Source: Klebsiella electrica (lineage in GTDB: Bacteria; Pseudomonadota; Gammaproteobacteria; Enterobacterales; Enterobacteriaceae). From it: a stretch of DNA of 64,000 bases. How positions within the stretch are numbered: position 1 is the stretch's first letter; each line of letters begins with the position of its first letter. The notes under the pieces are model-generated. The model did no database searches. It had not been told where the DNA came from and saw nothing but the letters and a program-made list of their open reading frames with translations. Of the stretch, positions 1 to 64,000 are shown in pieces. The position numbers and the translations under genes are program-made. The stretch spans positions 1,240,001 to 1,304,000 of the forward strand of contig NZ_CP041247.1 of NCBI RefSeq assembly GCF_006711645.1. Reading direction: 5' to 3'.

Positions 1-52
1 GAAGCAGGTTGAAGATTTTATCGCTCTGCGCCCATAGCCAATCGAATCTCAT
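1..52 (-). CDS. ABC transporter permease, betaine-type (5' end only)
   Basis: Only the first 17 codons are in the window (MRFDWLWAQSDKIFNLL). The ATG at 52-50 overlaps the TGA of the upstream ATPase gene as ATGA, the usual sign of translational coupling in an operon. An OpuC/OsmV-type ATPase gene is normally followed by its permease, so a membrane permease is inferred from position. Too little sequence is present to confirm it. Confidence 0.6.
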   Translation of the reverse strand, partial: MRFDWLWAQSDKIFNLL

Positions 53-1146
53 GCTCCCTCCTGACGCGTGGATTTACACATATCGAGTACCTGATCGAGG
101 TGGATAGTCCCCTGCGGGATTTGCCGTTCATCGACGATCACGGCCCGGTGGTTGGGAGAACTCAGCGCAGCGTCCAGCAAATGGCGCAACGGGCTTCCCT
201 GCTGGTGGAATGTCGCCCCCAGATTGATGTTGTCGAGCGTAATCGCCGTTGCCGGCTGATGGGTGTCGAACCAGCCAAACGCTTTGCCGTTTTGGGTAAC
301 CAACAGCCAGCGGTCGATGGCCATCTCTTTGGCCTGCTCGAAGGAACAGTCCAGCTCGGCATAGGGCTCGTTGCGTAACGCGGTTCCGGTGTTGGCGGAG
401 TGGAAACTCAGTTTGCGATAGCCTCTGTCTTTGCCGATAAAGTCCGCCACAAAGGCGTTTTGCGGCGTATTGAGCAGTTTGCCTGGGGAGGCCATCTGCG
501 CCAGTTTGCCGCCGGGTTTGAGTACCGCGACCAGATCGCCGAGCTTCATCGCCTCATCAATATCGTGAGTGACCATAATGATGGTTTTGCTCACCTCTTT
601 CTGAATACGCAAAAACTCTTCCTGCAGCTGTTCGCGAACCACCGGGTCGACCGCGCTGAACGGTTCGTCCATCAACATAAACTCCGGGTCGGCCGCCAGG
701 GCGCGGGCGACGCCCACGCGCTGCTGCTGGCCTCCGGAAAGCTGCCAGGGAAAGCGTTTGGCGATTTGCGGATCCAGACCGACGACTTCCAGCAATTCCC
801 CGGCTCTGGCTCTGGCTTTACTTTTGGCGGCGCCGTTGAGAATCGCGGTGGTGGCAATATTATCGATAATGTTTTTGTGGGGAAATAAACCAGCGTTTTG
901 AATGACATAGCCAATACGGCGGCGCAGTTGCACGATATCCATTTGCTCGGTGGCTTCGCCGTTAAGCAGGATTCGGCCCGATGACGGCTCCACTAAGCGG
1001 TTGATCATCCGCAATGAGGTGGTTTTTCCACAGCCCGAAGGGCCGACAAATACCGTAATTTTGCCTCCCGGCGCTACCAGGCTAAGGCCGTCTACTACGA
1101 CCGAACCGTTGCCGTAGTGCTTAGTCACATTCTGGAAGGTAATCAT
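49..1146 (-). CDS. OpuC/OsmV-type quaternary-amine ABC transporter ATPase
   Basis: Cytoplasmic ATPase of a binding-protein-dependent importer, 365 residues from the chosen start. Seen: Walker A GPSGCGKTT, signature LSGGQQQRVGVARAL, Walker B FMLMDEP and the H-loop VTHDIDEA, followed by a C-terminal extension of about 120 residues as in OpuCA/OsmV/ProV-like proteins. The family imports glycine betaine, choline, carnitine or related compounds. Relatives called HutV act in histidine uptake, and EgtV-type members import ergothioneine. The ATG at 1146 is preferred over an in-frame ATG at 1197 because a purine-rich GAGGCGTGAAG precedes it and it begins the conserved MITFQNVTKHYG. Its upstream region is shared with hutU and carries a sigma54-like promoter and a HutC-like palindrome, so it may serve histidine/urocanate-related uptake rather than osmoprotection. 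The substrate is unproven. Confidence 0.85.
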   Translation of the reverse strand: MITFQNVTKHYGNGSVVVDGLSLVAPGGKITVFVGPSGCGKTTSLRMINRLVEPSSGRILLNGEATEQMDIVQLRRRIGYVIQNAGLFPHKNIIDNIATTAILNGAAKSKARARAGELLEVVGLDPQIAKRFPWQLSGGQQQRVGVARALAADPEFMLMDEPFSAVDPVVREQLQEEFLRIQKEVSKTIIMVTHDIDEAMKLGDLVAVLKPGGKLAQMASPGKLLNTPQNAFVADFIGKDRGYRKLSFHSANTGTALRNEPYAELDCSFEQAKEMAIDRWLLVTQNGKAFGWFDTHQPATAITLDNINLGATFHQQGSPLRHLLDAALSSPNHRAVIVDERQIPQGTIHLDQVLDMCKSTRQEGA

Positions 1147-1222
1147 CTTCACGCCTCTGATTGTTGTGTGTTGTGTTCCCGTATGCAGGGGAATCATGCG
1201 ACAAATGCTGCTATGTATAATC

Positions 1223-1234
1223 TTGTATGTACAA
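1223..1234. promoter_or_regulatory. HutC-like operator on the transporter side
   Basis: TTGTATGTACAA is a near-perfect palindrome of the TGTATATACA type bound by GntR-family HutC repressors. It covers the start point expected for the leftward sigma54-like promoter at 1237-1252. A second copy lies before hutU at 1573-1582. Binding is inferred. Confidence 0.55.
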
Positions 1235-1236
1235 CT

Positions 1237-1252
1237 AGCAAAACTTGTGCCA
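1237..1252 (-). promoter_or_regulatory. sigma54-type -24/-12 promoter for the ABC transporter operon
   Basis: Read leftward, the sequence is TGGCACAAGTTTTGCT, a full match to the RpoN consensus TGGCAC-N5-TTGCW with GG and GC ten bases apart. The predicted start near 1226 gives an untranslated leader of about 80 nt before the ATG at 1146. Confidence 0.65.
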
Positions 1253-1276
1253 TTACCAGGGGTTGCTGCAAACGAA

Positions 1277-1310
1277 TGACTATTTGGTCATTTAAAACAA
1301 CTATTTAGTT
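1277..1310. promoter_or_regulatory. two dyad elements upstream of the leftward promoter
   Basis: TGAC-N6-GTCA (1277-1290) and AACT-ATTT-AGTT (1299-1310) are short palindromes whose centres are 21 bp apart, about two helical turns. They sit about 58 and 79 bp upstream of the predicted leftward start. They look like a regulator pair, but no protein can be assigned. Confidence 0.3.
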
Positions 1311-1405
1311 ATTTATAGTGCTTTCTGGTCGCGCAATTTTTAGCGAGGTGAGAGGTCATGGCGGGGTCGAAAATGCATTGATGTTATCTTTTTGTGATGT
1401 TTTGT

Positions 1406-1422
1406 TGCACAAAAATAATGCG
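1406..1422. promoter_or_regulatory. NtrC-like enhancer site 1
   Basis: TGCACAAAAATAATGCG matches 13 of 17 positions of the NtrC consensus TGCACYAAAATGGTGCA. Its centre is about 164 bp upstream of the predicted hutU start. Confidence 0.45.
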
Positions 1423-1436
1423 TTGAGGCATGTTTT

Positions 1437-1453
1437 TGCACCATTATGGCTCA
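1437..1453. promoter_or_regulatory. NtrC-like enhancer site 2
   Basis: TGCACCATTATGGCTCA matches 13 of 17 positions of the NtrC consensus. It lies 31 bp from site 1, about three turns, like the paired NtrC sites at glnAp2. Its centre is about 133 bp upstream of the predicted hutU start. The pair lies between both divergent promoters and could serve both. Confidence 0.45.
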
Positions 1454-1508
1454 TCATCATGGTGTGATCCGCGAGGTCGTGCGCAGCATATTTTTATTTT
1501 TTTTATCT

Positions 1509-1521
1509 TAATTAATTGAAT
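1509..1521. promoter_or_regulatory. IHF-like site in an AT-rich tract
   Basis: TAATTAATTGAAT matches the IHF consensus, read on the opposite strand, with one mismatch. It lies in a very AT-rich stretch (1490-1550) between the NtrC-like sites and the hutU promoter, where a DNA bend is usual at sigma54 promoters. AT-rich DNA gives chance matches easily. Confidence 0.3.
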
Positions 1522-1551
1522 TTATTTAATTTTATAAATTAATTGCTAACC

Positions 1552-1568
1552 TGGCATCCAATATGCTT
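1552..1568 (+). promoter_or_regulatory. sigma54-type promoter for the hut operon
   Basis: TGGCATCCAATATGCTT has GG (1553-1554) and GC (1565-1566) separated by ten bases, as RpoN requires, and departs from TGGCAC-N5-TTGCW at two positions. The expected start is near 1578, inside the HutC-like palindrome. Confidence 0.5.
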
Positions 1569-1572
1569 ATCA

Positions 1573-1582
1573 TGTATATACA
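1573..1582. promoter_or_regulatory. HutC-like operator at the hutU promoter
   Basis: TGTATATACA is a perfect palindrome of HutC type at the predicted transcription start of hutU. HutC represses hut genes and is released by urocanate. No hutC gene lies in this window, so the repressor would act from elsewhere. Confidence 0.6.
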
Positions 1583-1652
1583 ATTAAAGTGTCAATCACA
1601 AATTTAACAGTCAAGTAACATGAATCAGGCAACGGATAAGAAGGTGAAGCGC

Positions 1653-3329
1653 ATGAGTAAACAAGCAACCCGTTTTCGCGATGTTGAAATCAGAGCCCCG
1701 CGAGGCACTAAGCTGAACGCAAAAAGTTGGTTCACAGAGGCGCCGCTGCGCATGCTGATGAACAACCTGGATCCCGATGTCGCCGAAAATCCCAAAGAGC
1801 TGGTGGTGTACGGCGGTATTGGCCGGGCGGCGCGCAACTGGGAATGCTACGACAAGATCGTTGAGACCCTGAAGCAGCTCAATGATGATGAAACGCTGTT
1901 GATCCAGTCCGGTAAACCGGTGGGGGTTTTCAAAACCCACGACAACGCCCCACGGGTGCTGATCGCCAACTCGAACCTCGTGCCGCACTGGGCAAACTGG
2001 GAGCACTTCAACGAGCTTGATGCAAAAGGTCTGGCGATGTACGGGCAAATGACGGCCGGCTCATGGATCTACATCGGCAGTCAGGGCATTGTTCAGGGCA
2101 CTTACGAAACGTTTGTGGAAGCCGGGCGCCAGCACTATAACGGTAGCTTGCGCGGACGCTGGGTGCTGACCGCGGGTCTGGGGGGCATGGGCGGCGCTCA
2201 GCCGCTGGCCGCAACCCTGGCGGGAGCCTGTTCGCTGAATATTGAATGCCAGCAGTCGCGTATCGACTTCCGTCTGCGTACCCGCTATGTCGATGAGCAG
2301 GCCAGCGATCTGGATGACGCCCTGGCCCGCATCGCCCGCTATACCGCAAAAGGAGAAGCGGTATCCATCGCGCTGCATGGCAACGCGGCGGAAATTTTAC
2401 CGGAGCTGGTAAGACGCGGCGTGCGCCCGGACATGGTGACCGACCAGACCAGCGCACACGATCCCCTTAACGGCTATCTGCCGCTGGGCATGAGCTGGGA
2501 AGACTACCGCGCTCGCGCGCAGTCCCACCCGGTGGAGACGATCCACGCGGCGAAAGCCTCAATGGCTGAACACGTTAAAGCCATGCTCGCCTTCCAGCAG
2601 CAGGGCATTCCCACCTTCGATTACGGCAACAACATCCGCCAGATGGCGAAAGAGATGGGGGTGGAAAACGCGTTTGACTTCCCAGGCTTTGTTCCCGCCT
2701 ATATTCGTCCGCTGTTCTGCCGGGGGATTGGCCCGTTCCGCTGGGCGGCGCTTTCCGGCGATCCGGAGGATATCTACCGCACCGATGCGAAAGTCAAAGA
2801 GCTGATCCCCGACGACGAACACCTCCACCACTGGCTGGATATGGCCAGAGAGCGCATCAGCTTCCAGGGGCTGCCGGCCCGCATCTGCTGGGTCGGCCTG
2901 GGGCAGCGCGCCCGTCTGGGCCTGGCGTTTAACGAAATGGTCCGCAGCGGCGAGCTGTCGGCGCCGGTAGTGATCGGCCGCGATCATCTTGACTCCGGCT
3001 CCGTTGCCAGCCCTAACCGCGAAACCGAAGCGATGCAGGACGGCTCCGACGCGGTGTCCGACTGGCCGTTGCTGAACGCGCTGCTGAATACCGCCAGTGG
3101 CGCGACCTGGGTTTCTCTGCACCATGGCGGCGGCGTAGGGATGGGCTTCTCCCAGCACTCCGGCGTGGTCATTGTCTGCGACGGCAGCGATGCAGCGGCG
3201 GAACGCATCGCCCGGGTGCTGAGCAACGACCCGGCCACCGGCGTGATGCGCCATGCGGATGCGGGTTACGACATCGCGATTGAATGCGCCAGAGAGCAAG
3301 GACTCAACCTGCCAATGATTGCGGATTAA
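1653..3329 (+). CDS. hutU: Urocanate hydratase (urocanase)
   Basis: Converts urocanate to imidazolonepropionate, the second step of histidine breakdown, with tightly bound NAD+. The 558 residues match the family length. Seen: the conserved start EIRAPRGT, the NAD-binding stretch [19 protein letters not shown] near residue 175, and the active-site cysteine region [12 protein letters not shown] near 400. The ATG at 1653 is chosen because AAGGTGAA precedes it and the family's N terminus starts there; an in-frame ATG at 1620 has no good ribosome site and adds 11 poorly conserved residues. First gene of hutU-permease-hutI-hutG, behind the sigma54/HutC-like region. The partner hutH is absent from this block. 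Confidence 0.95.
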
Positions 3330-3382
3330 TTTCTCCGGCGAAGGGGGCAATGTATCCCCTTCGCCCTGACCGGAGTGCTGCC

Positions 3383-4774
3383 ATGAATAACAACACCACA
3401 TACATCGAAACACGCTCTATTGAGCCCATCCCTGACAGTGAACGCCACGGTAGCATTTTTAGCCAGTTCACCCTGTGGCTGGGGGCTAACCTGCAAATCA
3501 CCGCCATGGTCACCGGCGCCTTAACTATTGTATTCGGCGGGGATGTTTTCTGGTCGCTGGCCGGTCTGATGCTGGGACAGATTGCTGGCGGGATTGTGAT
3601 GGCATTGCACGCCGCGCAAGGGCCGCAGTTAGGGATACCGCAGATGATCAGCAGTAGGGTGCAGTTCGGCGTCTACGGCGCCTGCCTGCCGATTCTGCTG
3701 GTCTGCCTGATGTACCTTGGCTTTATCGCCACCGGGGCGGTGCTGTCCGGTCAGGCGATTTCGGCGGTTTTCCATACCACGGAAACCAGCGGCATTCTGC
3801 TTTTTGCTGCCGCCACGCTGGTTATCGCTTATGTCGGCTATCGCTTGATCCACCTGTTGGGTAAGCTGGCGAGCGTGGTGGGGATTATCGCGTTTCTCTA
3901 TCTGCTGTGGAAAATCAGCTCTTTTCCGGCTATTGGCGAGCTGCTGAGTGTCCGGCCCTTTAGCTGGAGCACGTTTTTAACCGCCACCGGCCTTGCGGCC
4001 TCCTGGCAGATCACCTTTGGCCCCTATGTTGCCGATTATTCCCGCTATCTGCCGCGCAGCACCTCTCCCGGGAAGGTCTTTTTCGCCGTCGGGAGCGGTT
4101 CGGTCATTGGCGCGCAAATCGCCATGACCGTCGGGGTGCTGGCTGCCGCGCTCTCTCAGGGAAAACTGGTCGGTCATGAGGTGGACTATATCGTCGGCCT
4201 CGGCGGCACCGGCGCAATAGCCACGCTGCTCTATCTGAGCATCGCGTTTGGTAAACTGACTATCAATACCCTGAATGCCTACGGTAGCCTGATGTGCCTG
4301 GCGACGGTATACAGTTGCGGGAAGCAGCGAGTGCGCGTGAGCCAGTCGGTGCGTCTGCTGGTGCTGGCGGTGATTATTACCCTGGCGACCGGTATCGCAA
4401 TTATTGGGCAGCACTCTTTCCTGTCGGCGTTTAAATCCTTCCTGCTATTCCTGTTGACTTTCTTTACACCGTGGAGCGCGATTAACCTGGTGGATTACTA
4501 TTTCTTTAATCACCAGGCGATAGACATGGAGGCGCTGAACGATCCGAACGGGAAATACCGGGCGTGGAACGTGACGGGGATCGGGGTTTATCTCGTCGGA
4601 GTGGCGGTACAGACGCCGTTTATTGATAGTGGATTCTATTCCGGCCCGTTCGTGAAGATGCTGGGCGGTATCGATATCTCCTGGCTCATCGGACTGGCGC
4701 TTCCGGCGGCGCTCTACTATGTCCTGCGCAAAGCGCAGTCCGCAGCGGCGGCCGGCGCCGCCATCAGTCGTTAA
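3383..4774 (+). CDS. NCS1-family permease, likely urocanate or histidine uptake
   Basis: A 463-residue inner-membrane protein with about 12 hydrophobic segments and the cytosine/purine permease (CodB-like) character: an acidic N terminus, then [16 protein letters not shown] and [15 protein letters not shown] in the first helices. GGAGT lies 7 bases before the ATG. It sits between hutU and hutI. Pseudomonas hut loci also contain an NCS1 permease used for urocanate. Position suggests urocanate, imidazolonepropionate or histidine as substrate; the sequence alone does not decide this. Confidence 0.8.
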
Positions 4775-4785
4775 AGGAGAACGCC

Positions 4786-5994
4786 ATGTATACCCTTTGG
4801 CACCACTGCCGGATTGCCACCATGGCCGCGGGTCATTATCAGTTGCTTGACGATGGCGCGATGCTGACCGACGGCGCAGCGCTGTTATGGGTCGGCAAGC
4901 GGGCGGAACTGCCGGACCTACCCGTCGCGCAGCGGGTGGATTTGCAGGGCCGGGTGGTCACGCCGGGGCTGGTGGATTGTCATAGCCACGCGGTGTTTGG
5001 CGGCGACCGGGCCCGGGAATTTGAAATGCGTCTTAACGGGGCGAGCTATGCGGAGATCGCGGCCGCCGGCGGCGGTATCGCCAGTACGGTCAACGCCACG
5101 CGACAGGCCAGCGAAAGCCAGTTACTGGAGAGCGCGAGGCAGCGTATCGGGGCGTTGTGCCGGGACGGCGTAACGGCGCTGGAAATTAAATCCGGCTACG
5201 GCCTGGATCTGGCTAACGAACGTAAAATGCTGCGGGTGATCCGCCGTTTAGGCGACATATTGCCGCTGACCGTGCGCAGTACCTGTCTGGCGGCCCATGC
5301 GGTGCCCGTCGAGTATCAGGATCGGGCAGATGCCTGGATTGACTCTATTTGCGAACAACTGCTGCCGGACCTGCATCAGGAAGGGTTGGTGGATGCGGTG
5401 GATGCGTTCTGCGAACACCTGGCGTTTTCGCCCTCGCAGGTGGAACGGGTCTTTCAGAAGGCCCGGGAGCTGGGGCTGCCAGTGAAGCTCCATGCCGAGC
5501 AGTTGACGCGACAGCATGGGGCGGCGTTGGCCGCTCGCTACCACGCGCTGTCGGCGGACCATCTGGAATATTTGTGCGAAGAAGATATCGCCGCGATGGC
5601 TCGCCATGGGACGGTGGCGGTACTGCTGCCGGGTGCCTATTACTTCCTGCGTGAGAAACAGCTACCGCCGCTGGATCTGCTGCGCCAGTACCGGGTGCCG
5701 ATTGCCCTCGCCAGCGATTTAAATCCCGGCACCTCGCCGGTATTGTCCCTGCGCCTGATGATGAATATGGCCTGTACGCTGTTTCGCATGACGCCGGAAG
5801 AGGCGTTGGCTGGGGTGACGCTTAACGGCGCGAAGGCGCTGGGGCTGGATGCGGTTTGCGGTTCTCTGGAAGCCGGAAAAGAGGCCAGCTTTGTGGCGTG
5901 GGATATTGCCCATCCGGCGGAGCTGAGCTACTGGCTGGGGGGCTCCCTTTCGAAACAGGTGATTTATCAAGGTAAGGAGGTTTATTGTGATTAA
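4786..5994 (+). CDS. hutI: Imidazolonepropionase
   Basis: Hydrolyses 4-imidazolone-5-propionate to N-formimino-L-glutamate, the third step of histidine breakdown, in the cytoplasm. The 402 residues fit the amidohydrolase family. Seen: metal ligands in [12 protein letters not shown] near residue 66, a later HAEQL histidine, SADHLEY, and the catalytic aspartate in ASDLNPG. A strong AAAGGAGAACGCC site precedes the ATG, 11 nt after the permease stop. The last 8 nt overlap the start of hutG, which implies coupled translation. Confidence 0.95.
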
Positions 5995-6790
5995 GGCGTT
6001 TGATTTGCGGCAGGGGAACCTGCCGCTGCTGGTCAGTATGCCCCATCCGGGAACGTTATTAACCCCCGAAGTCGCCCAGGGACTCACGCCGAGGGCGAAA
6101 CGTCTGGAAGATACCGACTGGCATATTCCTGTGCTCTATCAGACCATCGCCGACATGGGGGCCAGCACGCTATGCGCCTGTTATTCCCGCTATGTGGTGG
6201 ATATCAATCGCCCGGCCGATGATAAACCGCTTTATAGCACGGCGACGACCGGACTGTTTACCGATATCTTTTTTGACGGCGAAGCCCTGTTTGTGCCGGG
6301 CGGCGCGCCTGACGCGGCGGCGAGAGAGGTTATCTTAAAACACGTCTGGCAGCCTTATCACCAGGCGCTGGCCGCTGAACTGGCGCGCCTGCGTGAGAAA
6401 TTTGGCTATGCGCTGTTGTGGGATGCGCACTCGATTAAATCCGTGGTGCCGCGCTTGTTCGAAGGGCGCCTGCCGGATCTGAACTTCGGTACGGCGGACG
6501 GCGCCAGCTGTTCGACGCAGCTCAGTCAGGCGCTGCTGACAGGCTGCGAGGCGTTCCCGCAGTACAGCCGGATACTTAACGGCCGCTTTAAAGGCGGATA
6601 TATCACCCGCCACTACGGCGATCCCGCGAACCATATTCATGCGGTACAGCTGGAAATGGCTCAGTGCAGCTATATGGATGAAGAGAGCTTTGCCTATCTT
6701 CCGGAGAAAGCGCAGCAGGCGCAGCAGTTGCTGGAGCGGTTGATTAATACCGCGTTGCAGTGGGGACGAGAGCAGTATGGCGCTCCCTGA
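5987..6790 (+). CDS. hutG: N-formylglutamate deformylase
   Basis: A 267-residue protein of the N-formylglutamate amidohydrolase family ([50 protein letters not shown]). It releases formate and glutamate from N-formylglutamate, the last step of the five-step hut route. The start is GTG at 5987 with AAGGAGG six bases upstream, overlapping hutI by 8 nt. Enteric hut operons usually encode an arginase-like formimidoylglutamase under the name hutG, used in the four-step route. The deformylase type here needs a formiminoglutamate deiminase (hutF), which is not in the window. Confidence 0.9.
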
Positions 6791-6804
6791 ACGTGGCTGA
6801 ACCA

Positions 6805-6831
6805 CTCCCGATCGGCATGGCCGATCGGGAG
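6805..6831. terminator. Convergent hairpin between hutG and hmp
   Basis: CTCCCGATCGGC pairs perfectly with GCCGATCGGGAG across a 3-nt loop. It lies in the 47-bp gap between two converging genes and probably ends both transcripts. No clear T-run follows on either strand. Confidence 0.6.
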
Positions 6832-6837
6832 GACGGG

Positions 6838-8028
6838 TTATATCACTTTATGTGGGCCAAAACATTCGTAGTGAATGTTGTCGCGATTAACGCCCAGCGC
6901 CACCAACTGTTTCGCCGCATGTTGCATAAAGGCTACCGGGCCGCACAGATAGAACTGCATCTGCGGGTCGCGCAGCGTGTCAGCCAGATCCGATAACATC
7001 ATCAGACCTTCGCTGTTAAAGCGTGCCGCCTGGCGGTCGGCTTCGGTCGGCGTGCGATACCAGATATGGGAGGTGAATTGGGGCAGGCTGGCGCCGAGCG
7101 TGGCAACCTCGTCGGCAAACGCATGGACATCGCCATTTTCCGCCGCATGGAACCAGTTCACCTGGGTCGTATGCTGCGTTTTTGCCAGCGTGTCGAGCAT
7201 TGCCAGCATCGGCGTCTGGCCGACGCCGCCGGAGATAAGCGTCACCGGCGTTTTTGGCTCAACGGCGAGGAAGAAGTCTCCCGCCGGCGCAGCCAGATGC
7301 ACGATATCCCCTTCCAGCGACGCGTTGTGCAGCCAGTTTGAGACCTGGCCGCCGTTTTCGCGTTTAACCGCAATTCGGTAGCCTTTGCCGTCTGGCTTGC
7401 GGGTCAGCGAGTACTGGCGAATTTCCTGATATGCAAACTCCTGCGGTTTCAGCCAAATCGCCAGATACTGGCCCGGCTGGTAATCCGCCACCGGCTGGCC
7501 GTCTACCGGCTCCAGATCGAAGCTGGTAATCAGGGCGCTACGCGGGGTTTTCTTCACGATACGAAACGCGCGCGTGCCTTCCCAGCCGCCGGTTTTGCTG
7601 GCGTTAGCCTGGTAGATTTCAGATTCACGATGAATAAAAACATTGGCCAACACGCCGTAGGCTTTTCCCCATGCGTCAAGCACTTCCTGGCCCGGACCGA
7701 ACATCTCGTCGAGCGTCGCCAGCAGATGGCCGCCGACAATGTTGTACTGTTCTGGTTTGATCTGGAAGCTGGTGTGTTTCTGCGCGATTTTCTCGACGGC
7801 AGGCAGCAGGGCAGGCAGATTGTCGATATTGCTGGCATAAGCGGCAATGGCATTAAACAGCGCTTCACGCTGATCGCCGTTACGCTGGTTGCTCATGTTG
7901 AAGATCTCTTTGAGCTCCGGGTTATGGGCAAACATGCGATCGTAAAAATGGGCGGTCAGCTTAGGTCCTGTTTCGACGAGCAGGGGAATAGTGGCTTTAA
8001 CCGTTGCGATGGTTTGGGCGTCGAGCAT
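6838..8028 (-). CDS. hmp: Flavohemoprotein, nitric oxide dioxygenase
   Basis: Oxidises NO to nitrate using O2 and NAD(P)H, the main aerobic NO defence, in the cytoplasm. The 396 residues match E. coli Hmp. An N-terminal globin domain (about 1-140) has the heme-ligand histidine in [19 protein letters not shown]. The FAD domain has RQYSLT, and the NAD domain has [12 protein letters not shown] and YLCGPVAFM. It is divergent from glyA, as in E. coli, and an NsrR-like site lies in its promoter. Confidence 0.97.
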
Positions 8029-8052
8029 AGCAGCTTCCTTTGGTGTTATTTA

Positions 8053-8076
8053 AATGATGTATTTTATATGCATCTT
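8053..8076 (-). promoter_or_regulatory. NsrR-like site at the hmp promoter
   Basis: Read toward hmp, AAGATGCAT and ATACATCATT form the two half-sites typical of the NsrR operator at E. coli hmp. It lies 25-48 bp before the hmp start. NsrR is an NO-sensing repressor, so NO induction is expected. The rest of the 322-bp hmp-glyA gap holds the glyA promoter and PurR-like box and no gene. Confidence 0.7.
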
Positions 8077-8219
8077 ATAAAAATAACCCTGCACTGTAAA
8101 TGGTTCCTTAACGCTTTTCCCCGTCGCGCTAACAACATGAACAATTTGCATCACAAACCTGAAAAGAAATCCGTTGATAATCGTTGAGTCGTTATTGCTC
8201 AAAGCCTTGTGTCATGGGT

Positions 8220-8235
8220 AGCCAATCGTTTGCGT
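8220..8235. promoter_or_regulatory. PurR-like box upstream of glyA
   Basis: AGCCAATCGTTTGCGT matches the right half of the PurR consensus ACGCAAACGTTTGCGT fully and the left half partly, as the E. coli glyA box does. PurR repression of glyA is established in E. coli. Confidence 0.6.
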
Positions 8236-8350
8236 AAAATCATTTGTCAAGACCTGTTATCACAGAACGATTCGGTTATACTGTGGGCCGTCGCCCAAAA
8301 AGGCCCCCTTTTAGAGCTGTAATTTATTGTTAGCTGAGCAGGAGATGCGG

Positions 8351-9604
8351 ATGTTAAAGCGTGAAATGAACATTGCCGATTATGATGCCGAACTGTGGCA
8401 GGCTATGGAGCAGGAAAAAGTACGTCAGGAAGAGCACATCGAACTGATCGCCTCCGAGAACTACACCAGTCCGCGTGTTATGCAGGCTCAGGGTTCTCAG
8501 CTGACCAATAAATATGCCGAAGGGTATCCGGGCAAGCGCTACTACGGCGGTTGCGAATACGTTGATATCGTTGAACAACTGGCGATTGACCGTGCAAAAG
8601 AACTGTTTGGCGCTGACTACGCGAACGTGCAGCCGCACTCCGGCTCTCAGGCTAACTTCGCGGTCTACACCGCGCTGCTGCAACCGGGCGATACCGTTCT
8701 GGGTATGAACCTGGCGCAAGGCGGTCACCTGACTCACGGCTCCCCGGTTAACTTCTCCGGCAAACTGTACAACATCATTCCTTACGGCATCGATGAGTCG
8801 GGTAAAATCGACTATGCAGACATGGCGAAGCAGGCTCAGGAACACAAACCGAAAATGATCATCGGTGGTTTCTCTGCTTACTCCGGTATCGTTGACTGGG
8901 CAAAAATGCGTGAAATCGCTGACAGCATCGGCGCATACCTGTTCGTTGATATGGCCCACGTTGCGGGTCTGATTGCCGCAGGCGTTTACCCGAACCCGGT
9001 TCCGCATGCTCACGTTGTCACGACCACGACCCATAAAACCCTGGCGGGTCCGCGCGGCGGCCTGATCCTGGCGAAGGGCGGTAGCGAAGAGCTGTACAAA
9101 AAACTGAACTCTGCCGTATTCCCTAGCGCTCAGGGCGGCCCGCTGATGCACGTTATCGCGGGTAAAGCGGTGGCGCTGAAAGAAGCGATGGAGCCAGAGT
9201 TCAAAGTCTACCAGCAGCAGGTTGCGAAAAACGCCAAAGCGATGGTGGAAGTGTTCCTGAGCCGCGGCTACAAAGTGGTGTCCGGCGGGACTGAAAACCA
9301 CCTGTTCCTGCTGGATCTGGTCGATAAAAACCTGACCGGTAAAGAAGCTGACGCTGCGCTGGGCCGTGCTAACATCACCGTCAATAAAAACAGCGTACCG
9401 AACGATCCGAAGAGCCCGTTCGTGACCTCCGGTATCCGTATCGGTTCTCCGGCGGTCACCCGTCGCGGCTTTAAAGAAGCGGAAGTAAAAGAGCTGGCCG
9501 GCTGGATGTGCGACGTGCTGGACAACATCAATGACGAAGCGGTCATTGAGAGCGTGAAGGGGAAAGTGCTGGATATCTGCGCGCGCTTCCCGGTTTATGC
9601 GTAA
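8351..9604 (+). CDS. glyA: Serine hydroxymethyltransferase
   Basis: PLP enzyme that interconverts serine and glycine and makes 5,10-methylene-tetrahydrofolate, the main source of one-carbon units. The 417 residues are identical in length to E. coli GlyA. Seen: the PLP lysine in [13 protein letters not shown] and the conserved [14 protein letters not shown]. The start at 8351 ([12 protein letters not shown]) is chosen over 8327 because AGGAG lies just before it and it matches the family N terminus. Confidence 0.98.
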
Positions 9605-9630
9605 CGTTTAACGACGCAAGCGTAGAGAAA

Positions 9631-9656
9631 AAGGCCGCCAGTGCGGCCTTTTTTAC
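9631..9656 (+). terminator. glyA terminator
   Basis: AAGGCCGC and GCGGCCTT form an 8-bp GC-rich stem with a 4-nt loop followed by a T-run. It lies between glyA and the converging yphA. Confidence 0.85.
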
Positions 9657-9672
9657 GTTCGGCGTGCAGAGA

Positions 9673-10095
9673 TTAACGACGGTCGAGGGAGATAGCGCCC
9701 GGACCCGTGATGGCCAGAAGCAAGAAGGCTCCAGCGATACTGATGTTTTTGTAGAAGTTAATCATATTGGGAAGTACGGCATCACCGCTCATATCCCAGT
9801 AATGATGGCCAATGACGGCCGTGCCGAGCGTGTAAAAAATAAAGATAACCGCCAGCGGGCGGGTGAAGAAACCGAGGACAATCAGGATCGCCGCCGGAAC
9901 CTCCATCAAAATCGCGATAATAGCCGATAGTGTCGGAAGCGGAGCGCCGGAGGAGGCCATATATTGTACCGTACCGCTAAAGCCCATCAGTTTGGGATAG
10001 CCAAATATAATAAACAGCAGCACGACGGCAATACGGGCGATCAGCAGCAGAACAGAACGGGAAGAGCCAAAGTCGAAATAGCGTAGCGTGTTCAT
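9673..10095 (-). CDS. yphA: DoxX-family inner-membrane protein YphA
   Basis: A 140-residue protein with four hydrophobic segments, closely resembling E. coli YphA ([41 protein letters not shown]). DoxX-family members are small membrane proteins, some linked to thiol or redox stress; the function of YphA is unknown. The start at 10095 is chosen over 10119 because the conserved N terminus begins there. It follows hcaD as in E. coli. Confidence 0.9.
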
Positions 10096-10217
10096 AATCA
10101 ATCCGTTGTGAAGGTGCATGACTTAAACGTAATACACAATGAGGCACTCTGCCATGCTATGTACCGTTATGTTTGTCAAATACGCAAAAGGTCGGAGCGC
10201 GACCTTTTAACCCGGCC

Positions 10218-11420
10218 TTACAGAGATTTAAGCGCGATACTCTCATCGGTCAATGCTTCAATCGAAAGCGGTTTGCCCGATTGAATCAGCTTGCGCAGTA
10301 GGCGCACTTCGCGCCCCTGATTGAGCGCAACGGCCCCGACTAACTTACCGCCACGTAACTGCAACCAAATCGCTTTTTTCTGCTCAGGGTCGCCCCGACA
10401 ACACCAGCTTTCACCCTGCATATCCCCGACGAACTGCAAATTGTCGCTGAATTGATCGGTCCAGAACCAGCCCGGCGCCGCGACAGGTAGCTCCTGCCCC
10501 AACATGGCTGCCGCGGCGATTTGCGCCTGAACGTTGGCGTTTTCCCAGCTTTCAACGCGATGCAGGGTGCCATCGGCCAGACGCGTCAAGGCCACATCTC
10601 CGGCAGCGAAAATAGCAGGATCGGAGGTGTTACAGCGTTCGTCCACCACAATGCCGTTGGCCGTTTCCAGCCCGGCGTCACGGGCGAGGGCGTCGTTCGC
10701 GACGATACCGATACCGTAAATCACGGCGTCGGCCTGAAGTTGTTCGCCGCTCTGTAGCGTCAGCGTCAGGTTGTCGCTCGCCTCAATGTGTTCAATAGCG
10801 CTGTTGAGCAGCAAACGCACGCCGGCTTGCTGGTGGCGATGTATCAGGTAGTCGCGCACAGGCGGCGGGGCATTGCGGCCCATTACCGTCGGCCCAAGTT
10901 CAATCACCGTGACCTGACAGCCGCGCAGGGTGGCGCTGGCGGCCAGCTCCAGGCCAATGGTTCCCGCACCAACAATCACCAGCGATTTTCCTGCCTCCAG
11001 CACAGGGCGCAGGCGTGCAGCATCGTTGGCATGGCGCAGCGTGAAGCAACGGTCGCCCAGCTTGTCCAGCAACGGCAGCGGGCGCGCTGCCGCGCCGGTT
11101 GCGATGAGCAGTTTCGTCCAGCGGTAGGTTTGACCCTCTGCCAGAAGCACCGTTTTCGCCTGGCGATCAAGCTGGCGAATCGTCACTCCTGAATGTAACT
11201 GCACGTTATTCGCCTGCCACCACTCGGGGGCAAGCACCGGCTGAAGCTGCGGGCTATCGTCCAGCAGCATTGCTTTCGACAATGGCGGGCGCTCATAGGG
11301 CAAGTGCGGCTCATCCGAAAAGAGATGCAGTTCGCCGCTAAACCCCTGCTGGCGTAGAGACGCCGCCGCCATCGCGGCGGCCTGACCGCCGCCAATAATG
11401 GCAATGATTTCATTATTCAT
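10218..11420 (-). CDS. hcaD: 3-phenylpropionate/cinnamate dioxygenase ferredoxin reductase
   Basis: FAD protein that passes electrons from NADH to the ferredoxin HcaC, driving ring dihydroxylation of phenylpropionate and cinnamate. The 400 residues match E. coli. The FAD-binding [15 protein letters not shown] is at the N terminus, the NAD-binding [14 protein letters not shown] near residue 145, and the second FAD motif IFAAGDVAL near 265. Last gene of hcaEFCBD, 9 nt after hcaB. Confidence 0.95.
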
Positions 11421-11429
11421 GGTGTCTCC

Positions 11430-12242
11430 TTAGAGATCCAGGCCGGCGGCAACGTGGCGGATGCCACGAATTGCCAGGCCGGCATCAGCATTGATCATCA
11501 CGCCACTTAACGTCCGATTGTTGCGCCGCGACGCCAGCATGACGTAAGGTCCGGTGAAGTCAGCCGGGGCAGGGAAAAATTGCAGCGGTAGAATGGCGGC
11601 AATTTTCTCCGCTGTTAGCGACTGCATAATCGAGGTGTCGCTCTGTCCCAGGGCCTGCGGGCCGCGCAGGTCGCTCGCCATCCCGCATGGCCCGACACCG
11701 TTCACGCGCACTTTCGGTGCCAGTTCGTAGGCGAGCTGGCGAATTAACCCGGTGGCGGCATGTTTGCTGGCGGTGTAGAGCGGGCCGCCGCCGCCGGGGT
11801 ACCATGCTGCATTCGACAGGGTGAAAATCATGCTGCCTTCGCTGGCAATCAGCGCCTGTGCGCAGGCTTTCGCGCCCAGTAAATAACCTAATACGTTGAC
11901 GTTAAACAACTCGTGGAAGCCGCTCTCCAGGGCATCGGCGGGGGTCGTGACCAGTGAGGCGTTGTGATCCCATAAGCCCGCGTTGCCGATGAAACAGTCC
12001 AGCTTGCCGAATCGGATCAGGATCTGCTCGACGGCACGCTGATAGTCGGCGTAGCAGGTGACGTTACCTTCCACCGCCAGCACATGCTCGCCGAAACGCT
12101 GACGCAGACTGGTGACTTTGGCGGCGGACAGTTCCAGCGTGGCCACGTTCGCGCCCTCTTCAATAAAACGCTCGATCAGCGCCAGCCCCAAACCGGAGCC
12201 GCCGCCGGTGATAAAAATCACTTCATCTTTTAAATCGCTCAT
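11430..12242 (-). CDS. hcaB: cis-dihydrodiol dehydrogenase of the phenylpropionate pathway
   Basis: Short-chain dehydrogenase (270 residues) that oxidises the cis-dihydrodiols made by HcaEFCD to 2,3-dihydroxy-phenylpropionate or -cinnamate, making NADH. Seen: the nucleotide-binding [15 protein letters not shown] at residue 12, NAG near 90, and the catalytic YTASK near 155. The start overlaps the hcaC stop by 4 nt. The genes for meta-cleavage of its product (mhp-type) are not in the window. Confidence 0.95.
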
Positions 12243-12558
12243 TGTGCTTCCTCCGGGATATCAACAAATACCTCACCGCCTTCGACATAAACCGGGTAAG
12301 TGGCGACGGGAACGGTGGCGGGCAGGCACATGGCTTTACCGGTTTTCAGACAAAAGCTGGCGGCGTGCAGCGGGCACTCCACGGTCGCATCGTCTTCCAG
12401 ATATCCCTCGGACATTGATGCGTTGCCGTGGCTGCAACGATCGTTAATGGCATAAAATTCCCCGCCAACGTGAAACAGGGCAATGACAGGGGATGTTTCC
12501 AGCCGGAGCGCTTCACCCTCCGGCAGCTCCTCGGTGGAGCAGGCAAATACACGGCTCA

Positions 12559-12559
<1 letters not shown>
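12239..12559 (-). CDS. hcaC: Rieske ferredoxin of 3-phenylpropionate dioxygenase
   Basis: A 106-residue Rieske protein shuttling electrons from HcaD to the oxygenase. The [2Fe-2S] ligands are in [10 protein letters not shown] and [11 protein letters not shown] (C-x-H and C-x2-H). The start at 12559 ([12 protein letters not shown]) matches E. coli and overlaps the hcaF TGA as ATGA. A longer in-frame extension to 12634 lies inside hcaF and is not credible. Confidence 0.95.
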
Positions 12560-14567
<2,008 letters not shown>

Positions 14568-15452
14568 ATGGAACTGAGACACCTTCGCTACTTTGTCGCG
14601 GTTGCTCAGGAACTGAATTTCACCCGCGCAGCGGAAAAACTGCACACATCGCAGCCGTCCCTCAGCAGCCAGATCCGCGACCTGGAACAGTGCGTGGGCG
14701 TCTCGTTGCTGGAAAGAGATAAGCGTACAGTGACCCTGACCGCCGCAGGCGAGAGTTTTCTTGCTGATGCGCTGGCCATTCTCGATCAGGCCGAACAGGC
14801 GAAAATCCGCGCGCGTAGCGCCGCCATACAGAATAATCATCTGGTCATTGGCTTTGTACCTTCGGCAGAGGTCAATCTGTTGCCGATGGTGATGCCGCTA
14901 CTCCGTCTGCGCCAGCCGGAAACCCACATCGAGCTGGTCAGTTTGATCACCACTCAGCAGGAAGAGAAGCTACTCAGCGGCGAGCTGGATGTGGGGTTGA
15001 TGCGTCATCCTGTCTATAGCCCGAAAATTGAGTCTCTCGCGCTTTTCCACGAACCGCTGGTCGTGGTGATGCCTGCCACACACCCGCTGGCGCGGGAACG
15101 TGAAATCACCGCAGAGCAGCTAAACGGGGTTAATTTTGTCAGCACCGACCCCGCTTATTCCGGCGAGCTGGCCGCTATTGTAGATAAATGGGTTACAGAG
15201 CAGCGCTGCCAGCTCAACGTGGTGCAGATGGCGACCAATATTCTGGTCACCATGAACATGGTTGGCATGGGGCTTGGCGTATCCCTGATCCCCGGTTATA
15301 TGCAGAGTTTTAACACCGGGCAGGTCGTTTTCCGGCCGCTGGCCGGCGAGGTGCCGACCATTGCCCTGCTGATGGTATGGAAAAAAGGTGAGCTGAAGCC
15401 TGCGCTGCGTGATTTTATTGATATTGTGAAAACGCGCTGTGAGCGGTTATAG
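14568..15452 (+). CDS. hcaR: LysR-type activator of the hca operon
   Basis: A 294-residue LysR regulator. The N-terminal winged HTH has MELRHLRYFVAVAQELNFTR and AAEKLHTSQPSLSSQIRDLE, followed by a periplasmic-binding-like effector domain. In E. coli it turns on hcaEFCBD with phenylpropionate or cinnamate. It is divergent from hcaE. In E. coli hcaT is adjacent, but here about 10.5 kb of sugar-locus DNA separates them. Confidence 0.95.
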   Translation: MELRHLRYFVAVAQELNFTRAAEKLHTSQPSLSSQIRDLEQCVGVSLLERDKRTVTLTAAGESFLADALAILDQAEQAKIRARSAAIQNNHLVIGFVPSAEVNLLPMVMPLLRLRQPETHIELVSLITTQQEEKLLSGELDVGLMRHPVYSPKIESLALFHEPLVVVMPATHPLAREREITAEQLNGVNFVSTDPAYSGELAAIVDKWVTEQRCQLNVVQMATNILVTMNMVGMGLGVSLIPGYMQSFNTGQVVFRPLAGEVPTIALLMVWKKGELKPALRDFIDIVKTRCERL

Positions 15453-15512
15453 CTCCCATTGTTTGATGGCATCCTGACTGGTTTGTCGCCGGTTGGCACT
15501 TTTCAGCGTTGT

Positions 15513-15539
15513 AACGCCCGATGCACGTCATCGGGCGTT
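15513..15539 (+). terminator. hcaR terminator
   Basis: AACGCCCGAT pairs with ATCGGGCGTT across a 7-nt loop and is followed by TTTGTCTTT. It lies between hcaR and the converging ROK gene and may serve both. Confidence 0.8.
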
Positions 15540-15605
15540 TTGTCTTTCAGGACCAGATGTGGCCGCCATGGTTATAAATTGCCGCTGATTCTTTGACCAT
15601 CGCGA

Positions 15606-16799
15606 TCAACGTAATGTCTGCAGTTGCTCTTCCACATACAGATAGCCAATGCCAAGCAGTTGTTTTTGACGACTCAGCTGTCCGAAGCCGATTTGCGTTG
15701 CTCTGGTGCGCGGCGTGTCGCGATGATCGAAAGGATTAAAGCCTGTCTGCCTGATGATGGTATTCAACCACGCTTCACCAAATCCGCAGCTGCGGCCGTA
15801 CAATAAGATATTGTTTATATTTAATATATTCAGAAAGTTGTAGAGGCTGAGCCCGATGGCGTTTGCGGAGTCTTCCACCCAGGTATGAAGGCGGGAATCA
15901 CCCTGCTGCCATTTTTCGATCAGGGCATCGATGGTCAGCGCATCGGGATTATCGGCGAGATCGGGCTGCGTTTTAAGCCATATCCGCGCCTGTTTTTTCA
16001 ATGCGCTGAGCGAGGCCACCGTTTCCAGGCAGCCATAGCGCCCGCAGTCACAGGCAACGCCATCAGGATTGATAATGGTGTGTCCAATCTGGCCGCTGCC
16101 ATAAAGGCTACCGCGCCAGACCTGGTCGTTGATGACAAATGACGAGCCAATACCGTAATCGACGTTGATCACGCAGAAGTCCCGATACTGTCCTTCATTT
16201 TGCCATTTTTCCGCCAGCGCCAGCATGACGCAGTCGTTGTCGACCATGACGCGGACATTGAGTTTTTCTTCCAGCAGATATTTGATCTCTACGGGTTGCT
16301 TCCAGGGGGCCTGCGGCATGGTCTGTGATACCCCCGTTCCCGCATCAACCTGCCCATGAACCGCCAGCGCCAGATTGATTTTACGCCTCGGCCAGTTCTT
16401 GCGGTACTGATGCCAGCATTTCTCAATCGCTGCCAGTAATGCCTGAGGCGTTGGGGCGTCAATGGCGTGGTATTCGACATCACCTTTCGCACTCAGGCAG
16501 GCATTCCCAAGCTGACACTCGATACTGGTGGGCGTGATGTTCATACACAGGGTCCAGTCGCCATCGGGCGCAATAAGCCAGGCGCCGCTGCTATGGCCGC
16601 GGGCGAGGCGCTCGTCCTGCACGTTGACTACGCGTCCTTCCGCTTCCAGCTCCTGGAGGATATTGCTGACCGCGGGAATGGAGATTTGCGCCAGCCGCGC
16701 GAGTGCCGATTTACTGGCCCGTTTCTTCCGGTACAGATACTCCAGCAGCACGCCCTTGTTGTAATGGCGAATTTGCTGATTGTTAATGCAGGCTTTCAT
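15606..16799 (-). CDS. ROK-family transcriptional regulator of a sugar locus
   Basis: 397 residues. The N-terminal winged HTH (about 25-65, SKSALARLAQISIPAVSNIL) is followed by a ROK sugar-binding domain with VDNDCVMLALAE, NVDYGIGSSFVIN, GQIGHTIINPDG and the zinc motif CDCGRYGCLE. This is the NagC/Mlc/XylR-type layout: a repressor released by a sugar or sugar phosphate. It is divergent from the DUF5107-like gene across 115 bp. CTTGTTAACT occurs 10 bp before its own start and again before the other gene, a candidate operator pair. The inducer is unknown but probably the ligand of the neighbouring transporter. Confidence 0.9.
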   Translation of the reverse strand: MKACINNQQIRHYNKGVLLEYLYRKKRASKSALARLAQISIPAVSNILQELEAEGRVVNVQDERLARGHSSGAWLIAPDGDWTLCMNITPTSIECQLGNACLSAKGDVEYHAIDAPTPQALLAAIEKCWHQYRKNWPRRKINLALAVHGQVDAGTGVSQTMPQAPWKQPVEIKYLLEEKLNVRVMVDNDCVMLALAEKWQNEGQYRDFCVINVDYGIGSSFVINDQVWRGSLYGSGQIGHTIINPDGVACDCGRYGCLETVASLSALKKQARIWLKTQPDLADNPDALTIDALIEKWQQGDSRLHTWVEDSANAIGLSLYNFLNILNINNILLYGRSCGFGEAWLNTIIRQTGFNPFDHRDTPRTRATQIGFGQLSRQKQLLGIGYLYVEEQLQTLR

Positions 16800-16808
16800 A
16801 AACTAAAC

Positions 16809-16818
16809 CTTGTTAACT
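16809..16818. promoter_or_regulatory. Candidate ROK operator, copy 1
   Basis: CTTGTTAACT, containing the palindrome GTTAAC, lies 10 bp upstream of the ROK gene start. An identical 10-mer is at 16894-16903, so each divergent gene has one copy beside its start. ROK binding is an inference from position. Confidence 0.4.
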
Positions 16819-16893
16819 AAATTGCGTGATTATTGTGCGTAAATACGCTGATCCTGTCTATTAAACTGCTCTCATTATTTCACTTCAGTATGT

Positions 16894-16903
16894 CTTGTTA
16901 ACT
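16894..16903. promoter_or_regulatory. Candidate ROK operator, copy 2
   Basis: Second CTTGTTAACT, 85 bp from the first and ending 11 bp before the start of the DUF5107-like gene, where a bound repressor would overlap the ribosome site or early transcribed region. Confidence 0.4.
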
Positions 16904-16914
16904 TTGAGGGCATT

Positions 16915-19900
16915 ATGAGTTCAGTAAATGTTTGGCAGGAAACGGTACATATTCCAACCTATGAAACGGGGGCGCAGGATGTTCATCCCATGTTTCTGGA
17001 AAATCGGGTTTATCAGGGGTCTTCCGGGGCGGTGTATCCCTATGGCGTGACGGATACGCTGAGTGAGGAAAAAACGTTAAAGGCCTGGCAGGCAGTGTGG
17101 CTGGAAAATGATTACATCAAAATCATGATCCTACCCCAGTTGGGGGGCCGCGTGCATCGCGCGTGGGATAAGGTCCGACAGCGCGATTTTGTGTATCACA
17201 ACGATGTTATCAAACCTGCGCTGGTTGGCTTGCTTGGACCATGGATTTCCGGAGGAATTGAGTTTAACTGGCCGCAGCACCACCGTCCCACCACCTATAT
17301 GCCGGTTGATTTTACGATCGGCGAAAATGACGACGGCTCAAAAACCGTTTGGGTTGGCGAGACGGAACCGATGCACGGGTTGCAGGTGATGACCGGGTTT
17401 ACTCTGCGTCCGCAGCGCGCGGCGCTGGAGATTGGTAGCCGGGTTTACAACGGTAACGCCACGCCGCGCCATTTCTTGTGGTGGGCGAACCCTGCGGTTA
17501 AGGGGGGCGATGGACATCAAAGCGTATTCCCGCCGGATGTGACGGCGGTATTTGATCACGGCAAGCGCGCGGTTTCCGCGTTTCCGATTGCTACCGGCAC
17601 CTATTACAAGGTGGACTATTCGGCTGGCGTCGATATCTCGCGTTATAAAAATGTCCCGGTACCGACCTCCTATATGGCGGAAAAGTCAGAGTACGATTTC
17701 GTCGGCGCCTGGTGCCACGATGAAGATGGTGGGCTGTTGCACGTTGCGGATCATCACATTGCGCCGGGGAAAAAACAGTGGAGCTGGGGTTACAGCGAGT
17801 TTGGTCAGGCGTGGGATAAAAATCTGACGGATGAGAATGGCCCATACATCGAGCTGATGACCGGCATTTTTGCCGATAACCAACCGGATTTTACCTGGCT
17901 CGATCCGTTTGAAGAAAAGCGCTTTGAACAATACTTCCTGCCTTACCATTCGCTGGGCATGGTACAGAACGCTTCGCGCGATGCGGTTATCAAACTGCAA
18001 CGCGAAGAGGGCGACATTATATGGGGTGTCTATGCTATTTCTCCTCTGGTCGCCCACCGGCTTACGGTTCGCGAGGAGGGCAACCCGCAGCCGCTGCTAG
18101 ATGAAATGATTGAGCTGGCGCCATGCGCTGCCGTGCAGGGAGCCTTAGCCGGTATTGACCCATCTCGTCTGACGATGGAACTGCTGGACAGTCACGGCAG
18201 GTGCGTTTTGCGCTATCAGGAGCATCAGCCGCAGGCGTTGCCGCTGCCGGAAGTGGCGGTTACGCCCTTAAGCGCCGGAGCCATAAGCAGCGTGGATGAG
18301 GCATGGTTTATCGGCCAGCATCTGGAGCAGTATCACCATGCCAGCCGCTCACCGTTTGATTATTATCTGCGCGGGGTTGAGTTGGATCCGCAGGACTACC
18401 GCTGCAATCTGGCGCTGGCGATGCTGGAGTACAACCGCGCGGACTATCCGCAAACCATCGAGTATGCGACCCGGGCGCTGTCTCGCGCGCATCGGTTGAA
18501 CAAAAATCCGCAGTGTGGGCAGGCAAGTTTGATTCGTGCCAGCGCACGCGAGCGCTTACAGCAGTGGCATGATGCCCAGGAGGATTTCTGGCGCGCGGTG
18601 TGGAGCGGCAATAGCAAGGCAGGGGGATATTACGGACTTGCCCGGCTGGCGACGCGCAGCGAGCGCTACGATGATGCACTGGCATTTTGCCAGCAGAGCC
18701 TGCGGGCGTGTCCCACCAACCAGGATGTGCTGTCGCTGGAAACCTTCTTACTGCATCTCACCGGCCGTCGCCGCCAGGCCCTACAGCAGATTGAAAAGTT
18801 GCTGAGCGACTATCCGCTAAATCCCACTCTGTGGTGGCTCAACGCGACAATATCAGAGGCTGAAGCGGATACGGCGCGCTGGTTAGCCGTATGCCAGTCG
18901 CGGGATATTAACGCACTGCTGACCGCCGGGCTGCTGTTGAGCTGGGGAATTCCGACTCAGGCAAAAGCCGTACTGGCGACACTTAACTGCCAGAAAACGC
19001 TGCCGCTCTATTTACAGGCCAGCCTGGCCGAAGGGAACGAACGCATTGCGCTGATCGACCGTGCACGCGCGGTGTTTCCTGACTTCGTACGTTTTCCCAA
19101 TTTGCTGGTGGAAGTGGCTGCCCTGGAGACGATTAGCGACTGCTATTTTGCCCGGCATCTTCTCGCCTGCTTTCACTATAGCCGGCGTAATGATGAGAAA
19201 GCGACGCAGCTATGGCATCGCTGCGTTGAAATGGCCCCTGATTTTGCCGATGCCTGGCGAGGGCTGGCGATTCATGCGTGGAATAAACAGGGGAATGCCC
19301 GCCTGGCGGCAGAGTATCTGGATCAAGCCTGTACTCAACAGCCGCAGGATGCACGCCTGCTTTTTGAACGCGATCTGCTGGATAAGCTGACCGCCGTTGA
19401 ACCGGAAAAACGCCTTGCCCGACTGGAGGCCAATCTCGCGACCGCATTGAAACGCGATGATTTAACGGCGGAGCTGCTTCATCTTTGGCATCTTGCTGGT
19501 AACACTGAGCAGGCGGCAAACGTGCTTGCCTCGCGCAAATTCCATCCCTGGGAAGGCGGCGAAGGCAAAGTGACCAGCCAGTTTGTCATCAACCAGCTAT
19601 TGCGTGCCTGGCAGCATCTTCAGCAGCAACAGTCGCAGCAGGCGGAAGCGCTGTTGTTATCGGCGTTACGCTATCCCGAGAACCTGAGCGAGGGGCGCCT
19701 CCCGGGGCAGACAGATAACGATATCTGGTTCTGGCTGGGTATTTGCGCCAGGCAGCAGAGTAGGGAAGAACGTGCGGTTGAGTGCTTCCGCAAGGCGGCG
19801 TCAGGCGATCGGACGATCAATATTCATAGCTACTACAACGATCAGCCGGTGGACTATCTCTTCTGGCAAGGCGTGGCTCTGCGGATGCTCGGCGATCGTC

Positions 19901-20196
19901 TGAGCAGCGAGCATCTTTTCACTGAAATGTTGCAGTGGGTTGAGCATATGGAAACGGTACAGATAGAGGCCGATTTTTTCGCGGTGTCGCAGCCTGACCT
20001 GCTGGCGCTATATGCCGATATCCAAAAGCAGCATCAGGAGAAGTGTTTATTGGTGCGCGTTCTGGCGACGGCGGGATTAGGCGGCGGATCGCGGTATGAA
20101 CAGGCACTGTCTGAGCTGGAAGCGCTAAACCCTGCCTGGGCGAAGGCCGCATTATTTCGGGAAACGCTGCCGTTTGTGCTGCATCTCATTAACTAA
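16915..20196 (+). CDS. DUF5107-like, TPR-repeat protein of a sugar locus
   Basis: A 1093-residue protein with no signal peptide, so probably cytoplasmic. Residues 20-350 look like the DUF5107 beta-sandwich, related in fold to galactose mutarotase (ILPQLGGRVHRAWDK, GGIEFNWPQHHRPTT, YSEFGQAWDKN). From about 460 to the end it is helical and alanine/leucine-rich with TPR-like pairs (PFDYYLRGVELDPQDYRCNL, AGGYYGLARLATRSERYDDA). First gene of a rightward run with an ABC sugar importer, dehydrogenase and epimerase. Mutarotase-fold domains bind sugars, so a role in modifying or hydrolysing an imported glycoside or oligosaccharide, or in sensing it, is possible. No activity can be assigned. GAGGGC precedes the ATG. 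Confidence 0.85.
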   Translation: MSSVNVWQETVHIPTYETGAQDVHPMFLENRVYQGSSGAVYPYGVTDTLSEEKTLKAWQAVWLENDYIKIMILPQLGGRVHRAWDKVRQRDFVYHNDVIKPALVGLLGPWISGGIEFNWPQHHRPTTYMPVDFTIGENDDGSKTVWVGETEPMHGLQVMTGFTLRPQRAALEIGSRVYNGNATPRHFLWWANPAVKGGDGHQSVFPPDVTAVFDHGKRAVSAFPIATGTYYKVDYSAGVDISRYKNVPVPTSYMAEKSEYDFVGAWCHDEDGGLLHVADHHIAPGKKQWSWGYSEFGQAWDKNLTDENGPYIELMTGIFADNQPDFTWLDPFEEKRFEQYFLPYHSLGMVQNASRDAVIKLQREEGDIIWGVYAISPLVAHRLTVREEGNPQPLLDEMIELAPCAAVQGALAGIDPSRLTMELLDSHGRCVLRYQEHQPQALPLPEVAVTPLSAGAISSVDEAWFIGQHLEQYHHASRSPFDYYLRGVELDPQDYRCNLALAMLEYNRADYPQTIEYATRALSRAHRLNKNPQCGQASLIRASARERLQQWHDAQEDFWRAVWSGNSKAGGYYGLARLATRSERYDDALAFCQQSLRACPTNQDVLSLETFLLHLTGRRRQALQQIEKLLSDYPLNPTLWWLNATISEAEADTARWLAVCQSRDINALLTAGLLLSWGIPTQAKAVLATLNCQKTLPLYLQASLAEGNERIALIDRARAVFPDFVRFPNLLVEVAALETISDCYFARHLLACFHYSRRNDEKATQLWHRCVEMAPDFADAWRGLAIHAWNKQGNARLAAEYLDQACTQQPQDARLLFERDLLDKLTAVEPEKRLARLEANLATALKRDDLTAELLHLWHLAGNTEQAANVLASRKFHPWEGGEGKVTSQFVINQLLRAWQHLQQQQSQQAEALLLSALRYPENLSEGRLPGQTDNDIWFWLGICARQQSREERAVECFRKAASGDRTINIHSYYNDQPVDYLFWQGVALRMLGDRLSSEHLFTEMLQWVEHMETVQIEADFFAVSQPDLLALYADIQKQHQEKCLLVRVLATAGLGGGSRYEQALSELEALNPAWAKAALFRETLPFVLHLIN

Positions 20197-20336
20197 AGAA
20201 CGTTTACTGTAATTTTTGAGCGGTCTGACCCGCCGCTCTTCTCGAGATGTTTAGAATATGTGAAATCGTTCTGCGACAGGCCCGAATGCCGCAGAAGCCA
20301 AACAACAATAAATGCCTGACCCTACAGGAGGCACGT

Positions 20337-21320
20337 ATGTCTAAAAATAAGGCAGTCTCATGTTTTTTATGTTTACTGTTAACGTCGTTGAGTATTTCAT
20401 TCCCCGGCTATAGTGCGGCAAAGGATATCACGGTGGGGGCTATCTACCTCGATACCCAGGGCTATTACGCCGGCGTGCGGCAAGGCGTTCAGGATGCGGC
20501 AAAAAGCACCGATGCGAAAATCCAGCTGATTGAGACCAACGCGCAAGGCGATATTTCTAAAGAGAGTTCATTTATCGACACGCTGGTGGCGCGTAACGTA
20601 GATGCCATCATTCTTTCCGCCGTTTCAGAAAATGGCAGTAGCCGCGCGGTGCGTCGGGCCAATGAAGCCGGTATTCCGGTGATTTGCTATAACACCTGCA
20701 TTAATGAGAAAGGCGTCGACAAATATGTCTCTGCCTATCTGGTCGGCGACCCACTCGAGTTTGGTAAAAAACTCGGCGCTGCGGCCGCGGATTATTTTAT
20801 TGCCAACAAAATTAGCGCACCGAAAATTGCTGTCATCAACTGTGAAGCATTTGAAGTATGCGTACAGCGGCGCAAAGGTTTTGAAGCCGCGCTGAAGGCG
20901 CGCGTTCCAGATATGCAGATTGTCGCGAATCAGGAGGGAACCGTTCTGGATAAGGCTATCTCAGTTGGCGAGAAGCTGATTATCTCCTCGCCCGAGCTGG
21001 ACGCCATCATGGGAGAGTCTGGAGGGGCAACGCTGGGGGCAGTAAAAGCGGTCCGTAACCAAAATAAGGCCGGAAAAATCGCCGTATTTGGCTCCGATAT
21101 GACCACCGAAATAGCCCAGGAGTTAAATAGCTATCAGGTACTAAAAGCGGTGGTGGATATTTCCGGCAAGAAAATGGGTAACGCCGTTTTCGCACAAACG
21201 TTGAATGTCATTAATAAAACCCCGCCAGCAAATAAAATTATCCCTGTTGCTATCGATACCTATACCAAATCTGAAGACGGTAAGCAGTGGCTGGCTACGC
21301 ATGTCGATGGCTTGCCTTAA
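20337..21320 (+). CDS. Sugar ABC transporter periplasmic binding protein
   Basis: 327 residues with an N-terminal signal peptide (hydrophobic core CFLCLLLTSLSISF, then SAAKDITVGAIY) and a periplasmic-binding fold of the ribose/galactose type (DTQGYYAGVRQGVQDAAK, VDAIILSAVSENGSSRAV, VFGSDMTTEIAQEL). It delivers the substrate to the permease. The ATG at 20337 is chosen because AGGAGG lies five bases before it and the signal peptide starts there; the frame stays open back to 20247 without family sequence. It is 140 bp after the DUF5107-like gene, which leaves room for a separate promoter. Confidence 0.92.
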   Translation: MSKNKAVSCFLCLLLTSLSISFPGYSAAKDITVGAIYLDTQGYYAGVRQGVQDAAKSTDAKIQLIETNAQGDISKESSFIDTLVARNVDAIILSAVSENGSSRAVRRANEAGIPVICYNTCINEKGVDKYVSAYLVGDPLEFGKKLGAAAADYFIANKISAPKIAVINCEAFEVCVQRRKGFEAALKARVPDMQIVANQEGTVLDKAISVGEKLIISSPELDAIMGESGGATLGAVKAVRNQNKAGKIAVFGSDMTTEIAQELNSYQVLKAVVDISGKKMGNAVFAQTLNVINKTPPANKIIPVAIDTYTKSEDGKQWLATHVDGLP

Positions 21321-21352
21321 TTCCCCTGTCGAATAACTGAGGTAAAGACTCA

Positions 21353-22867
21353 ATGACGGCAACAGAAAAAACGGCGGTGCCGGTAGCTCAGATCCTGGGG
21401 GGAAATAAGCGCTATCCTGGCGTAGTTGCACTGGATAACGTTGATTTTACCCTGTCAAAAGGCGAAGTTCGGGCGCTGCTGGGGAAAAATGGTGCGGGAA
21501 AGTCCACTTTAATCCGCATGCTGACTGGAAGCGAAAGTCCCGATAGCGGCGAGATTTGGTTGGCCGGAACGCGTCTCGAAGGTAACGATGCAACGCTAAC
21601 CCGCCGGGCTGCGGAACTGGGCGTCAGAGCCGTATACCAGGAGTTAAGCCTGGTCGAGGGATTAACGGTAGCGGAGAACCTGTGTCTTGGTCAGTGGCCG
21701 CGCCGCAATGGCATGATTGACAAAAATGCTATGGCCCGCCAGGCCGCAGAGGCATTAGCCGCCCTTGGTGTCGATGTCCCGTCAGATGCGCTGGTCGACA
21801 CGTTGAGCCCGGCGCAAAAGCAGCTGGTAGAAATCGCCCGTGTGATGAAGGGTCAACCGCAAGTGGTGATTCTTGATGAGCCGACCAGTTCACTGGCTAA
21901 TGCGGAGGTTGAACTGGTGATCAACGCGGTGAAGAAAATGTCAGCGCTGGGCGTTGCCGTAATTTATGTCAGTCATCGAATGGAGGAGATACGCCGCATC
22001 GCCTCTTGCGCCACTATTATGCGCGATGGTCAGGTTGCCGGTGATGTCACGCTGGAGAGTACGACAACGCAGGAAATTGTATCGTTGATGCTAGGCAGGG
22101 AGCACATCGATCTTCCGCAGGTGAAATCTGAAATCGCACTGACAACCCCGGTACTGCAGGTGGCCCGGCTACGCCATCCCCCTAAGCTGCAGCAGATTAA
22201 TTTTACACTGCACCGCGGCGAAGTGCTGGGTATTGCCGGGCTTCTGGGATCGGGTCGTAGCGAGTTACTCAAGGCTATCATCGGTTTAGAAACGTTTGCT
22301 GAGGGGGAGATAACGCTCAATGGTGAGCGCATTGAGCGCCCGCGATATATCTCAATGCTCAAGTGTGGAGTGGGCTATACCCCGGAAAACCGTAAGGAAG
22401 CGGGCATCATTCCGCTGCTGGGCGTAGATGAAAATACGGTGATGACCAACCGGCATAAGGTGAGCCGCCGCGGCGTACTGAACTGGCAGCGGATCCAGCA
22501 GTTGACTGCCGCCGTCATGAGCAGAATGACGGTCAAAGCGGCAAATACGGAGACTGCCATCGGGACGCTATCGGGGGGCAACCAGCAAAAAGTGGTGATT
22601 GGCCGTTGGGTTTACGCCGGAAGTGAAATTTTACTGCTTGATGAGCCCACGCGCGGAGTTGATATCGAAGCTAAGCAGCAGATTTATCGAATTGTGAGGG
22701 AACTCGCGGCTGAAGGAAAAAGCGTCGTATTCATTTCCAGCGAAATAGAGGAACTGCCCTTAGTCTGCGATCGTATTTTGCTGCTGCAAAACGGCGAATT
22801 TACTCGCGAGCTTTTAGCCCCCGTTAATGTCGATGAATTAATGTCGGCAATTTTATCCACGCATTAG
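21353..22867 (+). CDS. Sugar ABC transporter ATPase, RbsA type
   Basis: 504 residues with two fused ATPase domains, as in RbsA/MglA/XylG. The first has Walker A GKNGAGKST and Walker B VVILDEPTSSL. The second has a degenerate loop GLLGSGRSELLKA, the signature LSGGNQQKVVIGRW and LLLDEPTRGVD. It powers uptake of a monosaccharide or similar small sugar, since two-domain RbsA-type ATPases mostly serve pentose, hexose or autoinducer-2-like substrates. It lies 32 nt after the binding protein. Confidence 0.95.
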   Translation: MTATEKTAVPVAQILGGNKRYPGVVALDNVDFTLSKGEVRALLGKNGAGKSTLIRMLTGSESPDSGEIWLAGTRLEGNDATLTRRAAELGVRAVYQELSLVEGLTVAENLCLGQWPRRNGMIDKNAMARQAAEALAALGVDVPSDALVDTLSPAQKQLVEIARVMKGQPQVVILDEPTSSLANAEVELVINAVKKMSALGVAVIYVSHRMEEIRRIASCATIMRDGQVAGDVTLESTTTQEIVSLMLGREHIDLPQVKSEIALTTPVLQVARLRHPPKLQQINFTLHRGEVLGIAGLLGSGRSELLKAIIGLETFAEGEITLNGERIERPRYISMLKCGVGYTPENRKEAGIIPLLGVDENTVMTNRHKVSRRGVLNWQRIQQLTAAVMSRMTVKAANTETAIGTLSGGNQQKVVIGRWVYAGSEILLLDEPTRGVDIEAKQQIYRIVRELAAEGKSVVFISSEIEELPLVCDRILLLQNGEFTRELLAPVNVDELMSAILSTH

Positions 22868-22894
22868 CCACAACGTTTATTGAGGAATTAACAG

Positions 22895-23893
22895 ATGTCT
22901 GCCTCATCATTAACGCTGCCGCAAGGCAAAAATGCCACACCCAAGCAGTTTGTCAGTCGTCATATTAATGAAATTGGCCTGCTGGTGGTGATCGCTATTC
23001 TATATCTGGTGTTTTCATTTAACGCGCCGGGATTTATTTCTTTAAACAATCAAATGAATGTCCTACGCGATGCGGCGACGATTGGTATTGCCGCATGGGC
23101 GATGACGCTGATTATTATCTCCGGTGAGATTGATGTCAGCGTCGGTCCGATGGTGGCGTTTATCTCCGTCTGCCTGGCCTTTCTGTTGCAGTTTCAGGTT
23201 CCGCTTAGTATTGCCTGCCTGCTGGTATTAATCCTCGGTGCTGCGCTGGGGACTCTCGCTGGCGTGCTGAGAGGCGTATTCAACGTGCCGAGCTTTGTCG
23301 CGACCTTAGGTCTATGGAGCGCATTACGCGGCATGGGGCTCTTCATGACCAACGCGCTGCCGGTACCCATTGATGAAAATGAGGTGCTGGACTGGCTTGG
23401 CGGGCAACTCTTTGGCATCCCCGTTTCGGCATTAATTATGCTGATTCTGTTCGTCATCTTTGTCTTTATCAGCCGCAAAACCGCCTTTGGCCGTTCCGTA
23501 TTCGCGACCGGCGGTAACGCAACGGCAGCGCAACTCTGTGGAATTAACGTCAAGCGGGTGCGTATTTTAATTTTTACGCTTTCAGGTTTACTGGCGGCGA
23601 TTACCGGTATTCTGCTGGCAGCGCGGCTTGGATCGGGCAATGCCGGGGCCGCCAACGGACTCGAGTTTGATGTTATCGCCGCGGTGGTGGTCGGAGGCAC
23701 CGCACTGTCTGGCGGCCGCGGCTCGCTATTTGGCACATTATTAGGCGTACTGGTTATTACCCTTATTGGCAATGGGTTAGTGCTTCTGGGTATTAACTCA
23801 TTCTTCCAGCAGGTCGTCCGCGGATTAATTATCGTGGTTGCTGTTCTGGCAAATATATTGCTGACCCAGCGCAACAGTAAACGTAAACATTAA
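22895..23893 (+). CDS. Sugar ABC transporter permease, RbsC type
   Basis: A 332-residue inner-membrane protein with about 8-10 hydrophobic segments and the RbsC-type motifs SGEIDVSVGPMVAF, ATGGNATAAQLCGI and VVVGGTALSGGRGSLFGTLLG. It forms the membrane channel, probably as a homodimer, with the neighbouring ATPase. GAGGAATTA precedes the ATG. Confidence 0.94.
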   Translation: MSASSLTLPQGKNATPKQFVSRHINEIGLLVVIAILYLVFSFNAPGFISLNNQMNVLRDAATIGIAAWAMTLIIISGEIDVSVGPMVAFISVCLAFLLQFQVPLSIACLLVLILGAALGTLAGVLRGVFNVPSFVATLGLWSALRGMGLFMTNALPVPIDENEVLDWLGGQLFGIPVSALIMLILFVIFVFISRKTAFGRSVFATGGNATAAQLCGINVKRVRILIFTLSGLLAAITGILLAARLGSGNAGAANGLEFDVIAAVVVGGTALSGGRGSLFGTLLGVLVITLIGNGLVLLGINSFFQQVVRGLIIVVAVLANILLTQRNSKRKH

Positions 23894-23920
23894 TATTCAT
23901 TAATCTGTTTAGAGGGAATT

Positions 23921-24982
23921 ATGAAAACAATGTTGGCTGCTTTTTTACCCGGGGATTCAAGCGTTGAGTTGCGCGAAGTTCCTGTACCAACGCCGGGAAT
24001 TAACCAGGTTCTGATTAAAATGAAGTCTTCGGGGATTTGTGGTAGCGATGTTCATTATATTTATCATCAGCATCGTGGTACCGCTGCGGCACCGGAGAAA
24101 CCGCTGTATCAAGGTTTTATTAATGGCCATGAACCCTGCGGGCAAATTATGGAAACCGGGGCCGGCTGTCGGCATTTTAAAGCGGGAGATCGGGTGCTGG
24201 TATACCATATTTCCGGCTGCGGATTTTGCGCCAACTGCCGTCGTGGTTTTCCAATCTCCTGTACCGGAGAGGGTAAAGCGGCCTATGGCTGGCAGCGCGA
24301 TGGCGGCCATGCAGAATATCTACTGGCGGAGGAAAAAGACCTTATTCATCTGCCGGATGCGCTGAGCTATGAAGATGGCGCATTCATTAGCTGTGGGGTA
24401 GGAACCGCCTATGAAGGCATTTTGCGCGGTGAGGTTTCCGGCAGTGACAATGTTCTGGTTGTCGGGTTAGGGCCCGTTGGCATGATGGCAATGATGCTGG
24501 CGAAAGGACGCGGTGCAAAACGCGTTATTGGCGTCGATATGCTGCCGGATCGCCTGGCGACAGCAAAGCAACTAGGGGTAATGGATAACGGCTTCCTGGC
24601 GACAACGGAGAACCTTCCGGCACTGATTGCCGAACTGACGCACGGCGGAGCGGATGTGGCGCTGGATTGTTCTGGCAATGCCGCAGGGCGTTTGCTGGCA
24701 TTACAGTCTACGGCGGATTGGGGAAGAGTGGTGTACATCGGCGAAACCGGGAAGGTTGAGTTCGAGGTTAGTGCCGATCTGATGCACCACCAGCGGCGTA
24801 TTATTGGTTCCTGGGTGACCAGTTTGTTCCATATGGAGAAATGCGCCCGCGACCTCACCGACTGGAAGCTGTGGCCACATAGCGCGATTACCCATCGTTT
24901 TTCGCTTGCCCAGGCGGGAGAGGCCTACGCGCTGATGGCCAGCGGTAAATGCGGCAAAGTGGTGATTAATTTCCCCGATTAA
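23921..24982 (+). CDS. Zinc-dependent sugar/polyol dehydrogenase
   Basis: 353 residues of the medium-chain zinc dehydrogenase family (sorbitol, L-idonate, L-threonine type). Seen: catalytic zinc residues in SSGICGSDVHY and NGHEPCGQI, a structural-zinc cysteine cluster CGFCANCRRGFPISC, and a Rossmann motif VVGLGPVGMMAM followed by an acidic residue (IGVDML) that favours NAD+. It probably oxidises the imported sugar or a sugar alcohol. No kinase is encoded nearby, so oxidation of an unphosphorylated sugar may be the first step. GAGGGAATT precedes the ATG. Confidence 0.9.
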   Translation: MKTMLAAFLPGDSSVELREVPVPTPGINQVLIKMKSSGICGSDVHYIYHQHRGTAAAPEKPLYQGFINGHEPCGQIMETGAGCRHFKAGDRVLVYHISGCGFCANCRRGFPISCTGEGKAAYGWQRDGGHAEYLLAEEKDLIHLPDALSYEDGAFISCGVGTAYEGILRGEVSGSDNVLVVGLGPVGMMAMMLAKGRGAKRVIGVDMLPDRLATAKQLGVMDNGFLATTENLPALIAELTHGGADVALDCSGNAAGRLLALQSTADWGRVVYIGETGKVEFEVSADLMHHQRRIIGSWVTSLFHMEKCARDLTDWKLWPHSAITHRFSLAQAGEAYALMASGKCGKVVINFPD

Positions 24983-24991
24983 GGAGCCATG

Positions 24992-25873
24992 ATGACGCTT
25001 TTTACACTGGATAACGATCGGCTACGGCTGCAGGTTGCCGAGCGCGGCGGCGCGATCGAGGGACTATGGTGGCGGCATGAGGGGAACATGATACCGGTGC
25101 TGCGCCCGGGCCTGAATAGCGGCGTAGCGGTTGAGTCTTCTTGCTTTCCGCTGGTGCCGTTTGGCAATCGGGTGAGCGGTAATCAGTTTTCCTCGTCGGC
25201 TGGTGAGCGGCGACTGGCGCCAAACGTGGAGTGGGATAGCCACTATCTTCACGGCGACGGCTGGTTGAATAGCTGGCGCTGTGTGGAACAATCGCCCACG
25301 CAACTTGCGCTAGAGTATGTCCATCGGCAGGGAGTCTATCACTACACTGCGCAGCAGCGCTTTACCCTAAGCGAAAGCGGCGTTGAGGTAGAGTTGAGCG
25401 TGACGAATAATGGCGACACGCTGCCGTTTGGCCTGGGCTGGCATCCCTACCTGCCGCTGTCACAGGAAACGCGGGTGCAGGCGCGGACCACGGGTTACTG
25501 GCTGGAGAGAGAGCACTGGCTCACCGGAGAGCATCAGGATTGTTTGCCGCAGGATCTGGATTTTAATCAGCCCGCGCCGCTACCCGAACGCTGGGTGAAT
25601 AATGGTTTTTCCGGTTGGGATGGCATCGCGACTATCCGGCAACCGGGACTGGGGTACCAACTCTCCATGACCACCGAGCCGTCGGCGCCATGCTATTTTG
25701 TTTTTGTTTCCGATCCGATGTTCGATAAAGGCTATAAGTTTGATTTCTTTTGTTTTGAGCCGATGAGTCACGCTCCTGACGATCATCATCGTCCGGGGTT
25801 TGGCCAGCTAACTGTACTGGCAGGCGGTGAAAGCCTGCGGCAAAAAATGGTGCTGAAAGTTCGTCCGCTTTAA
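24992..25873 (+). CDS. Aldose 1-epimerase family protein
   Basis: A 293-residue galactose-mutarotase-like protein that interconverts sugar anomers. Seen: LVPFGNRVSGNQF, the histidine in LGWHPYLPLSQ and the acidic catalytic region FFCFEPMSHAPDDHHRPG. Two ATGs are adjacent (24989, 24992); the second is 5 nt from GGAG and is better spaced. It is 6-9 nt after the dehydrogenase stop, clearly the same transcript. It probably prepares the correct anomer for the dehydrogenase. Confidence 0.9.
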   Translation: MTLFTLDNDRLRLQVAERGGAIEGLWWRHEGNMIPVLRPGLNSGVAVESSCFPLVPFGNRVSGNQFSSSAGERRLAPNVEWDSHYLHGDGWLNSWRCVEQSPTQLALEYVHRQGVYHYTAQQRFTLSESGVEVELSVTNNGDTLPFGLGWHPYLPLSQETRVQARTTGYWLEREHWLTGEHQDCLPQDLDFNQPAPLPERWVNNGFSGWDGIATIRQPGLGYQLSMTTEPSAPCYFVFVSDPMFDKGYKFDFFCFEPMSHAPDDHHRPGFGQLTVLAGGESLRQKMVLKVRPL

Positions 25874-25877
25874 GTCC

Positions 25878-25900
25878 GACCTGCCTGGGAACGGGCAGGT
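25878..25900 (+). terminator. Hairpin after the sugar locus
   Basis: ACCTGCC and GGCAGGT frame an 8-9-nt loop just after the epimerase stop. No T-run follows, so it is a weak terminator candidate before hcaT. Confidence 0.45.
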
Positions 25901-25963
25901 AAACTTAGTCTTGCGGCTTTTATGCTTTATCGCCAGACTATCGCCTCCATTCGGGAGGGAATC

Positions 25964-27097
25964 ATGGTCTTGCACTCCACGCGCTGGTTGGCGCTTAGTT
26001 ACTTCACCTATTTTTTCAGCTACGGCATTTTCCTGCCTTTCTGGAGCGTCTGGCTGGCAGGGACAGGCTTAACGCCGGAAACCATCGGTATGTTGTTGGG
26101 TGCCGGGCTGGTGGCCCGTTTCCTGGGGAGCCTGCTGATCGCGCCGCGGGTCAGCGATCCCGCGCGGCTGATTTCCGCCCTGCGTCTCCTCGCGCTACTG
26201 GCGCTGTTGTTTGCCCTGGCCTTTTGGGCCGGGAACCACGTTGCCTGGCTGACGGTGGTGATCGTGGGGTTCAACCTCTTTTTCTCTCCGTTGGTGCCGC
26301 TGACCGATGCGCTGGCCAACACCTGGCAAAAACAGATAACTATGGACTACGGGCGGGTGCGCCTGTGGGGCTCGGTAGCGTTTGTCATCGGTTCGGCGCT
26401 CACCGGTAAGCTGGTCAGCCTGTTTGACTATCGCGCTATTCTGCTGCTGCTCAGCCTCGGCGTCGCTTCTATGCTGCTGGGGATGCTGCTGAAACCCTCG
26501 GTGATGCCGCAAGGGGCGTCTCGCCATCAGGAAGGGGCAGGGGTTGCGGCCTGGCTGTCGCTGATACGGCAAAGCTGGCGCTTTCTCGCCTGCGTCTGTC
26601 TGCTCCAGGGGGCGCACGCCGCCTACTACGGCTTCAGCGCGATTTACTGGCAGGAAGCCGGTTACTCGGCCTCTGCCGTGGGCTATTTATGGTCACTGGG
26701 CGTGGTGGCGGAAGTGGTTATCTTTGCGCTGAGCAAAAAAGTCTTCAGTCGCTTCAGCGCCCGGGAACTGCTGCTGCTTTCGGCCGTGTGCGGTCTGCTG
26801 CGCTGGACGCTGATGGGCGCGACCACGGCATTACCGTGGCTTATCGTCACCCAGATTTTGCACTGCGGCACCTTTACGGTCTGCCACCTGGCGGCGATGC
26901 GCTATATCTCCGCGCGCCAGGGCAGCGAAGTGATACGCCTGCAGGCGGTCTACTCCGCCGTGGCGATGGGCGGCAGTATCGCGGTGATGACGGTTTTCGC
27001 TGGCTTCCTCTATCAGCACCTGCACCAGGGCGTATTCTGGGTGATGGCGCTGGTGGCCCTCCCGGCACTGGTGCTGCGGCCAAAAGCGGTTGCCTAA
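25964..27097 (+). CDS. hcaT: 3-phenylpropionate permease (MFS)
   Basis: 377 residues with about 12 membrane segments, closely resembling E. coli HcaT (ALSYFTYFFSYGIFLPFWSV, RVRLWGSVAFVIGSALTGKL, LQGAHAAYYGFSAIYW). It imports phenylpropionate for HcaEFCD. The ATG at 25964 is chosen over 25922 because GGGAGG lies just upstream and it matches the E. coli start. It is detached from hcaR by the sugar locus, so any readthrough from hcaR is probably lost here. Confidence 0.95.
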   Translation: MVLHSTRWLALSYFTYFFSYGIFLPFWSVWLAGTGLTPETIGMLLGAGLVARFLGSLLIAPRVSDPARLISALRLLALLALLFALAFWAGNHVAWLTVVIVGFNLFFSPLVPLTDALANTWQKQITMDYGRVRLWGSVAFVIGSALTGKLVSLFDYRAILLLLSLGVASMLLGMLLKPSVMPQGASRHQEGAGVAAWLSLIRQSWRFLACVCLLQGAHAAYYGFSAIYWQEAGYSASAVGYLWSLGVVAEVVIFALSKKVFSRFSARELLLLSAVCGLLRWTLMGATTALPWLIVTQILHCGTFTVCHLAAMRYISARQGSEVIRLQAVYSAVAMGGSIAVMTVFAGFLYQHLHQGVFWVMALVALPALVLRPKAVA

Positions 27098-28371
27098 TCC
27101 TCCAGCATTTTACAAATATGCTGCCGCTGTTTCACGCTGAACATCTCTTCAGCGTGAAACAGCGGCGGCGAAAACAGCGGTAGCGCGGTGGCATACGGCG
27201 TGACGACCAGCGCCACACCTTTCGGCGCTCCTTCTTTCTCAAAATCCCGCACGCTCTGGTATTTGATATTGAGCGGCAGCAGCGTCAGTTCACGCAGCTG
27301 AAGTTCCAGCGCCTGTTCCAGAACAGGATTGTCGTGAGTGAGCAGCACGACCTGTTTCTCATGAAGATCGCTTTTCTGCATCAGCCATGCGCCGAAAATC
27401 ACCGCAATCAGTCCTACCTCGTCCTGATTAAAGGCTATCTCATACGTCGCTTCAAACTCGCTCAACGCGGCCTGGGTGGTGCGCATCAGACGCGGGTAGA
27501 GGCGGCTAATCTCTTCCGGCAGCGCGTTATCAATACCGATAGCGAAAACGCTGCGGTTGAGCGCCTGCGACAGATGAATATAAAGCTGATCGCTCAGTCC
27601 CTGGTCATCGCTGAATGGCCGTCCTGCCAGATCCTGGAAGCGATGAATTAAGCGGTCGATGGCCAGGTGCAGCCGCCGGTCCTGGCGATGGCTGTCGCGG
27701 ATGGGATCGGGCGTTTTTAACAACATAAAGAGCAGCGTCAGGAACAGCTGTTCGCCGGCGTGCGGTGTGCTGGCGACCCGGCGTTGCCAGTGGCGAACGA
27801 TCTCCTGGGCGAGCGCGAACTCCGCCGCTTGCTGCGTCCAGCGCTGCTGCTCCTGGGTAAAATCCGGCGTGAGCCCAAGATGGTGTTGCAGCAGGCAATA
27901 TTGCAGATACAGGCGCAGGAAATGAATATCCCGACAGTCAAACTGCCGGTTGAGCATCCGCGAGCAGCGGTTGACCAGCGCCCGCAGATTGGTGTCGTCA
28001 TACAGCGTTCGCGCAATGCCCTGTAGTTTAAGCTGCGTTTTTAATGCCGGTGTAAAATGGTGGGCAATAAAATGCGGACATAAACGCAGCGCTCGCCGCA
28101 GGCCGTGCAGCAGGCACAGACGTTGATCGATGACGGCACCTTCAATCCGGTAGCTGCCGTCCACCTGCGACGAAAGCGTCAGTCGGTGGTAACGCTGAAT
28201 TTCGCGTGCGGTCTCTGCGATATCCTGCCGGGCCGTTGACTCATCAACCTGGTTGATGTGGCTAAGCCGTTCTGGCGTCACCGGCTGCCCGGGGAGATAA
28301 AACATCAGCAGTACCTGACTACGGCGCTGTGGACTGGAAAGCGCAGATGGTGGTTCAATGACGGTCATCAT
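27094..28371 (-). CDS. csiE: Stationary-phase inducible protein CsiE
   Basis: 425 residues resembling E. coli CsiE: two helical PRD-like regions of the BglG type with an N-terminal HTH-like part (LSSPQRRSQVLLMFYLP). Its function is unknown; in E. coli it is induced in stationary phase through sigma S. It overlaps the end of hcaT by 4 bp, convergent. Its last codons contain a perfect 19-bp inverted repeat (27123-27166). A second ATG lies one codon in. Confidence 0.92.
   Translation of the reverse strand: MMTVIEPPSALSSPQRRSQVLLMFYLPGQPVTPERLSHINQVDESTARQDIAETAREIQRYHRLTLSSQVDGSYRIEGAVIDQRLCLLHGLRRALRLCPHFIAHHFTPALKTQLKLQGIARTLYDDTNLRALVNRCSRMLNRQFDCRDIHFLRLYLQYCLLQHHLGLTPDFTQEQQRWTQQAAEFALAQEIVRHWQRRVASTPHAGEQLFLTLLFMLLKTPDPIRDSHRQDRRLHLAIDRLIHRFQDLAGRPFSDDQGLSDQLYIHLSQALNRSVFAIGIDNALPEEISRLYPRLMRTTQAALSEFEATYEIAFNQDEVGLIAVIFGAWLMQKSDLHEKQVVLLTHDNPVLEQALELQLRELTLLPLNIKYQSVRDFEKEGAPKGVALVVTPYATALPLFSPPLFHAEEMFSVKQRQHICKMLED
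27123..27166. repeat. Perfect 19-bp inverted repeat inside the csiE 3' end
   Basis: Arms 27123-27141 and 27148-27166 are exact reverse complements around a 6-nt loop. It codes for residues in PLFHAEEMFSVKQRQ near the end of CsiE and starts 26 bp past the hcaT stop. Neither strand has a T-run directly after the stem. It could define the 3' end of hcaT mRNA or act on csiE mRNA. Confidence 0.85.
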
Positions 28372-28495
28372 CTGGTGGGGCCCAGTTAGGGTTTTTGCTA
28401 AGAATAGCTAATGGATAAATGGAGAACAGGGCAGTCCGGCGCCTTTACGTCAGGATTGCTGGCTAAGTTCACAGAATTTTTCGCGTGAGGAACGG

Positions 28496-29134
28496 ATGAA
28501 GAGAGTGAAACAATGCACCAGTGCGGCATTTTTCATGGTTTTATCATTTAGTGTGCTGGCGCACCCGCATAGCTTCATTAGCCTGAAAACGGAAGTCGTG
28601 GCGGACAACGGGCTGCTCACCGGTTTTAAAATGCGCTGGACGATGGATGAAATCACTTCGGCAGACCTGCTCTACGATGCGGGGCAGGCAAAGCCTGGGG
28701 ATGAAGTGTGGAAAAAACTGGCGGCGGAAGTGATGGCCAACGTACTCGGCCAGCATTACTTCAGCGAGCTCTGGCATAACGGTCAGCGGGTGAAGTTTGA
28801 TAATCGGCCTGATGGCTATGGTCTTGAACGCGATGGGCATCAGGCGGTGCTGACGTTTACGCTGCCGCTGGCAAAACCTCAGCCGCTGGCCGGACAGACG
28901 CTAACGTTGTCGACATTTGATCCGACCTATTATGTCGATATGCACTATGACAAAGCGAGCGATGTCACGCTGCCCGCCGCGTTGCGCACGACATGCAAGG
29001 TCAAGGTGGTCACGCCGGAACCGAATGAAAAAATGGCGGCCTTTGCCCAGTCTCTCGATAAGGCCGACGCGCCGCCGGAAGATATGGAACTGGGAACCTA
29101 CTTTGCGCAGAAGGTGACGCTGACATGTCCGTAA
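28496..29134 (+). CDS. DUF1007-family periplasmic protein
   Basis: 212 residues with an N-terminal signal peptide ending near VLAHPHSF. DUF1007 proteins (HPHSFI, MRWTMDEITSADLL, FDPTYYVDMHY) are usually encoded beside NicO-type metal transporters, as here. It probably helps the adjacent nickel/cobalt transporter in the periplasm. The exposed histidines near the mature N terminus could bind metal. It overlaps the next gene by 10 nt. E. coli has yfhR at this position instead. Confidence 0.85.
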   Translation: MKRVKQCTSAAFFMVLSFSVLAHPHSFISLKTEVVADNGLLTGFKMRWTMDEITSADLLYDAGQAKPGDEVWKKLAAEVMANVLGQHYFSELWHNGQRVKFDNRPDGYGLERDGHQAVLTFTLPLAKPQPLAGQTLTLSTFDPTYYVDMHYDKASDVTLPAALRTTCKVKVVTPEPNEKMAAFAQSLDKADAPPEDMELGTYFAQKVTLTCP

Positions 29135-30105
29135 TTTTCTCTCACGCCGCACGCACTTCGCGCCTGCGCCAGATGTGGCCGCTGGCGCTGTTTTTGCTGC
29201 TGGCGACAGCCGCGGGGATCTGGCTGTGGCAGGCCTGGCCGCAGGTCTTGCTGCAAAGCGCCATCTGGCAGCGGGCGTTGAATCTTGAGCTGAGCCGTCT
29301 GCTGAAAGCCGTTGCGGAAAACCCCTCTGCGGCGGGGTTCTCGCTGCTGGCGTTTAGTTTTATCTACGGCGTGCTGCACGCCCTGGGGCCAGGGCATGGC
29401 AAGATAGTGATTACCACCTGGCTGGCAACTCATCCGGCAAAACTTAAATCCAGTATCATGCTGACCCTGGCGGCCTCGCTCCTGCAGGGCGTTGTGGCGA
29501 TTGCGCTGGTGGTGGTGGTGTTAACCCTCCTGCAACTGCCGGCCAGGCAGCTGCATCTCAGTAGCTTCTGGCTGGAGAAAGGCAGCTATTTACTGGTGGG
29601 GGCGCTGGGTCTGCTGTTGTGCTGGCGGGCGCTGAAAAAGCTGCGGGCCGCGCTGCGGCGACCGACATTTACCGCCTTTACGCCGCACCACGTTCATCAT
29701 GCCCAGTGCGGATGCGGGCATCAGCATATGCCGGCACCGGAACAACTCCAAAGCGGCGATGACTGGCGCGCGCGGCTGGTCATTATCCTCTCGATGGGGA
29801 TGCGGCCCTGTTCCGGGGCGATTATGGTCCTGCTGTTTAGTAAAGTGATTGGCGTGTTTAACTGGGGAATGGCGGCCGCACTGGCGATGGCGGCAGGCAC
29901 GTCGTTGACCATTAGCGGGCTGGCGCTACTGGTTCATGGTTTCCGGCAACTGGCCGTTAAGCTCAGCGGCAATAAGTCGCCACCGCTGTGGCAACACGTT
30001 GCCTGGGCGACGCTGGCATTGGCCGGCGGTGTGATTTTACTGGTTGCGGCGCTGGTGATGTGGAGCAGTGCGGCGCCTGTCGGCGGGGGCTTACGACCCT
30101 TTTAA
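29125..30105 (+). CDS. NicO/RcnA-type nickel/cobalt transporter
   Basis: A 326-residue inner-membrane protein with six or more hydrophobic segments. The first conserved motif is HALGPGHGKIVITTW, a metal-coordinating histidine helix. A cytoplasmic or periplasmic loop is histidine/cysteine-rich (TPHHVHHAQCGCGHQH), and SMGMRPCSGAI follows near residue 230. The family moves Ni2+ or Co2+; direction cannot be read from sequence. It starts inside the DUF1007 gene, so the two are coupled. Confidence 0.87.
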   Translation: MSVIFSHAARTSRLRQMWPLALFLLLATAAGIWLWQAWPQVLLQSAIWQRALNLELSRLLKAVAENPSAAGFSLLAFSFIYGVLHALGPGHGKIVITTWLATHPAKLKSSIMLTLAASLLQGVVAIALVVVVLTLLQLPARQLHLSSFWLEKGSYLLVGALGLLLCWRALKKLRAALRRPTFTAFTPHHVHHAQCGCGHQHMPAPEQLQSGDDWRARLVIILSMGMRPCSGAIMVLLFSKVIGVFNWGMAAALAMAAGTSLTISGLALLVHGFRQLAVKLSGNKSPPLWQHVAWATLALAGGVILLVAALVMWSSAAPVGGGLRPF

Positions 30106-30111
30106 GGAGCA

Positions 30112-30138
30112 CCCTCACCCCGTGTGCCGGGGTGAGGG
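30112..30138. terminator. Hairpin between the NicO gene and suhB
   Basis: CCCTCACCCC pairs perfectly with GGGGTGAGGG around a 7-nt loop, between converging genes. It is a likely shared terminator without a clear T-run. Confidence 0.65.
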
Positions 30139-30146
30139 GAGAAGAA

Positions 30147-30950
30147 TTAGCGCTTCAGCGCTTCACTCAGTTCGTCACGCATATTCGCCAGCATGGCTTT
30201 CACAACGCGCGGATTGCCCGCCACGATGTTGCCGCTCATCAGGTAGTTGTGACCGCCGGTGAAATCGCAGACCAGCGCGCCCGCTTCACGAGCGATCAGC
30301 TCGCCTGCGGCAAAATCCCACGGTTTCAGCGCAATTTCAAAATAACCGTCAACGCGGCCTGCGGCCACGTAAGCCAGATCCAGCGCGGCAGAACCGGTGC
30401 GACGGAAATCAGCACACTCGGTAAACAGCTTACCGAGAATATTCATGTACGCTGTTGCGTGCTGTTTCGCTTTGAACGGGAAGCCGGTCGCCAGGATTGT
30501 GCCATCGAGATCGCGGGCGTTGCTGCCGCGCAGACGGTAGCCGTTCAGCTGTGCGCCCTGACCACGGGTCGCCGTGAACAGTTCGTTACGCATTGGATCG
30601 TAAACCACCGCGACTTCAGTACGGCCTTTGATGCGTACGGCGATGGAAACAGAGAAGTGGGGCAGACGTTTGACGAAGTTGGTGGTGCCATCCAGTGGAT
30701 CGATAACCCATTGAACATCCTGATCTTCACCTGCGTGTTCACCGCTTTCTTCGGTGATGATGGTGTGCTGCGGGTAAGATTTGCGAATGGTTTCAATAAT
30801 CAGCGCTTCAGCTGCTTTATCGACGTTGGTCACAAAATCATTGCTGCCTTTCTGGCTGGTTTCTACGGAGTCTGGGGTTTCGTAGTGCTTGGCAATTAAA
30901 TTACCCGCCTTGCGCGCTGCGCGCACGGCGATGTTCAGCATCGGATGCAT
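30147..30950 (-). CDS. suhB: Inositol-1-monophosphatase / rRNA antitermination factor
   Basis: 267 residues, the same as E. coli SuhB. Seen: the Mg-binding DPLDGTTNF, the acidic TEESGEHAGED, and the C-terminal LKPWDFAAGELIAREAGA. It hydrolyses inositol phosphate in vitro. In E. coli it also joins the Nus complex that supports rRNA transcription and processing. It is divergent from trmJ across 120 bp, as in E. coli. Confidence 0.97.
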   Translation of the reverse strand: MHPMLNIAVRAARKAGNLIAKHYETPDSVETSQKGSNDFVTNVDKAAEALIIETIRKSYPQHTIITEESGEHAGEDQDVQWVIDPLDGTTNFVKRLPHFSVSIAVRIKGRTEVAVVYDPMRNELFTATRGQGAQLNGYRLRGSNARDLDGTILATGFPFKAKQHATAYMNILGKLFTECADFRRTGSAALDLAYVAAGRVDGYFEIALKPWDFAAGELIAREAGALVCDFTGGHNYLMSGNIVAGNPRVVKAMLANMRDELSEALKR

Positions 30951-31070
30951 CGGTCTCTCTCACTGGATGTTAAAGAACGGGAAAAAACGGCGCATATAGT
31001 AACAGCGAATTCTGCCTATGTCTTCGTTTTATGATAGCATGCGTGAATAATCTTTAGCCGAAGAACCATA

Positions 31071-31802
31071 ATGCTGCAAAATATTCGAATCGTACTGGTA
31101 GAAACATCACATACTGGAAACATGGGTTCCGTTGCCCGGGCCATGAAAACCATGGGGTTAACTAATCTGTGGCTGGTTAACCCGCTGGTTAAACCGGATT
31201 CTCAGGCTATCGCGCTGGCCGCTGGCGCCAGTGACGTGATTGGCAATGCGCAGATCGTCGATACCCTGGATGAAGCCCTGGCCGGCTGCAGCCTGGTGGT
31301 GGGAACCAGTGCTCGTTCACGTACTCTGCCGTGGCCGATGCTTGACCCGCGCGAGTGCGGTCTGAAGAGCGTGGCGGAAGGGCAGCACGCACCGGTTGCG
31401 TTGGTCTTTGGCCGCGAACGCGTTGGGCTGACTAACGATGAGCTGCAGAAATGTCACTATCATGTGGCTATTGCCGCAAACCCGGAATACAGCTCGCTGA
31501 ACCTGGCGATGGCGGTGCAGGTTATCGCCTACGAAGTGCGTATGGCCTGGCTGGCTACCCAGGAACAGGAAGAACCGGCAGTCGGGCACGAAGAGACGCC
31601 GTATCCGCTGGTTGATGATTTAGAACGTTTCTACGGCCACCTCGAGCAAACCCTGCTGGCCACCGGTTTTATTCGCGCCAGCCACCCGGGGCAGGTGATG
31701 AACAAACTGCGTCGTCTGTTTACCCGCGCGCGCCCGGAAAGCCAGGAGCTGAATATCCTGCGTGGTATGCTGGCGTCGATTGAGCAGAACAATAAAGAGT
31801 AA
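31071..31802 (+). CDS. trmJ: tRNA Cm32/Um32 methyltransferase
   Basis: A 243-residue SPOUT methyltransferase that 2'-O-methylates residue 32 of several tRNAs. Seen: [20 protein letters not shown] at the start, the knot region [14 protein letters not shown] and [15 protein letters not shown]. It lies upstream of iscR as in E. coli, separated by 229 bp with its own repeats and the isc promoter. Confidence 0.96.
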
Positions 31803-31816
31803 TTGCGTGCGTTGCT

Positions 31817-31880
31817 GCCCGGCGGCGGCGCTTGTACGGGCCTGCGGTTTTGTCGGTAGCGCAGCGCAGCGCCGTGGGCA
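31817..31880. repeat. REP/BIME-like pair after trmJ
   Basis: GCCCGGCGGCGGCGCTTGT-ACGGGC is followed by an inverted, degenerate partner ending GCGCCGTGGGCA. GC-rich palindromes of this pattern occur after other genes in this window (39271-39342, 40142-40228). Confidence 0.5.
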
Positions 31881-31929
31881 AATAGAGACCGCACGGATGG
31901 TTAAATACCTGACTAAAACAGTCAAGTAA

Positions 31930-31954
31930 ATAGTTGACCAAATTACTCGGGAAT
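31930..31954 (+). promoter_or_regulatory. isc operon promoter with IscR type 1 site
   Basis: ATAGTTGACCAAATTACTCG and the following bases closely match the E. coli iscR promoter, where [2Fe-2S]-IscR binds type 1 sites and represses the operon. TTGACC inside it can serve as the -35 element. This makes isc expression rise when Fe-S clusters are scarce. Confidence 0.75.
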
Positions 31955-32031
31955 GTCAGACTTGCCCTTGCTATGCAATACCCATATTAATAAAAAGCCC
32001 GGGCAGGGGCGAGTTTGAGGTTAAGTAAGAC

Positions 32032-32523
32032 ATGAGACTGACATCTAAAGGGCGTTATGCTGTGACCGCGATGCTGGACGTTGCGCTCAACTCTGAATCG
32101 GGCCCGGTTCCGTTGGCTGATATTTCTGAACGTCAGGGGATCTCGCTGTCCTATCTGGAACAGCTGTTTTCCCGTCTGCGTAAAAATGGTCTGGTATCCA
32201 GCGTACGTGGCCCAGGCGGCGGTTATTTGTTAGGTAAAGAAGCGGGCAGCATCGCCGTAGGCGAAGTGATCAGCGCAGTAGACGAATCGGTTGACGCGAC
32301 CCGTTGTCAGGGTAAAGGCGGCTGCCAGGGCGGCGATAAATGCCTGACCCACGCGCTGTGGCGTGACCTGAGCGAACGTCTGACCAGCTTCCTGAACAAT
32401 ATCACCCTGGGTGAACTGGTGAATAACCAGGAAATCCTCGATGTTTCAGGTCGTCAGCATAGCCATGAATCCCAGCGCAATACCCGCACTCAGGACGCCA
32501 TTGACGTCAAGCTGCGTGCGTAA
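32032..32523 (+). CDS. iscR: Rrf2-family Fe-S cluster regulator IscR
   Basis: 163 residues. The N-terminal winged HTH ([38 protein letters not shown]) is followed by the cluster cysteines in [13 protein letters not shown]. [2Fe-2S]-IscR represses the isc operon, and the apo form controls other genes such as suf in E. coli. First gene of iscRSUA-hscBA-fdx-iscX. Confidence 0.98.
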
Positions 32524-32532
32524 CTCATCCTG

Positions 32533-32566
32533 TTTCAGCTTGCGGCATCGCTGCGGCAGGCTGAAA
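32533..32566 (+). promoter_or_regulatory. iscR-iscS intergenic stem-loop
   Basis: TTTCAGC and GCTGAAA close a GC-rich hairpin just after the iscR stop. In E. coli a structured iscR-iscS spacer protects iscR mRNA when the small RNA RyhB blocks iscS; this element sits in the matching place. RyhB pairing here was not tested. Confidence 0.5.
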
Positions 32567-32697
32567 AGGTCAGAGTAAAACGATAAAAAAGAGATTTCAG
32601 AATCAGGCCGGAATGTTGCGACATCCCGTGTCCCCGGTCGTACATCAAGCCGGTTGCCTGGTTCCTTGCATTGAGTGATGTACGGAGTTAAAGAGCA

Positions 32698-33912
32698 ATG
32701 AAATTACCGATTTACCTCGATTACTCCGCAACAACGCCGGTGGATCCGCGTGTTGCCGAGAAAATGATGCAGTTCCTGACCCTGGACGGGACCTTTGGTA
32801 ACCCGGCCTCTCGTTCACACCGTTTCGGTTGGCAGGCTGAAGAGGCGGTTGATATCGCCCGTAATCAGATTGCTGAACTGGTCGGCGCCGATCCGCGTGA
32901 AATCGTCTTTACCTCCGGTGCAACGGAATCCGACAACCTGGCGATTAAAGGTGCAGCCAACTTTTATCAGAAAAAAGGCAAGCACATTATCACCAGCAAA
33001 ACCGAGCACAAAGCGGTTCTGGATACCTGTCGCCAGCTGGAGCGTGAAGGTTTCGACGTCACCTACCTGGCGCCGCAGCGCAACGGGATTATCGATCTGA
33101 AAGAGCTGGAAGCCGCGATGCGTGACGACACCATCCTGGTCTCCATCATGCACGTCAACAACGAAATCGGCGTGGTGCAGGATATCGCCACCATCGGCGA
33201 ACTGTGCCGCGCGCGTGGCATCATTTACCACGTTGATGCCACCCAGAGCGTGGGCAAACTGCCTATCGATCTGAGCCAGCTGAAAGTTGACCTGATGTCC
33301 TTCTCCGGTCACAAAATTTATGGTCCTAAAGGTATTGGCGCACTGTACGTTCGTCGCAAACCGCGTATCCGCATTGAAGCGCAGATGCACGGCGGCGGTC
33401 ACGAGCGCGGCATGCGTTCCGGTACCCTGCCAGTCCACCAGATCGTCGGTATGGGTGAAGCTTACCGTATCGCCAAAGAAGAGATGGAAACCGAGATGGC
33501 GCGTCTGCGCGGTCTGCGTAACCGTCTGTGGGACGGCGTAAAAGATATGGAAGAGGTTTACCTCAACGGCGACCTCGAGCAGGGCGCGCCGAACATTCTC
33601 AACGTCAGCTTCAACTATGTTGAAGGCGAGTCGCTGATTATGGCGCTGAAAGACCTGGCCGTTTCCTCCGGTTCTGCTTGCACCTCCGCAAGCCTTGAGC
33701 CGTCCTATGTGCTTCGCGCACTGGGCATGACTGACGAACTGGCACACAGTTCTATCCGTTTCTCTTTAGGTCGATTCACTACCGAAGAAGAGATTGACTA
33801 CACCATTGATCTGGTTCGTAAATCCATCGGCCGTCTGCGCGATCTTTCTCCGCTGTGGGATATGTTCAAGCAGGGCGTGGATCTGAACAGCATCGAATGG
33901 TCACATCATTAA
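32698..33912 (+). CDS. iscS: Cysteine desulfurase
   Basis: A 404-residue PLP enzyme that takes sulfur from cysteine for Fe-S clusters, thiolated tRNA and cofactors. Seen: PLP lysine in [12 protein letters not shown] near 206 and the sulfur-carrying cysteine in [17 protein letters not shown] near 328, plus the histidine in KTEHKAVLD. Same length as E. coli IscS. Confidence 0.99.
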
Positions 33913-33938
33913 TCGGTAGGGTATAAGGAGAATTCATC

Positions 33939-34325
33939 ATGGCATACAGCGAAAAAGTTATCGATCATTACGAGAATCCGCGCAACGTCGGCTCTTTTGA
34001 CAACAGCGACGACAGCGTCGGCAGCGGCATGGTTGGCGCACCGGCGTGCGGCGACGTGATGAAGTTGCAGATTAAAGTCAACAATGAAGGTATCATTGAA
34101 GACGCGCGCTTCAAGACCTATGGTTGCGGTTCTGCTATCGCCTCCAGCTCCCTGGTTACCGAATGGGTGAAAGGGAAATCCCTGGACGAAGCTCAGGCTA
34201 TCAAGAACACCGATATTGCCGATGAACTGGAACTGCCGCCGGTGAAAATTCACTGCTCCATCCTGGCGGAAGACGCGATTAAAGCCGCGATTGCGGATTA
34301 TAAAAGCAAACGTGAAGCGAAATAA
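33939..34325 (+). CDS. iscU: Fe-S cluster scaffold protein
   Basis: A 128-residue scaffold on which [2Fe-2S] and [4Fe-4S] clusters are built. The three cluster cysteines are in GAPACGDVMKL, TYGCGSAIASSS and IHCSILAEDA, and the HscA-recognition motif LPPVK is present. AAGGAGAATTC precedes the ATG. Confidence 0.99.
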   Translation: MAYSEKVIDHYENPRNVGSFDNSDDSVGSGMVGAPACGDVMKLQIKVNNEGIIEDARFKTYGCGSAIASSSLVTEWVKGKSLDEAQAIKNTDIADELELPPVKIHCSILAEDAIKAAIADYKSKREAK

Positions 34326-34340
34326 TTAAGAGGTTATTGT

Positions 34341-34664
34341 ATGTCGATTACTCTTAGCGACAGCGCAGCGTCGCGAGTTAATTCCTTCCTGGCCAACCGC
34401 GGCAAAGGCTTCGGTCTGCGCCTGGGTGTCCGCACTTCGGGCTGCTCAGGTATGGCCTACGTGCTGGAATTTGTTGACGAGCCGGCGGCAGAAGACACCG
34501 TGTTTGAAGATAAAGGCGTCAAGGTAGTGATCGACGGCAAAAGCCTGCAGTTCCTCGACGGCACTCAGCTGGACTTCGTCAAAGAAGGCCTGAACGAAGG
34601 GTTTAAATTCACTAACCCGAATGTCAAAGATGAGTGCGGTTGCGGCGAAAGCTTTAACGTATAA
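34341..34664 (+). CDS. iscA: A-type Fe-S carrier
   Basis: 107 residues with the three conserved cysteines in [14 protein letters not shown] and ECGCGESF. It carries iron or a cluster to target proteins, notably [4Fe-4S] enzymes under aerobic conditions. Same length as in E. coli. Confidence 0.98.
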
Positions 34665-34857
34665 TCCCGCCACTATCCGACGTGTTTCAGGCCGCATCAG
34701 GGCGGTAAACGCGTGAATCCCGGGGGCTGACAGCAGTCGGTCCTGCGGGTAAACGACGACAGCCCACGCAGAGGCGGCCCGGCATGCACGGGTAGAGGAC
34801 CCCACCGCGGTGAACCGTGAGTGGGGTTTGCTTTATCTCGTTAACCCTGAGGTTACT
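34665..34857 (+). promoter_or_regulatory. Structured iscA-hscB spacer
   Basis: 193 bp without a gene in an otherwise tight operon. It is GC-rich with several possible stems; the clearest is ACCCCAC pairing with GTGGGGT (about 34799-34828), followed by TTGCTTT. It could be a partial terminator or mRNA-stability element that lowers hscBA-fdx output. Function unproven. Confidence 0.4.
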
Positions 34858-35373
34858 ATGGACTATTTCACCCTCTTCGGGTTACCGGTCAGTTATACCC
34901 TTTCGCAAGAACAGCTGGCTGTCCGGTACCAGGATTTGCAGCGCCAGTATCATCCCGACAAGTTCGCCAGCGCGAGCGCGGCCGAACAGCTCGCCTCCGT
35001 GCAGCAATCCGCCACGATCAATCAGGCGTGGCAAACGCTCCGTCACCCGCTGACCCGCGCCGAATATCTCCTTTCGCTCCACGGCTATGACTTAGCCAGC
35101 GAGCAGCACACCGTGCGCGATACCGCCTTCCTGATGGAACAGCTGGAGCTGCGCGAAGAGCTGGATGAGATTGAAAAATCGCAGGATGAAGAACGTCTGG
35201 CGGCATTTATTAAACGCGTGAAGGGGATGTACGACGTTCGTCATCAGCAGGTTGTCGAACAATTAAATAGCGAGACGTGGGACGCGGCGGCGGATACCGT
35301 GCGTAAACTGCGTTTTCTCGATAAACTTCAGAGCGTTGCAGAACAACTCGAAGAAAAGCTGCTCGATTTTTAA
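34858..35373 (+). CDS. hscB: J-domain co-chaperone HscB
   Basis: 171 residues, the same as E. coli Hsc20. The N-terminal J domain has the HPD motif in QYHPDKFAS; the C-terminal helical bundle binds IscU. It brings IscU to HscA and stimulates its ATPase. The ATG at 34858 starts the conserved [13 protein letters not shown]; the in-frame ATG at 34810 is rejected because its 16 residues are not family sequence. Confidence 0.97.
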
Positions 35374-35388
35374 TTTTCGGAAGCAATT

Positions 35389-37239
35389 ATGGCCTTATTA
35401 CAAATTAGTGAGCCTGGTCTGAGTGCCGCGCCGCACCAGCGTCGTCTGGCGGCGGGGATTGACCTGGGCACCACCAATTCGCTGGTCGCTACCGTGCGTA
35501 GCGGTCAGGCCGAAACTCTGCCCGACCATCAGGGGCGCTACCTGCTGCCTTCCGTGGTGAACTACCATGAATCTGGCCTGAGCGTCGGCTACGACGCCCG
35601 ACACAATGCGGCCCTCGACCCGGTTAACACCATCAGCTCCGTAAAACGGATGATGGGGCGCTCGCTGGCCGATATCCAGACGCGTTACCCCCATTTGCCT
35701 TACCAGCTGCAGGCCAGCGAAAATGGTCTGCCGATGATTCAGACCGCCGGCGGTTTGCTCAACCCGGTGCGCGTTTCCGCCGACATCCTGAAGGCGCTGG
35801 CTGCCCGGGCAACGGAAGCCCTGTCCGGCGAACTCGACGGTGTGGTGATTACCGTCCCGGCCTACTTTGACGACGCCCAGCGCCAGGGCACCAAAGACGC
35901 CGCCCGACTGGCCGGTCTGCACGTACTGCGCCTGTTGAACGAGCCGACCGCCGCGGCCATTGCCTACGGCCTCGATTCCGGCCAGGAAGGGGTGATCGCG
36001 GTTTACGATCTTGGCGGCGGCACCTTTGATATTTCGGTGCTGCGCTTAAGCCGCGGCGTCTTTGAGGTGCTGGCGACCGGCGGCGATTCCGCGCTGGGCG
36101 GCGATGACTTTGACCATCTGCTGGCGGATTATCTGCGCGAACTGGCCGGGCTGAGCGATCGTAGCGACAACCGCCTGCAGCGCGAACTGCTGGATGCGGC
36201 GATCGCGGCGAAAATCGCCCTCAGCGATGCCGGTTCCGTCAGCGTTAGCGTCGGCGGCTGGCAGGGGGATATTACCCGTGACCAGTTTAATGAGCTGATT
36301 GCGCCGCTGGTGAAACGCACGCTGTTAGCCTGCCGTCGCGCGCTGAAAGATGCGGGCGTGGCGGCGCAAGAGGTGCTGGAAGTGGTCATGGTCGGCGGTT
36401 CAACCCGCGTGCCGCTGGTTCGTGAGCGCGTCGGTGAGTTCTTTGGCCGCACGCCGCTGACCACCATCGATCCGGACAAAGTGGTGGCTATTGGCGCCGC
36501 GATTCAGGCCGATATTCTGGTGGGCAACAAACCGGATAGCGAACTTCTGCTGCTCGATGTTATTCCGCTCTCTTTAGGGCTGGAGACGATGGGCGGTCTG
36601 GTGGAGAAAGTGATCCCGCGCAACACCACGATTCCGGTGGCGCGTGCGCAGGAGTTCACCACCTTTAAAGATGGCCAGACGGCGATGTCTATCCACGTCA
36701 TGCAGGGCGAGCGCGAACTGGTGCAGGATTGCCGTTCGCTGGCGCGCTTTGCGCTGCGCGGTATCCCGGCGCTACCGGCGGGCGGAGCGCACATTCGCGT
36801 TACCTTCCAGGTCGACGCCGATGGCCTGCTGAGCGTTACCGCGATGGAGAAATTGACCGGCGTCGAAGCCTCCATTCAGGTCAAGCCCTCCTACGGCCTG
36901 ACCGACAGCGAAATCGCCACCATGATTAAAGATTCGATGAGTCACGCCGAACAGGATATCAAGGCGCGGATGCTGGCTGAGCAAAAAGTCGAAGCCGCGC
37001 GCGTTCTTGAGAGCCTGGAAAGTGCGCTGGCCGCCGATGCCGCGCTGCTAAGCGCCGCAGAACGTCAGGCTATCGATGAAGCGACGGCGCAGCTGCGTGC
37101 GGTTGCCGCAGGCGATGACGCCGACGCGATTAAAGATGCGATTAAAAATACAGACACACAAACCCAGGAATTTGCCGCACGCCGCATGGACCAGTCGGTC
37201 CGTACTGCGCTGAAAGGCCAATCCGTGGACGAGGTTTAA
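35389..37239 (+). CDS. hscA: Hsp70-type chaperone HscA
   Basis: 616 residues, the same as E. coli. The ATPase domain has [26 protein letters not shown] and [12 protein letters not shown]; a peptide-binding domain from about 390 recognises LPPVK in IscU. It uses ATP to release the cluster from IscU. It lies 15 nt after hscB and one base before fdx. Confidence 0.98.
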
Positions 37240-37240
37240 T

Positions 37241-37576
37241 ATGCCAAAGATTGTTTTTCTGCCCCATCAGGACCTGTGCCCGGATGGCGTAGTTGTGGAA
37301 GCTGAGATCGGTGAGACCATTCTGGATGCTGCTCTGCGCAGCGGCATTGAGATTGAACACGCCTGCGAAAAATCCTGTGCCTGCACCACCTGCCACTGCA
37401 TCGTGCGTGAAGGTTTTGACTCGCTGGCCGAAAGTACCGAAGATGAAGATGATATGCTGGATAAGGCCTGGGGGCTGGAGCCCGACAGCCGTCTGAGCTG
37501 CCAGGCGCGCGTGACCCACGATGATCTGGTCGTCGAGATCCCGCGTTATACTATCAACCACGCACGCGAGCATTAA
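37241..37576 (+). CDS. fdx: [2Fe-2S] ferredoxin of the isc system
   Basis: A 111-residue adrenodoxin-type ferredoxin with cluster cysteines in [12 protein letters not shown] and LSCQARV. It supplies electrons for cluster assembly. The start lies one base after the hscA stop. Confidence 0.98.
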
Positions 37577-37577
37577 T

Positions 37578-37778
37578 ATGGGACTGAAATGGACCGATAG
37601 TCGTGAAATTGGTGAAGCGCTGTATGACGCCTTCCCGGATCTCGACCCGAAAACCGTGCGCTTCACCGATATGCATCAGTGGATTTGCGAGCTGGAAGAG
37701 TTTGATGACAATCCGACCGCATCCAATGAAAAAATTCTGGAGGCGATTCTGCTAGTCTGGTTAGATGAAGCAGAATAA
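37578..37778 (+). CDS. iscX: IscS-binding protein IscX
   Basis: A 66-residue acidic protein ([34 protein letters not shown]) that binds IscS and iron and tunes assembly. The ATG at 37578 is one base after the fdx stop and matches E. coli; a longer in-frame extension back to 37521 lies inside fdx. Confidence 0.96.
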
Positions 37779-37975
37779 TTTCCGTAACATGCTTCACGCC
37801 GCAGATGCGTGGGTCGTGGTTGCTCACTCCCGCCGCACAGTTATCTGTGAGTCCGGGGAATGAGCGGCTGAGCGCCTTCTCCTGCAGCGTGAATCAGCGG
37901 AAAAATAATATGGGCTGCCTTTTGGCGGCCCTTTTGCCAAATGCGGCTCCTTTGCCAAATAAGGATAAAGATAAA

Positions 37976-39262
37976 ATGACCGAAGCCATGAAGATTACGC
38001 TGACGACCCAACCTGCCGACGCGCGCTGGGGAGAAAAAGCGGCTTACAGCATTAATAATGACGGCATCACCCTGCATCTGAACGGTAAAGACGACCTCGG
38101 TTTGATTCAGCGCGCGGCGCGTAAAGTCGACGGGATGGGGATCAAGCACGTCGCGCTGAGCGGCGAAGGCTGGGATACCGACCGTGCGTGGGCATTCTGG
38201 GCCGGCTACAAAGGGCCGAAGGGCAGCCGCAAGGTGGAATGGCCGGCGCTGGACGACGCGCAGAAAAGCGAGCTGGACAATCGGCTGACGATTATTGACT
38301 GGGTGCGGGATACCATTAACGCGCCGGCGGAAGAGCTTGGCCCGGAACAGCTGGCTCAGCGCGCGGTCGATCTGCTGTGCAGCGTCGCCTGCGACAACGT
38401 GACTTACCGTATTACAAAAGGCGAAGACCTGCGCGAGCAAGGCTATCTTGGCCTGCATACCGTTGGCCGTGGCTCCGAGCGTCCTCCGGTGCTGCTGGCT
38501 CTGGATTACAACCCAACCGGCGATAAAGAAGCCCCGGTGTACGCTTGCCTGGTCGGGAAAGGCATCACCTTCGATTCCGGCGGCTACAGCATCAAACAAA
38601 GCGCGTTTATGGATTCGATGAAATCCGATATGGGCGGCGCGGCAACGGTTACCGGCGCGCTGGCGTTCGCGATTACCCGCGGCCTGAACAAACGCGTGAA
38701 GCTGTATCTGTGCTGTGCAGACAACCTGATCAGCGGTAACGCCTTTAAACTGGGCGACATTATTCGCTATCGCAATGGCAAGACCGTGGAAATCATGAAC
38801 ACCGATGCCGAAGGCCGCCTGGTGCTGGCGGATGGCCTGATTGACGCCTCGGCGCAGAAACCTGAGCTGATCATCGATGCGGCCACCCTGACCGGGGCGG
38901 CGAAAACCGCGCTCGGCAACGACTACCATGCGCTGTTCAGCTTTGACGACCCGCTGGCTAACCGCCTGCTGGCGAGCGCGCAGGCAGAAAACGAAGCCTT
39001 CTGGCGCCTGCCGCTGGCCGAGTTCCACCGTGGTCAACTGCCGTCTAACTTCGCCGAACTGAACAACACCGGCAGCGCGGCCTATCCGGCTGGCGCCAGC
39101 ACCGCAGCCGGTTTCCTGTCGCATTTCGTTGAAAATTATCATCAGGGCTGGCTGCACATCGACTGCTCGGCGACCTATCGTAAAGCGGCGGTTGAGCAGT
39201 GGTCTGCTGGCGCTACCGGCCTCGGCGTGCGTACCATAGCGAATCTGCTGACGGCCGAGTAA
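37976..39262 (+). CDS. pepB: Aminopeptidase B
   Basis: 428 residues (E. coli 427), a leucyl-aminopeptidase-family enzyme binding two metal ions. Seen: [14 protein letters not shown] and the family signature [13 protein letters not shown] near residue 280. It removes N-terminal residues from peptides. The ATG at 37976 (MTEAMKITL) follows AAGGATAAAG and matches E. coli; the frame is open upstream to 37805 but that part is not conserved. The leader has two TTTGCCAAAT repeats (about 37934 and 37952). Confidence 0.95.
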
Positions 39263-39270
39263 TCTTTTTT

Positions 39271-39342
39271 TGCCGGGTGGCGCTACGCTTACCCGGCCTA
39301 CAGAACCCGTAGGCCCGCGCAAGCGTAGCGCCGACGGGCAAT
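39271..39342. repeat. REP/BIME element between pepB and sseB
   Basis: GCCGGGTGGCGCTACGCTT-ACCCGGC is followed by an inverted copy (GTAGGCCCGCGCAAGCGTAG and on to CGGGCA). This is the usual enterobacterial paired REP layout after a gene. Confidence 0.8.
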
Positions 39343-39359
39343 TGTGAAGTAGCCAAACT

Positions 39360-40136
39360 ATGTCCGAAACTAAAAATGAATTAGAAACTCTGCTGGAAAA
39401 GGCGGCGACCGAGCCAGGTCACCGTCCGGCATTTTTCCGTACGCTGCTGGAATCCACCGTGTGGGTTCCGGGAGCGGCGGCGGAAGGTGAGCCGATTGTC
39501 GAAGAGAGTGCCGTCGATCTGCAGCACTGGGAGAAAGACGATGGCGCCTCGGTGATTCCGTTTTTCACTTCTCTGGAAGCGCTGCAGCAGGCGGTTGAAG
39601 ATGAACAATCGTTTGTGGTGATGCCGGCACGGACGCTGTTTGCGATGACGCTCGGCGAAACGCTGTTCCTCAATGCAAAGCTGGCAACCGGTAAAGAGTT
39701 TATGCCCAATGAGATCCGCCATCTGCTGGGGGAAGAGGGCAGCCCGCTCAGCACGCAAACCGTGCTCGAAGGCGGCGAGTCTCTGCTGTTGTCTGAAGTC
39801 GCCGAGCCGCCGGCGCAGATGATTGACTCGTTGACCACGCTGTTTAAAACGTTGAAGACCGTCAGGCGGGCGTTTCTTTGCTCAATTAAAGATAGCGCTG
39901 ATGCGCCGGCAAACCTGCTGATCGGTATTGAAGCCGAAGGTGATATCGCAGAGGTTATCCAGGCGACCGGCAGCGTGGCGACCGATACGTTACCTGGCGA
40001 TGAGCCGATTGATATCTGTCAGGTGGTGGAAGGCGAGAAGGGGATCAGCCATTTTATGATTGCCCATATCACGCCATTTTATGAAAAGCGCTGGGGCAGT
40101 TTCCTGCGCGACTTTAAACAGAACCGCATTATTTAA
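39360..40136 (+). CDS. sseB: Enhanced serine sensitivity protein SseB
   Basis: 258 residues resembling E. coli SseB (FFRTLLESTVWVPG near residue 25, FFTSLEALQQAV, KRWGSFLRDF at the end). Overexpression in E. coli increases serine sensitivity; the biochemical role is unknown. It shares its name only with the Salmonella type III translocon protein and is unrelated to it. Confidence 0.93.
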   Translation: MSETKNELETLLEKAATEPGHRPAFFRTLLESTVWVPGAAAEGEPIVEESAVDLQHWEKDDGASVIPFFTSLEALQQAVEDEQSFVVMPARTLFAMTLGETLFLNAKLATGKEFMPNEIRHLLGEEGSPLSTQTVLEGGESLLLSEVAEPPAQMIDSLTTLFKTLKTVRRAFLCSIKDSADAPANLLIGIEAEGDIAEVIQATGSVATDTLPGDEPIDICQVVEGEKGISHFMIAHITPFYEKRWGSFLRDFKQNRII

Positions 40137-40141
40137 CTCTT

Positions 40142-40228
40142 TCCCGGGTAGCGGCTATGCCTTACCCGGGCTACGGTTTAGTGCCCTGGTGTAGCCCGGA
40201 TAAGGCGGTACGCCGCAATCCGGGAATG
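40142..40228. repeat. REP/BIME element between sseB and sseA
   Basis: CCCGGGTAGCGGCTATGCC-TTACCCGGG is followed by GTAGCCCGGATAAGGCGG and its closing arm CCGCAATCCGGG. Two facing REPs lie between converging genes. Confidence 0.8.
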
Positions 40229-40235
40229 TTCACGG

Positions 40236-41084
40236 TTACTGCGCCGGTTCGATGGGCAAATCCGTGCGGGCGCCCCATTCGCTCCACGAGCCGTCGTACA
40301 GGCACACGCCGTTAACGCCGAGCGTGGTCAACGCCAGCACCACCACCGCCGCCGTGACGCCGGAGCCGCAGCTGGCGATAATCGGTCGCTCGAAATTCAC
40401 GCCCTGGCGAATGAAAATCTCATTCAGCTCATCCACGGTTTTCAGTTCGCCGTTAATCACCAGATCGCTCCACGGCACGTTAAGCGCGCCGGGAATATGG
40501 CCACGACGTAGCCCCGGACGCGGTTCATCCGCCTGACCATTAAAACGCGCGGCCGGACGCGCATCGACGATCTGCGCCGATCCCTCATGGCTGACCAGCA
40601 GCACATCGGTCAGCCGTTTGATCACCTGCGGATCGAAGCGTCCGTCAAATTCTCCTTCCGCAATATCGGCAACGCCCTGTTCGAGTGGCAGTTCATCGCG
40701 CTGCCAGCCGGCCAGGCCGCCGGCGAGAATCGAGACATTTTCGACGCCAAAGGTGCGCAGCATCCACCAGGCGCGCGGGGCGGAGAAGAGATTGCCTTCA
40801 TCGTAAACCACCAGATGTTTATCGCTGCAGACCCCCAGCTCGCGCATTGCGACGGCGAAGGCTTCCGCTCGCGGCATCATGTGCGGCAGCGGACTGGTGT
40901 GGTCGGAGAGCGCTTCAATATCGAAAAATACGGCGTTGGGAATATGGCCCGCGCGATATTCCGCATCCATATCGCGCAGGGCTTCCTGGCCTGCTGGCGC
41001 CATTCGCGCATCGATAATCTGAATTTCCGGGTCATCAATATGTTCCGCTAACCAGTCAGCGGCGACGAAAAACGAGGTAGACAT
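40236..41084 (-). CDS. sseA: 3-mercaptopyruvate sulfurtransferase
   Basis: 282 residues with two rhodanese domains; the active-site loop CGSGVTA is in the second, near residue 238, and marks mercaptopyruvate as donor. It transfers sulfane sulfur to thiols or cyanide and contributes to H2S formation. It is divergent from yfhM; the 209-bp gap between them holds no gene that I can see. Confidence 0.95.
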   Translation of the reverse strand: MSTSFFVAADWLAEHIDDPEIQIIDARMAPAGQEALRDMDAEYRAGHIPNAVFFDIEALSDHTSPLPHMMPRAEAFAVAMRELGVCSDKHLVVYDEGNLFSAPRAWWMLRTFGVENVSILAGGLAGWQRDELPLEQGVADIAEGEFDGRFDPQVIKRLTDVLLVSHEGSAQIVDARPAARFNGQADEPRPGLRRGHIPGALNVPWSDLVINGELKTVDELNEIFIRQGVNFERPIIASCGSGVTAAVVVLALTTLGVNGVCLYDGSWSEWGARTDLPIEPAQ

Positions 41085-41293
41085 GGAGACTCCGTTTTAT
41101 TATTCATCAATCAATGAATTGTCGACGTTTTCTCGGTGCCTGACAAGTTATGGAGGACGAAGTTGCGACGCGGTCATGGAGGATAAAATAGTGATAGTCA
41201 GATTCTGGCAGGGTGGCTGTTGGTAATTCCAGCGTTAGCGCATAATAATGAGTTCACTACAGGCACTGGCTGTTTTGGCCAAGGGGTTAAAGG

Positions 41294-44200
41294 ATGAAAC
41301 CATTTCGTTTAGCGGCGCTGTCGCTGGCGCTATTGACGGCACTCTCTCTCAGCGGATGCGATGACAGCGGTAAACCGCAGGCCGTCTCGCCAGCCGACTC
41401 TTCCGCTGCGCAAACCGGCGCGACAAAACCGGACAGCGCGCAGCTGGCGGCACTGGCGGAAAAAAGCAAAGGTAAAGCGCTGACGCTGCTGGACGCCTCG
41501 GAACTCCAGCTGGACGGCGCGGCGGCGATGGTGCTCACCTTCTCTGTACCGCTTAATCCCGATCAGGATTTCTCACGCAGCGTGCATCTTGTCGATAAAA
41601 AAAGCGGCAAGGTGGATGGCGCCTGGGAACTGTCGCCGGATCTGAAAGCGCTGCGGCTACGCCATCTTGAGCCGAAACGCGAACTGATTGTCACCGTTGA
41701 CCCGACGCTGAGTGCGCTGAACGCGGCGACCTTCGATAGCCATTTTGAAAAAACCATTACCACCCGCGATATTGCCCCGAGCGTCGGTTTCGCCAGTCGC
41801 GGCTCGCTGCTGCCGGGCAAAGTGATCGCCGGGCTGCCGGTCATGGCGCTCAACGTCGACAATGTCGACGTCAACTTTTTCCGTATCAAGCCGGAGTCGC
41901 TGTCCGCTTTCGTCAGCCAGTGGGAATACCGTAACTCATTGAGTAACTGGGAGTCTGACGAGCTGTTGAAAATGGCCGATCTGGTCTATACCGGGCGTTT
42001 CGATCTCAATCCGGCGCGCAATACGCGGGAGAAACTGCTGCTGCCGCTGGCCGATATTAAGCCGTTGCAGCAGCCGGGTGTCTACGTTGCGGTGATGAAC
42101 CAGGCGGGGCGCTACAGCTATAGCAACGCCGCGACGTTGTTTACGCTGAGCGATATCGGCGTATCGGCGCACCGTTATCACAACCGGCTGGATGTCTTTA
42201 CCCAGAGCCTGGAGGACGGTGCGGCGCAATCTGGTATCGATGTGCTGTTGCTGAATGCGAAAGGGCAAACCCTCGCCGAGGCGAAAAGCGACGGCCAGGG
42301 TCACGTTACCCTGCAAACTAATGATAAAGACGCGGCGCTGCTGCTGGCGCGAAAAGACGGGCAGACCACCCTGCTGGATCTCAAACTTCCCGCCCTGGAT
42401 CTGGCCGAGTTCTCGATTGCCGGCGCTCCGGGATTCAGCAAGCAGTTCTTTATGTTCGGTCCGCGCGATCTGTATCGCCCGGGAGAAACGGTCATCCTTA
42501 ACGCGCTGCTTCGTGACGGCGACGGCAAGCCGCTGGCCGAGCAGCCGGTGAAATTCGACGTGGTGCAGCCGGACGGGCAGGTGATCCGCTCGCTGGTCAG
42601 CAAACCGGTCAATGGTCTGTATCAGTTTACCTGGCCGCTTGATAGCGGGGCACCGACCGGGATGTGGCATATCCGCGCCAGTACCGGCGACAATCAGCCG
42701 CGCGAGTGGGATTTCCACGTTGAAGATTTTATGCCTGAGCGGATGGCGCTGAATCTGACGCCGCAAAACGCGCCGCTGGCCACGGATGCCGATGTGCACT
42801 TCGGCGTCGTCGGCGCCTATCTGTATGGCGCCCCGGCCAGCGGCAATCAGCTACAGGGGAAACTGTTCCTGCGCCCGCTGCGCGATGCGGTTGCGGCGCT
42901 GCCGGGCTTCCAGTTTGGTGATATTGCCGAAGAAAACCTCTCCCGCAGCCTGGATGAGGTCCAGACGACGCTGGATGAAAAAGGCCATGCCGACGTCACC
43001 ACCGCCAGCCAGTGGCAGGATAGCCATTCGCCGCTGCAGGTGGTTTTACAGGCCAGCCTGCTGGAATCAGGTGGCCGACCGGTTACCCGCACCGTGCAGC
43101 AGCCGATCTGGCCTGCCGATACGCTGCCAGGCATTCGCCCGGAGTTTGCCCTCAAAGAGGTCTACGACTATCGCACCGACACAACGGTGAAACAGCCGGT
43201 GGTGGATGAAAACAGCACCGCGGCGTTTGAGATTGTTTATGCCGACGCCAAAGGCGAGAAAAAAGCGGTCTCCGGGCTACAGGTGCGGCTGATTCGCGAG
43301 CGCCGCGACTACTACTGGAACTGGTCTGACAGCGAAGGCTGGCAGTCGCAGTTCGATCAAAAAGATCTGCAGGAAGGCGAACAATCTCTGGATCTGCAGG
43401 CCGGGCAAACGGCGAAAGTGAGTTTCCCGGTGGAGTGGGGCTCCTACCGCCTGGAAGTGAAAGGCCCCGATGACGTCATCAGCAGCGTGCGCTTCTGGGC
43501 GGGCTACAGCTGGCAGGATAACAGCGATGGCACAGGCGCAGCGCGTCCGGATCGGGTCACCATGAAGCTGGACAAAGCCGCCTATAAACCCGGCGACACC
43601 ATCAAACTGCATATCGCCGCCCCGGCGGCGGGGAAAGGCTATGCGATGGTAGAATCGAGCGAAGGGCCGCTGTGGTGGCAGGAAATTGACGTCCCGGCGA
43701 ATGGCATGGAGTTGTCGATTCTGGTCGATAAAACCTGGAACCGTCACGATCTCTACCTCAGCACCCTGGTGATTCGCCCCGGAGATAAATCCCGCTCGGC
43801 GACGCCGAAACGGGCGGTTGGCCTGCTGCACCTGCCGCTGGGCGATGAAAACCGGCGCCTGACGCTGGCGCTGGATGCTCCACAAAAAATGCGCCCGAAT
43901 CAGCCGCTGACGGTGAAAATCAAAGCCAGCGTGGCGCAGGGGGAAGTGCCGAAACAGGTCAATGTGCTGCTCTCCGCCGTAGACAGCGGGGTGCTGAACA
44001 TCACCGATTACGCCACTCCGGATCCGTGGGATGCCTTCTTTGGTCAGAAACGTTACGGCGCGGATATTTATGATATCTACGGTCAGGTGATTGAAGGGCA
44101 GGGGCGTCTCGCCAGCCTGCGTTTCGGCGGCGACGGCGACGAACTCAAACGCGGCGGAAAACCGCCGGTTAACCACGTCACGATTATTGCCCAGCAGGCG

Positions 44201-46243
44201 CAGCCGGTGGTACTGGATGAGCGTGGCGAAGGGGCGGTGACGCTGCCGATTGGCGATTTCAACGGCGAACTGCGTGTGATGGCGCAGGCGTGGACCGCCG
44301 ATGATTTTGGCAGCAGCGACGAGAAAGTGGTGGTGGCCGCGCCGGTGATTGCCGATCTGAATACGCCGCGCTTCCTTGCCAGCGGCGACGCAACCCGGCT
44401 GGCGCTGGATCTGCGTAATCTCACCGACAAGCCGCAAACGCTGAATGTCGCGCTGAGCGCCAGCGGTTTGCTGCAGCTCGATGGCGCGGCCATTCCTCCG
44501 CTACAGCTGGCGCCCGGCGCGCGCAGCACGCTGTTTGTCCCGGTGAGTGCCCGCGATGGCTTCGGCGATGGTCAGGTGAACGCCACGATTACCGGCGTGA
44601 CCCTGCCGGGCGAGACCTTCACCCCGATGCGCAAACAGTGGAAAATTGGCGTGCGTCCGGCCTTCCCGGCGCAGACCGTGAATAACGGCGTGGTGCTGCA
44701 ACCGGGGGAAAGCTGGCAGGCGCCTGTCGGGCAAACGCAGGGCTTCTCGCCGGCGACGCTGCAGGGGCAACTGGTCTTCAGCGGGAAGCCGCCGCTAAAT
44801 CTCGCCCGCTACATTCGCGACCTGAAAGCCTATCCTTATGGCTGCCTGGAGCAGACCGCCAGCGGACTGTTCCCGTCGCTTTACACCAATGCCGCGCAGC
44901 TCAAAGCATTGGGTATCGTCGGCGACAGCGATGAAAAACGTCGTGCGGCGGTGGACATCGGTATTTCCCGACTGCTGCATATGCAGCGTGACGATGGCGG
45001 ATTCGCCCTGTGGGACAAAGAAGGGCCGGAAGAGTACTGGCTGACCGCCTATGCCATGGATTTCCTCGTGAGAGCAGGCGAGCAGGGCTATAGCGTACCG
45101 GCTCAGGCGATGAATAACGGTAACCAGCGTCTGCTGCGCTATCTGCAGGAACCGGGGCTGATGACCGTTCGCTACAGCGATGACGCGGCGGCCAGCCGTT
45201 TCGCCGCTCAGGCCTATGCGGCCCTGGTGCTGGCCCGTCAGCAAAAAGCGCCCCTTGGCGCCCTACGCGAAATCTGGAGCCGTCATGAGCAGGCGCGTTC
45301 TGGCCTGCCTCTGCTGCAACTGGGTATCGCCCTCAAAGCGATGGGCGATGCGCCGCGCGCTGAGCAGGCGTTGACGCTGGCGATGAGCACGCCGCGTCAG
45401 GATACGGATCGCTGGCTGGGCGATTATGGTAGCGCGCTGCGCGACGATGCGCTGAAGCTGGCCCTGCTGGAGGAGAACCAACTGCTGCCGGATGCGCAGA
45501 ACACCTTACTGAGCAACCTCGCGGAAGAGGCCTACGGTCAGCGCTGGCTTTCAACCCAGGAGACTAACGCGCTGTTCCTGGCTGGCCGGACATTACAGGA
45601 TTTACCCGGCAACTGGCAGGCGCAAACGTCGCTACAGGCGCAGCCGCTCTCGGCGGATAAAGCGCAGACCCGCAACCTGAGCGCTGAACAACTGGCCTCC
45701 CTGCAGGTCAGCAATACCGGCGATCGACCGCTCTGGCTGCGTCTTGACAGCAGCGGATACCCGCTCGCTGCGCCGCAGGCCACGGGGAACGTTCTGGGTA
45801 TTGAACGTCAAATCTTTGACACCCGCGGTCAGCAGAAATCGCTGACCTCGCTGCGTAGCGGCGAGCTGGTGCTGGTGAAGCTGGAGGTCACCGCCAAACG
45901 CAACGTTCCGGATGCGCTGGTGGTCGACCTGCTGCCGGCGGGACTGGAGCTGGAAAACCAGAATCTGGCGAACAGCAGCGCCAGCCTGCAGGAGAACGGC
46001 GACGCGGTGCAGAACCTGCTTAGCCAGATGCAGCAGGCGGATATTCAACATATCGAGTTCCGTGACGATCGCTTCGTCGCCGCCGTGGCGATTAACGAAG
46101 GGCAGCCGGTGACGCTGGTGTACCTGGCGCGCGCGGTCACGCCGGGAACATATCAGGTTCCGCAGCCGCAGGTGGAGTCGATGTATATTCCGCAGTGGCG
46201 GGCGACCGGCGCGGCCAGCGGCCCGCTGACTGTTACCCCGTAA
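41294..46243 (+). CDS. yfhM: Bacterial alpha-2-macroglobulin lipoprotein
   Basis: 1649 residues (E. coli YfhM about 1650). A lipoprotein signal peptide ends at LSLSGC (Cys22); the next residue is Asp, the signal for staying in the inner membrane. The thioester motif CLEQ is in YPYGCLEQTASGLFP near residue 1183. It traps proteases in the periplasm, a last-line protection of the cell envelope. It is directly followed by pbpC with no gap, a conserved pairing that links protease trapping with peptidoglycan repair. Confidence 0.97.
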   Translation: MKPFRLAALSLALLTALSLSGCDDSGKPQAVSPADSSAAQTGATKPDSAQLAALAEKSKGKALTLLDASELQLDGAAAMVLTFSVPLNPDQDFSRSVHLVDKKSGKVDGAWELSPDLKALRLRHLEPKRELIVTVDPTLSALNAATFDSHFEKTITTRDIAPSVGFASRGSLLPGKVIAGLPVMALNVDNVDVNFFRIKPESLSAFVSQWEYRNSLSNWESDELLKMADLVYTGRFDLNPARNTREKLLLPLADIKPLQQPGVYVAVMNQAGRYSYSNAATLFTLSDIGVSAHRYHNRLDVFTQSLEDGAAQSGIDVLLLNAKGQTLAEAKSDGQGHVTLQTNDKDAALLLARKDGQTTLLDLKLPALDLAEFSIAGAPGFSKQFFMFGPRDLYRPGETVILNALLRDGDGKPLAEQPVKFDVVQPDGQVIRSLVSKPVNGLYQFTWPLDSGAPTGMWHIRASTGDNQPREWDFHVEDFMPERMALNLTPQNAPLATDADVHFGVVGAYLYGAPASGNQLQGKLFLRPLRDAVAALPGFQFGDIAEENLSRSLDEVQTTLDEKGHADVTTASQWQDSHSPLQVVLQASLLESGGRPVTRTVQQPIWPADTLPGIRPEFALKEVYDYRTDTTVKQPVVDENSTAAFEIVYADAKGEKKAVSGLQVRLIRERRDYYWNWSDSEGWQSQFDQKDLQEGEQSLDLQAGQTAKVSFPVEWGSYRLEVKGPDDVISSVRFWAGYSWQDNSDGTGAARPDRVTMKLDKAAYKPGDTIKLHIAAPAAGKGYAMVESSEGPLWWQEIDVPANGMELSILVDKTWNRHDLYLSTLVIRPGDKSRSATPKRAVGLLHLPLGDENRRLTLALDAPQKMRPNQPLTVKIKASVAQGEVPKQVNVLLSAVDSGVLNITDYATPDPWDAFFGQKRYGADIYDIYGQVIEGQGRLASLRFGGDGDELKRGGKPPVNHVTIIAQQAQPVVLDERGEGAVTLPIGDFNGELRVMAQAWTADDFGSSDEKVVVAAPVIADLNTPRFLASGDATRLALDLRNLTDKPQTLNVALSASGLLQLDGAAIPPLQLAPGARSTLFVPVSARDGFGDGQVNATITGVTLPGETFTPMRKQWKIGVRPAFPAQTVNNGVVLQPGESWQAPVGQTQGFSPATLQGQLVFSGKPPLNLARYIRDLKAYPYGCLEQTASGLFPSLYTNAAQLKALGIVGDSDEKRRAAVDIGISRLLHMQRDDGGFALWDKEGPEEYWLTAYAMDFLVRAGEQGYSVPAQAMNNGNQRLLRYLQEPGLMTVRYSDDAAASRFAAQAYAALVLARQQKAPLGALREIWSRHEQARSGLPLLQLGIALKAMGDAPRAEQALTLAMSTPRQDTDRWLGDYGSALRDDALKLALLEENQLLPDAQNTLLSNLAEEAYGQRWLSTQETNALFLAGRTLQDLPGNWQAQTSLQAQPLSADKAQTRNLSAEQLASLQVSNTGDRPLWLRLDSSGYPLAAPQATGNVLGIERQIFDTRGQQKSLTSLRSGELVLVKLEVTAKRNVPDALVVDLLPAGLELENQNLANSSASLQENGDAVQNLLSQMQQADIQHIEFRDDRFVAAVAINEGQPVTLVYLARAVTPGTYQVPQPQVESMYIPQWRATGAASGPLTVTP

Positions 46244-48568
46244 ATGCGGGCGTTGCGACAGGTAAAACGCCGCTGGCGCTGGCTGGCGGCGTTGATCGTG
46301 ATGCTATGGCTGGCGGTGCTGGCGGCGGATCGTCTGTGGCCGTTACCGCTGCAGGAGGTGGCACCGGCCCGGGTGGTGGTCGCGGAAGATGGCACGCCGC
46401 TGTGGCGCTTTGCCGATCAGCAGGGCGTCTGGCGCTATCCGGTCGCTCTCAATGATGTGTCGCCGCGCTATCTGCAGGCGCTGATCCAGTATGAAGATCG
46501 CTGGTTCTGGCGGCATCCGGGCGTAAATCCGTTTGCGGTTTTTCGCGCGGCCTGGCAGGACCTGACCGCCGGGCGAGTCATCTCCGGCGGCAGCACCCTG
46601 ACCATGCAGGTCGCGAGGCTGCTCGATCCTCATCCCCGCACCTTCGGCGGCAAGCTGCGCCAGCTCTGGCGCGCGCTGCAGCTGGAATGGCATTTATCAA
46701 AAAGCGAGATCCTGACGCTGTATCTTAACCGCGCTCCCTTTGGCGGGACGCTGCAGGGGATTGGCGCTGCCAGCTGGGCCTATCTCGGCAAACCCCCCGC
46801 GCAACTCAGCTATGGCGAAGCGGCGCTGCTGGCCGTGCTGCCGCAGGCGCCAAGTCGTTTACGTCCCGATCGCTGGCCGCAGCGGGCTCAGGCCGCGCGG
46901 GATAAAGTCCTGGCGCGGATGCGCAGCCAGGGCGTCTGGCCCGCTAAGGCGGTACAGGAAGCGATTGAAGAACCGGTATGGTTGTTTCCACGACAGATGC
47001 CGCAGCTGGCACCGCTTTTTTCCCGGCGGATACTGGCGAGCAGCCGCAAAGGGAAAGTGGTGACGACGCTCGATGCCGGGCTCCAGCGGCAGCTGGAAGA
47101 TCTGGCGCTCAACTGGAAATCGCGCCTGCCGCCGCGTAGCTCGCTGGCGATGGTGGTCGTCGACCATACCAATATGAAAGTGCGGGGCTGGGTCGGTTCG
47201 GCGGATATTTCCGACGATAGCCGCTTCGGGCATATCGATATGGTCTCGGCGGTTCGTTCGCCGGGGTCGGTTTTAAAACCGTTTGTCTACGGTATGGCGC
47301 TGGATGATGGGCTTATTCATCCGGCCTCTTTATTACAGGATGTGCCGCGCCGTTTTAGCGACTACCGTCCCGGAAATTTTGACAGCGGTTTTCATGGCCC
47401 GGTCAGCGCCAGCGAAGCACTGGTGCGTTCGCTGAACCTTCCGGCGGTTCAGGTGCTTGAAGCCTACGGGCCGAAGCGCTTCGCCGCCACCTTACGCAAT
47501 GCCGGTTTGCCGCTGATATTACCGATCGGCGCGGAACCCAACCTGTCGCTGATCCTCGGCGGGGCGGGGACAAAGCTGGAAGATATCGTGGCTGGATACA
47601 GCGCCTTCGCCCGTCATGGCAAGGTCGCGCGATTGCGGATGACGCCGGACGCCCCGCTGGTGGAAAGACCGCTGTTGTCGCCGGGCGCGGCATGGATAAT
47701 CCGGCGAATACTGGCGGGCGAAGCCCAGCCGGTATCGGACGCTTCGTTGGTGCAGGTGGTTCCGCTGGCGTGGAAAACCGGCACCAGCTACGGCTATCGC
47801 GATGCCTGGGCCATTGGCGTCAATGCCCGCTACCTGATCGGCATCTGGACCGGGCGGCCTGACGGCACTCCGGTGGTGGGGCAGTTTGGTTTTGCCAGCG
47901 CGGTACCTCTGCTGAACCAGGTCAATAATATGCTGCTGGCGCGCCCGGCCACGGGGCGCGGCGGTCTGCCTACCGACCCGCGTCCGCAGACGGTCAGCGC
48001 GGCAACGATCTGCTGGCCTGGCGGGCAGAATCTGGCGCCAGGCGATAGTAACTGCCGACGTCGACTGGCGACATGGCTGCTGGATGACAGCCAGCCGCCG
48101 ACGCTGCTGTTGCCGGGCCAGGAAGAGGGGCGCGGTATTCGCTTCCCTGTCTGGTTAGATGGGCAGGGGCGGCGGGTGGCGGCGGATTGTCCCGGCGCCG
48201 TGCGGAAGATAATCGATGTCTGGCCGCTGCCGCTGGAGCCCTGGCTGCCCCCTGCGGAGCGGCGGGCTGCACGTTCAGGCCCGGTTTCGCCGGACTGCCC
48301 GCCGCCGCAGGCGACGGACGTGGCACCGCTGGTGCTGTCGGGCGTGCGTGAGGGGGCGGTGATTAAACGTTTACCGGGAACGACGCGGGTCATGCTGGCG
48401 CTGCAGACCACCGGTGGCGAAGGGCGGCGCTGGTGGTTTCTCAATGGTGAACCACAGACCGCCGCCGGTGCCAGTGCGACGCTGCCGCTGGAGCGGCCCG
48501 ACAGTTATCAACTGGTGGTCATGGACGAGAGTGGCCAGGTGGCGACGGCGAATTTTACGCTGCAATAG
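46244..48568 (+). CDS. pbpC: Penicillin-binding protein 1C
   Basis: 774 residues. One N-terminal membrane helix (LAALIVMLWLAVLAADRLW) is followed by a GT51 glycosyltransferase domain (QYEDRWFWRHPGVNP, GGSTLTMQVARLL, LYLNRAPFGG), a transpeptidase domain with S-x-x-K in SPGSVLKPFVYG and KTGTS, and a C-terminal PBP1C-type beta domain. It polymerises glycan strands; transpeptidase activity of PBP1C is doubtful in E. coli. The ATG begins on the base after the yfhM stop. Confidence 0.96.
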   Translation: MRALRQVKRRWRWLAALIVMLWLAVLAADRLWPLPLQEVAPARVVVAEDGTPLWRFADQQGVWRYPVALNDVSPRYLQALIQYEDRWFWRHPGVNPFAVFRAAWQDLTAGRVISGGSTLTMQVARLLDPHPRTFGGKLRQLWRALQLEWHLSKSEILTLYLNRAPFGGTLQGIGAASWAYLGKPPAQLSYGEAALLAVLPQAPSRLRPDRWPQRAQAARDKVLARMRSQGVWPAKAVQEAIEEPVWLFPRQMPQLAPLFSRRILASSRKGKVVTTLDAGLQRQLEDLALNWKSRLPPRSSLAMVVVDHTNMKVRGWVGSADISDDSRFGHIDMVSAVRSPGSVLKPFVYGMALDDGLIHPASLLQDVPRRFSDYRPGNFDSGFHGPVSASEALVRSLNLPAVQVLEAYGPKRFAATLRNAGLPLILPIGAEPNLSLILGGAGTKLEDIVAGYSAFARHGKVARLRMTPDAPLVERPLLSPGAAWIIRRILAGEAQPVSDASLVQVVPLAWKTGTSYGYRDAWAIGVNARYLIGIWTGRPDGTPVVGQFGFASAVPLLNQVNNMLLARPATGRGGLPTDPRPQTVSAATICWPGGQNLAPGDSNCRRRLATWLLDDSQPPTLLLPGQEEGRGIRFPVWLDGQGRRVAADCPGAVRKIIDVWPLPLEPWLPPAERRAARSGPVSPDCPPPQATDVAPLVLSGVREGAVIKRLPGTTRVMLALQTTGGEGRRWWFLNGEPQTAAGASATLPLERPDSYQLVVMDESGQVATANFTLQ

Positions 48569-48728
48569 CGCGAAATGCCCAATCCCCTGTTTTATGTGTT
48601 GCTAAAACTCGTCTTATTTTAACAAAATGTTACCTTCATCCATAGGCAGCGCCGGTGTTGCTCATTATAATGCGCGCCAGGCCATACGATCGTATGCGCA
48701 ACAACAGAACATTTTATTAGAGGTAATC

Positions 48729-49160
48729 ATGGCTATTGAACGTACTTTTTCCATCATCAAACCAAACGCGGTGGCAAAAAACGTTATTGGCGGCATCTTT
48801 TCCCGCTTTGAAGCAGCAGGGTTCAAAATCGTCGGCACCAAAATGCTGCACCTGACCGTTGAACAGGCTCGCGGTTTCTACGCTGAGCACGAAGGTCGCC
48901 CGTTCTTCGACGGCCTGGTTGAGTTCATGACTTCCGGCCCGATCGTGGTCTCCGTTCTGGAAGGCGAAAACGCCGTTCAGCGTCACCGTGACCTGCTGGG
49001 CGCAACCAACCCGGACAACGCGCTGGCAGGCACTCTGCGCGCAGACTACGCCGACAGCTTCACCGAGAACGGCACCCACGGTTCCGATTCCGTTGAGTCT
49101 GCGGCTCGCGAAATCGCGTTCTTCTTTGCAGAAGGCGAGGTTTGCCCGCGCACTCGCTAA
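48729..49160 (+). CDS. ndk: Nucleoside diphosphate kinase
   Basis: 143 residues, the same as E. coli. It balances NTP and dNTP pools by phosphate transfer through the histidine in [12 protein letters not shown]. The ATG at 48729 ([15 protein letters not shown]) follows AGAGGTAATC; the frame extends to 48627 without conserved sequence. Confidence 0.98.
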
Positions 49161-49171
49161 TCTCCTGTGTC

Positions 49172-49271
49172 TTTCAGGCCACTGCTTTGTTGGCGTCATT
49201 CGCACCCCCCGGTCACATAGCTATCTATGTTCCCGGGGGGCGCGAACTTGCCGCCTCGCCGTGACCTGAAA
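49172..49271. repeat. Intergenic long stem-loop repeat after ndk
   Basis: Inner arms 49202-49219 and 49226-49243 pair at 15 of 18 positions around a 6-nt loop (CCCCCCGG against CCGGGGGG). Outer TTTCAGG (49172-49178) and CCTGAAA (49265-49271) close it. The CATTCGC / CCCGGGG / TTGCCGCC pattern resembles an enterobacterial intergenic repeat family. It occupies most of the first third of the 333-bp ndk-rlmN gap and may also end ndk transcription. Confidence 0.55.
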
Positions 49272-49403
49272 TACTTTGGAGAGTCTGGTCCTCGTCTTTT
49301 CGACAATCGAAAAGCCATAGAGGATTAAGTACGCAGTAACAGATTTTTTCATCATTGCCGCGTGCAAACGTGGTATTGATGCAGCAGAATTTGTACAATG
49401 CAG

Positions 49404-49447
49404 CGCCCCTGGACGAGCACTCGTTCATAGGGGCGTTTCTTTTTTTC
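49404..49447 (+). terminator. Terminator-like hairpin 47 bp before rlmN
   Basis: CGCCCCT and AGGGGCG form a stem around an 18-nt loop that can itself pair (CGAG with CTCG). TTTCTTTTTTTC follows. It lies in the rlmN leader, so it could end ndk readthrough or attenuate rlmN. Confidence 0.7.
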
Positions 49448-49493
49448 AACCCTCCTGGGGCCATAACGTGTAACAACGAGGCCGGAATAGATT

Positions 49494-50660
49494 ATGTCTG
49501 AACATATTGTCACACCTGATACCGCCGCTCTGACGGTGCCGAACAACGATGCCAAAATCAACCTGCTGGACCTGAACCGTCAGCAGATGCGCGAGTTTTT
49601 CAAAAACATGGGTGAAAAACCCTTCCGCGCCGATCAGGTGATGAAATGGATGTATCACTATTGCAGCGACAACTTTGATGATATGACCGATATCAACAAG
49701 GTGCTGCGCAACAAGCTGAAGGAAGTCGCGGAGATCCGCGCCCCGGAAGTCGTTGAGGAGCAGCGCTCCAGCGACGGGACCATTAAATGGGCGATTGCCG
49801 TCGGCGATCAGCGCGTGGAAACGGTTTATATTCCGGAAGACGATCGTGCGACGCTGTGCGTTTCGTCGCAGGTAGGATGCGCATTAGAGTGTAAATTCTG
49901 TTCGACGGCGCAGCAGGGCTTTAACCGCAATCTGCGGGTTTCAGAAATTATCGGCCAGGTATGGCGCGCGGCGAAAATCGTCGGTGCGGCCAAAATTACC
50001 GGTCAACGTCCGATCACCAACGTGGTGATGATGGGGATGGGCGAGCCGCTGCTGAACCTGACTAACGTCGTCCCGGCGATGGAAATCATGCTGGACGATT
50101 TCGGTTTTGGCCTGTCGAAACGTCGTGTGACGCTTTCTACTTCAGGCGTGGTCCCGGCGCTGGATAAGCTCGGCGATATGATAGACGTGGCGCTGGCGAT
50201 TTCCCTGCACGCGCCTAACGATACGATTCGTGATGAAATCGTGCCGATCAACAAGAAATATAACATTGAGACCTTCCTGAATTCGGTCCGCGGCTATATT
50301 TCGAAGTCCAACGCCAACCAGGGTCGCGTCACCATTGAGTACGTCATGCTCGATCACGTCAACGATGGTACCGAGCATGCCCATGAACTGGCGGCGCTGT
50401 TAAAAGATACGCCGTGCAAGATCAACCTGATTCCCTGGAACCCGTTCCCGGGGGCGCCGTATGGCCGCAGCTCCAACAGCCGTATCGACCGTTTCTCCAA
50501 GGTGCTGATGGAATATGGCTTTACCACTATCGTGCGTAAAACGCGCGGCGATGACATTGACGCCGCCTGTGGGCAGCTGGCCGGCGACGTTATCGACCGG
50601 ACCAAACGTACGCTGCGTAAACGCATGCAGGGCGAAGCCATTGATGTGAAGACGGTCTGA
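49494..50660 (+). CDS. rlmN: 23S rRNA A2503 / tRNA A37 C2-methyltransferase
   Basis: A 388-residue radical-SAM enzyme. The [4Fe-4S] cysteines are in [14 protein letters not shown] near residue 125. It methylates carbon 2 of A2503 in 23S rRNA and A37 in some tRNAs. The conserved [11 protein letters not shown] and the C-terminal [13 protein letters not shown] (catalytic cysteine) are present. Confidence 0.97.
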
Positions 50661-50667
50661 TAAATGA

Positions 50668-50697
50668 CGCAGCGCATGGCATGAAGCATGCGCTGCG
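50668..50697 (+). terminator. Hairpin after rlmN
   Basis: CGCAGCGCATG pairs perfectly with CATGCGCTGCG around an 8-nt loop, 8 bp after the stop. No T-run follows, so it may stabilise the 3' end more than terminate. The remaining 235 bp to rodZ hold no gene. Confidence 0.6.
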
Positions 50698-50932
50698 GAT
50701 TTATGCCTAATCGCCAGGCGAAATACGCGGATTCGGGCAATAATTACGGTGCGTTTTTGTCGACTTTGAGGCAGTATGTAGCGGCACTACAACCGCTTAG
50801 CATTCAATATTCATAAGTATCTGTGATAGTGGGTCATACGGACTTATACTTTTCGTATGACGTTTAGCAGATGTTTCGCGGCGCGGGTTTAACCGGCGCT
50901 GAACTTTAAATTCACGTACCAGTAGTTGTCGA

Positions 50933-51901
50933 ATGAACACTGAAGCCACTCAAGACCATCAACAAGCAAATACGACGGGCGCGCGTCTACGTCATGCCCG
51001 TGAACAACTCGGACTCAGCCAGCAAGCGGTGGCTGAGCGCTTATGCCTGAAAGTTTCCACGGTTCGTGATATTGAAGACGACAAGGCGCCTGCCGATCTG
51101 GCCTCAACATTCCTGCGCGGTTACATCCGCTCCTATGCGCGCCTTGTGCACATTCCGGAAGATGAACTGCTGCCAATGATGGCAAAACAGGCCCCGATTC
51201 GTGCGGCGAAAGTCGCGCCGATGCAGAGTTTCTCGCTGGGAAAACGCCGTAAAAAGCGTGACGGCTGGCTGATGAGTTTCACCTGGCTGGTGCTGTTTGT
51301 GGTCATTGGCCTCAGCGGCGCCTGGTGGTGGCAAGACCATAAGGCCCAGCAGGAAGAGATTACCTCGATGGCCGACCAGTCAAGCGCTGAGCTGAATGCG
51401 GGCGACAGCAGCCAGAGTATTCCGTTGGATACCGGTGCCAGCAACACGGCGCCGGACAGCACCGCCAACAGTGCGCCGGTTGATACCACAACTGCACCGA
51501 CGGCCTCTACCCAGGCACCGGTTAATAATAACGCCGTTGTGGCGCCATCTCAGGCGAATGTGGATAGCGCGCCGGCTGCCGCTGCGCCGACTTCTCCACT
51601 GCCAACCGCTCCGGCTAACGCAGCCGCTACGGCCGCTGCGGCCCAGGATTTGGTCCTGAATTTCTCTGCCGACTGCTGGCTGGAAGTGAGCGATGCCACC
51701 GGCAAGAAACTGTTCAGCGGTTTGCAACGTAAAGGCGGTAATCTGAACCTGAGCGGTCAGGCGCCTTATAAACTGAAAATTGGTGCGCCGGCAGCGGTAC
51801 AGATTCAGTATCTGGGTAAACCCGTCGATTTAAGTCGTTTTATCAGAACTAACCAGGTTGCGCGTCTGACCCTTAATGCCGAAACATCACCGGCGCAGTA
51901 A
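50933..51901 (+). CDS. rodZ: Cell-shape protein RodZ
   Basis: 322 residues (E. coli 337). The N-terminal cytoplasmic HTH domain ([20 protein letters not shown]) binds MreB, one membrane helix is at about 112-131 ([19 protein letters not shown]), then comes a low-complexity Ser/Thr/Ala/Pro linker and a C-terminal periplasmic beta domain ([20 protein letters not shown]). It links the MreB elongation machinery to the wall. The linker is the variable part and accounts for the shorter length. Confidence 0.95.
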
Positions 51902-51927
51902 CAGACGGGTAACGCGGGAGATTTTTC

Positions 51928-53049
51928 ATGCATAACCAGGCTCCGATTCAACGTAGAAAATCAAAACGTATTTACGTTGGGAATGTGCCGATTGGCGATG
52001 GCGCGCCCATCGCCGTACAGTCGATGACCAATACTCGCACCACCGATGTGGCTGCGACGGTAAACCAAATCAAAGCCTTAGAGCGCGTTGGCGCGGATAT
52101 CGTCCGCGTCTCCGTTCCGACGATGGATGCGGCGGAAGCGTTCAGGCTCATCAAGCAGCAGGTCAACGTCCCGCTGGTCGCCGATATCCACTTTGACTAC
52201 CGTATCGCCCTGAAAGTGGCGGAATACGGTGTGGACTGTCTGCGTATCAACCCGGGTAACATCGGTAACGAAGAACGTATCCGCATGGTGGTTGATTGCG
52301 CCCGCGATAAAAATATTCCTATCCGTATCGGCGTTAACGCCGGTTCGCTGGAAAAAGATCTGCAGGAAAAATACGGCGAACCTACGCCGCAGGCGCTGCT
52401 GGAATCCGCCATGCGCCATGTCGATCATCTCGATCGTCTCAACTTCGAACAGTTCAAAGTCAGCGTAAAAGCGTCGGATGTGTTTCTTGCCGTCGAGTCC
52501 TATCGCCTGCTGGCGAAGCAGATCGATCAGCCGCTGCACCTTGGGATCACTGAAGCCGGCGGCGCTCGTAGCGGCGCGGTGAAATCGGCGATCGGTCTGG
52601 GGCTGCTGCTGTCTGAAGGGATCGGCGATACCCTGCGCGTTTCCCTGGCGGCGGATCCGGTGGAAGAGATCAAGGTGGGTTTCGACATTCTGAAATCCCT
52701 GCGCATCCGCGCCCGCGGGATCAACTTCATCGCTTGCCCGACCTGTTCGCGTCAGGAGTTCGACGTGATCGGCACCGTGAACGCGCTGGAGCAGCGTCTG
52801 GAAGACATCATTACGCCGATGGACATTTCGATTATCGGCTGCGTGGTGAACGGTCCGGGCGAAGCGCTGGTTTCGACGCTTGGCGTGACCGGCGGCAATA
52901 AAAAAAGCGGCCTCTATGAAGATGGCGTGCGTAAAGACAGGCTGGACAACGACGATATGATCGATCAGCTGGAAGCGCGAATCCGTGCTAAAGCCTCGAT
53001 GCTTGATGAAGCGCGTCGCATCAATGTTCAGCAGGTTGAAGAGAAATAA
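51928..53049 (+). CDS. ispG: 4-hydroxy-3-methylbut-2-enyl diphosphate synthase
   Basis: A 373-residue [4Fe-4S] enzyme of the non-mevalonate isoprenoid route, turning MEcPP into HMBPP. Cluster cysteines are in [11 protein letters not shown] and [10 protein letters not shown]. It lies 26 nt after rodZ and before hisS, the usual enterobacterial order. Confidence 0.98.
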
Positions 53050-53081
53050 TCCGGGGCGGTGTATCACTTCCCGTGTATGAT

Positions 53082-53117
53082 TGAACCCGCAGACGCGCGG
53101 CGTCGGGGTTCATTTTT
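53082..53117 (+). terminator. Hairpin with T-run in the hisS leader
   Basis: TGAACCC pairs with GGGTTCA, with an inner GACGC/GCGTC stem, then TTTTT. It ends 24 bp before hisS. It is terminator-like: either the end of rodZ-ispG or a leader control element for hisS. Confidence 0.7.
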
Positions 53118-53140
53118 GTATATAGATAAAGAGAATAAAC

Positions 53141-54415
53141 GTGGCAAAGAACATTCAAGCCATCCGTGGCATGAACGATTATCTGCCGGGCGAGACCGCT
53201 CTCTGGCAGCGCATTGAAGGCTCACTGAAACAGGTGCTCGGCAGCTACGGTTACAGCGAAATCCGTTTGCCGATTGTAGAGCAGACCCCGTTATTCAAAC
53301 GCGCGATCGGCGAAGTGACCGACGTGGTTGAAAAAGAGATGTACACCTTTGAGGACCGCAATGGCGACAGCCTGACGCTGCGTCCGGAAGGGACGGCGGG
53401 CTGCGTACGTGCCGGCATCGAACATGGTCTGCTGTACAATCAAGAACAGCGTCTGTGGTACGTCGGGCCGATGTTCCGCCACGAACGTCCGCAGAAAGGG
53501 CGCTATCGCCAGTTCCATCAGATGGGTGTTGAAGTCTTTGGCCTGCAGGGCCCGGATATCGATGCCGAGCTGATCATGCTGACCGCCCGCTGGTGGCGTG
53601 AGCTGGGTATCGCTGACCACGTTGCGCTGGAGCTGAACTCCATCGGTTCGCTGGAAGCGCGCGCGACCTACCGCGATGCGCTGGTCGCCTATCTTGAGCA
53701 GTTTAAAGATAAGCTCGACGAAGACTGCAAACGCCGCATGTATACCAACCCGCTGCGCGTCCTGGATTCCAAAAACCCGGAAGTGCAGGCGCTGCTCAAC
53801 GACGCGCCTGCGCTGGGCGACTATCTGGATGAAGACTCCAAAGCGCATTTCGCCGGGCTGTGTGCCCTGCTGGACGATGCCGGTATTCGCTATACCGTCA
53901 ACCAGCGTCTGGTGCGCGGGCTGGATTATTATAACCGTACCGTGTTTGAGTGGGTCACCAGCAGCCTCGGTTCCCAGGGAACGGTCTGTGCCGGTGGTCG
54001 TTATGATGGTCTGGTAGAGCAGCTGGGCGGGCGTGCGACGCCGGCCGTAGGCTTCGCGATGGGGCTGGAACGTCTTGTTTTACTGGTTCAGGCGGTCAAT
54101 CCGGAATTTAAAGCCGATCCTGTTGTCGATATATACCTAGTGGCTTCCGGAACCGATACCCAGTCTGCAGCGATGCGTCTGGCTGAGCGGGTTCGCGATG
54201 AGCTGCCCGGCGCTAAGCTGATGACCAACCACGGCGGTGGCAACTTTAAGAAACAGTTTGCCCGCGCGGATAAATGGGGCGCTCGCGTTGCTCTGGTGGT
54301 CGGTGAATCAGAAATTGCTGACGGAAACGTGGTAGTGAAGGATTTACGCTCAGGTGAGCAAACTACCGTAACGCAGGATAGCGTTGCTGCGCATTTGCGC
54401 GCACTTCTGGGGTAA
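53141..54415 (+). CDS. hisS: Histidyl-tRNA synthetase
   Basis: A 424-residue class II aminoacyl-tRNA synthetase. Motif 2 [17 protein letters not shown], histidine-binding [15 protein letters not shown] and motif 3 [12 protein letters not shown] are present, with a C-terminal anticodon-binding domain. It charges tRNA-His. Length as in E. coli. Confidence 0.98.
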
Positions 54416-54449
54416 TCTCCCGGGAATCATTAGTCAGGAGAAGGACTGC

Positions 54450-55070
54450 GTGGAAACGTATAACAACGAAAACGATCAGGTCGATGCGCTCAAGCGTTTC
54501 TTTGCCGAAAATGGCAAGGCGCTGGCCGTCGGTGTGATTTTAGGGATTGGCGCGTTGGTTGGCTGGCGCTACTGGAGTTCTCATCAGCAGGATACGGCGA
54601 GAGAATCCTCTTTAGCCTATGAAAACGCCATTTCCGCGCTCAAATCAAACACGCCGGAAGCGCTGAGCTCGGCGGAAAAATTTGCTGCCGATAGCAAAAA
54701 CAGCTACGGCGCGTTTGCTTCTCTGGAGCTGGCCCAGCGTTTTGTCGATAACAACGATCTGCAAAATGCCGAAAAGCAGCTTCAGCAGGGCCTGGCCGCC
54801 GCGTCGGATGATAACCTGAAGTCGGTTATCAATATGCGTCTTGCGCGTGTGCAGCTACAGCTGAAAAAACCTGATGAAGCGCTGAAAACCCTTGATGGTA
54901 TTAAAGGTGAAGGCTGGGTCGCTATTGTCGCCGATCTCCGTGGTGAGATTCTGCTCAACAAAGGCGATAAGCAAGGCGCTCGCGCGGCCTGGGAAGCGGG
55001 TGTGAAAAGCGATGCTTCACCTGCGCTCAGCGAAATGATGCGTATGAAAATAAATAATCTGTCCATCTGA
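54450..55070 (+). CDS. yfgM: YfgM, Sec-translocon ancillary membrane protein
   Basis: 206 residues as in E. coli. One membrane helix at about 22-41 (ALAVGVILGIGALVGWRYW) is followed by a periplasmic TPR-like domain. It associates with PpiD at the SecYEG translocon. The start is GTG at 54450 with AGGAGAAGG upstream, aligning with the conserved ENDQVDALKRFFAENGKAL; the upstream ATG at 54384 lies inside hisS. Confidence 0.93.
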   Translation: METYNNENDQVDALKRFFAENGKALAVGVILGIGALVGWRYWSSHQQDTARESSLAYENAISALKSNTPEALSSAEKFAADSKNSYGAFASLELAQRFVDNNDLQNAEKQLQQGLAAASDDNLKSVINMRLARVQLQLKKPDEALKTLDGIKGEGWVAIVADLRGEILLNKGDKQGARAAWEAGVKSDASPALSEMMRMKINNLSI

Positions 55071-55080
55071 GAGGGACTCG

Positions 55081-56259
55081 ATGCAATTGCGTAAATTACT
55101 TTTGCCAGGGCTGCTTTCCGTTACCTTATTAAGCGGTTGTTCGTTGTTTAACAGCGAAGAAGATGTGGTGAAAATGTCACCGCTGCCGACGGTGGAAAAT
55201 CAGTTTACGCCGTCCACGTCCTGGAGTACCTCTGTTGGCGATGGTATCGGCGATTTCTATTCTAACCTGCATCCGGCTTTTGCCGACGGCGTCGTCTATG
55301 CGGCCGATCGTAAGGGTACCGTCAAAGCGCTGAACGCTGCCGACGGCAAAGAGGTGTGGTCGGTTAACCTGGCTGAAAAAGACGGCTGGTTCTCTCGCAC
55401 GCCTGCGCTGCTCTCTGGCGGCGTCACCGTTTCCGGCGGCCATGTCTATATCGGCAGCGAAAAAGCGCAGCTGTTCGCCCTGAATACCAGCGATGGTAGC
55501 GTGGCGTGGCAGGCTCGCGTTGCGGGTGAAGCGATTTCTCGTCCGGTTGTCAGCGACGGCATGGTTCTGGTGCACACCAGTAACGGTCAGCTGCAGGCGC
55601 TGAATGAAGCGGATGGGGCGGTGAAGTGGACCGTTAACCTGGATATGCCGGCGCTGTCTCTGCGCGGTGAATCCGCCCCGGCGACCGCCTATGGCGCAGC
55701 CATCGTTGGCGGTGATAACGGTCGCGTGAGCGCCGTGTTGATGCAGCAAGGGCAGATTATCTGGCAGCAGCGTATCTCCCAGGCGACCGGACCGACGGAA
55801 ATCGATCGTCTGAATGACGTCGATACGACCCCGGTTATCGTCAACGGTGTGGCATACACGCTGGCGTATAACGGCAACCTGACCGCGCTGGATCTGCGCA
55901 GCGGCCAGATCATGTGGAAACGTGAGCTGGGTTCCGTGAATGACTTTATCGTTGACGGCAACCGTATCTACCTCGTCGATCAGAATGACCGCATCCTGGC
56001 GCTCTCCACCGAAGGTGGCGTGACGCTGTGGACGCAGAGCGATCTGCTGCATCGCCTGCTGACCGCGCCGGTGTTGTATAATGGCAACCTGGTGGTCGGT
56101 GATAGCGAAGGCTATATGCACTGGGTGAACCCGGAAGATGGTCACTTTGTGGCCCAGCAGAAAGTGGATAGCTCCGGCTTCCGTACCGACGCGGTAGTAG
56201 CCGATGGTCGACTGCTGATCCAGGCAACCGACGGCACGCTGTATTCAATTACGCGTTAG
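55081..56259 (+). CDS. bamB: Outer membrane assembly lipoprotein BamB
   Basis: 392 residues, lipoprotein signal ending LLSGC (Cys20) followed by Ser, which allows transport to the outer membrane. The rest is an eight-bladed propeller with PQQ-type repeats (ADRKGTVKALNAADGKEVWS, GSEKAQLFALNTSDGSVAWQ). It is part of the BAM complex that inserts beta-barrel proteins. It lies 10 nt after yfgM. Confidence 0.97.
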   Translation: MQLRKLLLPGLLSVTLLSGCSLFNSEEDVVKMSPLPTVENQFTPSTSWSTSVGDGIGDFYSNLHPAFADGVVYAADRKGTVKALNAADGKEVWSVNLAEKDGWFSRTPALLSGGVTVSGGHVYIGSEKAQLFALNTSDGSVAWQARVAGEAISRPVVSDGMVLVHTSNGQLQALNEADGAVKWTVNLDMPALSLRGESAPATAYGAAIVGGDNGRVSAVLMQQGQIIWQQRISQATGPTEIDRLNDVDTTPVIVNGVAYTLAYNGNLTALDLRSGQIMWKRELGSVNDFIVDGNRIYLVDQNDRILALSTEGGVTLWTQSDLLHRLLTAPVLYNGNLVVGDSEGYMHWVNPEDGHFVAQQKVDSSGFRTDAVVADGRLLIQATDGTLYSITR

Positions 56260-56361
56260 TCGTGGCGGCTTACCCGCGGCTCTTGAGTTTCTTCGCAACG
56301 ACTGGCAACGCGGCCGGCAGCGAAGTTCACTAAGAGACAACGGGTATAGTGCGAATTGAGA

Positions 56362-56397
56362 AACGGCTCCTGGCAGACAGGGGCCGTTTTGACTTTT
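56362..56397 (+). terminator. bamB terminator
   Basis: AACGGCTCCT and AGGGGCCGTT form a stem with one mismatch around a 7-nt loop, followed by TTGACTTTTTT, about 100 bp after bamB and 60 bp before der. Confidence 0.7.
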
Positions 56398-56450
56398 TTA
56401 AAAACGTCGTTAAATCGACGTTGTATAGCAATTTGTAAGAGGCATTTAAC

Positions 56451-57929
56451 ATGATACCTGTGGTCGCGCTTGTCGGGCGCCCTAATGTTGGAAAATCCAC
56501 GCTTTTCAACCGTTTGACGCGCACTCGTGATGCGTTGGTCGCGGATTTTCCGGGGCTGACTCGTGACCGTAAGTACGGTCGTGCTGAAGTTGAAGGTCGT
56601 GAATTTATCTGTATCGATACCGGCGGTATCGATGGCACAGAAGACGGCGTTGAAACCCGTATGGCTGAACAGTCGCTGCTGGCGATTGAAGAGGCGGACG
56701 TTGTGCTGTTTATGGTCGATGCGCGCGCGGGGCTGATGCCTGCCGATACCGCGATCGCCAAACATCTGCGCTCGCGCGAAAAGCCGACTTTCCTGGTGGC
56801 GAACAAAACCGACGGCATCGATGCCGATCAGGCGATTGCCGACTTCTGGTCGCTGGGCCTCGGAGATATCCATCCGATCGCTGCGTCTCACGGTCGCGGC
56901 GTGACCAGCCTGCTGGAGCACGTTCTGCTGCCGTGGGCCGAAGCGATCGACCCGTCAGAAGAAGTCGATGAAGATGCGGCATACTGGGAGCAGTTTGAAG
57001 CGGAACAGAACGGTGAAGAAGCTGAAGAGCCGGAAGATGACTTCAATCCGCAAGATCTGCCGATTAAGCTGGCGATTGTCGGCCGTCCAAACGTCGGTAA
57101 ATCCACGCTGACCAACCGTATCCTGGGCGAAGACCGCGTGGTGGTCTACGACATGCCGGGTACCACGCGCGACAGCATCTATATTCCGATGCAGCGCGAC
57201 GAACGTGAATACGTGCTCATCGACACCGCGGGCGTACGTAAGCGCGGTAAAATTACCGACGTGGTCGAAAAATTCTCGGTCATCAAAACGTTGCAGGCGA
57301 TTGAAGACGCCAACGTAGTGATGCTGGTTATCGATGCGCGTGAAGGGATTTCCGACCAGGATCTTTCTCTGCTCGGTTTTATCCTCAACAGCGGCCGCTC
57401 GCTGGTGATTGTGGTCAACAAGTGGGATGGCCTGAGCCAGGAAGTGAGAGAGCAGGTTAAAGAGACGCTGGACTTCCGTCTGGGATTCATTGACTTTGCA
57501 CGCATCCATTTTATCTCCGCGCTGCACGGTAGTGGCGTAGGTAACCTGTTCGAATCCGTACGCGAAGCGTATGACAGCGCGACCCGTCGCGTCGGGACGG
57601 CGATGCTGACCCGTATCATGACCATGGCGGCAGAAGATCATCAGCCGCCGCTGGTGCGTGGTCGTCGCGTGAAGCTGAAATATGCCCATGCCGGTGGTTA
57701 TAACCCGCCGATTGTGGTCATCCACGGTAACCAGGTCAAAGACCTGCCGGACTCCTATAAGCGTTACCTGATGAACTACTTCCGCAAGTCGCTGGACGTA
57801 ATGGGTACGCCGATTCGTATCCAGTTCAAAGAAGGGGAAAACCCGTTTGCCAACAAACGCAATACCCTGACGCCGAACCAGATGCGTAAGCGTAAGCGCT
57901 TGATTAAACACATCAAGAAAAGCAAATAA
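56451..57929 (+). CDS. der: Ribosome-assembly GTPase Der
   Basis: 492 residues with two tandem GTPase domains, each with GRPNVGKST (residues 8 and about 210), switch PGTTRDS or PGLTRDR and NKWDG or NKTDG, then a KH-like domain and a basic tail ([14 protein letters not shown]). It is needed for 50S maturation. The mobile element starts downstream of this gene. Confidence 0.98.
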
Positions 57930-57966
57930 GCTATCAGCAAAATTTACCCACCAACATGAATCCTTC

Positions 57967-57992
57967 AAAGCCCGCACCTGCCGGGCTTTTTT
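57967..57992 (+). terminator. der terminator
   Basis: AAAGCCCG and CGGGCTTTT form a GC-rich stem around a short loop followed by TTTTTTG. It is the last backbone feature before the integrative element. Confidence 0.85.
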
Positions 57993-58097
57993 GTTATCAT
58001 GGGCTATCATAAAGACGCAACAAAGCGCATGATTGTCGTGTACACAGAGGTGTACCCATGATCATTAGACAAAGTTTTGGGTATACCTTTAAGCAAT

Positions 58098-58123
58098 TTG
58101 GGTACATTTCGCGGTGTACCCAA
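58098..58123. repeat. Candidate attL core or integrase arm sites
   Basis: TTGGGTACA and TGTACCCAA are exact inverted repeats around an 8-bp spacer (58107-58114), the layout of a tyrosine-recombinase core. Related motifs nearby are GTGTACAC and GGTGTACCC (58040-58057) and GGGTATACC (58079-58087). Repeated GTGTACCC-type motifs could instead be arm sites for the integrase's N-terminal domain. Confidence 0.4.
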
Positions 58124-58156
58124 TGGATCACGGTAAGGATTTTCAGGTATTCGCAC

Positions 58157-59419
58157 ATGCCAAAACTTACAGACATGCAGATCCGCGCATGGATTAAGAG
58201 CGGGGAGCGCTTCGAGGGGCGAGCAGACGGTGACGGCCTCTATCTGAGGTTTCGAAAAGAGGATAAAACTCCTTTTTGGCGCTATCGATATAAGCTGGCG
58301 GGAAAGGCCCGTACCATGATGATCGGTTCTTATTCCGATTTCTCACTGGCAAAAGCCCGAGATATAGCGAAAGAGTTATCCGCACGGGTAGCGCTCGGGT
58401 ATGACGTAGCCGCAGAGAAGCAGGAGCGCAAGGCTGAGGCAATAGCGAAGATTGAGGCTGAGAAGAACGCCATTCACGTTTCAGAGCTTGCCGCTGAGTA
58501 TTACGCCCGCCAGATAGAGACCACGTACAAACATCCGGAGCTTTTCCGCAGCAGTCTGCAAAAGAATATCGTTGCTCTCATCGGAAAGATGAAGGTAGAG
58601 GACGTTCGCCCGCGGCACATTGATAGCGTCCTGCAGGATGTGTTAGAGCGAGGGTCTCCCACGGTAGCTAATGATGTACTTCGCATGCTCAAACGCCTGT
58701 TTGATTACGCTGTGGTACGCGGAATGATAGAGGTTAACCCAGCCATATCATTTGGCGCTAAAGACGCTGGCGGCAAAGAGCAGGGGCGCAAACGTGCGTT
58801 AAGCCGTGATGAGCTGGTTGTGTTCTTCAAAGCTCTACGCCGCGGGCGTGGAATCAGCAGAGAAAATGAGCTGACCTTCAAGATCATTCTGGCGCTTGGG
58901 GTGCGCAAAATGGAGCTTTGTGCCGCCGAATGGTCGGAGTTCGACCTTGATAACGAGGTTTGGCATCTCCCTGGCTCGCGGGCAAAGAATGGTGATGACA
59001 TCGATATCCCGCTGCCGGCGCCAGTGATCGAATGGATTAAAGAGATTCGACTTTTTGCCGGTGATAGCCGCTGGTTAATCCCAGCCAGGCGAGCCAGAAC
59101 AACGGCTCACGTTAGCCGAGCCACGCTGAATATGGTCATGCCGTCCGTACTGAAAGAAATGGCTGACGTTGAGCCGTTCAGTATCCATGACCTGCGGCGA
59201 ACCATGCGCACCCAGATGGCAGCGATAGGCATTGACCCGGTGATAGCCGAGCGTTGCCTTAACCATAAAATACCGGGTATAGAGGGTATTTATAACCGTC
59301 ACCAGTACTTTGATGAGCGGAAAGCGGCGCTGGCGCAGTGGGCGAATCTGCTGGTGGCTCTGGAAAGTGGGGGAGATTATAACGTAATGCCGTTTGATTT
59401 AGAGCGAAGGAAAGTATGA
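58157..59419 (+). CDS. int: P4-type tyrosine integrase
   Basis: 420 residues. An N-terminal arm-binding domain of the DUF4102 type (GRADGDGLYLRFRK, KARTMMIGSYSDFSLAKARD), a core-binding SAM-like domain, and a catalytic domain with RKMELCAAEWSEFDL (Arg), SIHDLRRTMRTQM (H-x-x-R), the next His in CLNHK and the nucleophile Tyr in YNRHQYF. It catalyses site-specific integration and excision. The ATG at 58157 starts the conserved MPKLTDMQIRAW; the in-frame ATG at 58058 runs through the repeat cluster. Its last 4 nt overlap the next gene. Confidence 0.93.
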   Translation: MPKLTDMQIRAWIKSGERFEGRADGDGLYLRFRKEDKTPFWRYRYKLAGKARTMMIGSYSDFSLAKARDIAKELSARVALGYDVAAEKQERKAEAIAKIEAEKNAIHVSELAAEYYARQIETTYKHPELFRSSLQKNIVALIGKMKVEDVRPRHIDSVLQDVLERGSPTVANDVLRMLKRLFDYAVVRGMIEVNPAISFGAKDAGGKEQGRKRALSRDELVVFFKALRRGRGISRENELTFKIILALGVRKMELCAAEWSEFDLDNEVWHLPGSRAKNGDDIDIPLPAPVIEWIKEIRLFAGDSRWLIPARRARTTAHVSRATLNMVMPSVLKEMADVEPFSIHDLRRTMRTQMAAIGIDPVIAERCLNHKIPGIEGIYNRHQYFDERKAALAQWANLLVALESGGDYNVMPFDLERRKV

Positions 59420-60066
59420 AAGATATCCTTAGAAAATCACCTATCGAAAGGCTTTGTGTGTCTGTCTCAATAACCCCGCAAGAGATGGCGCTGGCTCTTG
59501 CGGGGTTGAACCCCTTAACTCGAATAAGTGACGTTCCCGAAGAGCATTTTGATTACGTTGATCACACCAGAAGGGCAATAGCTAGAGCACTAAAGGTACA
59601 CAGGGATAAAAAAATATCTACTGACGAGGCCTGTAACGCTCTGGATATTCTCTTAGCTGCTTTCCCATTTATTGAAGAAAGTACGCCCGAGATAATTACG
59701 CAAAAAGTTACAGAGGCTATCGACGATTTGCGTGGAACAAAAGGCTGGGAGGAAAAAGCCCGCAATTTGGGTGGCTTGCATCTTGTGAACTACATCAAAG
59801 ACACGAATCGCAGCGGGCGAGGCCAGCACCGCAAACAGGATGAGGAAGACGGAACAATGAAGATGATGGGCGTGATCATCCAGTTGCTGGTAAAAAAATC
59901 TGGAGCATCCTCCTATATTAACTCTGGCAAGCCTAATGTGACGGCCATCTATAAGGATGTGCTTGATTTATTAGAGTGTGAAGGTATTTCAAAAAAAGGG
60001 ATAAGCAGAGCTGCTTTTGCGGCAAAAGCAAAGCAGGCTTTGTTAGCAATCCATAACCTCGATTAA
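59416..60066 (+). CDS. Unknown protein cotranscribed with the integrase
   Basis: 216 residues, mainly helical by composition, no signal peptide, membrane segment or motif I recognise. Its ATG overlaps the integrase stop as ATGA, so the two are translated together. The middle has a charged stretch (NRSGRGQHRKQDEEDG) and the C-terminal part KSGASSYINSGKPNVTAIYK. Genes beside integrases in such elements are often cargo or excision helpers; neither is shown here. A 12-bp hairpin follows. Confidence 0.7.
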   Translation: MKDILRKSPIERLCVSVSITPQEMALALAGLNPLTRISDVPEEHFDYVDHTRRAIARALKVHRDKKISTDEACNALDILLAAFPFIEESTPEIITQKVTEAIDDLRGTKGWEEKARNLGGLHLVNYIKDTNRSGRGQHRKQDEEDGTMKMMGVIIQLLVKKSGASSYINSGKPNVTAIYKDVLDLLECEGISKKGISRAAFAAKAKQALLAIHNLD

Positions 60067-60074
60067 GAAATCAA

Positions 60075-60115
60075 CCACGCCATTAAACAGATTCAAGGGA
60101 TCATTAATGGCGTGG
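60075..60115 (+). terminator. Hairpin after the int-linked gene
   Basis: CCACGCCATTAA pairs perfectly with TTAATGGCGTGG around a 17-nt loop, 8 bp after the stop. No T-run follows. Confidence 0.6.
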
Positions 60116-60195
60116 CGCCAGTTATCAACTACCTCCCCTTGCTACACCTGACTATAACCACCATGAGATAAAATCGTTATAGATCGCTATAGAGC

Positions 60196-60305
60196 GTGTC
60201 GTTTCCCGCTGTTACCTTCCGTGCCAGCCCGTGCCAGTTCGCAATTCTTTATTTCGTGTCAACGCGCGTCGTTCTGTGTCGTTTTGTGTTGTCCTGTGCT
60301 CTCCA
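60196..60305. repeat. 10-bp phased GTGYC repeats
   Basis: GTG(T/C)C-type words recur at 10-bp steps: five tandem units at 60256, 60266, 60276, 60286 and 60296 (GTGTCAACGC, GCGTCGTTCT, GTGTCGTTTT, GTGTTGTCCT, GTGCTCTCCA), GTGCCAG at 60221 and 60231, and GTGTCGTTT at 60196. They lie in the 552-bp gene-free stretch before alpA. One-turn spacing suggests a protein array site, for example for replication, recombination or control. Confidence 0.6.
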
Positions 60306-60481
60306 TAAGTCGTCATAGTGAGTCATTTGCAGCCAAATAAAGACATGTAAATCAATACATAACAAAACATACCAAAACAGAGTAACGCATGCGAAAAGAT
60401 GTAAAAAGTTGATAAATCAATGGGTTATGCGTTAACTCAAGGTGCTGTTTATTCGGAGGAATGCGAGAGATTATCGGAATG

Positions 60482-60520
60482 TGTTTTTTCAATGGAAATG
60501 CTGTTTTTTAATGGAAATGG
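60482..60520. repeat. Tandem 20-bp repeat upstream of alpA
   Basis: TGTTTTTTCAATGGAAATGC is followed directly by TGTTTTTTAATGGAAATGG. CCATTTTCA at 60539-60547 is a near-inverted copy of the TGGAAATGG part. Two-turn repeats about 100 bp before alpA fit an operator for the element's early promoter. Confidence 0.5.
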
Positions 60521-60618
60521 TAGATCTTTCAAAAGAATCCATTTTCACTGGAATATCTGGATAAATAGCCACTAAACTGCGCATAACTTCAGCAGCTATC
60601 AAGGGAGTTAATGAGCAT

Positions 60619-60837
60619 ATGATGCCAAGTCAAACGACACAATCAGCCATTCCTACCACTGGGTATATCCGCCGCTTTCGCATGCCGGCGTTGTTAGGGG
60701 TATCAATGCCAACCATTGATCGATGGGTTAAAAACGGCACGTTGCCACGCCCGGTGAAACTCACCAATAACGTGACCGCTTTTGATGCGGTAGAGATTAA
60801 CAACTGGCTGGCAGAACGCCGCGGGGTGGTGGTCTGA
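60619..60837 (+). CDS. AlpA-family HTH regulator
   Basis: A 72-residue MerR-like/AlpA protein: RMPALLGVSMPTIDRWVKNG is the helix-turn-helix and GTLPRPVKLTNNVTAFDAVE the wing, ending EINNWLAERR. AlpA proteins control integrase or excision genes of P4-like elements. Two ATGs (60619, 60622) are possible. A 3-codon reading frame (ATG AGC ATA TGA, 60611-60622), close to AGGGAG, overlaps the start and could couple translation. Its stop overlaps the next gene. Confidence 0.85.
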   Translation: MMPSQTTQSAIPTTGYIRRFRMPALLGVSMPTIDRWVKNGTLPRPVKLTNNVTAFDAVEINNWLAERRGVVV

Positions 60838-61268
60838 TGAAAAAAGAAAACCGCCCATTACAGGCGGCTAACTCAGATACTCGCGGATCTGATGTTACGC
60901 CACCAGCACTCGCTATTCAAGCGCCACGCCGCACCCCGAAGAAACACCGCGCCCGCACTTTCATGCTGCGCTGCGGTGCTGGTGGATGGACAGAAAACGA
61001 TATTCTGCGCAATTGCCGGCTTTCCTCTGGCCGGAACTACGCGAGCGAGCTTGAGCGTGAGCTTGATATCTGCCTTGAACGCCTTGAAGAGAAAAATCCT
61101 GATGGTATCGGGGCGCACATGCGCTACCGGTTTGCGTGCCGTGGTGACGTGCTGAAGGTGATTCAGTTTGTGAACCACATGGCAGCAGTCAACCAACACC
61201 ATGGGCTTACTAAACAGGATATTACCGACATTCTGAACCTCTACCCGGACAACTTCACCGCCGCATAA
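60837..61268 (+). CDS. Unknown element protein
   Basis: 143 residues, basic N-terminal third (APRRTPKKHRARTFMLRC), then a helical part (SELERELDICLERLEEKNPD) and HHGLTKQDITDILNLYPDN. It overlaps alpA by one base (TGATG). Proteins of this kind are common in P4-like early regions; I cannot name a function. The basic N terminus could bind nucleic acid. Confidence 0.75.
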   Translation: MKKENRPLQAANSDTRGSDVTPPALAIQAPRRTPKKHRARTFMLRCGAGGWTENDILRNCRLSSGRNYASELERELDICLERLEEKNPDGIGAHMRYRFACRGDVLKVIQFVNHMAAVNQHHGLTKQDITDILNLYPDNFTAA

Positions 61269-61281
61269 CGGAGCCGAAAAA

Positions 61282-61872
61282 ATGAAAATCGAAAAAATCA
61301 GATTCAATTCTGAGGCCTCCCCTCAGCCTGTAGCCAGCCAGAAAGAGATATTCAAAGCCGAAGAGGGCGATATTTCAGTTATTAAATTTGAAGCGTATAC
61401 CGTGCGCATTGTGAATGTTTACGGTGAGCCGTGGTTTATTGCTAAGGATATTTGTGCTGCGCTCGATATCGTCAATTCCCGCGACGCTCTTAAATCTCTC
61501 GATGACGACGAAAAGAATACTGTAGCTTTAATCTACGGTAATCGGGGCAATCCTAACCATGGGGTAGTGGCTGAGTCCGGCTTCTATAAGCTGATTGCCC
61601 GTAGCCGCAAAGCCTCCACGCCCGGCACGTTCGCCCACCGCTTCAGCAATTGGGTATTCCGCGACGTTATCCCGTCCATCCGCAAAACCGGCTCCTACGG
61701 AGTGCCGTTCGCATTCCTGAATGACCATACCCGCCGCAAAGAGATTTACACGAAGAAGGCCAGTAAGCGCGGTAAAGACCTGCAGTCGTGCAAAAGTGAG
61801 AAGGCCCGCCTTGCTGCTGAAGAAATCGAGCTGTGGCGTAAGTACCAGCCGGATCTGCTGGAGATTCATTAA
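61282..61872 (+). CDS. BRO-N domain protein, antirepressor-like
   Basis: 196 residues. A BRO-N domain spans about 30-125 (VRIVNVYGEPWFIAKDICAA, LDDDEKNTV, VVAESGFYKLIARSRK, FRDVIPSIRKTGSYG), the DNA-binding fold of phage antirepressors. A charged C-terminal tail follows. In phages these proteins counter a repressor or act in early regulation. AACGGAGCCG precedes the ATG. It ends one base into the next gene. Confidence 0.88.
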   Translation: MKIEKIRFNSEASPQPVASQKEIFKAEEGDISVIKFEAYTVRIVNVYGEPWFIAKDICAALDIVNSRDALKSLDDDEKNTVALIYGNRGNPNHGVVAESGFYKLIARSRKASTPGTFAHRFSNWVFRDVIPSIRKTGSYGVPFAFLNDHTRRKEIYTKKASKRGKDLQSCKSEKARLAAEEIELWRKYQPDLLEIH

Positions 61873-62051
61873 TGGCTAACTCCACCAGCACACCGCTGCC
61901 AAATCACGCATATCGCGACGCGCAGGGCCAGACGGTGAGCGTGACCGCTGTAGCGCATAACCGCGTGACGTTCTATCGCGAGGGCTATCAGTTCCCATGC
62001 GTACAGCCCATTGAGCGCTTCATGAAGGAGTACACGGAGGTGAAGCAATGA
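61872..62051 (+). CDS. Small DUF4222-like phage protein
   Basis: 59 residues starting MANSTSTPLPNHAYRDAQG, then VTAVAHNRVTFYREGYQFPC. It resembles the DUF4222 family of small phage proteins of unknown role (YRD-x-G-x-VTV...HNRVTF-x-REGY). It overlaps the BRO-N gene by one base and the following frame by 4 nt. Confidence 0.7.
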   Translation: MANSTSTPLPNHAYRDAQGQTVSVTAVAHNRVTFYREGYQFPCVQPIERFMKEYTEVKQ

Positions 62052-62640
62052 TTACCGGTGCACGGCGTAAAAGCCTCTCTCTGGCTGGCCTGATGTATGC
62101 AAAAGTTAACGCTCTGCAGGCGGTGCGCCACCGTGGGAACCTGTCAAAACCCGTCATTCTGTGGGCCACTGATAGTGGCTCTGTTGAAGTGTATTTCGAG
62201 ACAAGTAAGCGCGTGGGTAAACGTTCGGAAACTGACTATCTGGAAGATAGCGTGTCCGGCGCCGGCGGTGGATGTGGAGCCCATCACACCGCCAGCTATA
62301 AATTGCCGCACCGTGACAAAAAGGGCTTGCGGTCTGAAGGTATCCCGGTCTATGGTTATAGCGCACCAGCAAAATCTGGTGCCGGGATTGGCGTCCTGGT
62401 AAAGTTGTCGGCGACACATGACGCGCCAAGCGTCTTTTTTTGTGTCGTTAGCTCAGTACACCCTTTTTTCAGCGGTTCGGTTTCATACCGGACTTGCCTC
62501 AGAATTATGGTGGGCTGGGCGGGGGCTTCTTCGGAAGCGCCGGTTTCCGATAACGCCGGTTACGCCAACCCTGTCCAGTCCATCACCAGTGAAATTGGCG
62601 TTTCCGGTGATGGGTTTAATCCCCTGTTATCGGAGGCTGC
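62048..62640 (+). pseudogene. Ash/Icd-like upstream half, out of frame with its C-terminal half
   Basis: The frame opens at ATG 62048 (overlapping the DUF4222-like stop as ATGA) with MITGARRKSLSLAGLMYAK. Its later part (IMVGWAGASSEAPV near 62510, then SITSEIGVSGDGFNP) resembles the N-terminal part of Ash/Icd-like phage proteins. The expected C-terminal part (TPTQIPQFIWIIAAV) is in another frame from 62644. A one-base change at the CCCC run 62621-62624 would join them. The frame stays open to 63010 but that tail reads through other genes. It may be a disrupted gene, a recoded gene, or a leader region that is not translated as one protein. Confidence 0.5.
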
Positions 62641-62643
62641 CAC

Positions 62644-62838
62644 ATGTTGGCTACTACCCCTACCCAAATTCCGCAATTTATCTGGATTATCGCCGCTGTT
62701 CGCCGCGATATGCCGACAATTACCGCAAAAATTCACCATATCGCCGCACCTTCTGAGCGTGAAGCCCGCCGTTCTCTGGTTCGGGATCACGTCTGCTTTT
62801 TCGCTGGTCGCATCCGTCTGGAGGTGGCTCATGCGTAA
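62644..62838 (+). CDS. Icd-like (host cell-division inhibitor-like) protein
   Basis: 64 residues (MLATTPTQIPQFIWIIAAV, TAKIHHIAAPSEREARRS, VCFFAGRIRLEVAHA) resembling the Icd-like family found early in P4-like elements. The name comes from the P1 icd product, which blocks cell division; action here is untested. GGAGG lies before the ATG. It may be the C-terminal half of a longer Ash-type gene (see 62048-62640). Confidence 0.7.
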   Translation: MLATTPTQIPQFIWIIAAVRRDMPTITAKIHHIAAPSEREARRSLVRDHVCFFAGRIRLEVAHA

Positions 62839-63010
62839 CTATTTCCGCATCACCGGCTACGCCGTTAATAAGCGCGGTTTAACGGTTGGTATCGGCTATC
62901 AGCTCATATCCAGCGACACCAAAACAGCAACGGCCCACGCAGTGCTTCAGGCGCATCGTGAAGGTCTCAGCCATGTGCGCATTACCCGTGTTCAGGAGGT
63001 GGCCGCATGA
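62831..63010 (+). CDS. Small unknown element protein
   Basis: 59 residues (MRNYFRITGYAVNKRGLTVG, then ATAHAVLQAHREGLSHVRI). GGAGGTGGCTC precedes the ATG, and it overlaps the Icd-like gene by 8 nt and the next gene by 4 nt. No recognised domain. It shares its frame with the 62048 opening, but its own ribosome site argues for a separate gene. Confidence 0.65.
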   Translation: MRNYFRITGYAVNKRGLTVGIGYQLISSDTKTATAHAVLQAHREGLSHVRITRVQEVAA

Positions 63011-63324
63011 GCCTGTATAACGATTTAGTTCGCCACGAGTTTGGCAAAGGCGCCACCGCTGATGAGCTGGAAAGCATTCAGAACCGCGCAGACGAGGCCG
63101 TGAGTGATTTGATGCTCGGCATTAGTGCCATTGGCAGCCTGATGTTCTGGGCCACGGACAATGACAACTACACCGAGGAAACCGCAAAGGGAGACATGCG
63201 CAAAATAGGCGCAATGCTGGGTACGGTTGGTGAGGTGGTGCTGGCGCTGAACGATACCGCAGCGAATGCGAGTGTATGTCGTTCTGACTGCGGGAAGGAA
63301 TCAAAGGTGAGGTCAGCCAAATGA
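63007..63324 (+). CDS. Unknown element protein
   Basis: 105 residues, helical, with a hydrophobic helix LMLGISAIGSLMFWA and AMLGTVGEVVLALNDTAANA. It overlaps both neighbours by 4 nt, part of a coupled chain. It resembles small P4-like early-region proteins in size and position, but I cannot assign one. Confidence 0.7.
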   Translation: MSLYNDLVRHEFGKGATADELESIQNRADEAVSDLMLGISAIGSLMFWATDNDNYTEETAKGDMRKIGAMLGTVGEVVLALNDTAANASVCRSDCGKESKVRSAK

Positions 63325-63584
63325 ATATAAACGCTATATACCGCCATCCTGCCGGGCTTGAGGCCGAGGCGATGCTATCCCGTGAGCAACCTTATCCGGA
63401 AGATTTTACGCTGGCGGAACGCACAGCGGAGCGTATGACCCGGGCTCGCAATGGGCTGGCTCACGTTATGACCGATTTATCCCCATACCTCGACGTTGAG
63501 CAAGCAGTCATCGTGCATTGCTGGCTGGATAAAGTCCTGGCGATTGTCGATATAGCCCGAATTGATGCGGAGACCAGCGTATGA
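63321..63584 (+). CDS. Unknown element protein
   Basis: 87 residues, acidic and helical (EAMLSREQPYPEDFTLAERT, LDVEQAVIVHCWLDKVLA). The start overlaps the previous stop as ATGA and its stop overlaps the next start. No recognised domain. Confidence 0.68.
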   Translation: MNINAIYRHPAGLEAEAMLSREQPYPEDFTLAERTAERMTRARNGLAHVMTDLSPYLDVEQAVIVHCWLDKVLAIVDIARIDAETSV

Positions 63585-63802
63585 GCCATTTGCAGCTTAT
63601 TGATGCGACCTGCCAGGTTGAGCAGGCGCAGGCCGTTTTATCCCTGTGGCTGGAAAGAACCTCGAAAGATTCAGACCCAGACCTCCCGCGGCTCTTAGGT
63701 TCAATCATCACGTTGTTGAATGGTGTTCCGGAAGCCATGAGCGAGGCAGACAGCGCGTTACATGATTATGCGATGCGTGAATTTAAGGAGGGCAGGTCGT
63801 GA
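63581..63802 (+). CDS. Unknown element protein
   Basis: 73 residues, helical and acidic (LIDATCQVEQAQAVLSLWLE, ALHDYAMREFKEG). It is coupled to the previous gene by ATGA and to the next by GTGA. No recognised domain. Confidence 0.65.
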   Translation: MSHLQLIDATCQVEQAQAVLSLWLERTSKDSDPDLPRLLGSIITLLNGVPEAMSEADSALHDYAMREFKEGRS

Positions 63803-64000
63803 GCAATGTTTATCCATTCCAGAAAATATCGGGAAATACCGAACTATTCCGTGCTGAGCCTACGCCTGAAGGGGTGAGGATCACCAACTCTGGTGACGAT
63901 GGTCGTGAAACAGTTCAGCTTATTGGCTATGAGGACGCCGTGAACCGTCTTGACGCTGGCGATTATGACGACTCCAGCGGCGCGGGTTATGACATTCACC
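63799..64000 (+). CDS. Unknown element protein, cut by the window end
   Basis: A GTG at 63799 overlapping the previous TGA opens a frame that runs to the edge: 67 codons starting MSNVYPFQKISGNTELFRAE, then DDGRETVQLIGYEDAVNRLD and GDYDDSSGAGYDIH. AAGGAGGGCAGG lies 5-16 bases upstream. The reading frame and site support a gene; the function cannot be told from this part. Confidence 0.6.
   Translation, partial: MSNVYPFQKISGNTELFRAEPTPEGVRITNSGDDGRETVQLIGYEDAVNRLDAGDYDDSSGAGYDIH

What the first reader, a model, noticed from the sequence alone, without database searches (positions are those of the whole stretch)
1223..1582. Twin sigma54 promoters, each with a HutC-like palindrome at its start point, between an ABC transporter operon and hutU
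Leftward, TGGCACAAGTTTTGCT (1237-1252) is a full RpoN consensus, and TTGTATGTACAA (1223-1234) covers the expected start. Rightward, TGGCATCCAATATGCTT (1552-1568) has the GG-N10-GC spacing, and TGTATATACA (1573-1582) covers the expected start. The palindrome centres are 10 and 12 bases beyond the GC of each promoter. The mirror layout is unlikely by chance and places an OpuC/OsmV-type transporter in the hut regulon. Known enteric hut operons rely on sigma70 with NAC/CRP, while sigma54 hut control is known in Pseudomonas.
Basis: partly seen in the sequence, partly recalled or inferred. Interest (0 to 1): 0.78.

Follow-up and report, generated by a model that had tools for sequence, protein, structure and literature searches.

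The report
Mirror-image nitrogen-controlled histidine-pathway promoters in Klebsiella
Between two back-to-back gene groups for taking up and breaking down histidine-like compounds, a Klebsiella genome carries two mirror-image promoters that look switched on by nitrogen shortage and off by the histidine-pathway repressor, and relatives conserve that layout although the DNA around it has changed.

Summary
The 1147-1652 spacer carries two outward-facing sigma54 elements, each followed by a TGTA-N2-TACA HutC-type palindrome at the expected start point. The composite motif occurs twice in the 5.79-Mb genome, both here. In 15 aligned loci, not all independent, all four elements are present at nearly fixed spacing while the rest has diverged. 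My reading: one NtrC enhancer serving two HutC-repressed sigma54 promoters. No experiment was run.

The operons belong to a second, five-step, Pseudomonas-type hut module with its own hutC, also found on Klebsiella plasmids. The same genome's other hut cluster shows no good sigma54 element before hutU1. The promoter design itself is known from Pseudomonas: sigma54 plus HutC operator in 40 of 55 loci, always 7 nt apart. New here are the divergent twin layout, the host group and the transporter partner.

The leftward operon ends in a 'histidase' without the MIO triad, next to an OpuC-type transporter. My boldest reading is uptake and cleavage of a histidine betaine (hercynine) to urocanate; this is inference.

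The parts
49..1146 (-). ATPase gene (called hutV here) of an OpuC/OsmV-type ABC transporter, first gene of the leftward operon (ATPase, permease, permease, binding protein, hutH2); many listed relatives are 365 aa, fitting a start at the ATG at 1146; the listed ORF runs to 1197
   Evidence: operon read in L100
1223..1234 (.). HutC-type palindrome TTGTATGTACAA over the expected leftward start point
   Evidence: exact TGTATGTACA in 15 of 15 spacers
1238..1252 (-). leftward sigma54 element TGGCACAAGTTTTGC
   Evidence: element present in 15 of 15 spacers
1407..1421 (.). NtrC-like site GCACAAAAATAATGC, 9 of 12 to GCACCA-N3-TGGTGC
   Evidence: consensus from PMC12977541
1438..1452 (.). NtrC-like site GCACCATTATGGCTC, 10 of 12, 31 bp from the other site
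   Evidence: 0.8% of 500 shuffles reach it
1552..1566 (+). rightward sigma54 element TGGCATCCAATATGC
   Evidence: element present in 15 of 15 spacers
1573..1582 (.). HutC-type palindrome TGTATATACA over the expected rightward start point
   Evidence: exact in 15 of 15 spacers
1653..3329 (+). hutU, urocanate hydratase; conserved start at 1653, listed ORF from 1620
   Evidence: (TIGR01228, 1020.6 bits, cut-off 375)
3383..4774 (+). NCS1-family permease; 58-65% identical to the one next to hutU in those Pseudomonas loci that have it (hutTu position, urocanate transporter)
4786..5994 (+). hutI, imidazolonepropionase
   Evidence: TIGR01224, 486.6 bits, cut-off 298
5987..6790 (+). hutG, N-formylglutamate deformylase (five-step pathway type)
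   Evidence: TIGR02017, 335.4 bits, cut-off 278.75

Best explanation
The 1147-1652 spacer is a bidirectional control region for a self-contained second hut module. Shown by sequence and conservation: two outward-facing sigma54 elements, a HutC-type operator at each expected start point, and NtrC-like sites between them. Inferred: when nitrogen is short, phosphorylated NtrC bound at 1407-1452 loops to either promoter, about 130-165 bp upstream of the rightward start and 185-217 bp upstream of the leftward start, and activates RNA polymerase with sigma54. Without substrate, HutC bound over both start points blocks transcription; urocanate releases it. Uptake plus lyase (leftward) and urocanate breakdown (rightward) are thus induced together, only when nitrogen is needed and the pathway intermediate is present.
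For: Position and spacing of all elements. Composite motif twice in the genome, both here; 47 sites in 392 family genomes against 6 reversed. Of the 30 loci returned by that scan (39 of the 47 sites), 23 have a gene of my hut reference set within 1.5 kb and 4 more a transporter binding-protein ORF, judged by eye. Conservation in ten chosen representatives: invariant columns 21 of 29 (left), 24 of 31 (right), 19 of 410 elsewhere. NtrC-like site scoring 9-11 of 12 in 15 of 15 spacers; at most 1.8% of shuffles reach the score in 13 of 15; position near-fixed. HutC equivalog beside the operon, NtrC equivalog, rpoN. In P. aeruginosa HutC protects 51 bp around TGTA-N2-TACA overlapping the sigma54 site, and NtrC activates hut in Pseudomonas (PMC12977541, passages; PMC8871633, passages).
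Against: No transcript, start site or binding was measured. The rightward element departs from consensus at 2 of 10 positions. The NtrC-like sites are less conserved (6 of 30 columns invariant) and weak in two loci (L107, L108: 8.2% and 5.6% of shuffles reach the score). Three spacers (L111, L112, L114) hold one more weak sigma54-like word, 7 of 10, in the middle. NAC and CRP sites were not scanned for, so a second sigma70 promoter is not excluded. Among 23 fetched hutU loci outside Pseudomonas, Cedecea and Kosakonia, including 8 other enterics, none has the composite motif. The two HutC paralogues are 57% identical; which one binds is unknown.
Confidence: 0.85

Rival explanations
1. The promoters are sigma54-dependent but the activator is another enhancer-binding protein, such as the GlrR-like one encoded about 8 kb upstream, or an unidentified regulator; the central sites are incidental.
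For: The NtrC model finds several other enhancer-binding proteins in this genome, one of them next to the module (the name GlrR is recalled). The central sites are less conserved than the promoters.
Against: Central sites match the NtrC consensus in every one of 15 spacers at a near-fixed position, with the second-best match 31-32 bp away in 10 of 15; the pathway yields ammonia; Pseudomonas hutU is NtrC-activated. The module also sits on plasmids, away from that gene in the two stretches read.
Confidence: 0.1
2. Transcription mainly comes from sigma70 promoters under NAC/CRP as described for K. aerogenes hut (recalled), and the sigma54 elements are minor or vestigial.
For: Four sigma70-like matches lie in 1140-1665. 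The other hut cluster of the genome has no good sigma54 element before hutU1.
Against: Four matches against 2.4 expected from shuffles (sd 1.3) is no clear excess. Conservation peaks at the sigma54 elements and operators.
Confidence: 0.06
3. The leftward operon simply imports histidine and hutH2 is a histidine ammonia-lyase, so the region is an ordinary duplicate hut locus.
For: Pfam and NCBIfam place HutH2 in the lyase family; sequence and fold comparisons rank histidine ammonia-lyases first. HutXWV of Pseudomonas takes part in histidine uptake (PMC8871633, passages).
Against: HutH2 lacks the Ala-Ser-Gly triad that forms the MIO group: GSVG-YLIATAH instead of GSVG-ASG-DLAPLAH, and 0 of 120 listed homologues have ASGDL. 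It scores 503 bits, below the hutH cut-off of 539. [quoted passage not shown]
Confidence: 0.3
4. The palindromes are chance or serve another GntR-type regulator.
For: TGTANNTACA occurs at 30 places in the genome; 5 of them lie at hut-type loci and the other 25 were not examined. In the window alone 5 of 100 shuffles reach two copies.
Against: Operator-at-start layout in 15 of 15 spacers and in 40 of 55 Pseudomonas hutU loci; the gene-blind scan lands on hut loci; further palindromes lie at hutF/hutC and before an MIO-free lyase operon.
Confidence: 0.03

Closest known systems
sigma54/NtrC(CbrB)/HutC-controlled hutU promoter of Pseudomonas (P. fluorescens SBW25, P. aeruginosa PAO1)
   Same: sigma54 element followed by a TGTA-N2-TACA HutC operator at the start, with NtrC-type sites upstream; five-step pathway genes hutF, hutC, hutD, hutU, hutI, hutG
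   Different: Pseudomonas: one promoter with a 7-nt gap in 40 of 40 matching loci. Here: two divergent promoters with gaps of 4 and 6 nt around shared central sites. HutU does not group with Pseudomonas HutU (weak support).
Four-step enteric hut cluster (K. aerogenes/Salmonella type; a cluster of this kind lies elsewhere in this genome, L101)
   Same: Shares hutC, hutU, hutH and hutI homologues; near-palindrome TGTATAGACA before hutU1
   Different: No good sigma54 element there; MIO-type hutH; no hutG of the formimidoylglutamase family over the cut-off in this genome; described as sigma70 with NAC/CRP in K. aerogenes (recalled).
HutXWV transporter plus hutH1 of P. fluorescens SBW25
   Same: ABC transporter beside an MIO-free hutH homologue inside a HutC-controlled hut locus (that SBW25 hutH1 itself is MIO-free is inferred from gene order)
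   Different: Permease and ATPase are only 28-30% and 42-45% identical in Pseudomonas loci of this arrangement, and the binding protein had no match at 1e-15; here two permeases and an OpuAC-type binding protein.
Ergothionase (Treponema denticola, PDB 6s7j)
   Different: Only 23-24% identical, and ranked below true histidine ammonia-lyases; the hutU here scores below the thiourocanate hydratase cut-off (695 against 930).

Membership tests
Pseudomonas-type sigma54/HutC hut promoter | GG-N10-GC sigma54 element upstream of hutU | tested here: met
   1552-1566 and 1238-1252; 15 of 15 spacers
Pseudomonas-type sigma54/HutC hut promoter | TGTA-N2-TACA operator overlapping or next to the start | tested here: met
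   1224-1233 and 1573-1582; gaps 4 and 6 nt against 7 in Pseudomonas
Pseudomonas-type sigma54/HutC hut promoter | two NtrC sites well upstream of the start | tested here: met
   9 and 10 of 12 matches, 31 bp apart; by sequence only
Pseudomonas-type sigma54/HutC hut promoter | CbrB activation | not tested
   no CbrB search was made; the abstract of PMC8871633 calls CbrAB unique to the Pseudomonas family (listing)
Pseudomonas-type sigma54/HutC hut promoter | rpoN-dependent transcription and HutC binding relieved by urocanate | not testable with these tools
   needs wet work
HutC repressor | NCBIfam his_ut_repres equivalog over cut-off | tested here: met
   291.6 bits against 220; GntR and UTRA domains; below the stricter PRK14999 model (318 against 424)
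Histidine ammonia-lyase (for HutH2) | Ala-Ser-Gly triad forming MIO | tested here: not met
   GSVGYLIATAH in place of GSVGASGDLAPLAH; 0 of 120 listed homologues have ASGDL
Histidine ammonia-lyase (for HutH2) | hutH equivalog score | tested here: not met
   503.4 bits against 539.15
Ergothionase-like trimethylamine lyase (for HutH2) | HAL fold without MIO | tested here: met
   ergothionase lacks MIO
Ergothionase-like trimethylamine lyase (for HutH2) | catalytic residues of ergothionase | not tested
   no alignment to ergothionase was displayed by the tools; residues not recalled with certainty
Ergothionase-like trimethylamine lyase (for HutH2) | closest structural relative is ergothionase | tested here: inconclusive
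OpuC/OsmV-type transporter | ProV-family ATPase, two permeases, OpuAC binding protein | tested here: met
   ATPase below the proV cut-off (281.9 against 326.6), binding protein far below the OsmF cut-off (91.7 against 400), so not OsmF itself

The most novel reading that the evidence does not exclude
The module is a catabolic route for histidine betaine (hercynine, perhaps related thio-compounds): the OpuC-type transporter imports the quaternary amine, the MIO-free HutH2 eliminates trimethylamine to give urocanate, and HutU, HutI, HutF and HutG finish the job, all under NtrC/sigma54 and HutC. The same logic would explain why hutH1 of Pseudomonas SBW25 is dispensable on histidine. For: none of 120 listed homologues has the MIO triad; the best solved match of the binding protein is the ergothioneine-binding EgtUC; transporter ATPase and lyase share 19 contig lengths of 5 kb or more among the 120 best hits of each, 93 and 94 distinct, so they often lie on one contig; HutU is an urocanate, not thiourocanate, hydratase. 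Against: the binding-protein match is weak (87 bits), and the DAYSTD stretch of EgtUC reads DLLSTS; histidine ammonia-lyases remain the nearest solved relatives of HutH2.
Probability: 0.4. Interest if true: 0.78.

Novelty: new variant of a known kind. Interest (0 to 1): 0.62.

Why it matters
Klebsiella hut is a textbook case of nitrogen control through NAC and sigma70 (recalled). Here the same genome also carries a mobile hut module that appears wired straight to NtrC and sigma54, in a divergent layout whose motifs have outlasted the surrounding sequence. It gives a natural test of how one enhancer serves two opposed sigma54 promoters with repressors at both starts. The genome has no formimidoylglutamase over the family cut-off, so the module's hutF and hutG may be needed by both clusters; other hutF or deformylase genes were not searched for genome-wide. 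If the MIO-free lyase reading is right, it assigns a substrate class to a widespread, misnamed 'histidase' and its transporters.

Tried and rejected
Chance origin of the motifs: rejected on conservation and the gene-blind scan. Recent transfer from Pseudomonas: the HutU tree puts the window with Cedecea and Kosakonia beside other Enterobacterales, not in Pseudomonas (support 84-86, quick method), so not supported. An RNA element in the spacer: none at Rfam gathering thresholds. Sigma70 promoters: no clear excess. Structure of HutH2: it gave the expected fold and did not single out ergothionase. Ergothionase residues: structure-library queries did not display that alignment (one search asked for none).

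Literature on hercynine or ergothioneine breakdown feeding hut: searches returned 7, 0 and 3 papers; I read passages of one (PMC13405746). Its reference list names work I could not read: an ergothioneine sulfonate pathway (2022) and a gut bacterial ergothioneine pathway (2025), so the betaine idea may have precedents. Literature on sigma54/NtrC hut control in Enterobacteriaceae or on the plasmid hut module: searches showed none in their listings or in the passages read of PMC12977541, PMC8871633, PMC5343134, PMC12188710 and PMC9002059; the other listed papers were seen as listings only, and subscription journals are largely not held.

The order-wide ATPase search found it only in the own genome (1 of 394), although protein hits from Pantoea, Rahnella and Brenneria exist. 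The family and order searches scored at most four candidates a genome, so their absence counts are weak.

Full report
What is in the sequence. The spacer between the divergent genes at 49-1146 (minus) and 1653-3329 (plus) contains a leftward sigma54 element (1252-1238), a rightward one (1552-1566) and a TGTA-N2-TACA palindrome beyond each (1223-1234, 1573-1582), as reported. The gene starts at 1146 and 1653 are the likely ones: many relatives of the ATPase are 365 aa, and the hutU start with its ribosome-binding site aligns in all 15 loci.

Where it lies. The window is C1:1240001-1304000 of a 5.79-Mb genome. The nearest named ATPase relative among 120 listed is from Klebsiella michiganensis (98%), so the host is a Klebsiella of that kind; the species was not determined further. 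The neighbouring stretch (L100) shows the rest of the module: hutF, then divergent hutC and hutD, then the leftward operon read towards them: ATPase, permease, permease, OpuAC-type binding protein, hutH2. Adjacent genes in that operon overlap or lie at most 31 bases apart. Rightward follow hutU, an NCS1 permease, hutI and the deformylase-type hutG. The module lies between a glrR-like gene (name recalled) and hmp-glyA.

Distribution. The ATPase is found at E up to 1e-150 in 10 of 392 genomes of the GTDB family, at 1e-130 in 3 of 20 of the genus and 1 of 394 of the order, which is the own genome; the family and order searches scored at most four candidates a genome. In plasmids, 275 records match the 6.7-kb stretch and 201 cover at least 80% of it; the 20 listed are 94.3% identical, and 199 of the 275 are Klebsiella. 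In E. coli 2 of 5426 genomes cover at least 80%, both on plasmids. The two plasmid copies read run from hutF to hutG (hutD annotated in one), with insertion sequences nearby.

Conservation. Two fetched rows were left out: L106 (the window again) and L115 (G236, ATPase without adjacent hutU). Some rows are near duplicates. All 15 have TGTATGTACA on the left, TGTATATACA on the right and both sigma54 elements; the right gap is 6 nt in all, the left gap 4 nt in 14 and 3 nt in L107. In ten chosen representatives, invariant columns are 21 of 29 (left block), 24 of 31 (right block), 6 of 30 (NtrC-like sites) and 19 of 410 elsewhere; mean pairwise identity is 0.86, 0.91, 0.63 and 0.46.

A gene-blind test. 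The composite motif was searched in 392 family genomes: 47 sites in 31 genomes, against 6 for the reversed pattern. Ten genomes carry an opposed pair about 300 bases apart. Thirty loci were returned, holding 39 of the 47 sites; of the other eight, two are those of L113 and six were not examined. Of the 30 loci, 23 have one of my reference hut genes within 1.5 kb. In four others (L121, L123, L133, L145) the site precedes a transporter binding-protein ORF, judged by eye; those of L121 and L123 resemble the binding protein beside the MIO-free lyase of L150. L124, L134 and L140 show nothing relevant. Four loci (L120, L146, L147, L148) have the motif directly before a 61-63% identical ATPase without hutU within the locus, so the transporter's own membership in the regulon is wider than the twin layout.

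The activator. Between the promoters every spacer has a site scoring 9-11 of 12 against GCACCA-N3-TGGTGC, the NtrC consensus quoted in PMC12977541. At most 1.8% of 500 dinucleotide shuffles reach the score in 13 of 15, and 8.2% and 5.6% in L107 and L108. The best site lies 125-128 bp before the right palindrome in 13 of 15 and 155-158 bp in the other two; the second-best match lies 31-32 bp away in 10 of 15. In the window they are 1407-1421 and 1438-1452. The genome has an NtrC equivalog (812.7 bits, cut-off 558.6) and rpoN.

Comparison with Pseudomonas and with the other hut cluster. The 80 hutU loci fetched are the best of at least 596. Of them 40 of 55 Pseudomonas loci have TGG-N10-GC followed exactly 7 nt later by the palindrome within 600 bases of hutU; a few loci are cut short by the contig end. 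None of 23 loci from genera other than Pseudomonas, Cedecea and Kosakonia does, among them 4 Serratia, Yersinia, Photorhabdus, Providencia and an enteric metagenome bin. Eight of eight Acinetobacter loci have the palindrome alone. In P. aeruginosa HutC protects 51 bp around this site, overlapping the sigma54 site (PMC12977541, passages); in Pseudomonas NtrC, CbrB and HutC all act there (PMC8871633, passages). Leyn et al. 2016 (PMC5343134, section 12 read) reconstructed HutC regulons including a COG1457 permease in Klebsiella, so part of this regulon was predicted before; that section mentions neither sigma54 nor this ABC transporter. The other hut cluster of the genome (L101) has a near-palindrome TGTATAGACA before hutU1; within 400 bases upstream its only GG-N10-GC word scores 6 of 10 and lies in hutC1. 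The genome has no formimidoylglutamase over the cut-off (three sub-cut-off relatives at 108-117 bits).

The lyase. HutH2 lacks the MIO triad. Among ORFs over 400 aa of the 80 loci, 69 of 69 that match the classic hutH best carry ASGDL and 45 of 45 that match HutH2 best do not. None of 120 listed homologues has ASGDL; in 117 the motif reads GSVGYL..., and 3 did not match the search expression. [quoted passage not shown] its position matches the MIO-free type in these loci. Ergothionase, which releases trimethylamine from ergothioneine, is a known MIO-free member (PMC13405746, passages). The binding protein's best solved match is EgtUC. HutH2 keeps the equivalents of HAL Tyr53, His83, Arg283 and Glu414, which are invariant in 28 aligned homologues (Y58, H88, R283, E416), but not Asn195, Tyr280 or Phe329 (read from the 1b8f alignment; HAL numbering and roles are recalled). 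From this I infer a betaine-type substrate giving urocanate; fold comparison did not favour ergothionase over ordinary histidine ammonia-lyases.

Verdict. Observation confirmed; interpretation supported by comparative sequence evidence and extended by an NtrC enhancer and module context. It is a new variant of a known promoter kind.

Noticed in passing
L150:8981-13606 (C1:3010000-3028000): A third hutH homologue, also MIO-free (120 of 120 listed homologues lack ASGDL), ends an operon with an amino-acid-type ABC transporter; TGTATATACA lies about 75 bp upstream of the binding-protein gene, with only weak GG-N10-GC words (5 and 6 of 10) nearby.
   Followed up: partly
L101:7376-9495: The other hut cluster runs hutI, hutC, hutU, hutH with no hutG, and no formimidoylglutamase over the family cut-off exists in the genome, so the window module's hutF and hutG may serve both clusters.
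   Followed up: partly
L100:4780-4960: The hutF/hutC spacer carries TGTATATACA and a further TATATATACA repeat, also seen in Kosakonia L010, suggesting HutC autoregulation.
   Followed up: partly
L118, L119 and records: The hut module is carried on many Klebsiella plasmids and two E. coli plasmids; the two copies read lie near insertion sequences and include their own hutC.
   Followed up: partly
L133, L145: The sigma54 plus palindrome motif precedes a different binding-protein ORF containing EPWLGYGQWH, a possible further transporter of the hut regulon in other genera.
   Followed up: no
L136: Twin promoters are kept although only about 90 codons of the ATPase gene match within the locus, with hutC nearby: perhaps a degraded copy of the leftward operon.
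   Followed up: no
L101:3176-3931: The permease ORF after hutH1 is only 251 aa, and a TGTATATACA palindrome (L101:3921-3930) overlaps its start; possibly a truncated hutT.
   Followed up: no
window 32587-32696; 62363-62590: Rfam matches: iscRS stability element, and isrK plus C4 antisense RNA, the latter two typical of a prophage (typical setting recalled).
   Followed up: no
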